The notes under the pieces were generated by a model that saw only the letters and a program-made list of their open reading frames with translations, ran no database searches and was not told the DNA's origin. Of a DNA stretch of 38,704 nt, positions 1 through 38,704 are shown piece after piece. The position numbers and the translations under genes are program-made. Position 1 is the stretch's first letter. Every line of letters begins with the position of its first letter. Origin of the DNA: Bacteroidota bacterium (GTDB lineage: Bacteria; Bacteroidota; Ignavibacteria; Ignavibacteriales; Ignavibacteriaceae); the NCBI GenBank assembly GCA_023475265.1, contig JAMCWE010000119.1, forward strand, positions 1-38,704, given 5' to 3'.

Positions 1-44
1 GGGGTGGGTAGTACCTATAAATGTTGTTGATGAATAAGCTCTCT

Positions 45-479
45 CTATCTTCTCCATCTCTTTCCAAACAATTCCATCGGAGTTTTATTCATCATCATCG
101 TACGTGCTTCGGTAGGGGAGATGTTCAGCTCCAGCCTGAAATCCCTTGCCATGTTTGTCTCATCCGAATAATCGAGATATACAGATATGCCCAGCATATC
201 CTGGTTAGTCTCATGTAATAACTTTAATGCGGAGTAAATGCGCAGTATTCTTTTAAGTCTGGTAAAGGTTATTAGAAAAGAGGCGGTGCAGACTTTCTGT
301 ATCCACCTTTTTGTTACATCAAGCTCTGCGGCTATTTCGTCTTCGTCAATGTTTTCTGGGAATCTATTAAGAATGCAATCAGTTATTTCCTTAGCGCGCT
401 TGTGCTTTGTATGGTACAGCGGAAAAACATTTTCTACAAACGCGTACAGATCATCTTGTGCAAAGCTGAATCGAGACAT
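45..479 (-). CDS. Short AraC-type HTH transcriptional regulator
   Basis: This 144-residue protein is essentially one AraC/XylS-type DNA-binding domain. The N-terminal 30 residues carry no recognisable sensor domain. A first helix-turn-helix is seen around DEDEIAAELDVTKRWIQKV, and a second lies in the C-terminal third around DYSDETNMARDFRLELNISP, which matches the usual second-HTH pattern ending in a conserved Pro. Most family members have 250-300 residues and a ligand-binding half, so this one is either a minimal regulator or part of a split system. It starts at ATG with a weak AAGGG upstream. No operon partner is visible: downstream is the window edge and upstream is the palindrome block. 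Its target is unknown. The AraC fold is fairly sure from the pattern; its function as an activator is inferred. Confidence 0.75.
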   Translation of the reverse strand: MSRFSFAQDDLYAFVENVFPLYHTKHKRAKEITDCILNRFPENIDEDEIAAELDVTKRWIQKVCTASFLITFTRLKRILRIYSALKLLHETNQDMLGISVYLDYSDETNMARDFRLELNISPTEARTMMMNKTPMELFGKRWRR

Positions 480-730
480 AGGCGCCCTTTTAATATTTGT
501 TTTAATTTGCCAATGGATAAATCCATTGGTGACTGATATGGGGACTGATTTGGGGAAGGATACATTGTTGTAATTTTTTTCATTTCGAATTTATATTGTT
601 CAAGTAAGCTCGCCTTTATCGTCCCTGCACTTAAGTTCAATCAATCAAACTATTAGCAGTTAAAACTTAAGGAATTTATTTATATATGTAAACAGGGGAT
701 GGAAAGTTAACAGGTTATCAAGTTATCAGT

Positions 731-982
731 TGAAGTTACGCAAAAAAAATAGTCACAATATTATGGAACCCTTTCAGGGTTCGATTTTGTCTTATTTAAT
801 TATTGCCAAGGGCGGTGCCCTTGGCTTAAATGTTTGTTCCTTTCAGGAACACTGAGAAGCATAAAGACGCTGAAAGCGTCTGATATTCAAGATTGGGACA
901 ACGTCCAAATATATAATATTATTATCTTTTATTAATAACATAATAACCCTGAAAGGGTGAAATAAGTCTTTGCGTAACTTCA
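731..982. repeat. Cluster of short palindromes bounded by 14-bp inverted repeats
   Basis: The outer boundary is TGAAGTTACGCAAA (731-744) and its exact reverse complement TTTGCGTAACTTCA (969-982). Inside lie perfect or near-perfect hairpins: 766-782 (GAACCCT-TTC-AGGGTTC), 805-825 (GCCAAGGGC-GGT-GCCCTTGGC), 835-851 (TGTTCCT-TTC-AGGAACA), 865-881 (AGACGCT-GAA-AGCGTCT), 896-906 (GGAC-AAC-GTCC) and 946-958 (ACCCT-GAA-AGGGT). Four share the same core, CTTTCAG or its complement CTGAAAG, while the outer stem bases differ and stay paired. This resembles REP-like palindromic elements scattered through Bacteroidota genomes, but the family cannot be named from one copy. Within the gene-poor 480-1224 stretch I see nothing else clear apart from a doubtful reverse ORF. 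Confidence 0.7.
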
Positions 983-1182
983 GTTGTCAGGTTAAAAAAG
1001 GTATAGGTTATAAAGGAATAGTAACGAGTATCTGTTAGAATTAATTCATCAACTGTCAAATCTCGCTTGGCACCTGTAAAATAATATTTGGCAGTTCTTC
1101 TTCCTTCCAAAGTTCTTCCGTCTGAATTTCTTTTCAAATTAAAAGACTTAGCGGTTGTTTCTAAAATTTTTTCCCGCGGCAT
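922..1182 (-). CDS. Doubtful small ORF running into the palindrome block
   Basis: This is an 86-codon open frame from an ATG divergent to the response regulator. I do not recognise it. The first about 65 residues (beginning MPREKILETTAKSFNLKRNS) are basic and could be real coding sequence, possibly the start of a longer gene. The last about 20 residues are simply a translation of the bounding inverted repeat and the last palindrome (TTEVTQR then ISPFQGYYVI), so the frame ends inside repeat DNA. There is no visible ribosome-binding site. It may be a gene fragment truncated by the repeat block, or no gene at all. Confidence 0.22.
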   Translation of the reverse strand: MPREKILETTAKSFNLKRNSDGRTLEGRRTAKYYFTGAKRDLTVDELILTDTRYYSFITYTFFNLTTEVTQRLISPFQGYYVINKR

Positions 1183-1224
1183 ATTAGTTGAATAAGATAA
1201 ACCGAAATTATTGGTTTATTATTC

Positions 1225-1605
1225 GTGAAGCATAGACCCAAAATATTAGTTGTAGATAGAGACGAGAATATTCTTTCAGCGTTCGGTAATTATTTAAGGA
1301 AGAAAAATTACTCAATGGTTGGCGTTAATAATATAAAAACCGGAATGAAGCTAATCAATGAGCATGAAATTAAAATTATGATAACTGATGTAAGGGTAAA
1401 TTCTGAATTCGGAGTAAATTTTATTTCACAAGCTAAAAACGTTCAAAGTAATCTTCAAATAATTGCAATTACAAGTTACCCGGATAAAATAAATGAACCA
1501 TACTTGAAACCTTACGGAGTTAATTATGTTTTCGTTAAGCCTTTAGAACTTAGCAAGCTTGATGAAGCTATAAATAATTGTTTACACAATTTGGAAATAA
1601 ACTAG
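1225..1605 (+). CDS. Stand-alone response-regulator receiver domain
   Basis: This 126-residue protein is a single receiver domain (CheY-like) with no output domain. Acidic pocket residues are at D11, D13 and E14 (VVDRDE), the predicted phospho-acceptor is D55 (MITDVRV), the switch Thr/Ser is at 83-84 (AITSY), and the conserved Lys is K105 (VFVKPLE). The start is GTG with no obvious ribosome-binding site; no in-frame ATG precedes the conserved strand 1. Only 46 bases separate it from the cytochrome-porin gene, so it may be the first gene of the respiratory cluster. Without an effector domain it must act through a partner protein. No histidine kinase is encoded nearby. The family call is sure; the link to electron transport is inferred from position. 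Confidence 0.88.
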   Translation: MKHRPKILVVDRDENILSAFGNYLRKKNYSMVGVNNIKTGMKLINEHEIKIMITDVRVNSEFGVNFISQAKNVQSNLQIIAITSYPDKINEPYLKPYGVNYVFVKPLELSKLDEAINNCLHNLEIN

Positions 1606-1651
1606 CAGATAATAAAAATGAAAATCTTTCACAAAAAATATGGAGCGAAAA

Positions 1652-3031
1652 ATGGTATCGAACTTTAATACATTTTTTACTAAAGCATTAGATAAGAATA
1701 ACAGTAAAATTTATTTTATTCTTATCGCAGTTGGAATGCTTTTCTTTTTAATAACACCAAATGGTTATGCAATTCCTAGCTTTGCAAGACAGACGGGGCT
1801 TTCATGCAATTACTGCCATTATGCTTATCCTGAACTGACCAGTTTCGGCAGGATGTTTAAGCTTAACGGTTACACTATGACAAACATTGAAACACTGCAA
1901 GCTGTTTCGCCGGATAGTGAACGAACTAATTTAAGTATTTTAAATTCGCTTCCGGTTTCAGCAATGATAATGACATCGTTTTCTTCAGTCAGCAAAGCAA
2001 CACCGGGTGCAAGCAGCTATGCCGCGGAATTGCCTGATCAGATCAGCTTATTCCTTTCCGGTGAAATAACTCCGAAGATAGGCGCTTATCTACAGTTTAC
2101 ATATGATCCAACTGCCGGAACTTTTGGTTTGGATATGGTAGATATTAGATATGCAAGTCATACCACACTTGGAGGCAACGATCTTTTATATGGTTTAACT
2201 TTAAATAATAATCCAAGTATTCAGGATGTTTGGAACACTACACCTGTTTGGGGTTTCCCTTATGCTGCGCCAGGCGCAACACCAGCACCTACAGCATCAA
2301 CACTTCTTCAAGCAGCTCCCGGAAATGAAGCCGGTTTAGGTGTATATGCATTATATGATAAATTAATTTATGCCGAAGTTTCTTTCTATCATTCAGCAAT
2401 TCAAGGAGCTTCATATCCCGCTGATTCAACATGGACAGGTACTATAAAAGGAGTTTCGCCTTATTGGAGATTAGCAATTCAGCATCAATGGAAAGATCAA
2501 TATTTAGAAGTCGGAACTTTCGGGTTATCTTCTAGCATGTATCCATCCGGCATAACTGGTTTAACTGATAGATTCACAGACATCGGCTTCGATGCTCAAT
2601 ATGAAAAAACTAATGATAACGGCGGTTCATGGATTTTCCACGGTACTTATATAACAGAAAAGCAAAATCTTGATGCTACGTTTGATGCAGGCGGATCTGC
2701 TAATGCAAGCAACAATTTAAACTCATTAAAGCTTGATCTTACTTACAACTTCCCGGATTATGCAGCACTATCGGCAGGTTACTTTACCATGAGCGGTTCA
2801 AGCGATGCCGGTCTTTATGCGCCCGGTGATGTTACCGGAAGCTTAAACGGCGAACCTAACAGTGCCGGCGAAATATTACAGCTTACTTTCATGCCGTGGA
2901 TGAACACTCAATTCGCACTTCAATATACAATGTACAATACGTTTAACGGCGGCGGCAGCAACTATGACGGCTCAGGAAGAAATGCTTCCGACAATAATTC
3001 GCTATACTTGTTGGGATGGCTTCTCTTCTAA
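1652..3031 (+). CDS. Outer-membrane monoheme cytochrome-porin
   Basis: A signal peptide (hydrophobic stretch ending near NGYA) is followed directly by a heme c site in the context FARQTGLSCNYCHYAYPELT and then FGRMFKLNGY. The remaining about 370 residues are rich in alternating polar and aromatic residues with Gly/Asn turns, and the protein ends in Phe, as outer-membrane beta-barrels do. A c-type heme followed by a porin barrel is the architecture of fused cytochrome-porins such as the Cyc2 group, which pass electrons across the outer membrane. The specific iron-oxidase role is not implied by sequence here. The ATG at 1652 is preferred over the in-frame ATG at 1640 because GGAG (1642-1645) sits 6 bases upstream of it. 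It is followed after 50 bases by a cytochrome c gene. Heme binding is directly visible; the barrel is inferred from composition. Confidence 0.72.
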   Translation: MVSNFNTFFTKALDKNNSKIYFILIAVGMLFFLITPNGYAIPSFARQTGLSCNYCHYAYPELTSFGRMFKLNGYTMTNIETLQAVSPDSERTNLSILNSLPVSAMIMTSFSSVSKATPGASSYAAELPDQISLFLSGEITPKIGAYLQFTYDPTAGTFGLDMVDIRYASHTTLGGNDLLYGLTLNNNPSIQDVWNTTPVWGFPYAAPGATPAPTASTLLQAAPGNEAGLGVYALYDKLIYAEVSFYHSAIQGASYPADSTWTGTIKGVSPYWRLAIQHQWKDQYLEVGTFGLSSSMYPSGITGLTDRFTDIGFDAQYEKTNDNGGSWIFHGTYITEKQNLDATFDAGGSANASNNLNSLKLDLTYNFPDYAALSAGYFTMSGSSDAGLYAPGDVTGSLNGEPNSAGEILQLTFMPWMNTQFALQYTMYNTFNGGGSNYDGSGRNASDNNSLYLLGWLLF

Positions 3032-3081
3032 TTGTGAAGATAAGAATTAAAATATGATGACTAATATTTTGGAGAAATAAA

Positions 3082-3525
3082 ATGAAAACTAAATCAATAA
3101 TGCAACTGTTACTTTTTGCTACCTTTATTCTTTTTATGGGATTCAAACCGGATAGCCCAGAATTTCAACAAAAGAAAAATTCTCAGTTAGCTGATAAAGG
3201 AATCGGTCCCGTAAAAGAAGTTAAGATAGCAGGCATAGACAAGAGACTTGTCGATAAAGGTAACGATATATTTAACAGCAAATGTTCAGCTTGCCATGAT
3301 ATCGACGATGTAAATTTAGCTCCGGCTCTCCGCGGCGTAACGAAAATATTATCGCCTGTTTTCATAATGAACTATTTAATGAACACTGCCGAAATGCAAA
3401 AGAAAGATCCGTATGTGAAAAATCTTATTCAGCAGTGGAAAAAAGTTCCTATGATGAAAGATCAAAAGCTAAAAGAGAACGAAGCGAGAGCAGTTCTTGA
3501 ATATCTCAGATCATTAGATAAATAA
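3082..3525 (+). CDS. Periplasmic monoheme cytochrome c
   Basis: A small class I cytochrome c of 147 residues. An N-terminal signal or anchor segment (MQLLLFATFILFMGF) is followed by a linker, then the heme site KCSACHDI preceded by the usual KGNDIFNSKC helix. A C-terminal helix (NEARAVLEYLRSL) completes the fold. Candidate axial Met residues lie in EMQKK and VPMMKDQ. It starts at ATG with GGAG about 7 bases upstream. Position between the cytochrome-porin and the pentaheme subunit suggests a soluble or tethered carrier shuttling electrons in the periplasm. ACIII clusters also carry a monoheme subunit (ActE), so it could be a subunit rather than a free carrier. Confidence 0.85.
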   Translation: MKTKSIMQLLLFATFILFMGFKPDSPEFQQKKNSQLADKGIGPVKEVKIAGIDKRLVDKGNDIFNSKCSACHDIDDVNLAPALRGVTKILSPVFIMNYLMNTAEMQKKDPYVKNLIQQWKKVPMMKDQKLKENEARAVLEYLRSLDK

Positions 3526-3549
3526 TTTTCCCCGTTAAACTTTGTGTTT

Positions 3550-3619
3550 GCCGGCAGACAATCATGAAATATTGTATTACAATTTTTTTGTTGTACGAGA
3601 AATTTCTTTGTCTGCCGGC
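3550..3619. repeat. 12-bp inverted repeat GCCGGCAGACAA
   Basis: GCCGGCAGACAA (3550-3561) and its exact reverse complement TTGTCTGCCGGC (3608-3619) flank a 46-base AT-rich spacer. The right arm continues into GCAGGG, a TGCCGGCAGG-type sequence that resembles dispersed repeats in Bacteroidota genomes. It occupies the 204-base gap between two genes of the respiratory cluster. It may act as a transcript-stabilising hairpin or weak terminator splitting the cluster into two transcripts; there is no clean U-run after it. Confidence 0.5.
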
Positions 3620-3729
3620 AGGGCAGGGTTAAATCAAAAAAAAACTTTAATCTTTAAAATTGCTTGAAGACAAATTGAACTGACAAATGTTTTCGGGAAA
3701 GTTGTAGAAATTACTGAAACAAAATCAAC

Positions 3730-4242
3730 ATGAAAAATAAATTATTCGTTATTATTCTTTTTATAATTGGAGCGGCTGCCGGATATTTTATATTTGATCA
3801 TCAGTCAAAAAGCTCAATTGATAGTTATCCGGTTCCATTCAGCCATTATGTTCATACATCCCAGCACAAAATAAAATGCGTTAACTGTCATCGCGGAGTT
3901 GAAACAGATGCGCGTGCAGGAATTCCGAATATTGATTACTGCAGCATGTGCCATTCTACTTTGATAAATCCGTCTTCCAAAAGAGAAAAGATAATTTATG
4001 ATTTAGTAAAAGAGAATAAGCCGATAATCTGGAAAGTTCATTATACCGTTCCGGATTATGTCTACTTTTCTCATAGAAGGCATGTTAAACTCGGTAAGCT
4101 GGAATGTACGGAATGCCATGGTGATATGACAAAGCAAGATTCACCGGATTTGAAAAATTATAGTCCGATTATGATGCCGTTTTGTTTTAATTGTCATGAA
4201 CAAAAAGATATAACAACCGACTGCGGCAATTGTCATCACTAA
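3730..4242 (+). CDS. Pentaheme cytochrome c subunit (ActA/QrcA-like)
   Basis: This 170-residue protein has an N-terminal membrane anchor or uncleaved signal (residues 5-22) and five CxxCH heme sites at residues 50-54, 71-75, 126-130, 152-156 and 165-169. The pattern FSHYVHTSQHKIKCVNCHRG, then RAGIPNIDYCSMCH, then PDYVYFSHRRHVKLGKLECT closely follows the multiheme subunit ActA of alternative complex III and QrcA of the Qrc complex. Additional His residues (39, 42, 46, 115, 118) can supply distal ligands. It sits directly upstream of MopB-like, FeS and NrfD genes, as in those complexes. Its expected role is to relay electrons between the iron-sulfur / quinone module and periplasmic cytochromes. 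The ACIII member is also pentaheme, which fits the count here. Confidence 0.87.
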   Translation: MKNKLFVIILFIIGAAAGYFIFDHQSKSSIDSYPVPFSHYVHTSQHKIKCVNCHRGVETDARAGIPNIDYCSMCHSTLINPSSKREKIIYDLVKENKPIIWKVHYTVPDYVYFSHRRHVKLGKLECTECHGDMTKQDSPDLKNYSPIMMPFCFNCHEQKDITTDCGNCHH

Positions 4243-4284
4243 ATAATTAAATAAAGAACACTGACTCTAAGGAGATTTTTTTGA

Positions 4285-6552
4285 ATGCAAATAAATAGAC
4301 GCGATTTTATGAAGCTTATCGGAGGCTCACTTGCAGGACTTGCAGTGGGAAGCGCTGCCGGAGCTCTAATGAAGATTCCGAAATCAATGGAACCTGTTCT
4401 TTATTCCGGACCGAGAAAAGAATCGTGGAAATTAACCGCATGTACAATGTGTCCGGGCGGCTGCAGCTTAAAAGTTCGCTTGATTGACAATCTGCCGATT
4501 CAAGCATTTGGCAATCCTCTTTCACCTGTAAATGAAGGCGGAATTTGTTCGATGGGACTTGCATCGGTTGCGAGGTTATATCATCCAGATAGATTAACCG
4601 GCCCGATGAAAAATGAAAACGGCAAGTTCGTTTCTATTTCATACGATGAAGCTTATAAAATCCTCAAAGATGAATTAGAAAAAGTTATAACTAATAACAA
4701 ACAAGATGATGTTTTTATTGTGGCGCAAACCGAATCAAAGCTTCGTGCTGAAATGTTCAAGAAATTTTCGGAAGAAACCGGATTTAGTAATCTTATTATA
4801 GAAAATTTCCGATCCAACAATTTCTTTCCTTATAATCAAGTATCTGATGAAGCACCGGATTTCATTGATTTCGACAAATGCGATTATCTGCTAAACTTCG
4901 GTTCGCAGATTACTGAAGTTTCCGAAAATCCTCTTTATTATACACGAAAAATTATTGAGCACAGATCAAAAGGATTTAAGCTGACAGCGGTTCAACCCAA
5001 GCTGACTCCAAGTATTTCAAAATCAGATGATTGGGCTCCTCTTCTTCCTGTTTCCTATGCAGACTTTGCTTTGGGAATTGCTTATGTACTTTTAAGAGAT
5101 GAACAATATGATAAAGCTTTTGTGGAAAAATATTTTTCCGGATTTAACGACTTCAAGCAATATGTTCTTGATAATTACTTTCCTGATAAGGTACAAGAAT
5201 TAACCGGAGTACCATCAGATAAAATTTTAGAAATAGGAAGAGAATTTGAGAAAGCGGCTGCACCCGCTGCTTATTTTGATGAAGCAATATTTTATAACTC
5301 AAACGGCACGGAGAATGCTTTAGCTGTAATAGCTTTGAACGCTTTAAAAGGTTTCAGCGGCTTCGGCAAGCTTAAAGAAGAATTCTTCTCAAAAATTTTA
5401 GAGAATGAAAAGAAACACAACGAAGAAATTACATTCGCCAATTTGAAAGCACGGTTATCCGGCGGCAAAGCACTTCGAGCATTAGTAATATCAGGTAGTA
5501 ATTTTGTTTACAACAGTCCTAATCAAGCAGAGTTGAAAAAACAATTAAGCGCGATTCCTTTCATCGTAAGCTTTTCGTCTTTTGTAGATGAAACTTCTTC
5601 TTTAGCTCATCTGATTATTCCTGATCATGACGATTTTGAAAAGTTCGATTTGTTAATTGATAATTCAATGGGTAAGCCCGCAGCAACTCTTCTGCAGCCT
5701 GTTGTAGATCATTATTATAATACAATTGATACCAGCGATGTTTTAATTTCTTTAATGAAAGATCTAAAAACCGGTGCTAAAGTTCCTTATGAAAATTATA
5801 ATGATTATATAAAACAGATTGCCAATAAAATATATTCCAGCCACGAAGGTATTCTCATGGATCAAAGCAAGCCGACGGTTATAGAAAAAGGCCTACGAAA
5901 AATCGGATGGCAGACAGAACAATACAGCAGCTTTGATGATTTCTGGGATGGCTTGCTGGATGCCGGCGGCTGGTGGAATCCTTTTGCCGATAAGACTTCT
6001 TATAATCCTAAAATTGATTACAAGTCAAACTTCAACAAAGAAAATAAGCCGGTAAATAAATCTTTGGCTTCACTGCCTAATAAAAAGCTTCGCTTGAATA
6101 TCTTTAGAAAAAATTTGGATTACAAAGGAAGCATGAGCATATATCCTGTTCTTGTTGAACAGTTCGGACTTAAATGGACTGTCTTTTACCAATTGTGGGC
6201 GGAAATAAATCCGGATACCGCAAGCAAGTATTCACTTCAAGAAAGAAGCAAAGTTGTTCTGAAAACCAGCAAAGGAAGCTTCCCGGTAGTCCTGGTTTTC
6301 AATCCTTCGGTTATACCAGGCAGTATAGATGTTCCTTTCGGATTTGGGCACACAAACTTTGGAGATAATTGCGGCGCAAATCCATTGGTTTATTCGGATG
6401 ATGTATTTGATAAATCAACCGGCAAACCTTCATTCTCAGAAACATTAGTAGAGATTGATTCGGCATCAACCGGAAGTTCATCTTTTACTGCTCAGATTAT
6501 TACGGACGAAAAGAAATTATCCGGAACTCAAAACAGGAGTGTCTATGCCTAG
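4285..6552 (+). CDS. MopB-family (molybdopterin oxidoreductase-like) large subunit of a Qrc/ACIII-like complex
   Basis: This 755-residue protein has a Tat signal (NRRDFMK at residues 4-10, followed by a Gly/Ala-rich hydrophobic stretch). A [4Fe-4S] site C53-x2-C56-x3-C60-x27-C88 follows, then the MopB fold. Segments that normally hold the bis-MGD cofactor look altered: the usual DPR-x-T segment reads QPKLTP, the usual PGTD segment reads PVSYADFAL, and no catalytic Cys/Sec/Ser context is evident near residues 170-185. The later SFSSFVDETSSLAHLIIPDH stretch is typical of ActB/QrcB relatives, which carry the fold without Mo. I infer a structural/electron-relay subunit rather than a Mo enzyme. 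AAGGAG lies upstream of ATG 4285. The last 8 bases overlap the next gene, implying translational coupling. Confidence 0.82.
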   Translation: MQINRRDFMKLIGGSLAGLAVGSAAGALMKIPKSMEPVLYSGPRKESWKLTACTMCPGGCSLKVRLIDNLPIQAFGNPLSPVNEGGICSMGLASVARLYHPDRLTGPMKNENGKFVSISYDEAYKILKDELEKVITNNKQDDVFIVAQTESKLRAEMFKKFSEETGFSNLIIENFRSNNFFPYNQVSDEAPDFIDFDKCDYLLNFGSQITEVSENPLYYTRKIIEHRSKGFKLTAVQPKLTPSISKSDDWAPLLPVSYADFALGIAYVLLRDEQYDKAFVEKYFSGFNDFKQYVLDNYFPDKVQELTGVPSDKILEIGREFEKAAAPAAYFDEAIFYNSNGTENALAVIALNALKGFSGFGKLKEEFFSKILENEKKHNEEITFANLKARLSGGKALRALVISGSNFVYNSPNQAELKKQLSAIPFIVSFSSFVDETSSLAHLIIPDHDDFEKFDLLIDNSMGKPAATLLQPVVDHYYNTIDTSDVLISLMKDLKTGAKVPYENYNDYIKQIANKIYSSHEGILMDQSKPTVIEKGLRKIGWQTEQYSSFDDFWDGLLDAGGWWNPFADKTSYNPKIDYKSNFNKENKPVNKSLASLPNKKLRLNIFRKNLDYKGSMSIYPVLVEQFGLKWTVFYQLWAEINPDTASKYSLQERSKVVLKTSKGSFPVVLVFNPSVIPGSIDVPFGFGHTNFGDNCGANPLVYSDDVFDKSTGKPSFSETLVEIDSASTGSSSFTAQIITDEKKLSGTQNRSVYA

Positions 6553-7234
6553 ATATGGAATGGTGATTGATCTTGATAAATGTAATCAATGCGGCGCTTG
6601 TGTTACTGCCTGCAAACTTGAAAATAATGTTCAGATAGTTTCAAAAGAAAATGCGGAAATGGGCAGAGCAATGTTCTGGATGAAGATGCTTGATACCAGC
6701 TACGAAGGAAATTATCCCGATGTAAGAGCAGTTAATATTCCCGCGCTTTGCATGCAATGCGACGAACCTTCTTGTATAAAAGTTTGTCCGGTTCGCGCTA
6801 CATTTAAAAGAGATGACGGAATTGTTGCACAAATTTATCCGCAGTGCATCGGATGCAGATACTGCATGGCAAATTGTCCTTATACGGCGAAAGTTTTCAA
6901 CTGGTTTAAAGATGAACAGCCGGTTGAAAATGAGAAATGCCATAACATAGATGTTTCGGTTAGACCAAAAGGTGTTGTTGAGAAATGTACTTTCTGTATT
7001 CATCGTTTGCAGATAGCAAAAGAGAAAGCCAAAGCAGAAAAAAGAGAATTACAGGAAGATGATTATGTTCCGGCATGTGTAGAGGTATGCGCGTCAAAAG
7101 CAATATACTTCGGCGATCTCGATGATCCTCACAGCAAAGTTTCTAAAGCAATGCATGATTACAGAAAATTTACCTTGCAGGAAGAACTGGGAACGAAGCC
7201 GAAGGTTTATTATCTCAGTGCTAAATCCGAATAA
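6545..7234 (+). CDS. Ferredoxin-type iron-sulfur subunit, four [4Fe-4S] clusters
   Basis: A 229-residue PsrB/NrfC/ActB2/QrcC-like subunit. Sixteen Cys form four cluster-binding sets: CNQCGACVTAC, CMQCDEPSCIKVC, CIGCRYCMANC, and CTFC paired with the late CVEVC. No signal peptide is present, so it would be exported with the Tat-bearing MopB-like partner. The start is ATG 6545, overlapping the previous stop in ATGCCTAG. AGGAG at 6535-6539 is 5 bases upstream; the longer in-frame extension from 6455 lies inside the upstream gene and has no homologous sequence. Its role is electron transfer between the membrane NrfD-type subunit and the MopB-like and multiheme subunits. The family call is sure. 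Confidence 0.93.
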   Translation: MPRYGMVIDLDKCNQCGACVTACKLENNVQIVSKENAEMGRAMFWMKMLDTSYEGNYPDVRAVNIPALCMQCDEPSCIKVCPVRATFKRDDGIVAQIYPQCIGCRYCMANCPYTAKVFNWFKDEQPVENEKCHNIDVSVRPKGVVEKCTFCIHRLQIAKEKAKAEKRELQEDDYVPACVEVCASKAIYFGDLDDPHSKVSKAMHDYRKFTLQEELGTKPKVYYLSAKSE

Positions 7235-7268
7235 AGTTTTTTCAAAATAAATATTAAAGGTTTTGCAG

Positions 7269-8615
7269 ATGGACGATCATCACTATATTGATGAAGATGA
7301 AGTATTATTTAGACCAATTTATCAAACAAGTAAAAGCTTTTATGTTTTAGCTGCTGCTCTAATTGCGGTGTTCTTGTTTGGTGCTGCTATGTATGTTCGT
7401 CAGTTTATATTTGGACTCGGGGAGACCGGTATGAACGAGCCGGTTACATGGGGCTTTTATATAATTAGCTTCGTATTCTTTATTGGAATATCGCATGCCG
7501 GAACATTGATCTCGGCAATCCTTCGTTTATCTAAAGCTGAATGGAGACGTCCTATTACAAGGATGGCGGAAGTTATAACGGGAATTGTGTTAATGATCGG
7601 CGGACTGCATCCGATAATTGATCTCGGCAGACCTGACAGAATATTGCATATCTTTGAACGAGGCAGATTACAATCACCTTTACTTTGGGATATGACAAGC
7701 ATTACTGCTTATTTCACTGCTTCGACAATTTATCTTTATTTACCTTTGATTCCTGATATTGCTTTACTCAGAGACAGAGGAGGTAAGTTCCACAAATTAT
7801 ATGAAATACTTTCCTGGGGATATCAAGGTACGGAAAGACAAAAACATGTGCTGGAAAAAGCTATTAATATTCTTATGGTTATGGTAATACCAATCGCAAT
7901 TTCAGTGCATACAGTAATCTCATGGATATTTTCAATGACGTTACAACCTGGCTGGCACAGCACTATATTTGGTCCTTACTTTGTAGTTGGTGCAATCTTT
8001 TCAGGAATAGCTGCTCTAATAATAGTTATGATTGTTTTTAGAAAAGTTTTTCATTTTGAAGATTACTTAAAGAAAATACATTTTAATTATCTTGGAACAC
8101 TTTTGTTAGTCATGTCATTACTGTGGTTTTATTTCACCTTTGCCGAATACCTTACTACGTTTTATGGACATGAACCATCGGAGATGCGCGTCTTCCTTTA
8201 CAAATTTGTAGGCGGTTACGCTCCGTTCTTTTGGCTGATGGTATTTTGTAATTTCATTGTTCCGGTAGTTTTCCTTAGCAATAAAAAGTTAAAGACAATA
8301 CCCGGAATATTAATTGCTTCAATCGCTGTTGTAATTGGAATGTGGCTGGAAAGATTAATAATTGTTGTCCCATCATTAGCCAATCCAAGATTGCCATTTA
8401 TAACCGGAATATATGTTCCATCATTAACGGAGATTTCACTTTTAGCCGCTGCTACTGCTGCTTTTATACTTGGTTTTATGGGATTTTCAAAACTCTTCCC
8501 GCTAATTTCTATCTGGGAAATTAAAGAAGGAAGAGAAGAAAGCGTTCGAATGGTTTCAGAAAGATTAAACGAATATTTACCTTCAAAAGGTCATATAAGA
8601 AAAGAAATTGTTTGA
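7269..8615 (+). CDS. NrfD/PsrC/QrcD-type polytopic quinone-interacting membrane subunit
   Basis: About 448 residues with roughly ten hydrophobic helices and a short acidic cytoplasmic N-terminus (MDDHHYIDEDEV). The second helix region WGFYIISFVFFIGISHAGT, followed by a Pro-Ile-x-R loop and LHPIIDLGRPDR, matches the quinone-site half of NrfD-family proteins; SHAG and the LGRP segment are characteristic. The ATG at 7269 is preferred over TTG 7263 because AAAGG (7256-7260) is well spaced to it. It follows the FeS gene by 34 bases. In ACIII and Qrc this subunit exchanges electrons between menaquinol and the FeS subunit and may couple this to proton movement. Only one NrfD copy is present, as in Qrc; ACIII usually has two (ActC and ActF). 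Confidence 0.92.
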   Translation: MDDHHYIDEDEVLFRPIYQTSKSFYVLAAALIAVFLFGAAMYVRQFIFGLGETGMNEPVTWGFYIISFVFFIGISHAGTLISAILRLSKAEWRRPITRMAEVITGIVLMIGGLHPIIDLGRPDRILHIFERGRLQSPLLWDMTSITAYFTASTIYLYLPLIPDIALLRDRGGKFHKLYEILSWGYQGTERQKHVLEKAINILMVMVIPIAISVHTVISWIFSMTLQPGWHSTIFGPYFVVGAIFSGIAALIIVMIVFRKVFHFEDYLKKIHFNYLGTLLLVMSLLWFYFTFAEYLTTFYGHEPSEMRVFLYKFVGGYAPFFWLMVFCNFIVPVVFLSNKKLKTIPGILIASIAVVIGMWLERLIIVVPSLANPRLPFITGIYVPSLTEISLLAAATAAFILGFMGFSKLFPLISIWEIKEGREESVRMVSERLNEYLPSKGHIRKEIV

Positions 8616-8622
8616 GGAAATT

Positions 8623-8883
8623 ATGTTTGGTAAAATAAAAAGTTTTTTGGGAAGTCTTATCTTTATTCAAATTATATTATTATCCTTTTTATGGATGCTT
8701 GCTTCCGGGATGACACTTCTGCTGATTAATTTAGTGCATGTCTCCTATGAAGTTAATGATCACCAAACTGCATCAATAGCAATTAGTATCCTTGGGATTA
8801 TTGTCTTTTGGATATTAGCAAGTATTTTGACTTACGTTTTGGTTGGTTTATACAAAGGAAGAAAAAAGGAGATTGATAAATGA
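8623..8883 (+). CDS. Small two-helix membrane protein of the respiratory cluster
   Basis: About 86 residues, unrecognised. Two hydrophobic helices (roughly residues 8-35 and 50-76) are separated by a short loop with the sequence VSYEVNDHQTAS, and the tail is strongly basic (YKGRKKEIDK). ATG 8623 is chosen over TTG 8608, because GAGG (8614-8617) is 5 bases before it and TTG lies inside the previous gene. The gap to the NrfD gene is 7 bases and the stop overlaps the next start (ATGA), so it is clearly translated with them. It may be a small accessory subunit of the quinone module. It shows no resemblance that I can see to ActD. Confidence 0.7.
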   Translation: MFGKIKSFLGSLIFIQIILLSFLWMLASGMTLLLINLVHVSYEVNDHQTASIAISILGIIVFWILASILTYVLVGLYKGRKKEIDK

Positions 8884-10076
8884 AAATCAGAATTTTATTC
8901 TTTGTCTTCTTAGGGACTTTACTATCGGCTGCTTTTATTTTTTATGGTTTTACATCAAATGATTTTTTAGTCCAAGGGAAACAAGTAAAAAAGAAAAGCC
9001 TTCCTGAAAATCCAATCGAAGGTAGAATAGTTTTTGAAAATAAAGGATGCATTAACTGCCATGCCATCAACGGCAGCGGCGGTAATTCAGCGCCGGATCT
9101 GGGAAAGCAAAATTTTTTCGGCAGCGACTATGATCTGATTTCCGCAATGTGGAATCATTCACCTGTGATGCTTAATAAAATGGAATTAAAGAATATCGAT
9201 CTTCAAAAATTTAACGCTAAAGATTTTCGTTCCCTTCGATTGTTCCTTTACTATTTGCGGTACCTAGGCGGCAGCGGAAATGTTAATGCAGGCAAAAAAC
9301 TTTTTACTAAAATGAATTGCGCTAATTGTCATTCCATCGGGAAAGAAAGTTCAAATAAAATAAGATTGGATAAAATCGGAGTCTATGCTTCGCCGGTATA
9401 TCTTGCACAAGTAATGTGGAACCACGCAGTTAAAATGCAAAAAATGCAGAAGGCATCGAACGTAAAAGTTCCGCTATTCAAGAATGATGAATTTGCTGAT
9501 TTATCAGCTTACATTTCGTCGGTCAGTGCTTATAACAAGCAAAAGAAAATTTATATGGCGCCGGGTAATCCGATCGCCGGGAAAAAATTATTTTCAGATA
9601 AAGGATGTTACTACTGCCATAATGAAAAGCATATCGGACCGGATCTTACAAAAGTTAATATGAATAAGAGTGTCACGGAGATTGCAGGCTTAATGTGGAA
9701 TCATTCCTCAGAGATGGAACCGGTAATGCAAAAGAACAAAATTCCGATGCCGGCTTTTAAGGGAAACGAAATGGCAAATCTAATTTCATTTCTTTACTTT
9801 AGTAATCAAAGCAAAGTAAGCGGCTCGGTTAAAGCCGGGAAGCAAATTATTCTGGATAAAGGATGCATTAGCTGTCATTCATCCGGCAACTCTTACAAAG
9901 CACTTGATGCGGTGGCTATAGGATCATTCAGCAGCGAAGATAATTTATCCAGCGAGCTGTGGAATCATCTTCCATTAATGGAAAAGAATTTATATCTCAA
10001 AGGGAAGCCATTGCCTACGCTCTTGCCTTCGGATGTTAAATCGTTGTATCTTTACTTCAACAGAAAAGAACGTTGA
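8880..10076 (+). CDS. Tetraheme cytochrome c built of four tandem WNH-type domains
   Basis: 398 residues with an N-terminal signal/anchor (residues 3-24). Four heme sites occur at 57-61 (CINCH), 147-151 (CANCH), 243-247 (CYYCH) and 329-333 (CISCH), spaced about 90 residues apart. Each domain repeats the layout heme site, then a Trp-Asn-His motif about 30 residues later (W91, W180, W273, W361) followed by M at +5 to +6, then a hydrophobic helix containing L-x-x-F/Y-L. This indicates internal duplication of one class I cytochrome domain. It starts inside the previous stop (ATGA overlap). Likely a periplasmic electron relay linking the quinone module to the outer-membrane cytochrome-porin. The heme count is directly visible; the partner assignment is inferred. 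Confidence 0.85.
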   Translation: MKIRILFFVFLGTLLSAAFIFYGFTSNDFLVQGKQVKKKSLPENPIEGRIVFENKGCINCHAINGSGGNSAPDLGKQNFFGSDYDLISAMWNHSPVMLNKMELKNIDLQKFNAKDFRSLRLFLYYLRYLGGSGNVNAGKKLFTKMNCANCHSIGKESSNKIRLDKIGVYASPVYLAQVMWNHAVKMQKMQKASNVKVPLFKNDEFADLSAYISSVSAYNKQKKIYMAPGNPIAGKKLFSDKGCYYCHNEKHIGPDLTKVNMNKSVTEIAGLMWNHSSEMEPVMQKNKIPMPAFKGNEMANLISFLYFSNQSKVSGSVKAGKQIILDKGCISCHSSGNSYKALDAVAIGSFSSEDNLSSELWNHLPLMEKNLYLKGKPLPTLLPSDVKSLYLYFNRKER

Positions 10077-10185
10077 GTGTGTTTGGGTATAAAGGTATAA
10101 TGTTATAAAGTGCTGATTAGATACTTCATACCGTTATACCAAATATACTATAGTTCCAAATGCTGCTAATGGAAGTAATAAAAAA

Positions 10186-10785
10186 ATGAATAAAAAATTA
10201 CATCTATCATTTATAATTTTCCTAACTGCGATTTTTATATCACGGACTGCGCAGGCAGGCGATATAAAAGGTAAAGTTCAACTTGCGGGAAGTAAGAGCA
10301 ACGCGAATGTTTTAGTTTATATTGAATATGTCGACGGTTCGTTTGCGCCTCCTGAAAAACATGTCGTAATGGATCAAAAAAATTTGATGTTTCATCCTAA
10401 AATACTTCCAATTTTATTGGGAACAACGGTGGATTTTCTAAACAGCGATAACGTGTTCCATAATGTTTTTACACCGACAGAATGCGCCGGAAGCTTTAAT
10501 CTTGGCACGTGGCCGACCGGCGAAATTCGATCTCACACTTTTAATGATGCAAATTGTTTCGTTACAATTTTATGCGATGTACACCCAGATATGCAGGCTT
10601 GGATTGCTGTTCTACAAAATCCTTTTTTTGTGCAGACAAATAAAAGCGGTGAATTTGAGATTAAAAATGTTCCGCAAGGAAAATATATTTTAAAAGTTTG
10701 GTATCCGTTTTACAAAACAGTATCAACGGAAATTGAAATTAAAAGTACCGGTTCAATCAGAAAATATTTTACTCTCAAGAAATAA
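10186..10785 (+). CDS. Periplasmic cupredoxin with C-terminal carboxypeptidase-regulatory-like domain
   Basis: 199 residues with a signal peptide ending near AQAGD. The central part is a cupredoxin-like fold with a type 1 copper site: H92 in NVFHNVF and the C130-x2-H133-x2-M136 set in CDVHPDMQAW. The segment after residue 145 (SGEFEIKNVPQGKYILKVWY) is a beta-sandwich of the carboxypeptidase-regulatory/CarboxypepD_reg type. It follows the tetraheme cytochrome by 109 bases, with no other gene between. A blue-copper carrier at the end of a cytochrome cluster could accept electrons from the tetraheme protein. It may instead be a copper-binding structural protein, because the first loop is longer than in plastocyanin. 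Confidence 0.78.
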   Translation: MNKKLHLSFIIFLTAIFISRTAQAGDIKGKVQLAGSKSNANVLVYIEYVDGSFAPPEKHVVMDQKNLMFHPKILPILLGTTVDFLNSDNVFHNVFTPTECAGSFNLGTWPTGEIRSHTFNDANCFVTILCDVHPDMQAWIAVLQNPFFVQTNKSGEFEIKNVPQGKYILKVWYPFYKTVSTEIEIKSTGSIRKYFTLKK

Positions 10786-10819
10786 TTTATTTGATCTATT
10801 TCAAACGGCTAATTGGAAA

Positions 10820-13453
10820 CTATCTTAGCAGTATTAATTTTTTAGTATTATTAAAATTGCCAGCCCGCATTCTATAAAAATAAACTCCGCTTGTTAAACC
10901 TTTCGCATCAAACTCAGCTTGATAGAAACCGGCGTTCTTCACTTCATTTACCAAAGCTTTAATTTCTTTTCCCAATATGTCATAAATTATTATTGTTACC
11001 AATTCCTTTTTCGGAATTGAATATTCAATAGTTGTGACAGGATTGAACGGGTTTGGATAATTATTTGATAAAAAATATTCGACCGGAATATTCTCTTCTT
11101 TCATTTCTTCAATAAAATTCCGGCTGCCGATAATTATTTGAAAATCCTTTTCGTTTACGGAAGATTTTACTTCAATATTGTTGTCCTTGTGCAGGTCGTA
11201 AAATTTATGAGAATATTTATCAAGCAAATAAATTTCATAATCTTTAAAATTGTTCTGTCCGGCAACTTCTAAATTTAATTTTTGGGCTAGATTATTTTTA
11301 ATCTTAACGTTGAATATTTTTCCTTCTCCAATTTCCGGTCTGGATTCTTTAATAAGTCTTTTGTAAGATAATGACAAGCTGCTATTGAATAATGAAATCT
11401 TTGCTTCTTCAAAATCACCGGGAGGTGCAAAAATATCATTTTCGTCGAAGTCAGTTTTTGAAGTTGAATCAATAGAAATAATTATAAAAGATTTTTCTTT
11501 ATTATCAGATACTAATGAAAATCTTAATTCATTATTACACGCTTCATTATTAATGCTTAAGCCTTTGTTCAAATATTTACCGACTACATCAGCAGGATTA
11601 TAAGAGATTTTAAGCGACGTCAAATTTTGTTGATTGTAGAAATAATATCCTTCATAAGTATTGAATACAGCCGACTGAGACCAAGCACCAATCCAGGAAT
11701 AAAGAATTGAATTTGCCGGAAGAGAATTTATTTTTATTACACTATCCCAGATTACATTTTTTTCAAAGGGATTTGAAATAATATTCCAACCATTATGCAA
11801 TGATAGAAGATAAGCATTATCAGAATTCAGAGTTACAGTAGGAACGTTTTTAGAAATATTCAATAAATTTTTGCTCAACAGCCAAAAGCCATTGCCTGGT
11901 TTAAATTGGAAAGTGGATGATTCGTCATATTCGATTAAATAATTATTATCAGCTCCGTTATCATAAAAAGCATCCCAATCCTGTTTAAATTTACCGGTTA
12001 GAAATTGAGCTATAGAAATATTTGTTTGACCGGGAAATCCTATTAATCTATAGCTTGTAGATTTGGACGGATCATCAAAAGAATAAGTTTTAATCAAATC
12101 AATTGATCCAGGATAATTAAACAAAGTTCGAAATGTTAAATCACTGCCAAAACTTGTACCCGCATTATTTACTGCTTTGATTCTAAAATGATAAAGAGTG
12201 TTGGAAGATAAGCCTGATAAATTTGCGTTTACATTTATGCTGTTATTCCCCGTAAACGGACTTCCAGCTGCGGTGACGGTATTACCATAGGATGCTGTTG
12301 TTCCATATTCAAATTGAACTGTTGTACTTGAGCCATTTGGATTTACAGTTCCATTTAATGTAGCTGAAGCTAAACCAATATTTGCGGCAGAGTTTGTTTG
12401 AACTATTGGTAATAATACTTGAGAATTTAAAGTAGTAAATTTCCAAACGGTTGACCAATCACTGACGCCATTTGTATAAGCCGCATTTACTCTCCAGTAA
12501 TAAGTGGTGCCATTCGATAAATTATTTAATTGAAAAGAAGCGTTTGATAATTCATAAACATTTACTACAACATTATTAAAGTTGGGATCTGTTGAAACTT
12601 GAATTCCGTAACTCAATGCATTATAAATATTATTCCAGGATAGAGCCGGATTAAGGGAAACATTTGTTGAGCCATCCGCCGGATTAGCAAGAACCGGAGT
12701 AGATAAATTAATGCTTACATAAGCTCGAATTAAATATATTGCAATCGTTGAAGAAGATGAAGTTATAAAATACCATCCCGGATAATAACCATATCCAGGA
12801 TATTGTAAATATGTAAGACTGTGGTATGCCTGCTGACTTGTATAATCTGTTGTCATTATTCCAGGAACTGAAGGATCATAACCAATAACAAAAGCGACAG
12901 CAAAAGGTTGGTCAGTAGAAATTGAATAAGATCTCAAATCGACGCTGGCCCAATTTTGATAAGGAACAGGGAAGGGAGTTGCTGCTGATTGATAAACTGA
13001 AGCTAAAAATTGTCCTGATAACGCATGTCCTAAGGGAGAAACTTCAGATCCAGTATAGCTCCATATTCCACCGGCAATTGAACCTGCGTTAAGAAGTGCA
13101 ACTTTAATAGAATCTAATTTTCCACCGGCAACAGCGTCAAAAGTTATACAAGCAGTATCATATTCTGAAGCCCAATAACAATATCCGTTTGGTTCAGATA
13201 AGTCCCACTTTAATTCTATTTCAGAACCGGTAATGGAATGTTTTCTATTTTCTGTTATTGGGCGAGAAATATTTTTTGACAAAGGATTAATTTGTTTTGG
13301 CAGCAGTTGAATTGTTTTTATTCCTCTGTCTTTACTATTTGTATTTATAGTATCCTTTGAGTCAGCATAAAGCTGAATTGAAAAGATGATTGAGATTACA
13401 ATAATGAAAATTAATAGAATTAAAATTTTTGCAATGATATTTTGAATTTTCAT
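10820..13453 (-). CDS. Secreted fibronectin type III protein with type IX secretion sorting domain
   Basis: About 877 residues. The signal/anchor is near the start (ILILLIFIIVISIIF). An N-terminal beta-rich domain of about 200 residues is followed by two fibronectin type III-like modules: one around TPVLANPADGSTNVSLNPAL to WKFTTL, the other around ASATLNGTVNPNGSS to LTFRTL. A middle beta-rich region follows. The last about 80 residues are a T9SS sorting domain beginning NYPNPFNPVTTIEYSIP and ending SGVYFYRMRAG...KKLILLR. ATG 13453 is preferred over GTG 13465 because TGAGG lies 6 bases upstream. It is the last gene of the minus-strand protease run, 28 bases after the caspase gene. It is expected at the cell surface or released; its binding target is unknown. 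Confidence 0.87.
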   Translation of the reverse strand: MKIQNIIAKILILLIFIIVISIIFSIQLYADSKDTINTNSKDRGIKTIQLLPKQINPLSKNISRPITENRKHSITGSEIELKWDLSEPNGYCYWASEYDTACITFDAVAGGKLDSIKVALLNAGSIAGGIWSYTGSEVSPLGHALSGQFLASVYQSAATPFPVPYQNWASVDLRSYSISTDQPFAVAFVIGYDPSVPGIMTTDYTSQQAYHSLTYLQYPGYGYYPGWYFITSSSSTIAIYLIRAYVSINLSTPVLANPADGSTNVSLNPALSWNNIYNALSYGIQVSTDPNFNNVVVNVYELSNASFQLNNLSNGTTYYWRVNAAYTNGVSDWSTVWKFTTLNSQVLLPIVQTNSAANIGLASATLNGTVNPNGSSTTVQFEYGTTASYGNTVTAAGSPFTGNNSINVNANLSGLSSNTLYHFRIKAVNNAGTSFGSDLTFRTLFNYPGSIDLIKTYSFDDPSKSTSYRLIGFPGQTNISIAQFLTGKFKQDWDAFYDNGADNNYLIEYDESSTFQFKPGNGFWLLSKNLLNISKNVPTVTLNSDNAYLLSLHNGWNIISNPFEKNVIWDSVIKINSLPANSILYSWIGAWSQSAVFNTYEGYYFYNQQNLTSLKISYNPADVVGKYLNKGLSINNEACNNELRFSLVSDNKEKSFIIISIDSTSKTDFDENDIFAPPGDFEEAKISLFNSSLSLSYKRLIKESRPEIGEGKIFNVKIKNNLAQKLNLEVAGQNNFKDYEIYLLDKYSHKFYDLHKDNNIEVKSSVNEKDFQIIIGSRNFIEEMKEENIPVEYFLSNNYPNPFNPVTTIEYSIPKKELVTIIIYDILGKEIKALVNEVKNAGFYQAEFDAKGLTSGVYFYRMRAGNFNNTKKLILLR

Positions 13454-13481
13454 AAACAACCTCACATTGCTTTAAGCGCAA

Positions 13482-14897
13482 TTAATTTCTTCTGACAAAA
13501 ATAAATTGTCCTCCTTCATCACCGGTATCGCGGATAACCTGCAGAAGCGGTGTTTGTTCAGAATTATTAGAAACTGCAATTCTGAAATCATTGAACAACT
13601 GTCCTGCATCAAGAAGTTTTTTATTATTTTCTTTTAATGCTTTGATCAGATAATAAGAAAAAATTGAATGTCCTTCTTTCCCAGCATCCATTACTTCTTC
13701 CAGACCGCCTGAAGTTAGTGCAACCCGAGAAGTTTTGCTGTAAACTTCTCTATAATATCTTTCTAAATTATTTGGATTGAATGGGACACTTTCTGTTGAG
13801 CGTCCTCTGAAAATATCACCGGCAAAACAGGCATCACTAATTAAGAGCGTATGTTTTGAAGGTATACCTCCCATAAAAGTTTTTACTTCATTATTGGAAA
13901 TGAAATCAGCTATTGAATTTGATTTAGCATCAACCGGAACCCAATAACCTTTATTAAGCTCCTTTTTGTATTGACCATGACCGGAATAATAGATGAGCAC
14001 ATTATCATTACCTTTTACATTTGAAGTAAGCAATTCTAATTCATGTATAATATTATTTCTTGTAGCATCTTTATCAATAAGAGTAATAACAGTATCAAAC
14101 ATATATTCGTTTTCTAGTATTTCAGAAAAAGCTTTAGCATCATTCACCGCATTAACAAGCGGTGACCAATAACCTTCATAAGAATTAATTCCTATTATTA
14201 AAGCAATATATTTTCCGGCAGCTATTATTGATTCAAGTTTGCGCGAAACAAAAAAGGTATCAATAGTAACGTTGGATTTGCTGTCCATTGCTCTAATAAT
14301 TAATTGATTATCACCAGGCTGAAGAAATAAATTAATTGTAAATTCACCTGTCGGTTTAAGAATTGCTTTCCTTTCATTTATCAAAACTTCCGAAACTCCG
14401 CTTTCGTCATAAGCTTCACCTTTTAATAATATAACATCAGACTTACTGACTGCTTTTATTCCCCGCGTAACCGGAGGATCAATAATTTTAATGACGGGCC
14501 CGGTTAGGTCTGGAGTCCAGGAAATAGCAATACTTTTTTCAGTAATATTTCCATTGTCATCAAATACTTTAATACTCAAAATATTTTTGCCAAAGTTTAA
14601 AGTATAATTAGAATAAAATTCACCGTTACCTAAAAGTACTGCGCTAATATTATTCACCATAATCTTATTTATTTCGGCAGGTTTAACAACACCTCTTACG
14701 GTTATCATTTTTTCGGAAACAGATAATTCTTTTCCATCAATAATTTCGGGTTCAAGTAAAGTGATTGTCGGTAAATTATCGTCTACTTTAATTTCTTTTA
14801 TAGGAACAATTCTGCCGACAGGAGTTCTTCCTTTAAATTGTGCATTCACATGTGAGCAAAATAAAATTGATAATATTATTACAATAAGTTTTTTCAT
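13482..14897 (-). CDS. Exported caspase-family (clan CD, C14-type) cysteine protease with N-terminal Ig-like repeats
   Basis: 471 residues: a signal peptide (residues 1-20), then two Ig-like / bacterial beta-sandwich repeats (about 45-128 and 135-218), then a caspase-like domain (about 228-465). The domain opens with KYIALIIGINSYEG. The catalytic dyad appears intact: H307 in IYYSGHGQ and C357 in LLISDACFAGD. The later SVPFNPNNLERYYREVYSKT loop and RVALTSGGLEEV match bacterial caspase homologues. The ATG has GGAGA upstream. It is exported rather than cytoplasmic, unlike most metacaspases, and sits 16 bases after a small membrane protein and close to a papain-type protease. Its substrate is unknown; it may process surface or envelope proteins. 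Confidence 0.88.
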   Translation of the reverse strand: MKKLIVIILSILFCSHVNAQFKGRTPVGRIVPIKEIKVDDNLPTITLLEPEIIDGKELSVSEKMITVRGVVKPAEINKIMVNNISAVLLGNGEFYSNYTLNFGKNILSIKVFDDNGNITEKSIAISWTPDLTGPVIKIIDPPVTRGIKAVSKSDVILLKGEAYDESGVSEVLINERKAILKPTGEFTINLFLQPGDNQLIIRAMDSKSNVTIDTFFVSRKLESIIAAGKYIALIIGINSYEGYWSPLVNAVNDAKAFSEILENEYMFDTVITLIDKDATRNNIIHELELLTSNVKGNDNVLIYYSGHGQYKKELNKGYWVPVDAKSNSIADFISNNEVKTFMGGIPSKHTLLISDACFAGDIFRGRSTESVPFNPNNLERYYREVYSKTSRVALTSGGLEEVMDAGKEGHSIFSYYLIKALKENNKKLLDAGQLFNDFRIAVSNNSEQTPLLQVIRDTGDEGGQFIFVRRN

Positions 14898-14913
14898 TTT
14901 TAATTTCTCCTAA

Positions 14914-15411
14914 TTATTCTCCTGGCCTGCCTGGAGGTTTTGGAAAACTAAAACTTGATGAAGTGGATGATTCACTCTTTTTTCCAATTAACAAAGCAGC
15001 GGCAGTGCCGCCTCCCAGTAATGCTCCTCCAACGAATACATACCAGGGAATGCCGCTGCTTTTTTTTATTTCATTTGCAACGAGTTCGAAGTAAAAATCA
15101 TCACCAATTAAAGTGCTTTCTTCTTTTGGAGATAAATACCAAAATACTTTTCGTTTCCCTTCGCCATATTTTCCCTTACCTATATCGCCGGATAACTGTG
15201 AAGGTTCGAAATTAAAGTCCGGATCAGTAGTTCTTTTAAGAGTAATTGATATTTCATATTCGCTTGATTTATCACCGGCAAATTCATAATAGATAATAAC
15301 ACTGTGAGATGAAGCTTCGAACGAAGTGATAATATTATTTTGTGAATATGTGTAATCTGAAAAGTGAAACAATAAAAAGAAAAATATAAAAAGTACAAAT
15401 CTCTTTTTCAT
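14914..15411 (-). CDS. Small exported protein with C-terminal membrane anchor
   Basis: About 165 residues, family unknown. A signal peptide (KKRFVLFIFFFLLFHF) precedes a beta-rich region of about 100 residues containing KRKVFWYLSPKEE. A single hydrophobic helix (IPWYVFVGGALLGGGTAAAL) is followed by a Lys, Ser-rich and Pro/Gly tail (FPKPPGRPGE). The ATG at 15411 has GAGGA 5 bases upstream and gives a proper signal peptide; the longer in-frame extension from 15465 overlaps the papain gene. It lies between the two protease genes, with 28 bases to the papain stop and 16 bases to the caspase start. It could be a membrane anchor, adaptor or substrate for either protease; nothing in the sequence decides. 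Confidence 0.72.
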   Translation of the reverse strand: MKKRFVLFIFFFLLFHFSDYTYSQNNIITSFEASSHSVIIYYEFAGDKSSEYEISITLKRTTDPDFNFEPSQLSGDIGKGKYGEGKRKVFWYLSPKEESTLIGDDFYFELVANEIKKSSGIPWYVFVGGALLGGGTAAALLIGKKSESSTSSSFSFPKPPGRPGE

Positions 15412-15439
15412 AATTTCCTCGCACCGTATAATTACAAAA

Positions 15440-16819
15440 TCATTTTTGTGGTTTTGGAATTTCAACTAAAATTGGAACGACAAATTTATCTTTACTTTTA
15501 GCATTAAATTTTATTTCTCCACCATCAGAGAAATTTATATTTGCAATATCAACCCTAAGTGTTTGCAATGCTGCTTCTAATCTTTCTGCAAAACCTCCAC
15601 TGCCATTTTCTATTTTGTTTATAATATCATTTATATCAAGATTATTTTTTGAGTACAAGAAACAGTAATATGCCGGACCCGGTTTTTCATCTATTAAATT
15701 GAAATGATCTTCGTCGGGAATGGCGATGTTATTTTTTTTGTACGGCAGATAAGCTACCATTCTTTCATTTAAAGGAAATATTTTTGATACCATGCAGCTT
15801 GAATCGGAACCAATTGCATAGACATAAGCTGGCTCGTTATTAGAAATTCGAAGCTCGAATAATGTACCAGAGCAGTAAGGTTTATCCATGATAAAATATT
15901 TGCCATTAAAAGCAGCGTTCATTTGATTACCGCTGCTTTCAATAAATTTTATTGAGCCTGATAAATCAGGATAATTAGATGAAGAAATGTTTTTATCGAG
16001 CACTTCAAATGCGTATCGGCAAAATTTATCGAAATCGGAATATCTTATCCAAGTAAAACCATTTTTCCCCCAAGAAGTGCCCCAGCTATTTATTAATTCA
16101 AAAGCACCGTTGAATTTAGAATCATCATAACCAATAACAGTAATTCCATGTCCTTCCACAAAGCCAGGTTTATAATCATTACTATCCGGTGTCCATACTT
16201 CTTTTGCAAGATTAAAAGAGTGCGGACAATTCATGGCAATGACAACAGGATGATTATTCGCTATGCTTTTTTTTACAAATAAAGTTTTATTAGTAGTCTT
16301 GGAATTAGCGACTTCTCTATATTCAATTATTTTAAAGTCTGCGGCTTTCAGCTTGTCATTTTCAGTAACTTCTCTTTCGCAGTCATAGCCAAAATCAATA
16401 AGTTTCTGACAACCGTTTTTCTTTAAAACATCAAGAGCGTCAACAAGGGAAGTTCCGCTGCTGCAACCTTTGCCAGATCTAATCTGGTTGTAAACAAATG
16501 AAGGTGAAAAAGTATTGTTGTCTATTTTAGATTGATTCCATTTGTTCTTTTCTGCTTCAAGAATTGTTCTTGCCGAATAAGCAGTGCACCATCCCGCACA
16601 AGTTCCATGTAATCCTTGGTAGCCTGGAGTAGGAGAATATTCTTTTAAAGAAAAGCTTGAAGGAATGTCTCTATAATCCCCTCGCATAAGTGGCGCGGCA
16701 ACCGGGCTGTTAGCGTATAAAGAATCGTCGAGAAGAATTCCTCTTCCAAACTGCTGAGAGTGGAGACTCTGAGTCAACAAAAGCAAAAGAAGGATTATAT
16801 ATACTGTTATCCGTTGCAT
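15440..16819 (-). CDS. Exported papain-family (C1) cysteine protease
   Basis: About 459 residues. After a signal peptide (VYIILLLLLLTQSLHS) comes a C1 peptidase domain. Its oxyanion Gln and catalytic Cys are in YQGLHGTCAGWCTAYSA (Q68 and C74 from this start). The catalytic His is in VEGHGITVIGYDD (H224) and the Asn in LINSWGTSWG (N244), so the set is complete. The C-terminal half (about 290-459) is a beta-rich region resembling DUF4384-like domains found with bacterial caspases. ATG 16819 is taken over TTG 16834 because it leaves a normal signal peptide. It is upstream of the small membrane protein and caspase genes in the same direction. No propeptide is obvious. The protease call is sure; the substrate is unknown. 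Confidence 0.87.
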   Translation of the reverse strand: MQRITVYIILLLLLLTQSLHSQQFGRGILLDDSLYANSPVAAPLMRGDYRDIPSSFSLKEYSPTPGYQGLHGTCAGWCTAYSARTILEAEKNKWNQSKIDNNTFSPSFVYNQIRSGKGCSSGTSLVDALDVLKKNGCQKLIDFGYDCEREVTENDKLKAADFKIIEYREVANSKTTNKTLFVKKSIANNHPVVIAMNCPHSFNLAKEVWTPDSNDYKPGFVEGHGITVIGYDDSKFNGAFELINSWGTSWGKNGFTWIRYSDFDKFCRYAFEVLDKNISSSNYPDLSGSIKFIESSGNQMNAAFNGKYFIMDKPYCSGTLFELRISNNEPAYVYAIGSDSSCMVSKIFPLNERMVAYLPYKKNNIAIPDEDHFNLIDEKPGPAYYCFLYSKNNLDINDIINKIENGSGGFAERLEAALQTLRVDIANINFSDGGEIKFNAKSKDKFVVPILVEIPKPQK

Positions 16820-16882
16820 TGCAATCAAATACAAATTAAAAATTCAAATTTTAAGAACGAGATTCATTTTAGTATAAAGTAT

Positions 16883-17803
16883 TTACTCGTTCATTTTAAT
16901 AATTCGCATATTGATCAGAAAATCATTGAGCATACTATCATAAACATCAACTGATGGCTCCAAGGCTGTTGCATTTTCGAGAGCTTGAAGCGCATCAATA
17001 TTTAATTGATTTCTTTGATAGAATTCTGAATAAATTACTTGGTTAAGAGCCGAAGGTTCACTGCCTAACGTTTTATTTAATTCAATTAAAGAATCCTTAA
17101 TTGATTCAATTTTATTTTGTGAATATTTTATAATGCAATTTGTATCGGATGAGATTGACGGATTTCTAAAATCATATACATACCATCTGTAAGCAGAATC
17201 GCTGGCGAGATAAAGAGAATTTAAATTAACTGATAGGGAAGTGTCGCTTAATTCTTTCATAAATATGGTTCTGTTCGAACAATTTATTAATTTGAAAATA
17301 TAGTTTGATGAATTGGAAACGGGGTGCCATTTAAAATTTATTACAGAATCAATTGTATAAGAAGAAAATGGAACAGCTACCGGAATGCCATTTGGCCTAA
17401 GCCTGATTACAGCTCCGGCAGATTTCATTTCTTTAATGAGACCAATTTTTTTAGTGAGCTCATTAAATACGAAATCAGAAAATTTTCTATTTACCGAGCG
17501 ATGGTCTAAATTGATGAAATACATTAATTGTGAATAATTATATTCACCAGGTCTTTTTAATTCTAAAGTACCGCCTGGAGAGAAAGCCAAACCTAAATAA
17601 GAGTTGTTATTCAATTTGATTTTTTCTGAACCTGTAATTTCTGAACCGAGTGTTAGGTTATGCCAAAGATTGGTATTGTCGGAATCAATTAATATTTCTC
17701 CTTTTATGGCAAGCACTTTGAAGTTATTCTCTTGTGCTAAAATTTCACTGCAGGCAGCAAAAGTCACTAAAAGGAATATAGAATAGAATTTCGATTCCCT
17801 CAT
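16883..17803 (-). CDS. FecR-like domain exported protein
   Basis: 306 residues with a signal peptide (FYSIFLLVTFAACSEILAQ; a C at residue 18 could make it a lipoprotein). Residues about 28-100 read FKVLAIKGEILID ... GSEITGSEKIKLNNNSYLGL, the pattern of a FecR domain of secreted type. A second beta-rich region (about 145-215) has the Ig/fibronectin-like signature NFKWHPVSNSSNYIFKL. A helical C-terminus (about 230-306) follows. It heads the minus-strand protease run, with 63 bases to the papain ATG. FecR-type domains commonly occur with bacterial caspases and CHASE2 proteins, but its role here is unknown; it may be a scaffold or sensor for the two proteases. The ribosome-binding site is likely AAGGATGAG upstream. 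Confidence 0.7.
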   Translation of the reverse strand: MRESKFYSIFLLVTFAACSEILAQENNFKVLAIKGEILIDSDNTNLWHNLTLGSEITGSEKIKLNNNSYLGLAFSPGGTLELKRPGEYNYSQLMYFINLDHRSVNRKFSDFVFNELTKKIGLIKEMKSAGAVIRLRPNGIPVAVPFSSYTIDSVINFKWHPVSNSSNYIFKLINCSNRTIFMKELSDTSLSVNLNSLYLASDSAYRWYVYDFRNPSISSDTNCIIKYSQNKIESIKDSLIELNKTLGSEPSALNQVIYSEFYQRNQLNIDALQALENATALEPSVDVYDSMLNDFLINMRIIKMNE

Positions 17804-17910
17804 AACTCATCCTTCAAAAGAAAGTAAAAGCAAATAGAAAATTCGTTCAGCAGAAATATCAATTTAGCGAATAGAGAAAATGGATTTATTGAACTTCCCC
17901 TGATAATAAT

Positions 17911-17922
17911 AACCCCCTAGTA
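17911..17922 (-). promoter_or_regulatory. Candidate operator with CCCCC box upstream of the protease run
   Basis: AACCCCCTAGTA lies about 108 bases upstream of the FecR-like start codon, in a 337-base gene-free interval (17804-18140). A near match, AACCCCCACAGG, lies about 103 bases upstream of the next minus-strand gene (18873-18884). A second CCCC (17897-17900) is close by. The common offset is suggestive; no regulator is identified. I see no other clear element in this interval. Confidence 0.25.
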
Positions 17923-18140
17923 TGTACTTTAATTGTATATAATAAATTAAACAGTTGATAAATAAATGTCAGCCCAAATTTATTTCCACAAGTTTGAGAG
18001 TGAAGATCTGAGACAAAGAAGACCACTTCAATTTACAAAGTATTAAATGTAAAAGTTGAATTGTAATTAATTTGTGTTAAAAATTATAAGAAGGTTTTTT
18101 ATTAAATATCAAAGGAAATTTCTAATTATGATAATAATAA

Positions 18141-18178
18141 AGCCGAAGGGTTCGAATGATAAAACGAATCCTTCGGCT
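18141..18178 (-). terminator. Rho-independent terminator of the lipoprotein gene
   Basis: A 14-bp stem AGCCGAAGGGTTCG / CGAATCCTTCGGCT (18141-18154 with 18165-18178, one G-U pair) has a 10-base loop. On the minus strand the stem is followed by TTTATTATTATC, a U-rich tract. It ends 44 bases after the stop of the minus-strand lipoprotein gene, and separates that gene from the protease run. Confidence 0.75.
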
Positions 18179-18221
18179 GCAAATATTTGCGCTCTATATC
18201 GGCAAAGAAAATTTAATGATA

Positions 18222-18770
18222 TCAATATCCTGTAGGTTTAGCATGAGCATACCATAAATGACCAGGACCAACATTTGGGTCTTGTCCCTGATCCATTATA
18301 ACTTCAAATTCACCCCAAATTGCATAACCACCAGGACGCCAGTATTGGCTAGTTTCTAAATCTGGCCCGACCCAAATAATTTTATAATGCCAAACTTGAC
18401 CACTGCCACCCGGAAATTTACCGTTCCATTCATTATCTTCCCAAGCATCGGGTGTCCAAGGTGCGCCATTAAATCTGGCATCATCCCAAGCTTTACTCCA
18501 TTTCATTATGAGTTTATCTTTTGAATAGATGCCAAGATAATCAGCCGGCAGACCTTTCTGCAAGCTCCAGCTTTCTCCTGTCCCATTAAATAATCTGGCA
18601 GTATAATTATAACCATACTCATCAAATCCATCCTTTAATAAAACGGATTGAGAAGTATTGTTATTTGATAATGACGCGGTAGAATCTACCGGATTTGACG
18701 GCCTGCTACAACTTAGAGAAATGAGAGTAATTGTGATGAGCAGTGCAAACAGAGAAACAAAGCTTTTCAT
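18222..18770 (-). CDS. Trp/Gly-rich secreted lipoprotein, unknown function
   Basis: 182 residues. The lipoprotein signal ends at LISLSC (Cys 21), followed by a Ser/Asn-rich linker to about residue 48. The mature domain is rich in Trp, Tyr and Gly, with distinctive segments DEYGYNYTARLFNG, MKWSKAWDDARFNG, TPDAWEDNEWNG, and YWRPGGYAIWGEFEVIMDQG. The same wording is familiar from secreted proteins of uncharacterised organisms, but I can name no function. The high aromatic content in loops would fit carbohydrate or ligand binding; that is inference only. It is a single-gene unit with its own terminator, transcribed in the same direction as the protease run. Confidence 0.72.
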   Translation of the reverse strand: MKSFVSLFALLITITLISLSCSRPSNPVDSTASLSNNNTSQSVLLKDGFDEYGYNYTARLFNGTGESWSLQKGLPADYLGIYSKDKLIMKWSKAWDDARFNGAPWTPDAWEDNEWNGKFPGGSGQVWHYKIIWVGPDLETSQYWRPGGYAIWGEFEVIMDQGQDPNVGPGHLWYAHAKPTGY

Positions 18771-18843
18771 AAAAAATCCTCCTGTGTTATTTAATAATTA
18801 TTAATTATATAATTAAGGAAGAGAGGGAAGCGGTCAAAAATTA

Positions 18844-18969
18844 AGAGCAACAAATTGCACTTTCCAATTAGGAACCCCCACAGGAAAATACTATCCGGAA
18901 AAAAGTCGATTTAAATTATTTACGAGTGTGAAATTGTGTTGAAGAAAAAATTAAACAATTTGTTGCGCT
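18844..18969. repeat. 14-bp imperfect inverted repeat in a gene-poor interval
   Basis: AGAGCAACAAATTG (18844-18857) and CAATTTGTTGCGCT (18956-18969) are inverted copies with one mismatch, 98 bases apart. They lie in the roughly 440-base gap 18771-19210 upstream of the lipoprotein gene. The spacer includes the ACCCCC box near 18873. No transposase or target duplication is seen. Otherwise this interval is AT-rich with small palindromes such as GTATTAT...ATAATAC near 19046-19067 and holds no gene that I can support. Confidence 0.35.
18873..18884 (-). promoter_or_regulatory. Candidate operator with CCCCC box upstream of the lipoprotein gene
   Basis: AACCCCCACAGG is about 103 bases before the lipoprotein start. 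It resembles AACCCCCTAGTA at a like distance before the FecR-like gene at 17803. In both cases TACT follows within 5 to 10 bases. Two occurrences cannot establish a motif. Confidence 0.22.
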
Positions 18970-19210
18970 AAAATGGTAAGAAAATATTTTTGTAAAAACA
19001 AGAACAAAAAAATGACTGAATATATTTTTTAAATATTCCCATCATGTATTATCATTTGATATAATACAGAAAGATATAGGTTAAAAATTAGGTGTAATAA
19101 AGAGGAGAATGATTAAGATTAAATAATTATGATTTAAAATTAAATGATAATGCTGCTCATTTAATTTACGATATTCTGATTTTGTGAAATGTACTTTTAC
19201 ATTAATAATT

Positions 19211-19605
19211 TTATGACAATGCTTTCAGCCTTCATCGGTACTACGGACTAAACCAAGCCTTGGGAAAATATATTTGATCGGATATTCATGATCTTCCTTT
19301 GATCGGGAAGCCATTGCATCCAGTACAAAAATTTGATTGAAACCAAATTCAAATGCAAACCTTGCAGTGCTTTCAACTCCAAAGTTTGTAGCAATGCCGC
19401 AAAGTTTAATTGTTTCAACTCTGCGTCTTCTCAATTGCAAATCGAGTTCAGTTCCATAAAAGGCGCCCCATCGATGTTTTGTTATCAAGAAATCAGATGG
19501 TTGAATATTTAATTCCGGTACAAATTCACTCCATGAAGGATTATATCCTGAAGTCTGGAAAGAAGCTTCGGATATTGGACGAAGCTCATCTTTCAAATTA
19601 TTTAA
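19211..19605 (-). pseudogene. Truncated, frameshifted isochorismatase-family hydrolase
   Basis: The reading frame holds the C-terminal two-thirds of a cysteine-hydrolase/isochorismatase fold: LKDELRPIS, FLITKHRWGAFYGTELD with the conserved Lys, CGIATNFGVESTARFAFEFG, and FVLDAMASRSKEDH. The N-terminal part with the catalytic Asp (usually LLVIDMQ) is absent; a stop (19606-19608) precedes the homologous segment, and nothing related is seen upstream. The 3' end reads STDEG then a stop at 19225-19227. A one-base shift there restores LKALS and a stop at 19211-19213, the family's usual ending, so a 1-nt deletion is likely. Position 19594-19596 is TTG, not a real start. This is a decayed gene rather than a functional short enzyme. 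Confidence 0.72.
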
Positions 19606-19672
19606 TTATTCTTTTCCATTTCTTGCAAAAATATCTTTGTTTCTCTATATTTACACGCTAATTTTGAACAAA

Positions 19673-19702
19673 ATTCATAGTTGGTCATTTCTTACTATGA
19701 AT
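19673..19702. other. Stem-loop upstream of the tRNA pair
   Basis: A 9-bp perfect stem ATTCATAGT / ACTATGAAT (19673-19681 with 19694-19702) encloses a 12-base loop. It lies between the isochorismatase remnant and tRNA-Leu. It may be an operator-like palindrome or nothing functional; no U-run follows on either strand. Confidence 0.3.
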
Positions 19703-19744
19703 AATTAACCAATATTAGATAACTTTGATTTGGTGATAGATTTT

Positions 19745-19830
19745 GCCGGGATGGCGGAATTGGTAGACGCACAGGACTTAAAATCCTGTGGGTGTTTACA
19801 CCCGTGCCGGTTCGAGTCCGGCTCTCGGTA
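19745..19830 (+). tRNA. tRNA-Leu (anticodon TAA)
   Basis: An 86-base class II tRNA. The acceptor GCCGGGA pairs with TCTCGGT, with discriminator A at 19830. The D-arm region is GGCGGAATTGGTAGACGC. The anticodon arm CAGGACTTAAAATCCTG carries TAA in the loop. A variable arm (GGGTGTTTACACCC) and a T-arm GCCGG-TTCGAGT-CCGGC follow. CCA is not encoded. Confidence 0.96.
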
Positions 19831-19904
19831 CTTCGGCATTATCAATTAACAATTCAAAATGACAAGTTTAATTGTTAATGATTTTTGTACATCGTGAATT
19901 ATCT

Positions 19905-19979
19905 GGGCTCTTAGCTCAGTTTGGTTAGAGCGTCTGTTTGACGTACAGAAGGTCAGAGGTTCGACTCCTCTAGAGCCCA
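19905..19979 (+). tRNA. tRNA-Val (anticodon GAC)
   Basis: A 75-base class I tRNA. The acceptor GGGCTCT pairs with AGAGCCC, with discriminator A at 19979. The D-arm contains TAGCTCAGTTTGGTTAGAGC. The anticodon stem TCTGT/ACAGA encloses TTGACGT (anticodon GAC). The T-arm GAGG-TTCGACT-CCTC follows. CCA is not encoded. It lies 74 bases after tRNA-Leu, probably on one transcript. Confidence 0.96.
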
Positions 19980-19985
19980 CAAAAG

Positions 19986-20009
19986 TCGGAGTGACCTCCG
20001 ATTTTTTTT
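19986..20009 (+). terminator. Rho-independent terminator after tRNA-Val, just before thrS
   Basis: A stem TCGGAG-TGAC-CTCCGA (19986-20001) is followed by eight T. It begins 7 bases after the tRNA and ends 16 bases before the thrS ATG, so it is both the tRNA terminator and the thrS leader. Confidence 0.85.
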
Positions 20010-20025
20010 ATTAAGATTTTATATT

Positions 20026-21975
20026 ATGGAAAAAATAAATATTACATTCCCGGACGGCACTATAAAAAATTTCGAGAAAGGAATTACCGGTTATAAAGTT
20101 GCCGAAACTATTTCTTCTAGATTAGCTGAAGAAGCTCTTGCTGTTGAGATAAATGGAATTGTTAAGGATTTAAACTCTCCTATTAATAACGACGCTACAA
20201 TTAATTTTTTAACATTTGAAAACGATAAAGGAAAAGAAGTTTATTGGCATTCAACTTCTCATTTGATGGCTCACGCAATTCAAGAAATTTTTCCTGAAGC
20301 TAAGTTTGGTGTTGGACCTGCAATTGAAAATGGCTTTTATTATGATATTGATATCAACTCAGGTCTAACTGAAGATGATTTGAGAAAAATTGAAAATAAG
20401 ATGATGGAGCTTACGAAAGAAAATAATTCTTTCGTTCGGCAAGATTTAGCTAAAATTGAAGCAGTAAATTTATTTGAACAAAAAGGTGATAATTATAAAG
20501 TAGAAATTTTATCAGAGATAGACGAGAAATCAGAAAATATCAGCATATATAAAGAAGGAAATTTTACAGACCTTTGCCGAGGTCCTCATTTGCCTTCAAC
20601 CGGCAAAATAAAATATGTTAAGCTTTTAAATATATCTGGTTCCTACTGGCGCGGCGATGAGCACAATAAACAGCTCCAAAGAATTTACGGCGTTTCTTTT
20701 CCCAAAAAGAAAATGCTCGATGAATATATTATTCAACTTGAAGAAGCTAAAAAACGCGATCATAGAAAACTTGGGCGTGAGCTTGAATTATTTTTGATTA
20801 CGCAAGCTGTTGGCAGCGGTCTACCAATTTGGCTTCCTAAAGGTACAATTCTAAGAGAAACACTTGAAAATTATCTTCGTGAAGAACAAAGGAAACGAGG
20901 ATATGAACCAGTTATAACTCCGCATATTGGAAATATTAATCTTTATAAGACAAGCGGACATTATCCTTATTATAAAGATAGTCAGTTTCCTCCCTTGAAA
21001 TTGGAAGATGGTAAAGAAGAATATCTTTTAAAACCAATGAACTGCCCTCACCATTTTCAAATTTATTTATCCAAACCCAGGAGCTATAGAGATTTACCAA
21101 TTCGATATGCTGAGTTTGGAACTGTTTATCGATACGAACAGTCAGGAGAATTAAACGGCTTAACGAGAGTAAGATCTTTCTCGGTGGATGATTCACACAT
21201 GTTTGTTCGAGAAGATCAATTAAAAGATGAAGTTTGTAATGTAATAGAATTGATCCAGGTTGTGTTTAGACAGATGGGATTTCAGGAATTCACAACTCAA
21301 TTGTCATTTAGAGATGACAATGCTGAAAAATATGGCGGCGATATTAGACTTTGGGAAAGAGCCCAAAGAGAAATTAAAGAGGCTGCGGATCAAATGGGAT
21401 TAACTTATTACATAGCCGAAGGCGAAGCAGCTTTTTATGGACCCAAAATTGATTTTATGGTTAAGGATGCACTTGGAAGAAAATGGCAATTAGGAACAGT
21501 TCAGATTGATTATATTATGCCGGAACGTTTTAATTTAGAGTATATGGGAAGCGATGGTCAAAAGCATAGACCAGTAGTTATACACCGCGCTCCATTCGGT
21601 TCTCTTGAAAGATTTATTGGAGTTCTTATTGAGCATTATGCCGGCGAATTTCCTTTATGGCTGGCTCCGGTTCAAGTTGCTGTTATTCCAGTTTCACAAA
21701 ATTTTATAGATTATGGAAAATCAGTATTGAACGTTTTGAAAGAAAATAACATTCGGGCAGAGTTTGATGAGAGAAATGAAAAGATTGGATATAAAATAAG
21801 AGATTGGGAAACTAAGAAAGTTCCTTACATGCTTATAATTGGAGAAAAAGAACAAACATCGGGCTCAATTTCTGTTAGAAAACATCGAAAAGGTGACTTA
21901 GGTTCTTTGTCTTTGTCTGAATTTATTGATAATATTAATAATGAAATAAAAAACAAAAGTAAAACAACAACTTAG
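20026..21975 (+). CDS. thrS: Threonyl-tRNA synthetase
   Basis: 649 residues, full length. The order is an N-terminal TGS domain (about 1-62), then the editing domain with the H75-STS-H79 motif and later DLCRGPHLP. The class II catalytic core has the Zn ligand C340 in KPMNCPHHF, motif 2 around FGTVYRYEQSGELNG, a second ligand His in SHMFVRE, and motif 3 around VVIHRAPFGSLERF. A C-terminal anticodon-binding domain starts near 545. It charges tRNA-Thr with threonine and edits Ser-tRNA-Thr. The ATG is the first in frame and directly precedes the TGS strand; no Shine-Dalgarno is visible. Downstream, 11 bases separate it from the infC start codon, so the translation genes form one operon (thrS-infC-rpmI-rplT). 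Confidence 0.97.
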   Translation: MEKINITFPDGTIKNFEKGITGYKVAETISSRLAEEALAVEINGIVKDLNSPINNDATINFLTFENDKGKEVYWHSTSHLMAHAIQEIFPEAKFGVGPAIENGFYYDIDINSGLTEDDLRKIENKMMELTKENNSFVRQDLAKIEAVNLFEQKGDNYKVEILSEIDEKSENISIYKEGNFTDLCRGPHLPSTGKIKYVKLLNISGSYWRGDEHNKQLQRIYGVSFPKKKMLDEYIIQLEEAKKRDHRKLGRELELFLITQAVGSGLPIWLPKGTILRETLENYLREEQRKRGYEPVITPHIGNINLYKTSGHYPYYKDSQFPPLKLEDGKEEYLLKPMNCPHHFQIYLSKPRSYRDLPIRYAEFGTVYRYEQSGELNGLTRVRSFSVDDSHMFVREDQLKDEVCNVIELIQVVFRQMGFQEFTTQLSFRDDNAEKYGGDIRLWERAQREIKEAADQMGLTYYIAEGEAAFYGPKIDFMVKDALGRKWQLGTVQIDYIMPERFNLEYMGSDGQKHRPVVIHRAPFGSLERFIGVLIEHYAGEFPLWLAPVQVAVIPVSQNFIDYGKSVLNVLKENNIRAEFDERNEKIGYKIRDWETKKVPYMLIIGEKEQTSGSISVRKHRKGDLGSLSLSEFIDNINNEIKNKSKTTT

Positions 21976-21989
21976 AGAGGTTTTCCATC
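21974..21989 (+). promoter_or_regulatory. infC ribosome-binding site and ATC start codon
   Basis: AGAGAGG (21974-21980) overlaps the thrS stop codon and is 6 bases upstream of ATC (21987-21989). The frame from ATC reads AQKEEVRINEEIRAP, the usual N-terminus of IF-3. The next start-like codon, GTG 22005, has no ribosome-binding site and would cut this conserved end. Confidence 0.75.
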
Positions 21990-22523
21990 GCTCAAAAAGA
22001 AGAAGTGAGAATTAACGAGGAGATTCGAGCTCCTAAAGTAAGACTAATAGATATAGACGGAACCCAGCTCGGAATATATACTATAAGAGATGCCTTAAGA
22101 ATATCAAATGAAAGAGGTCAAGATCTAATTGAAATAGCGCCACAGGCAAAACCTCCTGTGTGTAAAATATTGGATTTCGGAAAATTTAAATACGAGCAGC
22201 AGAAAAGAGAAAAGATACAAAAGAAGAATCAACAAGTTTCATTATTAAAAGAAATAAGACTTCATCCGAATACAGATATTCATGATTTTGAATTTAAAGC
22301 TAAACATGCTTACAATTTCCTTGAAGAAGGCAATAAGGTAAAAGCTGTTGTTATGTTTAAAGGAAGGGAATTGGCATACGTTGAGAAAGGCGAAGAATTG
22401 TTGAGTAGGTTCGTTGAAAAAGTGCAAGACGTTGCAAAAGTAGAAACACCGGCTAAGATGGAAGGCAAGAATATGAGTGTAATTTTAGTTCCAACAAAAA
22501 TTAAAAGTAAGAAGACAAATTAA
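21987..22523 (+). CDS. infC: Translation initiation factor IF-3
   Basis: 178 residues from an ATC start: (M)AQKEEVRINEEIRAPKVRLI. The N-domain includes GTQLGIYTIRDALRISNERG and DLIEIAPQAKPPVCKILDFG; a Lys-rich linker (KYEQQKREKIQKKNQ) joins it to the C-domain (KEIRLHPNTDIHDFEFK through VEKVQDVAKVE). IF-3 binds the 30S subunit and rejects non-canonical start codons and mismatched initiator complexes. In E. coli and relatives infC begins at AUU and IF-3 represses its own translation through it. The ATC here would allow the same loop, an inference from the sequence. It lies 11 bases after thrS and 13 bases before rpmI. Confidence 0.95.
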   Translation: MAQKEEVRINEEIRAPKVRLIDIDGTQLGIYTIRDALRISNERGQDLIEIAPQAKPPVCKILDFGKFKYEQQKREKIQKKNQQVSLLKEIRLHPNTDIHDFEFKAKHAYNFLEEGNKVKAVVMFKGRELAYVEKGEELLSRFVEKVQDVAKVETPAKMEGKNMSVILVPTKIKSKKTN

Positions 22524-22536
22524 ATAGGAAAGCAGT

Positions 22537-22728
22537 ATGCCAAAAATGAAAAGCAATAGCGGTGCGGGAAAAACATTTAGAAAAACTGCATCCGGTAAGT
22601 ATAAGAGAAAAAGTGCTTATAAAAGTCATATACTAACTTCTAAAAGTACAAAAAGAAAAAGAAAACTAAGACGATCAACACTTGTTTCTGAACAGGATTC
22701 AAGACGTATGCGGATCATGCTTCAATAA
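22537..22728 (+). CDS. rpmI: Ribosomal protein bL35
   Basis: 63 residues, very basic, beginning [20 protein letters not shown] and containing [16 protein letters not shown] and KRKLRR, the bL35 pattern; length is normal. It is a large-subunit protein. AGGAA lies upstream of ATG. It is in the conserved infC-rpmI-rplT order; bL20 often controls this operon, but I see no clear operator here. Confidence 0.97.
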
Positions 22729-22752
22729 TGAAAATGAAAGAGGTAAGGTAAA

Positions 22753-23100
22753 ATGCCACGTTCAAAAAATAAAGTAGCTTCACATAGAAGACGTAAAAGA
22801 ATACTTCAGCAGGCCAAAGGTTATTGGGGTGCTAGGAGTAAAGTCTATACCGTTGCAAAGAACCATGTTGAAAAAGGATGGACTCACGCTTACAGGGATA
22901 GAAAATTAAAAAAGAGAACATTCAGACAAATTTGGATTGTAAGGATTAATGCAGCAGCTAGAGATAATGGTACTACTTATTCAAAGCTTATAAATGCTTT
23001 AAGTAATAAGGGAGTAGATATTAACCGGAAAGTTCTCGCTAGCCTTGCTGTAGAAAATCCATCAGCATTCACAGAAATCGTAAAATTCTCTGCTAATTAA
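22753..23100 (+). CDS. rplT: Ribosomal protein bL20
   Basis: 115 residues, beginning [20 protein letters not shown], with [36 protein letters not shown] and [18 protein letters not shown], the bL20 pattern. It binds 23S rRNA early in large-subunit assembly and represses translation of this operon in other bacteria. AGAGGTAAGG lies before ATG. The gene is 24 bases after rpmI. Confidence 0.97.
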
Positions 23101-23106
23101 TTTTTG

Positions 23107-23139
23107 CCCTCTTGGAAATGTAATAATTTTCCAAGGGGG
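23107..23139 (+). terminator. Stem-loop after rplT (likely terminator or attenuator)
   Basis: A 12-bp stem CCCTCTTGGAAA / TTTCCAAGGGGG (one G-U pair) with a 9-base loop starts 6 bases after the rplT stop. It is followed by TATTATTTTAAATAA, a weak U-rich tract. It separates the ribosomal genes from pheS by partial termination. Confidence 0.55.
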
Positions 23140-23171
23140 TATTATTTTAAATAAACTTGAAAATTACCAAT

Positions 23172-24185
23172 ATGCTTGATGAAAGAATCAAGAAGATTAA
23201 TGTCGATTTCAATCAAGATATCTCAACTGTAAATGATATAAAGCAACTTGAGGAATTAAGGTTAAAATATCTTAGTAGAAATGGTCTCGTCTCTCAGCTA
23301 TTCGATGAATTGAAGAATGCGTCGAAAGAAGAAAAACCTGTTTTAGGAAAAGTTCTCAATACTCTCCGTAACGATATAACCGAAAAATTTAATACTTTAA
23401 AAATTCATTTAGATTCATTAGAGAAAGAATCTGTTGAAAAATATGATTTGAGCCTGCCAAGTTTTGAAAGAACAATCGGCAGCAAGCATTTACTCATTCA
23501 AACTCTTGATGAAATTAAATCTATATTTAAAGGATTAGGATTTTCCGTAATAGAAGGGCCGGAACTTGAATCTGATTTTAATAATTTTGGTGCATTGAAC
23601 TTTCCACCTGATCATCCCGCTAGAGATATGCAGGATACTTTTTTTATTAATAGTGAGTTTCTACTAAGAACTCATACCTCTCCTGTGCAAATCCGAATTA
23701 TGGAAAAAACCAAACCTCCGGTTAGAGCAATTATGCCGGGGAGAGTTTACCGGAATGAAGCAATAAGTTCAAGAAGCTACTGTGTCTTCCACCAGGTTGA
23801 AGGACTTTATGTTGACAATGACGTTACCTTTGCTGAATTAAAAGGAACACTTGTTGCCTTTGCCCGTCAATTTTATGGAGAGAATTTAAAATATAGATTT
23901 CGCCCAAGCTTTTTCCCATTCACCGAACCAAGTGCGGAAATGGATATCACTTGCTTTTTATGCCATGGCAAAGGATGTAAAGTTTGTAAGCATAGCGGCT
24001 GGCTAGAAATACTTGGATGTGGAATGGTTGATCCAAATGTTTTTGATAATGTGAATTATGATCATGAACAGTACACCGGATATGCATTCGGAATGGGAAT
24101 AGAAAGAACCGCCTTATTAAAATATGGTATCGATGATATTCGTGTTTTCTTTGATAATGATTTCAGATTCTTAAAACAGTTTTGA
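23172..24185 (+). CDS. pheS: Phenylalanyl-tRNA synthetase alpha subunit
   Basis: About 338 residues. An N-terminal coiled coil (about 1-85) binds tRNA, then the class II catalytic domain has HPARDMQDTFF, the motif 2 segment MPGRVYRNEAISSRSY CVF (RVYRNEA), and motif 3 near GYAFGMGIERTALLKYGI. A four-Cys knuckle, C261-x2-C264-x4-C269-x2-C272 (CFLCHGKGCKVC), suggests a structural zinc; similar sets occur in Bacteroidota and Chlorobi pheS. It forms the alpha2beta2 enzyme with PheT (next gene, 13 bases later). ATG 23172 fits the normal N-terminal length; TTG 23157 is an in-frame alternative and neither has a Shine-Dalgarno. Confidence 0.95.
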   Translation: MLDERIKKINVDFNQDISTVNDIKQLEELRLKYLSRNGLVSQLFDELKNASKEEKPVLGKVLNTLRNDITEKFNTLKIHLDSLEKESVEKYDLSLPSFERTIGSKHLLIQTLDEIKSIFKGLGFSVIEGPELESDFNNFGALNFPPDHPARDMQDTFFINSEFLLRTHTSPVQIRIMEKTKPPVRAIMPGRVYRNEAISSRSYCVFHQVEGLYVDNDVTFAELKGTLVAFARQFYGENLKYRFRPSFFPFTEPSAEMDITCFLCHGKGCKVCKHSGWLEILGCGMVDPNVFDNVNYDHEQYTGYAFGMGIERTALLKYGIDDIRVFFDNDFRFLKQF

Positions 24186-24198
24186 TCGGGAGATAAGA

Positions 24199-26607
24199 TT
24201 GAAAGTTTCATTAAACTGGTTAAAAGATTACGTTGATATTGGTAATATTTCGATTCCGGAAATCATTCATAAACTTACTATGTCCGGATTAGAAGTTGAA
24301 GATTCAATTGATGAAGCAGAACTTTATAAAGATTTTATTGTTGGATACGTAAAGGATAAAAAGAAACATCCAAATGCAGATAAGCTTTCTATTTGTACAG
24401 TTAACACAGGCACAGAGGATCTCCAAGTAATATGCGGCGCGCCAAATGTTGAAGCCGGACAGAAAATTGTTTTTGCACCAATCGGTACGATCATTCCAAA
24501 CGGAAAGTTTAAAATAAATAAAGCTAAGATTCGCGGCGTAGAATCATTTGGAATGATTTGTTCTGAAGCCGAACTCGAATTGAGTAATGATCATTCCGGA
24601 ATAATGATTCTTAAACAAGAAGTTAATATCGGGAAGTCAATTGTAAAAGAACTTGGGCTAGACGATGCGATTTTAGAAATTGCAATTACACCAAATAGAT
24701 CCGATGCACTTTCACACATTGGTGTTGCAAGAGATCTTGCTTCAATTTTTGATAAAGGTTTTCATCTGCCGGAAATTTCTATTCAAGAATCCACTCATAA
24801 AGTTAAAGAACTAGCTTCGGTTGAAATTATTGATAAAATAAATTGTCCGAGATATTCTGCTAAAGTTGTTCAGAATGTTACTATAAAAGAATCTCCGGAA
24901 TGGTTAAAGAAAAGATTAACTAAGATTGGGCTACGACCGATCAATAATATAGTAGATGTTACCAACTTTGTAATGTATGAATTAGGCCAGCCGCTTCATG
25001 CTTTTGATTTAGATAAGCTTGAAGGACAAAAGATCGTTGTAAGAAGCACTGAGGCGGAATCAGTTTTTACAACTTTAGATTCAAAGGAACGCAAACTTCC
25101 CAAAGGTACTTTGATGATCTGCGACGGAGAAAAGCCGGTTGCTATTGCAGGAGTAATGGGCGGTGAAAATTCCGAAATAAATAATTCAACTAAAAATATT
25201 TTAATTGAGAGCGCTCATTTTAATCCTTCCAGCATTAGAAGAACTTCCAAGGCATTGGGATTAAGTACTGAAGCTTCATATAGATTTGAAAGATGGGTTG
25301 ACCCAAGTGCAACTTTATTAGCTGCCGAAAGAGCAGCGCAGTTGATTGCTAATTTGGGAGATGGAGAAGTTGCTCACGGTGCTTTGGATTGCTATCCTGA
25401 AAAGATTAAAGAAAAAGAAGTCCTCCTTAGATTTGACCGGGTATCTAAAATTTTGGGTTATCAAATTCCTAAAGAAAAAATTATACAGATTTTAAAGAAG
25501 CTTGGGTTAAAAATTGTTTTTGAATCGGAAAAAGAATATAGATTTTTAGTCCCGACTTATCGGCCAGATCTAGAGCGGGAGATTGATTTGATTGAAGAAA
25601 TTGCACGGATATACGGATACGATAATATCCCAACAATTTCAAAAATTTCAATTTCACTTGGAGAAAAAATTGATGAATCTGCTTTCGAAGATACAATCCG
25701 GGATCATTCTTGTTCGTTAGGATTTTATGAGATGGTAAACAATCCATTGCAAAAAGAACAGTTTGCTTCGTTAACAGGAAATAAAATTCAAATTCTAAAT
25801 CCACAAAGTTTAGATATGGCTTTCTTGAGAACTTCACTTATACCGGGAGCTTTGGGAGTTATTGCTCAAAATCTAAATGTCGGTGAAAAGGATTTAAGAT
25901 TGTTCGAGATAGGAAATGTTTTCAATCAGAATTTTGGTAAAGAAGAAATAAAAAGCTTTGATGATTTTACCGAAGTTCAAAAACATATTTTTATCTTAAC
26001 AGGGAGAATAAATGAAAAGATGTGGAATACAGCTGAGAAGCCAGTCGACTTTTATGATTTGAAAGGTTTTGTAAATAGCTTAATAATAAAAATTTCGCTT
26101 GACAATGTTTTGAATGATTCATATTATCACAATGAAGATAGTATTTTCGATTTTTACTTTACCAAAAATTATGATAAAGAAGAAGTTGGTATCGGAGGAA
26201 AAGTAAAAAAAGAAGTTCTTAAACAATTTGATATTCAGCAGGATGTGTATTGCTTTGAACTTGATTTAACAAAGCTGAAAAAGATAAAAGCGAATCCCAA
26301 AAAATTTGTTGAACCGTTGAAGTACCCAAAATCAATAAGAGATTTTGCATTTATATTTGATAATTACGTAACTTACGAAGAAGTAATAAAGTTTATTAAG
26401 AAATCGAGTTCGGAACTTTTAAAATCGGTTAAACTATTCGATCTTTTTGAAAGTGAATCTTTGGGTAAAAATAAAAAAAGCATGGCATTCTCATTAGAGT
26501 ACTTTTCAGAAGAAAGAACTCTAACTGAAGAAGAAATTGAAAAAGATTTTAATAACTTAATAGAGGCAGTTACAAAGAACTTTAGTGCAATATTAAGAGG
26601 CGCCTAA
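24199..26607 (+). CDS. pheT: Phenylalanyl-tRNA synthetase beta subunit
   Basis: 802 residues, full length. The order is an N-terminal segment MKVSLNWLKDYVDI, an EMAP-type tRNA-binding domain (about 40-150), the B3/4 editing domain (about 210-390), the B5 domain (about 400-475), and a catalytic-like core. A C-terminal FDX-ACB anticodon-binding domain (about 710-802) starts near FVEPLKYPKSIRDFAF. The start is TTG with GGGAGA (24188-24193) 5 bases upstream. The segment MKVSLNWL matches the family start, so TTG is well supported. It works with PheS to charge tRNA-Phe and edit Tyr. Its stop abuts the next ATG. Confidence 0.96.
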   Translation: MKVSLNWLKDYVDIGNISIPEIIHKLTMSGLEVEDSIDEAELYKDFIVGYVKDKKKHPNADKLSICTVNTGTEDLQVICGAPNVEAGQKIVFAPIGTIIPNGKFKINKAKIRGVESFGMICSEAELELSNDHSGIMILKQEVNIGKSIVKELGLDDAILEIAITPNRSDALSHIGVARDLASIFDKGFHLPEISIQESTHKVKELASVEIIDKINCPRYSAKVVQNVTIKESPEWLKKRLTKIGLRPINNIVDVTNFVMYELGQPLHAFDLDKLEGQKIVVRSTEAESVFTTLDSKERKLPKGTLMICDGEKPVAIAGVMGGENSEINNSTKNILIESAHFNPSSIRRTSKALGLSTEASYRFERWVDPSATLLAAERAAQLIANLGDGEVAHGALDCYPEKIKEKEVLLRFDRVSKILGYQIPKEKIIQILKKLGLKIVFESEKEYRFLVPTYRPDLEREIDLIEEIARIYGYDNIPTISKISISLGEKIDESAFEDTIRDHSCSLGFYEMVNNPLQKEQFASLTGNKIQILNPQSLDMAFLRTSLIPGALGVIAQNLNVGEKDLRLFEIGNVFNQNFGKEEIKSFDDFTEVQKHIFILTGRINEKMWNTAEKPVDFYDLKGFVNSLIIKISLDNVLNDSYYHNEDSIFDFYFTKNYDKEEVGIGGKVKKEVLKQFDIQQDVYCFELDLTKLKKIKANPKKFVEPLKYPKSIRDFAFIFDNYVTYEEVIKFIKKSSSELLKSVKLFDLFESESLGKNKKSMAFSLEYFSEERTLTEEEIEKDFNNLIEAVTKNFSAILRGA

Positions 26608-26922
26608 ATGGCAGATTTAACTAAATATGAAATTCTAATAAGTGAATTAAGTTCTATAGAAGCGCAGTTGTCAAATTTAATTCATAAAAATCAAGAACTT
26701 GTAGAACAAAATTCGGAATTGCAGAGCCAGTTAATTCAATTAAAAAACGAAAATACATATTTAACCCAAAAACTTTCTTCTTTAGAGAAGGAAACGAACA
26801 GTCAAAACAACGAGGGTGAAATTAATTTATTTAATTCATTAAATTTAAAGGAGCGGGAAAATTTAAAAGTTAGATTACAAAATTTAATATCAAAAATAGA
26901 TTATCATCTTTCTGCGGTTTGA
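26608..26922 (+). CDS. Small coiled-coil protein between pheT and zapA
   Basis: 104 residues, predicted coiled coil from about residue 8 to 66 with heptad Leu/Ile (LSNLIHKNQELVEQ, LQSQLIQLKNENTYL), then a short helical tail (KERENLKVRLQNLISKIDYHL). Size, composition and position before zapA resemble ZapB-type FtsZ-ring proteins, but sequence identity to ZapB cannot be judged by eye. ATG immediately follows the pheT stop, so translation is probably coupled. A role in cell division is inferred from position. Confidence 0.7.
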   Translation: MADLTKYEILISELSSIEAQLSNLIHKNQELVEQNSELQSQLIQLKNENTYLTQKLSSLEKETNSQNNEGEINLFNSLNLKERENLKVRLQNLISKIDYHLSAV

Positions 26923-26988
26923 CAAAGACAAACCGTTAGAAAGAATTAAGTTCTTAAAAATAATGTTTGTTAGATGGAAAAAACATAA

Positions 26989-27285
26989 ATGACAGAGAAA
27001 AAGAAGCTTAAAATCAAAATATTTGATAAAGAATATTCCTTACTTGTCGAAAATGAAGAAATAGCTAAAGAGTTAGCTATTTATGTAAATAAAGTTATGG
27101 AAGAGACAAAGGATGAATTGCCGGATCAACCCGCGCAAACTATTGCAATAATTGCTTGTTTGAATATTGCTTATGATCTCTTTTTGGAAAAAAATAAAAA
27201 TAGAGAATTTGTAATTCAAGCATCAGATAAAATCAAAAAGATTAAGCTTCTTTTAAATGAACCAAGTATGTCAGACCCATCTTAA
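26989..27285 (+). CDS. zapA: Cell division protein ZapA
   Basis: 98 residues: an N-terminal beta segment KLKIKIFDKEYSLLVENEE, then a helix AKELAIYVNKVMEE, and a long C-terminal helix containing QTIAIIACLNIAYDLFLEKN. This is the standard ZapA layout. ZapA binds and bundles FtsZ filaments at the division site. It lies 66 bases after the coiled-coil gene and 8 bases before the predicted 6S RNA, a neighbourhood known for 6S RNA in several phyla. Confidence 0.87.
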   Translation: MTEKKKLKIKIFDKEYSLLVENEEIAKELAIYVNKVMEETKDELPDQPAQTIAIIACLNIAYDLFLEKNKNREFVIQASDKIKKIKLLLNEPSMSDPS

Positions 27286-27293
27286 GAGTTAAT

Positions 27294-27498
27294 ACCGCTC
27301 TGTCAGTCCACTATAAAATGAAAAACTAACTTTCATAACATAGGGAGTTTGACTTTCGGCGTCTATTGCAGGCCTCATCCCGATTTTTATCGGGATCCTA
27401 ATTTATTAGGACAGAGGAAGTAAAAAGCGTTCGGGCAGATTCCCACACTGATATAATGAGGTTTTTCCCCTTATTAGTCAGAGACTGACATGAGCGGT
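27294..27498 (+). ncRNA. ssrS: Predicted 6S RNA
   Basis: The ends form a 15-bp closing stem: ACCGCTC (27294-27300) with GAGCGGT (27492-27498), then TGTCAGTC (27301-27308) with GACTGACA (27483-27490), one bulged base. Next is GAAAAAC (27320-27326) with GTTTTTC (27461-27467). A bubble follows with 16 bases on each side (27327-27342 and 27445-27460), then GGGAGTTTG (27343-27351) with CAGATTCCC (27436-27444). The apical hairpin is ATCCCGAT-TTTT-ATCGGGAT (27377-27396). A closing stem, a symmetric central bubble and an apical arm are the hallmarks of 6S RNA, which binds housekeeping RNA polymerase as an open-promoter mimic. The length of 205 and position after zapA agree. The symbol is assigned on structure and position only. 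Confidence 0.8.
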
Positions 27499-27528
27499 TA
27501 TATATTTAATCCCTACATTGGAGGAAAA

Positions 27529-29091
27529 ATGGATGTGTTATTGTTAATACCAATGGTTATTGTCCTTGTAGCTTTATTTTTCTATTTAGGGTGGTTATTC
27601 AATTCTAAGGTCGGTAAAAAAAGTATTGCATCGGCAGAAGAGCGAGCAAAACAAATTGTATCCGAAGCTCAAAAAGAAGCGAGTAATATCAAGAGAGAAA
27701 AACTGTTAGAGGTAAAAGATGAATGGTATAAAAAGAAAATTGAATTTGACAGTGAAGTAAATCAAAAAAGACAAAAGATTAGCAACCTTGAGAAGCAATT
27801 AAATGTTCGTGAAGAAAATATTGAAAAGAAATTTGACTTAGTAATAAAAAAAGAAAAAGAAAATAAGCAGTCAGAAAAAGAGCTGCACGATCTCAAAAGA
27901 AACGTAGATATCAGGTTAGCAGAAGTTGATAAATTAGAAGCAGAACAGAATACTAAACTTGAAAAGATTTCCGGTTTATCAGCTGAAGAAGCTAAGAACA
28001 TGTTGATGGAAAATATGGTTAACACTGCCAAATCAGAAGTTTCTCATGTTATAAAAGAAATTCACGACCAAGCAAAATTAGATGCTAAAAAAGAAGCACA
28101 AAAAGTTATTGTGCAAGCAATCCAAAGGACGGCAGCGGATCATTCTATTGAAACAACTGTTTCGGTTGTTCAGATTACCAACGATGAAATGAAAGGAAGA
28201 ATAATCGGCAAAGAAGGCCGAAACATCAGAGCCTTTGAAGCCGCAACTGGTGTTGACGTAATTGTTGATGACACTCCTGAAGCAGTAATACTTTCATCAT
28301 TTGATCAATTCCGCAGAGAAGTTGCACGCGTTTCTTTGGAAAGATTAATTACAGATGGTCGAATTCATCCGGCAAGGATTGAAGAAGTTGTTGAAAAGGT
28401 TAGACAAGAACTTGAAGAAGAAATGATTCATGAAGGTGAGAACACTATATTACAATTAGGACTTCACAATATGCATCAAGAACTAATTAAGCATATTGGC
28501 AGAATGAAGTACCGTTCCAGCTACGGACAAAATCTATTACAGCACAGCGTTGAAGTTGCATATCTAACAGGAATAATGGCTTCGGAATTAGGATTGGATC
28601 CTGTGCTTGCAAAAAGAGCTGGATTGCTTCACGATATTGGAAAAACCGTTGATAAAAGCGTGGAAGGCCCTCATGCGCTTCTTGGTTATGAACTTACTAA
28701 AAAATATAAAGAGCATCCTATAGTTGTTAATGCTGTTGGTTCTCATCATGAAGATATAGAAATGGAACACCCAATTGCACCATTAGTTCAGGCTGCTGAT
28801 GCAATTAGCGGTGCAAGGCCAGGCGCTCGAAGAGAACCTTTGGAAGGATATGTTAAGCGTCTTGAAAATCTAGAGGCTTTGGCAAAATCTTTTGAAGGAG
28901 TAGCAAAAACCTATGCTATACAAGCAGGTCGAGAAGTAAGAGTTGTAGTTGAGCATGACAAAATTGATGATCTTGTTGCCGATAAACTTTCTCACGATAT
29001 TGCCGCAAAAATTGAAAACGAAATGGAATATCCCGGTCAAATTAAAGTTACAGTAATTAGAGAAGTCAGAAAAATAAGCTTCGCGAGATAA
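27529..29091 (+). CDS. rny: Ribonuclease Y
   Basis: About 520 residues. The N-terminal membrane helix ([21 protein letters not shown]) is followed by a long charged coiled coil (about 30-190), a KH domain with [15 protein letters not shown] near 223, and an HD domain with [10 protein letters not shown] (H368, D369). RNase Y is a membrane-anchored endonuclease that starts mRNA decay. The start is ATG 27529 with GGAGG (27520-27524) 4 bases upstream. The in-frame ATG 27490 lies inside the closing stem of the predicted 6S RNA and adds 13 residues with no family counterpart, so I reject it. Confidence 0.95.
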
Positions 29092-29095
29092 TTTA

Positions 29096-29117
29096 AGCGG
29101 GGTAGAAATACCCTGCT
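29096..29117 (+). other. GNRA-tetraloop hairpin between rny and coaE
   Basis: AGCGGGGTA-GAAA-TACCCTGCT forms a 9-bp stem (one G-U) with a GAAA loop, 4 bases after the rny stop. A run of six T lies 16 bases later, just before the coaE ATG. It may be a weak terminator, or an RNA-processing or stability element. Confidence 0.5.
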
Positions 29118-29139
29118 AAATCCAACCGCAAAATTTTTT

Positions 29140-29760
29140 ATGATCAAAAAAGGAAAAATAAAAATTGCAGTTACCGGCAGCATTGGTTCCGGAAAGTCAG
29201 CATTTTGCAGTTACCTAAATGAAATTGGGATTCCAATAATAAATGTGGATAACGAATCCAAAAAGTTATTGGAGACAGATAAAGAGATAAAAGAAAACAT
29301 TATAAAATCTTTTGGGAAAGAATCATTTGTAAACGGTAAACCAAATAAATTATTTATTGCTGAGAAGGTTTTTTCGAATCCTCAGAATGTTCAAAAAATT
29401 AATTCAATCGTACATCCCAAAGTTATTAAAAAAGTTAATATCTTAGCGGAAGAAATTTTGCAAAATAATGATATTGTAGCGGCAGAGGCGGCTCTGATCT
29501 TTGAAGCGAACATGGAAAATCTTTTTGATTATGTTGTATTAGTTACAGCAACCGAAAAGATAAGAATGAATAGAAAAACGCAATCAGATAATTTGTCCAG
29601 AGAACAATTTCTAAAAAGAAATGACAACCAAATACCGGATATTGAAAAAATGAAACGAGCAGATTTTGTTTTTGAAAACAATGATGGGATAGATGATTTA
29701 AAGAATAAAGCCCTTCTATTAATTAATATTCTAAAAGGACTATTGACCACAAATGCTTAA
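29140..29760 (+). CDS. coaE: Dephospho-CoA kinase
   Basis: 206 residues. The P-loop is G13-SIGSGK-S20. It is followed by the usual IINVDNESKKLLE region, a lid segment, and VVLVTATEKIRMNR with IRMNRKTQSDNLSREQFLKR. It phosphorylates the 3' hydroxyl of dephospho-CoA, the last step in coenzyme A synthesis, in the cytoplasm. The length is normal. The stop overlaps the pheA start by 8 bases (ATGCTTAA), implying coupled translation. Confidence 0.93.
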   Translation: MIKKGKIKIAVTGSIGSGKSAFCSYLNEIGIPIINVDNESKKLLETDKEIKENIIKSFGKESFVNGKPNKLFIAEKVFSNPQNVQKINSIVHPKVIKKVNILAEEILQNNDIVAAEAALIFEANMENLFDYVVLVTATEKIRMNRKTQSDNLSREQFLKRNDNQIPDIEKMKRADFVFENNDGIDDLKNKALLLINILKGLLTTNA

Positions 29761-30586
29761 AATTGCCTTCCAAGGTGAACGCGGCGCTTTTAGCGAAACT
29801 GCATCTAAAAAAATGTTCAGCGAAAATATTCAAATTTCACCTTCATTTTCCTTCGAAGATGTTTTTACTAAAGTAAAAAATAATCATGTTGACTACGGCG
29901 TAATTCCGATTGAAAATTCTTTATATGGAAGTGTGTTTGAATCTTACGATTTACTTCTTCAATATTCACTAACAATAATCGGTGAATTAAACCTTCAGAT
30001 AAATCACCACTTGCTTGCAAATCAGAACTATGAATTAAATGAATTAAAAAAAATTTATTCGCATCCGCAAGCTTTGGGGCAATGTTCTATATTTTTGAAG
30101 ACATTAAAAAATGCTGAATTAGTTCCGGCTTACGATACAGCAGGTTCTGCTTTAATGTTAATGAATGATAAAGTAATTCCAGCTGCTGCTATAGCAAGCA
30201 GAGAAGCAGCAGATATTTACAAGCTAAAAATTTTGAAAAGCAATATCCAGAATAATCAAGAGAACTATACTAGATTTTTAGCAATAAGTAAAAAGCAAAT
30301 TCATAAAGAATTTAAGAATCCCAAAACCTCAATATGTTTTGAGCTTAAAAGTATGCCTGGCGCTTTATTCAGAGCGTTGAGTGTTTTTGCTTTGCGGGAT
30401 ATTGATTTGCTTAAAATTGAGTCGAGGCCAATACCACATAAACCATTTGAATATAATTTTTATCTTGATATGAAAGGCAGCCTTTCCGATGACAAAATTA
30501 AGAAAGCTCTAAACCATTTGGCAGAGATTTCGTTAAGCATAAAAGAATTCGGAACATATGAGGCTGGCAAAACATTTAAGAGTTAA
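29753..30586 (+). CDS. pheA: Prephenate dehydratase (monofunctional, with ACT domain)
   Basis: 277 residues. The catalytic domain starts at LKIAFQGERGAFSE and includes VIPIENSLYGSVFESYDLL, the HPQALGQC segment and the TRFLAISKK active-site motif. The ACT domain (about 195-275) has GALFRALSVFALRDIDLLKI and ESRPIP, the usual phenylalanine-binding signature. It converts prephenate to phenylpyruvate and is expected to be inhibited by phenylalanine. No chorismate mutase domain is fused here; one sits in the mltG homologue three genes downstream. It overlaps coaE by 8 bases. No tyrA or aro genes are nearby. Confidence 0.95.
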   Translation: MLKIAFQGERGAFSETASKKMFSENIQISPSFSFEDVFTKVKNNHVDYGVIPIENSLYGSVFESYDLLLQYSLTIIGELNLQINHHLLANQNYELNELKKIYSHPQALGQCSIFLKTLKNAELVPAYDTAGSALMLMNDKVIPAAAIASREAADIYKLKILKSNIQNNQENYTRFLAISKKQIHKEFKNPKTSICFELKSMPGALFRALSVFALRDIDLLKIESRPIPHKPFEYNFYLDMKGSLSDDKIKKALNHLAEISLSIKEFGTYEAGKTFKS

Positions 30587-30748
30587 AATTGTAGAAAAGT
30601 TTAAGTTCAAGATCAAGTTAAAGAAGATTGATTGACAATTTTGAATTATAAAATTTTTGTTATTGGAACTAGAAAATATTCTGATGAACTACTTAAACAG
30701 AAAAATAAAAATAACTAAATAGAGGAAACTTATAGATAGGAGTCTACT

Positions 30749-31651
30749 GTGTCGTTCTTTAACAAAATTATTGTAGCGATTGTCCAGTTAATGCCAAAAG
30801 CTATGGTCGGCTTTTTTTCCAAAAGATATATTGCCGGCGAAACATTGGACAATGCAGTTGAACTGGTAAAAAAACTAAACGAAAAAAACATTTATGCAAC
30901 CATAGATGTTTTAGGTGAATCGGTAAAAAATAAAGAAGAAGCTGTATCAGCAAAGAATAAAGCTCTTGAAGTTTTAGCAACAATAGCAAAGAATAATTTA
31001 AAAGCTAATCTTTCAATCAAGCCAACTCAAATGGGATTAGCAATCGATGAAAATTTTGCTCTGAAACAAATATCAGAGCTTATTGAGAAAGCGCGAGAGA
31101 ATAATAATTTTGTTCGTATCGATATGGAAGATTCACCATACACAGATTTAACATTCAGCTTGTATAAAAAGTTGAGAAATAACTATGATAATGTTGGTGT
31201 AGTAATTCAAGCTTATTTAAAGAGAACGTATGACGATGTAATTCTTTTGAATAAGCTGGGAACAAATTACCGTTTATGTAAAGGAATTTATATTGAATCA
31301 CCAAACATTGCTTATAAGGAAAAACAAGTAATTCGAGAAAATTATTTAAAGATATTAGAAGCGATATTAAAGACAGGAAATTATATTGGTATTGCAACTC
31401 ATGATGAATATCTTATTAATAACGCATCAAAACTTGTTAAGGAATTAAATCTGACGAATGATAAGTTTGAATTTCAAATGTTACTTGGTGTTAGAGAAGA
31501 TCTAAGAGATAAAATAAATTCTGCCGGTCACAAAATTAGAATTTATGTTCCGTTCGGTAAAGATTGGTATGCATATTCAGTAAGAAGATTGAAAGAAAAT
31601 CCTCAAATAGCAGGATATGTTTTTAAAAGTTTATTTTCATTAAAGAAATGA
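30749..31651 (+). CDS. Proline dehydrogenase-like FAD enzyme
   Basis: 300 residues, the (beta/alpha)8 domain of monofunctional proline dehydrogenase (PutA N-terminal type). Visible are ATIDVLGESVKNKEEA, LSIKPTQMGLAID, FVRIDMEDSPYTD, YRLCKGIYIESPNIA and the closing YSVRRLKENPQIAGY typical of the family. It oxidises proline to pyrroline-5-carboxylate with FAD, probably membrane-associated and passing electrons to quinone. The start is GTG with AGGAG (30738-30742) 6 bases upstream. The stop overlaps tsaD by 4 bases (ATGA). No P5C dehydrogenase gene is in the window. A 162-base AT-rich gap separates it from pheA. Confidence 0.88.
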   Translation: MSFFNKIIVAIVQLMPKAMVGFFSKRYIAGETLDNAVELVKKLNEKNIYATIDVLGESVKNKEEAVSAKNKALEVLATIAKNNLKANLSIKPTQMGLAIDENFALKQISELIEKARENNNFVRIDMEDSPYTDLTFSLYKKLRNNYDNVGVVIQAYLKRTYDDVILLNKLGTNYRLCKGIYIESPNIAYKEKQVIRENYLKILEAILKTGNYIGIATHDEYLINNASKLVKELNLTNDKFEFQMLLGVREDLRDKINSAGHKIRIYVPFGKDWYAYSVRRLKENPQIAGYVFKSLFSLKK

Positions 31652-32661
31652 ATGTCTTAGGTATAGAAAGTTCATGTGATGAAACTTCAGTTGCAATAAT
31701 TTCTGATGAGAAATTACTGGCTAATTTAATTTCATCTCAAGATTTTCATTCCAAATATGGCGGAGTTGTTCCGGAATTATCCAGTCGGGCACATTTACAA
31801 ATTATCATTCCGTTAATAAAAGATGCTCTTGAAAAATCGAATTTAACTCTTAACGATATTGATTTAATATGTTCAACTGCTGGACCCGGATTAATCGGCG
31901 CATTATTGGTCGGTTTAACATTTGCTAAGGGTTTGGCATTTTCAATGAGAAAGCCATTTGTAGCGGTTAATCATATTGAAGGACATATTTATTCCGGATT
32001 TTTAATGGAAGAAAAACCGGAATTTCCTTATTTAGCTTTAGTTGTTTCCGGCGGACACACACTTTTACTTTTAGTTGAAAGTTTTTCAAAAATTCATAAA
32101 TTAGGATCAACGGTTGATGATGCAGCTGGCGAGGCTTTTGATAAAGTATCTAAGCTGCTTGGACTTGGATATCCTGGCGGACCAAAAATTCAAGGTGCTT
32201 CTGAAAATGGAAATCCAAAGAAAATAAAATTTCCAATTGCAGAATTAAAAGATCCTTACAATTTTTCTTTCAGCGGGTTAAAGACTTCAGTTCTGAGATA
32301 TGTTCAAAATAATTATACGATTAAAAAAAATATTCCCGAAAATGATTTAGCGGATATTGCAGCATCTTTTCAGAAAGCAGTTGTAAGAGCTTTGATAAAA
32401 AATACTGAGAAGGCATTAAATAATCTTGAAGTAAATTCAATTTCCCTTGTCGGTGGAGTTGCAGCGAATCAATCTTTAAGAAATTCAATAATTGAATTAG
32501 GAAATAAGTTTAATAAAAAAGTTGTAATTCCAAGGATGGAATTTTGCGGTGACAATGCTGCAATGATTGCATTCAGAGGTTTGAAGCTTTATGAATTAGG
32601 CTATGAATCAAAATTAAATTTCAGTCCCTTTCCTAGTTTAGCAAAAGAACATTTCGCCTAA
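31648..32661 (+). CDS. tsaD: tRNA N6-adenosine threonylcarbamoyltransferase
   Basis: 337 residues, full length. It begins MNVLGIESSCDETSVAII and has the metal-binding H109 and H113 in VNHIEGHIYSG, then the VSGGHTLLLLV nucleotide loop, DDAAGEAFDKVSKLLGLGYP, and GGVAANQSLR. The C-terminal FCGDNAAMIAF gives the final metal ligand Asp. It transfers the threonylcarbamoyl group to A37 of ANN-decoding tRNAs together with TsaB/TsaE in the cytoplasm. ATG overlaps the preceding stop (ATGA), so it is translationally coupled to the proline dehydrogenase gene. Confidence 0.96.
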   Translation: MNVLGIESSCDETSVAIISDEKLLANLISSQDFHSKYGGVVPELSSRAHLQIIIPLIKDALEKSNLTLNDIDLICSTAGPGLIGALLVGLTFAKGLAFSMRKPFVAVNHIEGHIYSGFLMEEKPEFPYLALVVSGGHTLLLLVESFSKIHKLGSTVDDAAGEAFDKVSKLLGLGYPGGPKIQGASENGNPKKIKFPIAELKDPYNFSFSGLKTSVLRYVQNNYTIKKNIPENDLADIAASFQKAVVRALIKNTEKALNNLEVNSISLVGGVAANQSLRNSIIELGNKFNKKVVIPRMEFCGDNAAMIAFRGLKLYELGYESKLNFSPFPSLAKEHFA

Positions 32662-32746
32662 AGTTTAGAAAAATTAAAATATAGTTGAATATTCAAAAAA
32701 TAATTTCTAATAAGATTCTGAATTATATAATACGATAGATTACTTG

Positions 32747-34138
32747 ATGGAAAATTTAATAAATAAAATTGAGAACGAATTAAATTCACTTAGCAAAGAA
32801 GAAAGGGAGGAAATATTAAAAAAGCTTCGTGATGGTATTGATGATATTGATAAACAATTAGTAAAGCTTTTAGTAAAGCGCACATTACATTCTGTTTTAA
32901 TCGGACGAGTAAAACAATCAATGAATCTTGCGACTTACAATCCTAAAAGAGAAAAGGAAATTAGTCAACGAATATCATCATTGACGGAAGAACCATTAAC
33001 CAAAGAAGCATTGCTCAGGATTTACGAACGAATTTTAGATGAATCAAGAGCCATTCAAAGAGAAGAATTAGACAAAGGCAAAATATTTAAAATATCCGGG
33101 AAGAAGATTAAGAAAGGTTTTAATAAACTTTTGTCCAAAAAAGAATTTTTCATTGTTGCTTTTTTCTTTTTGATTATACTTGGTGTTTTGTATTCTACTT
33201 TCTTTACGCCGAATTATTATAAATCAACTTCTCCAATAAAAGTTGAATTAAAATTAGGCGAAACACTTTCTGAACTTTCAAATGATCTTTATTCCAAAGG
33301 TATTATTCCGAGTAAGACAAATTTTAAAATTGCCGCTTTTATTTATGGCGCTGAAAAAAAAATAAAAGCTGCCAGATATTCAATTCCTAACGGATTAAGC
33401 TATTTAGATTTGCTTGATTATTTCATGAAAGGTAAAGGCGATCTTTTAAAATTAGTTACTATTATTCCAGGATCAACATTAGAATATGTTGCATCAACGC
33501 TACAGCATGATACATTTATTGATTCGGCTGAAGTTTTATCATTATCTCGAAATAGATTCTTTTTAGATTCTCTAGGAATTAATTCTCCGTCTATGCTTGG
33601 ATATATTCTTCCAAGACATTATTTTATTTACGAGCGAAGCTCTGTTGATGAAGCGTTAAGAATTTTATACAGCGGCTTTCATAAATTTATGTCTGATTCG
33701 TTAAAACAACGAGCAAAAAAAAATGGATATACAATTCCTCAAATAATTACTGTTGCATCAATAGTAGAAGGCGAGACGAATAAAAAATCCGAGATGCCTA
33801 TTATTGCCGGAGTTTATTACAACCGGCTCAAACAAGGAATGAAATTGCAAGCTGATCCAACAATTGAATTTGCCAAGAAAGGTAAGTGGGGAAGACTTAA
33901 TTTTAATGACTTGCAAATAAAATCTCCGTATAATACTTATAAGCATTCAGGCCTGCCTCCAGGCCCAATAAACAATCCGGATAAAGCTGCTATTTTAGCA
34001 GCGCTGTTTCCGAATAAAAATAATTACTTGTATTTTGTTGCAAATGGAAATGGCGGACATCATTTCTCTACTAATTTTCAAGAGCATCTGCAAAATGCCA
34101 ATAAATATAGAAAGTGGCTTGACACTTTAAAAAAATAA
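32747..34138 (+). CDS. Chorismate mutase (AroQ) fused to MltG-type endolytic murein transglycosylase
   Basis: 463 residues. Residues 27-105 match an AroQ-type chorismate mutase: LRDGIDDIDKQLVKLLVKR, then LIGRVKQSMNL, YNPKREKEI and DESRAIQRE. Aligned by eye to the E. coli enzyme, R28, R45, K56, R68, E69, S100 and Q104 equal its R11, R28, K39, R51, E52, S84 and Q88; only D48 differs (N65). A linker and a transmembrane helix (about 134-153) follow. Then comes an MltG/YceG domain with VELKLGETLSELSNDL, ASIVEGETNKKSEMP (catalytic Glu), GVYYNRLKQGMKLQADPTIEF and YNTYKHSGLPPGPINNP. The N-terminus would be cytoplasmic and MltG periplasmic. MltG cuts nascent glycan strands and sets their length. ATG 32747 is chosen over TTG 32744. 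Confidence 0.9.
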   Translation: MENLINKIENELNSLSKEEREEILKKLRDGIDDIDKQLVKLLVKRTLHSVLIGRVKQSMNLATYNPKREKEISQRISSLTEEPLTKEALLRIYERILDESRAIQREELDKGKIFKISGKKIKKGFNKLLSKKEFFIVAFFFLIILGVLYSTFFTPNYYKSTSPIKVELKLGETLSELSNDLYSKGIIPSKTNFKIAAFIYGAEKKIKAARYSIPNGLSYLDLLDYFMKGKGDLLKLVTIIPGSTLEYVASTLQHDTFIDSAEVLSLSRNRFFLDSLGINSPSMLGYILPRHYFIYERSSVDEALRILYSGFHKFMSDSLKQRAKKNGYTIPQIITVASIVEGETNKKSEMPIIAGVYYNRLKQGMKLQADPTIEFAKKGKWGRLNFNDLQIKSPYNTYKHSGLPPGPINNPDKAAILAALFPNKNNYLYFVANGNGGHHFSTNFQEHLQNANKYRKWLDTLKK

Positions 34139-34212
34139 TTCTTGTTGTTTTATTTTAAGATAAACTTTGCCATTTTCGTATTACGCTTTTACTAAAGAAT
34201 TCGCATTTTATA

Positions 34213-35889
34213 TTGTCCAATAAATTAAAACATATCATACTATTCTTCACCGGATTATTGTTATCAAATTGTGCTAATCAACTTCCTCCTGGCGGAGGAG
34301 CTGTAGATACGGTTCCACCAAAGATTGTGGAGGTTTATCCCTCAAATGGAACTACAAATTTTTCGGATGATCATATTGAATTTGATTTTTCAAAGTACAT
34401 TGAAAAGCGAACTCTGAAAGATGCTTTATTTATTTCGCCGGCAATCGACGGTGACTTACAGTTTGATTGGACCGGAACTTCTGTAAAAATCTATTTCCCA
34501 AATCAGCTGAAGAAAAATGTAACTTATGTTTTTACTATTGGAACAGATCTTCAAGATTTTAACAATCACAACAAGATGTCGCAAGCTTTTACATTAACTT
34601 TTTCAACAGGAAATAAAATAGACAAAGGGGAAATTGAAGGAAAAGTTTTTGATAATAAACCAGAGGGAATAATGATTTTTGCCTATACAATTGGAGACAG
34701 CGCTGCCAATCCAATGGTTAGGAAACCGGATTATATTTCGCAAACCGGCAGTGACGGTACTTTTAAATTGCTTGGATTAGCTTCAGCGACTTATAGAGTT
34801 TTTGCGGTCAGAGATCAATATAAAGATTTGATCTACCAGCCTGATCAAGATGAAATTGGAATGACTTCAAACGATATTACTTTAACAGATAAAGATACAT
34901 TGTATGAAGGATTAAATTTCTTTTTAACAAAATTAGATACAGTTAAACCACGGCTTGTAAGTGCATCAATGACTGACAAATTTCACATATTGGTAAACTT
35001 TACAAAAGAATTTGATAATTCAATAGTTAGATCAAATAATTTTTTTATTATTGATTCGACTACAAAAAAAAGTGTAAAGCCTATTTATGCGTTCAAAGGA
35101 AATACGAAACCAACAGAATTAGTTTTAGTGACAAACGAAAATTTGCCTTCGAAAGATGAAGTCTATTTAATTGCTGATTCGATAAAAGATAAATTCGGCA
35201 ATTATTTTATAAATGATTTTGTACAAATCAGTTTGAATGAAAAAGCTGATACAACAAAACCTGATATTATAAGAATTGTTCCCCAGAATTTCTCATCAAA
35301 CGTTGATTATCTAAATCCGATATTCTCATTTTATTTTAACGATGCATTTGATTCATCAGCAGCAAAAAAATATATAACTTTTACTGACACTTCCAAAAAA
35401 CAAATTCAATTTAATGTTAATTTTTTAGATGACGCATCATTTAAAATTATTCCTAAGCAAAAACTGGAAGCCAATTCTGATTATATAATAAAACTTAATC
35501 TAAACGGATTTAAAGATGCTGCAGGCAATGCTTTTGATTCGGTTTATCAATATAAATTTAGAACTATAAACGGATTAGATTTTACAGGAATTTCCGGTAC
35601 TTTAGAAAATTGCGATACTCAGAAAAATCCTTATCTTGTGCTGCAGGGAATTGATGAAGAAAAAATTGCATATCAACAGCAGCTTAAGAATTCTAAAAAA
35701 TATAGCTTTGAAAGAATACAACCTGGAAAATATTTTTTATGGGGTTTTTATGATACCGACAGCAGTAAGACTTATACTTATGGAAAACCATATCCATTCA
35801 AACCTTCTGAACAATTCTCTTTTTACCCTGATACTTTAAGCCTTCGCGCTAGATGGATACAGACAAATCTAAATTTTAAGTTCAAATAA
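34213..35889 (+). CDS. Ig-like domain lipoprotein
   Basis: 558 residues. The lipoprotein signal ends LLLSNC (Cys 20), followed by ANQLPPGGGAVDTVPPKI, the Bacteroidota-type linker leading to a Big_5/SbsA-like Ig domain (about 35-132, VDTVPPKIVEVYPSNGTTNF to TFSTGN). A carboxypeptidase-regulatory-like region (about 138-200) and two more Ig-like modules (near 240-345 and 350-450, each with TKPDIIRIVPQNFS-type starts) follow, then a C-terminal beta-rich region. The start is TTG 34213 with no clear ribosome-binding site; it gives a sound signal peptide. It lies on the outer side of a membrane and its function is unknown. It is convergent with the NamZ gene. Confidence 0.82.
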   Translation: MSNKLKHIILFFTGLLLSNCANQLPPGGGAVDTVPPKIVEVYPSNGTTNFSDDHIEFDFSKYIEKRTLKDALFISPAIDGDLQFDWTGTSVKIYFPNQLKKNVTYVFTIGTDLQDFNNHNKMSQAFTLTFSTGNKIDKGEIEGKVFDNKPEGIMIFAYTIGDSAANPMVRKPDYISQTGSDGTFKLLGLASATYRVFAVRDQYKDLIYQPDQDEIGMTSNDITLTDKDTLYEGLNFFLTKLDTVKPRLVSASMTDKFHILVNFTKEFDNSIVRSNNFFIIDSTTKKSVKPIYAFKGNTKPTELVLVTNENLPSKDEVYLIADSIKDKFGNYFINDFVQISLNEKADTTKPDIIRIVPQNFSSNVDYLNPIFSFYFNDAFDSSAAKKYITFTDTSKKQIQFNVNFLDDASFKIIPKQKLEANSDYIIKLNLNGFKDAAGNAFDSVYQYKFRTINGLDFTGISGTLENCDTQKNPYLVLQGIDEEKIAYQQQLKNSKKYSFERIQPGKYFLWGFYDTDSSKTYTYGKPYPFKPSEQFSFYPDTLSLRARWIQTNLNFKFK

Positions 35890-35947
35890 TTATCTAAGAT
35901 GTCCTTTGAAAATTAGTAATGAAAAGTAAGTATCAGTAACTAAAACA

Positions 35948-37186
35948 TTAATGATATAAATAATACTTCTTCGATAATTGTTTGAAACTTTTCACATCTT
36001 TATTTAAGAAATCTTTCACGTCCCCATATTTCATATTTTTCGAAAATAGTTCTCTTACTTTTGAAGTACCGCAAACTTTATCAAAGAAATTGATTCTTGA
36101 TTGATCAGCAAGTTTAAAAGGATTTTTATCGGGATACATTTCAGTTTGCACTTGCATAAATAAAAATTGTAAGCTCATTAAATTAACTTTATGATAATCA
36201 GTGAAATAAATTTCAACTCCATGAAGTTCTTTTCCTTTATCTCTACCATAAAATGGATTAAAATTTATTGGCCTAAAAAGTACACCTTTAAGTCCGAGGT
36301 CATTCATTTTATTTGCTAATGAATCGGCATCAATCCATTCGGCAGCAAAAATCTGGAAGGGAAGAGTGTAGCCGACACCTTCAGTTAAAACTCCAAGCTC
36401 TCCCATCATTCCGCTAGCTACGTAATATTCCGGAGTGTCAAAATGTGGAATATGCGGAGAAGTCATTACCCAGGGCAGTCCAGTATTTTCAAATGACATT
36501 TTTCTTTTCCATCCCTTCATTGGAACAACTGTAAGATTACATTTCTCACCATTCTTCAACATACCTTCATCATTCAATAATTTTGCAAGCTCGCCGCAAG
36601 TTAATCCATATACATAAGGAATTTTGAATTGGCTAACGAAAGATTCAAAACCATCTTCAACTAAATTACCTTCCACGATATTTCCACCAAGAGGATTGGG
36701 ACGATCAAGTACTACCAAAGGGATATTATTCTCTGCAGCCGCTTCCATAGCTTTTCCCATCGTGCTGATATAAGTATAAGAACGGCAGCCGATATCTTGA
36801 ATATCATAAACAAGAACATCAATATTTTTCAGCATCTCTTTAGAAGGTTTGCTTGTTTTGCCATAAAGGGAATAAACAGGTAAACCGGTTTCTTTGTCAG
36901 TATATGATTCGACATAAGCACCGGCAGAATAATCTCCTCTAACTCCATGTTCCGGACCGAATAATGCAACCAGCTTTACGTTCTTTGCATGATAAAGAAT
37001 ATCGACAGTTGATTGCAGCTTTGAATCCACACCGGTTGGATTTGTAATTAAGCCAACTTTTTTGCCTTCTAGAATTTTGAAATTTTGATCACGCAAAACT
37101 TCAATTCCGGTTTTTACTTTTGGAGTTTGAGAATAAGAGATTGTTATAGCTAATAGCGATATGATAAATATTAAATAAGATTTCAT
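35948..37186 (-). CDS. namZ: Exo-beta-N-acetylmuramidase NamZ-type (DUF1343)
   Basis: 412 residues with a signal peptide (YLIFIISLLAITISYS). The DUF1343 fold shows GKKVGLITNPTGVDS, VALFGPEHGVRGDYSAGAYV, LVYDIQDIGCRSYTYISTMG and VVLDRPNPLGGNIVEGNLV. Also visible are VMTSPHIPHFDTPEYYVASG and LTEGVGYTLPFQIFAAEWID. Members of this family (GH171) release N-acetylmuramic acid from peptidoglycan fragments, an established activity of NamZ; the substrate here is inferred. It is exported, so it would act on wall material in the periplasm or outside. The gene symbol reflects family membership. It lies 79 bases downstream of hutI in the same direction. Confidence 0.9.
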   Translation of the reverse strand: MKSYLIFIISLLAITISYSQTPKVKTGIEVLRDQNFKILEGKKVGLITNPTGVDSKLQSTVDILYHAKNVKLVALFGPEHGVRGDYSAGAYVESYTDKETGLPVYSLYGKTSKPSKEMLKNIDVLVYDIQDIGCRSYTYISTMGKAMEAAAENNIPLVVLDRPNPLGGNIVEGNLVEDGFESFVSQFKIPYVYGLTCGELAKLLNDEGMLKNGEKCNLTVVPMKGWKRKMSFENTGLPWVMTSPHIPHFDTPEYYVASGMMGELGVLTEGVGYTLPFQIFAAEWIDADSLANKMNDLGLKGVLFRPINFNPFYGRDKGKELHGVEIYFTDYHKVNLMSLQFLFMQVQTEMYPDKNPFKLADQSRINFFDKVCGTSKVRELFSKNMKYGDVKDFLNKDVKSFKQLSKKYYLYH

Positions 37187-37265
37187 TTTTTCCCTTTAAG
37201 TGTTTTAGTTGAAAAATAGTCAAAAGTCAAAACTATTATTAATGTGATCCCAATTTTTAATTTTC

Positions 37266-38510
37266 TTATTCGGCAATATAAATAATTTCACCGTTTTTAA
37301 TTGTCATGTAATTTAAATTCCTACCAACATTATAAACAATGTCTGAGTAATCATTTGTTTCGAAGATAGCTAGATCAGCTTTTTTACCAATTTCAATACT
37401 GCCGCGTTCTTCATTTAATCCAATAGCTTTTGCAGCATTTATTGTTACGGCAGAAATTGTCTCTTCAATTGTCATTCCCATTTTAATTGCTGCAAGACTC
37501 ATAATCAAATTTAAATTGCAGATATTTGAAGAGCCAGGATTATAGTCAGTTGATAAAGCGACTATTGAATTATTATCAATTAATTTTCTTGCCGGCGCAT
37601 ATTGATGATTTAAAAAGAATGAAACACCTGGAAGTAAAACACACGCAATTTCAGATGAACCTAGTTTATTGATATCTGCATCATTTATAACTTCAAGATG
37701 ATCAACGCTAACTGCGTTATACTTTAAAGCTAAATCAATCCCTCCTAATCTATTAAATTGATCGGAATGAATTTTCAAATCTAATCCTAATGATTTTGCT
37801 TTTGTAAAAAATTCCTCAATTTCATCAACTGAAAACGCCGTACTTTCGCAGAAGCCGTCACAAAATTTTGCCAGATGATTTTGAGAAATGAATGGGAGTA
37901 ATTCATCAATGAGCAGATTCAAATATGTTTTATGATTCTCTTTAAATTCTTCCGGGTAAGTATGAGCGCCTAAAAATGTAGGAATAATATCAATTGGATA
38001 TTTTTCATTTAAATAGTTAATAACCTTTAACAATTTAATTTCATTTTCAAAATCTAACCCGTACCCGCTTTTGATTTCCAATGAAGTTATTCCTTGAGAC
38101 ATAAAATAATCGATACGAGGAGATATTTTATCAACTAATTCTTTTACTGATGAATTTCGAACTGCATTTACCGTTTTATTTATGCCGCCGCCGCGATTTG
38201 CAATTTCTTCATATGAAATTCCTTTTAACCTATCTCTGAACTCATCAGATCTTGAACCAGAAAAAGCAGTATGCGTATGGCATTCAACAAATCCCGGAAG
38301 AACAATTTTATTTTTAATATCAACGATCTCATCGCATTCTAAATTTTTTACAATTGAATTTGGAACAAGATCTTTTATTATATCATCTTCAATGATTAAA
38401 GAGTGGCCTGTTAGAATATTTAATTCATTTTGTTCTTTTCCTCTTTTATAATTTTTACCAAATGTATCAACGGTAATAATTTGGGAAGGGTTATTCAAAA
38501 TCTTTATCAT
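37266..38510 (-). CDS. hutI: Imidazolonepropionase
   Basis: 414 residues, an amidohydrolase-superfamily TIM barrel. The metal site is in PGFVECHTHTAFSGSRSDEF, then AVRNSSVKELV and FLGAHTYPEEFKENH. Further motifs are SDQFNRLGGIDLALKY, SVDHLEV, LSTDYNPGSS, and a C-terminal IGKKADLAIFE segment. These match HutI, which opens the ring of imidazolonepropionate in histidine degradation to give formiminoglutamate. No other hut genes are in the window, so the pathway must be completed elsewhere. The start is ATG. It follows a SPOR-domain gene by 12 bases in the same direction. Confidence 0.93.
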   Translation of the reverse strand: MIKILNNPSQIITVDTFGKNYKRGKEQNELNILTGHSLIIEDDIIKDLVPNSIVKNLECDEIVDIKNKIVLPGFVECHTHTAFSGSRSDEFRDRLKGISYEEIANRGGGINKTVNAVRNSSVKELVDKISPRIDYFMSQGITSLEIKSGYGLDFENEIKLLKVINYLNEKYPIDIIPTFLGAHTYPEEFKENHKTYLNLLIDELLPFISQNHLAKFCDGFCESTAFSVDEIEEFFTKAKSLGLDLKIHSDQFNRLGGIDLALKYNAVSVDHLEVINDADINKLGSSEIACVLLPGVSFFLNHQYAPARKLIDNNSIVALSTDYNPGSSNICNLNLIMSLAAIKMGMTIEETISAVTINAAKAIGLNEERGSIEIGKKADLAIFETNDYSDIVYNVGRNLNYMTIKNGEIIYIAE

Positions 38511-38522
38511 AAAGTGAATTAT

Positions 38523-38704
38523 TTATTTGAAAACATTAATTGTCTCATTGATAACTCTTGCATCTATATAGCCTGTTTGCTTTAATTGAAAGCTCATGTT
38601 TTTTGCATCATCAATATTTTTGAAATCACCAACTTCTACTTTATAAAACGGAGGATTAAAAACTATATAAATGGCAGATAACTTAGTCTTAAAATAAATA
38701 TCCG
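38523..38704 (-). CDS. SPOR-domain protein, C-terminal part (gene continues beyond the window)
   Basis: The last 60 codons of a minus-strand gene that begins beyond the window edge, ending in a TAA at 38523-38525. The sequence NPPFYKVEVGDFKNIDDAKN, then LKQTGYIDARVI, has the pattern of a SPOR (sporulation-related) repeat, which binds denuded peptidoglycan. The gene product may be an envelope or division protein, or an accessory outer-membrane protein. Only the end is visible. It is 12 bases upstream of hutI, so they may be cotranscribed. Confidence 0.75.
   Translation of the reverse strand, partial: DIYFKTKLSAIYIVFNPPFYKVEVGDFKNIDDAKNMSFQLKQTGYIDARVINETINVFK

Follow-up and report, generated by a model that had tools for sequence, protein, structure and literature searches.

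Chorismate mutase (CM) is often described as one half of fusion proteins (PMC10520331), and fusions of the AroQ mutase are already known. In CM-PDT (PheA), CM-PDH (TyrA) and DAHPS-CM the partners are cytosolic and belong to the same pathway. These proteins share with the one analysed here the three-helix mutase fold and the active-site set, whereas the partner in our case is a predicted membrane-anchored lytic transglycosylase, MltG. The CM-CDT fusions of gamma- and beta-proteobacteria are, like CM-MltG, a rare case of an AroQ mutase joined to another enzyme, and their authors report no catalytic benefit from the linkage (PMC10520331). However, unlike CM-MltG, they combine an exported AroQ-gamma mutase with the enzyme of the next step, and a cytosolic mutase is present in the same genomes as well (PMC10520331).

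Regarding MltG (YceG), the E. coli protein of 340 aa shares with ours the complete domain and the glutamate E218, equivalent to E343 here, but it does not have an N-terminal domain of this kind. A few MltG homologues are described with an extended cytosolic segment; the one of E. faecalis is predicted to be disordered, and phosphorylation there is reported to influence function (PMC12369325). Our literature searches of open-licence PMC papers did not find a CM-MltG fusion, in agreement with an earlier note on this DNA, which knew of none described. A paper on MltG/YceG tabulates TyrA separately (PMC7481392), and the main text of a survey of fusions mentions chorismate mutase once, for the CDT case (PMC4921024). 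The MltG partner is apparently new, as far as we found.

Domains and predicted structure

The features of the locus are collected in Table 1, with positions in the window, that is, the whole stretch of 38,704 nucleotides that was analysed. The frame was read from its first ATG, and a TTG at 32744 is an alternative start. The earlier note had read this frame as one protein joining a CM domain, a membrane helix and a complete MltG, and the open reading frame, Pfam and the predicted structure all agree with this.

Table 1. Features of the CM-MltG locus and its upstream genes.
Feature	Positions	Strand	Basis
CM-MltG fusion protein, 463 aa	32747..34138	+	single open frame; CM_2 and YceG both above cut-off
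AroQ chorismate mutase domain, residues 27-105	32825..33061	+	Pfam CM_2; PheA alignment; AF2 domain model
Flexible lysine-rich linker, residues 106-130	33062..33136	+	pLDDT <50 at 111-127; lysines read in translation
Transmembrane helix, residues 131-153	33137..33205	+	helix in model; hydrophobic run judged by eye
MltG/YceG lytic transglycosylase domain (predicted), residues 166-453	33242..34105	+	Pfam YceG; fold matches
Codon for E343, at the position of the catalytic E218 in E. coli MltG	33773..33775	+	alignment
Stand-alone prephenate dehydratase (PDT + ACT)	29753..30586	+	Pfam
tsaD, immediate upstream gene, conserved neighbour	31648..32661	+	locus comparison

The Pfam search that the earlier note had proposed gave 64.1 bits for CM_2 (cut-off 27) and 261.3 bits for YceG (cut-off 32.4), the latter covering profile positions 1-275 of 275. 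Furthermore, the NCBIfam model of MltG, TIGR00247, matched with 212.5 bits against a cut-off of 103.4, and the E. coli-type YceG model PRK10270 stayed under its cut-off (129.5 against 532). The NCBIfam equivalog models of chorismate mutase also match under their cut-offs, the best of them being TIGR01807 with 52.8 against 69.55; judging by their names, these look like models of sub-lineages. The MltG part has a complete YceG domain, the aligned catalytic glutamate and a single N-terminal membrane helix. E343 is invariant in the 37 rows of the alignment (37/37), and E218Q of E. coli MltG is described as catalytically inactive (PMC8135044).

An AlphaFold2 monomer prediction of the full protein, built on 37 sequences, reached a mean pLDDT of 86.7. 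In this model the CM helices span residues 17-58, 66-77 and 86-112, a further helix spans the membrane segment, the linker between them is loose, and the remainder folds as an MltG domain. The CM domain modelled alone had a pLDDT of 93.6 and recovered the AroQ three-helix fold, with query-normalised TM scores of 0.84-0.93 to 2d8e, 5j6f_A, 6al9 and 1ecm, which are chorismate mutase structures. With the full protein, the fold search matched the CM part to 5j6f (Z 11.1), 1ecm (Z 10.8) and 2d8e (Z 10.8); Z values of about 10-11 are weak on their own for a helical bundle, and here sequence and fold agree. The MltG part was matched to 4iiw (Z 26.2) and 8yq7 (Z 25.5), and also to the E. coli structure 2r1f.

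The lysine-rich stretch on the N-terminal side of the membrane helix points to a mutase on the cytosolic side and an MltG on the outside. Moreover, the E. coli AroQ-alpha mutase is described as a dimer of intertwined protomers that has two active sites (PMC10520331), so two MltG domains would be brought together in a catalytically active fusion. It would be a natural MltG presumably forced into dimers, and consequently a direct test of how important the oligomer state of MltG is.

A PheA-type CM-PDT fusion does not apply, since the dehydratase of this locus is a separate gene, three genes upstream, in which Pfam gives PDT and ACT only and no mutase, as the earlier note had stated. An assembly accident of this one genome was discarded, since the fused frame occurs in many genomes assembled separately. 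Another peptidoglycan gene is found nearby: a NamZ exo-beta-N-acetylmuramidase (NamZ_N and NamZ_C) lies at 35948-37186 of the minus strand, two genes downstream of CM-MltG and in the opposite orientation.

Active site, selection and supply of the mutase step

As the catalytic set of E. coli PheA we used R11, R28, K39, R51, E52, S84 and Q88, which we take to be the relevant residues. In the alignment with PheA, R11, R28, K39, D48, R51, E52, S84 and Q88 correspond to R28, R45, K56, N65, R68, E69, S100 and Q104, respectively. This list is identical to the one made by eye in the earlier note, with seven of eight active-site residues kept and the change of D48 to N65 as the only one.

Several loci come from a genome represented twice, and residues, gaps and neighbours were therefore counted on unique rows. 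Among the unique loci, R28, R45, K56, R68 and E69 are kept in all of the fused (37/37) and all of the adjacent (91/91) CMs. The S100 position is S or T in 37/37 fused and 85/91 adjacent domains, and the Q104 position is Q or E in 37/37 and 90/91, with one gap. The D48 site was S in 20 and N in 17 of the 37 unique fused domains, and it varies among the adjacent ones too. Since this position is variable across the subfamily whereas the core is fixed, the D48N change is no sign of lost function, and a mutase inactivated by it was rejected. The core active site, kept in every fused domain, points to catalysis. The domain looks catalytic, as the earlier note had considered possible.

The CM domain is under strong purifying selection. 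Among eight pairs, four gave an estimate of dS for this domain (0.47-1.36, so the values are rough), and their dN/dS was 0.027-0.033; in the other pairs dS was saturated. The linker values, from only 22-25 codons, were too noisy to be used. As a separate observation, W replaces the catalytic E52 in the CM domain of five DAHPS-CM-sized proteins (L073, L074, L075, L092 and L101), among which the DAHPS-CM architecture was checked by Pfam for L073.

Regarding the rest of the genome, the profile search of the contigs gave one CM_2 and one YceG match, both of them in CM-MltG, and no match to the AroH-type mutase (CM_1). The check for another chorismate mutase, suggested in the earlier note, has thus returned none by either profile; the source assembly, in 270 contigs, reaches 96.8% completeness at 3.7% contamination, which leaves a small chance of an overlooked mutase. 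The genome also has the stand-alone PDT, one PDH adjoining a DAHP synthase and four DAHP_synth_1 matches. None of these four is at the single CM_2 site, so a mutase fused to DAHP synthase was rejected. The presence of a stand-alone PDT and a PDH means that the mutase step is needed from elsewhere.

The domain could instead be an inactive relative of the mutases or a related enzyme, for instance an isochorismate-pyruvate lyase. The NCBIfam cut-offs that the domain did not reach would fit this, and PchB structures do appear in the fold search, lower down. However, the closest folds are those of chorismate mutases, the catalytic set is intact, the selection on the domain is strong and purifying, and in most of the linked genomes searched this is the only CM_2, usually with a PDT present. 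We therefore give very little credit to such a reading.

Distribution of fused and separate forms

The earlier note had proposed a search for the same domain order in other Ignavibacteria, and the fusion does recur there. In the family of the window, 14 of the 61 genomes have the fused protein; all 14 are without another CM_2, and a stand-alone PDT is present in 13 of them. A separate CM gene beside mltG was found in 20 of the 61, being the sole CM_2 in 13 of these 20. In this survey the CM and PDT types were assigned by frame size, and whether a CM is fused or adjacent was read from the loci, directly or via coordinates on the same contig.

Each of the 27 family genomes that carry PDT as a stand-alone gene has a CM of some kind, which is linked to mltG in 21 and present only as a DAHPS-CM-sized frame in 6. 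The fusion is absent from the 16 genomes where PDT lies within a frame of 668-712 aa, and 6 of these retain a separate CM beside mltG. The CM-PDT-DAHPS identity of this size class was verified on one protein of the family and one of the sister family, both of which are three-enzyme CM-PDT-ACT-DAHP synthase proteins (L072:3195-5210, minus strand, 672 aa, and L121:5482-7551, plus strand, 690 aa, respectively).

The supply of the step does not appear to be the sole reason for retention, since 7 of the 34 mltG-linked family genomes keep the linked CM beside another one (6 CM-PDT-DAHPS-sized and 1 DAHPS-CM-sized). Furthermore, 6 linked genomes gave no PDT match, one of them fused and five adjacent (G216, G507, G509, G525, G530 and G542, of which G507 and G509 are 76% and 81% complete), and the CM residues are kept in all six. 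This counts against a pure supply role.

Neither CM_2 nor PDT was found in 8 of the 61 family genomes, some of them incomplete (G294, G504, G520, G526, G529, G537, G545 and G548), and these may be unable to make Phe. In the locus of G294 (L076), mltG comes directly after tsaD with no CM in between.

At the level of the class, CM_2 was found in 126 of 245 sampled genomes, and the other 119 had no match at E 0.001. By hand count, 59 of the 126 have an mltG-linked CM, 19 fused and 40 adjacent; for most sites of the sister family f2 and a number of frames of 344-405 aa, the unlinked status in this tally was taken from frame size. The remaining CMs of the class, many of them classified by frame size, are in frames of DAHPS-CM, CM-PDT, CM-PDT-DAHPS or chorismate synthase-CM type, or are lone CMs. 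G352, a fused genome of the class outside the family of the window, carries a CM-PDT protein as its second mutase.

We also scanned the genomes of 84,980 species, one per species, using the alignment of the CM part and a single peptide pattern, which confirmed 234 loci; the named ones are the best 80 of these and represent one CM subfamily, not all CMs. Among these best 80 of 234 loci, CM is fused to MltG in 24, is followed directly by a separate mltG in 43 and is without mltG in 13. The fused ones carry the titles Ignavibacteria(les), Ignavibacteriaceae, Bacteroidetes or Bacteroidota, the adjacent ones include Calditrichota and Rhodothermales, and those without mltG are titled mainly Acidobacteria or Blastocatellia. 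The closest relative named among the 80 is JAKALM010000010.1 (L123, 'Bacteroidetes bacterium WY5.bin127'), with a CM 95% identical to ours. The 36 genomes behind named loci that were searched, covering 24/24 fused and 12/43 adjacent loci of the best 80, have only one CM_2 in 35 cases, including all of the fused ones (24/24), and the exception is of the adjacent type. The CM and MltG HMMs used for the locus calls were trained on these same loci.

A one-off fusion in the genus of the window is discarded, since the fusion recurs in other genomes of the class and among the named loci. A linkage of CM and mltG general to all relatives is contradicted by the class genomes without CM_2 and by the sister family, where the frames that hold the domain measure 387-405 or 673-736 aa in 26 of the 27 CM_2 genomes, the remaining one (L246) having a lone CM of 97 aa with mltG not adjacent. 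Finally, a length of about 450 aa does not necessarily mean an MltG fusion, because one such frame (L091) is a chorismate synthase-CM and 13 further ones (L249-L261) are all without MltG. As side observations, L091:4725-6077 (plus strand, 451 aa) is a chorismate synthase with a C-terminal CM_2 by Pfam, and in L249-L261 (445-452 aa) the first-listed CM stretch is C-terminal in 10/13.

Gene order and origin of the fusion

The gaps between CM and mltG in 91 unique adjacent pairs range from -110 to +87 nt, with a median of -1; the genes overlap in 47 of the pairs, and in 18 of these the shared stretch is exactly 4 nt long. A comparison of a fused and an overlapping locus of the same genus (L082 and L081) showed a one-base gap that offsets the frames in the aligned linker; this linker is divergent, so the placement of the indel is unsure and an assembly error in one of the two genomes is possible. 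A quick tree of 116 MltG domains demands repeated fusion or splitting, with 12 changes required for the fused label, of which well-supported branches force at least 5. The window is placed within a clade of 12 rows, all of them fused (SH-aLRT 100).

Regarding the upstream genes, trpA precedes CM in 10 of the 13 relatives without mltG (from the best 80 of 234 loci). In one of these 13 (L155) a DAHP synthase follows CM, and in a Calditrichota locus (L157) the gene upstream is trpD. Among 129 unique linked loci, 37 fused and 92 adjacent, the nearest upstream gene was trpA in 36 and tsaD in 62, considering the gene types searched within 400 bases. In other lineages the pair is beside YacP, HAD, PGK or ABC genes. 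Most likely, CM derives from the tail of a trp/aromatic operon, with trpA later lost in the family of the window, the direction of these steps being our own reading of the gene orders.

We consider it probable that the protein is a bifunctional membrane protein in which a working housekeeping mutase and an ordinary MltG became joined via their gene neighbourhood, with no coupling required between them. The domains, the fold, the active sites, the sole-copy status, the selection, the gene order and the switching between fused and separate states come from computation. Catalysis, topology, dimer formation, the direction of the steps and a dispensable functional coupling are what we infer from them. 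The N-terminal AroQ domain, in the cytosol, would make prephenate for PDT (to Phe) and PDH (to Tyr), and the C-terminal MltG would cut nascent glycan strands outside the membrane. The mutase gene would once have formed the end of a trp/aromatic operon (trpA-CM), with mltG directly after it and the frames overlapping or almost touching, and small indels or the loss of a stop would have joined both genes more than once.

The earlier note had suggested that the fusion may supply the missing step at the membrane. The supply of the step is supported, as it is the only mutase detected. A purpose of the placement at the membrane, or the sensing of chorismate or prephenate to adjust wall growth that the note gave as an alternative, may not be needed, because a trpA-CM operon tail beside mltG, then an overlap and then a fusion would account for the joined protein on their own. 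In this sense the locus would show a route from an operon remnant to a single protein. This is a recurrent fusion of a primary-metabolism enzyme with a peptidoglycan enzyme, and its metabolic half is usually the sole copy detected in the genome. Therefore, an annotation as MltG alone would conceal the mutase of these genomes.

The fusion might also be a neutral or expression-level outcome, in which a translationally coupled overlapping pair drifted into one frame, with a separate MltG perhaps still made via an internal start or proteolysis. The overlaps with a median of -1 nt and the 18 cases of 4 nt fit this, as do the single-base gap between the fused and overlapping species and the twelve switches on the MltG tree. 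However, every row in the clade of the window is fused, which indicates a stable fused state in that group, and the divergent linker weakens the single-base example. This reading is possible rather than probable, and it is compatible with the bifunctional protein that we prefer.

A regulatory link between the two halves is possible as well. The CM domain could act as a sensor and clamp that dimerises MltG, with chorismate, prephenate or an end product altering the dimer and hence the cutting of glycan. The pair is kept where trpA and tsaD are not adjacent, which exceeds the expectation from simple history, and it is retained across several gene contexts and beside another CM in the seven family genomes mentioned above, the fused state having been gained or lost repeatedly. 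In E. faecalis, substitutions at a phosphorylation site in the cytosolic N-terminus of MltG are reported to change cephalosporin resistance (PMC12369325), and since the cytosolic segment affects function in that species, control of MltG by CM would be conceivable. Nevertheless, the CM domain is without any visible ligand-sensing addition, its core active site is intact in all the fused domains, which favours catalysis, and CM is a separate protein in 43 of the best 80 of 234 loci. Moreover, the linker is floppy in the model and the neighbourhood is accounted for by the trpA-CM history. We consider such a sensor unlikely. A clean test whether Rosetta-stone fusions always imply functional coupling is offered by these proteins.

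A mutase that is both catalyst and aromatic sensor, whose intertwined dimer at the inner face would set the dimer state of MltG and its cutting rate, seems quite unlikely to us. If true, the length of glycan strands would be tied to the supply of aromatic amino acids, and the CM-mltG pairing and the pabC-mltG pairing of E. coli would be remnants of a general connection of MltG with chorismate metabolism. The pabC gene of E. coli K-12, which belongs to the chorismate pathway, ends 2 bases before mltG (L248:4301-6135). PabC is not known to be related to CM and, unlike the fused CM, it is a separate protein, so the parallel is perhaps a coincidence. The E. coli structure 2r1f, matched by our MltG part, is titled 'predicted aminodeoxychorismate lyase'.
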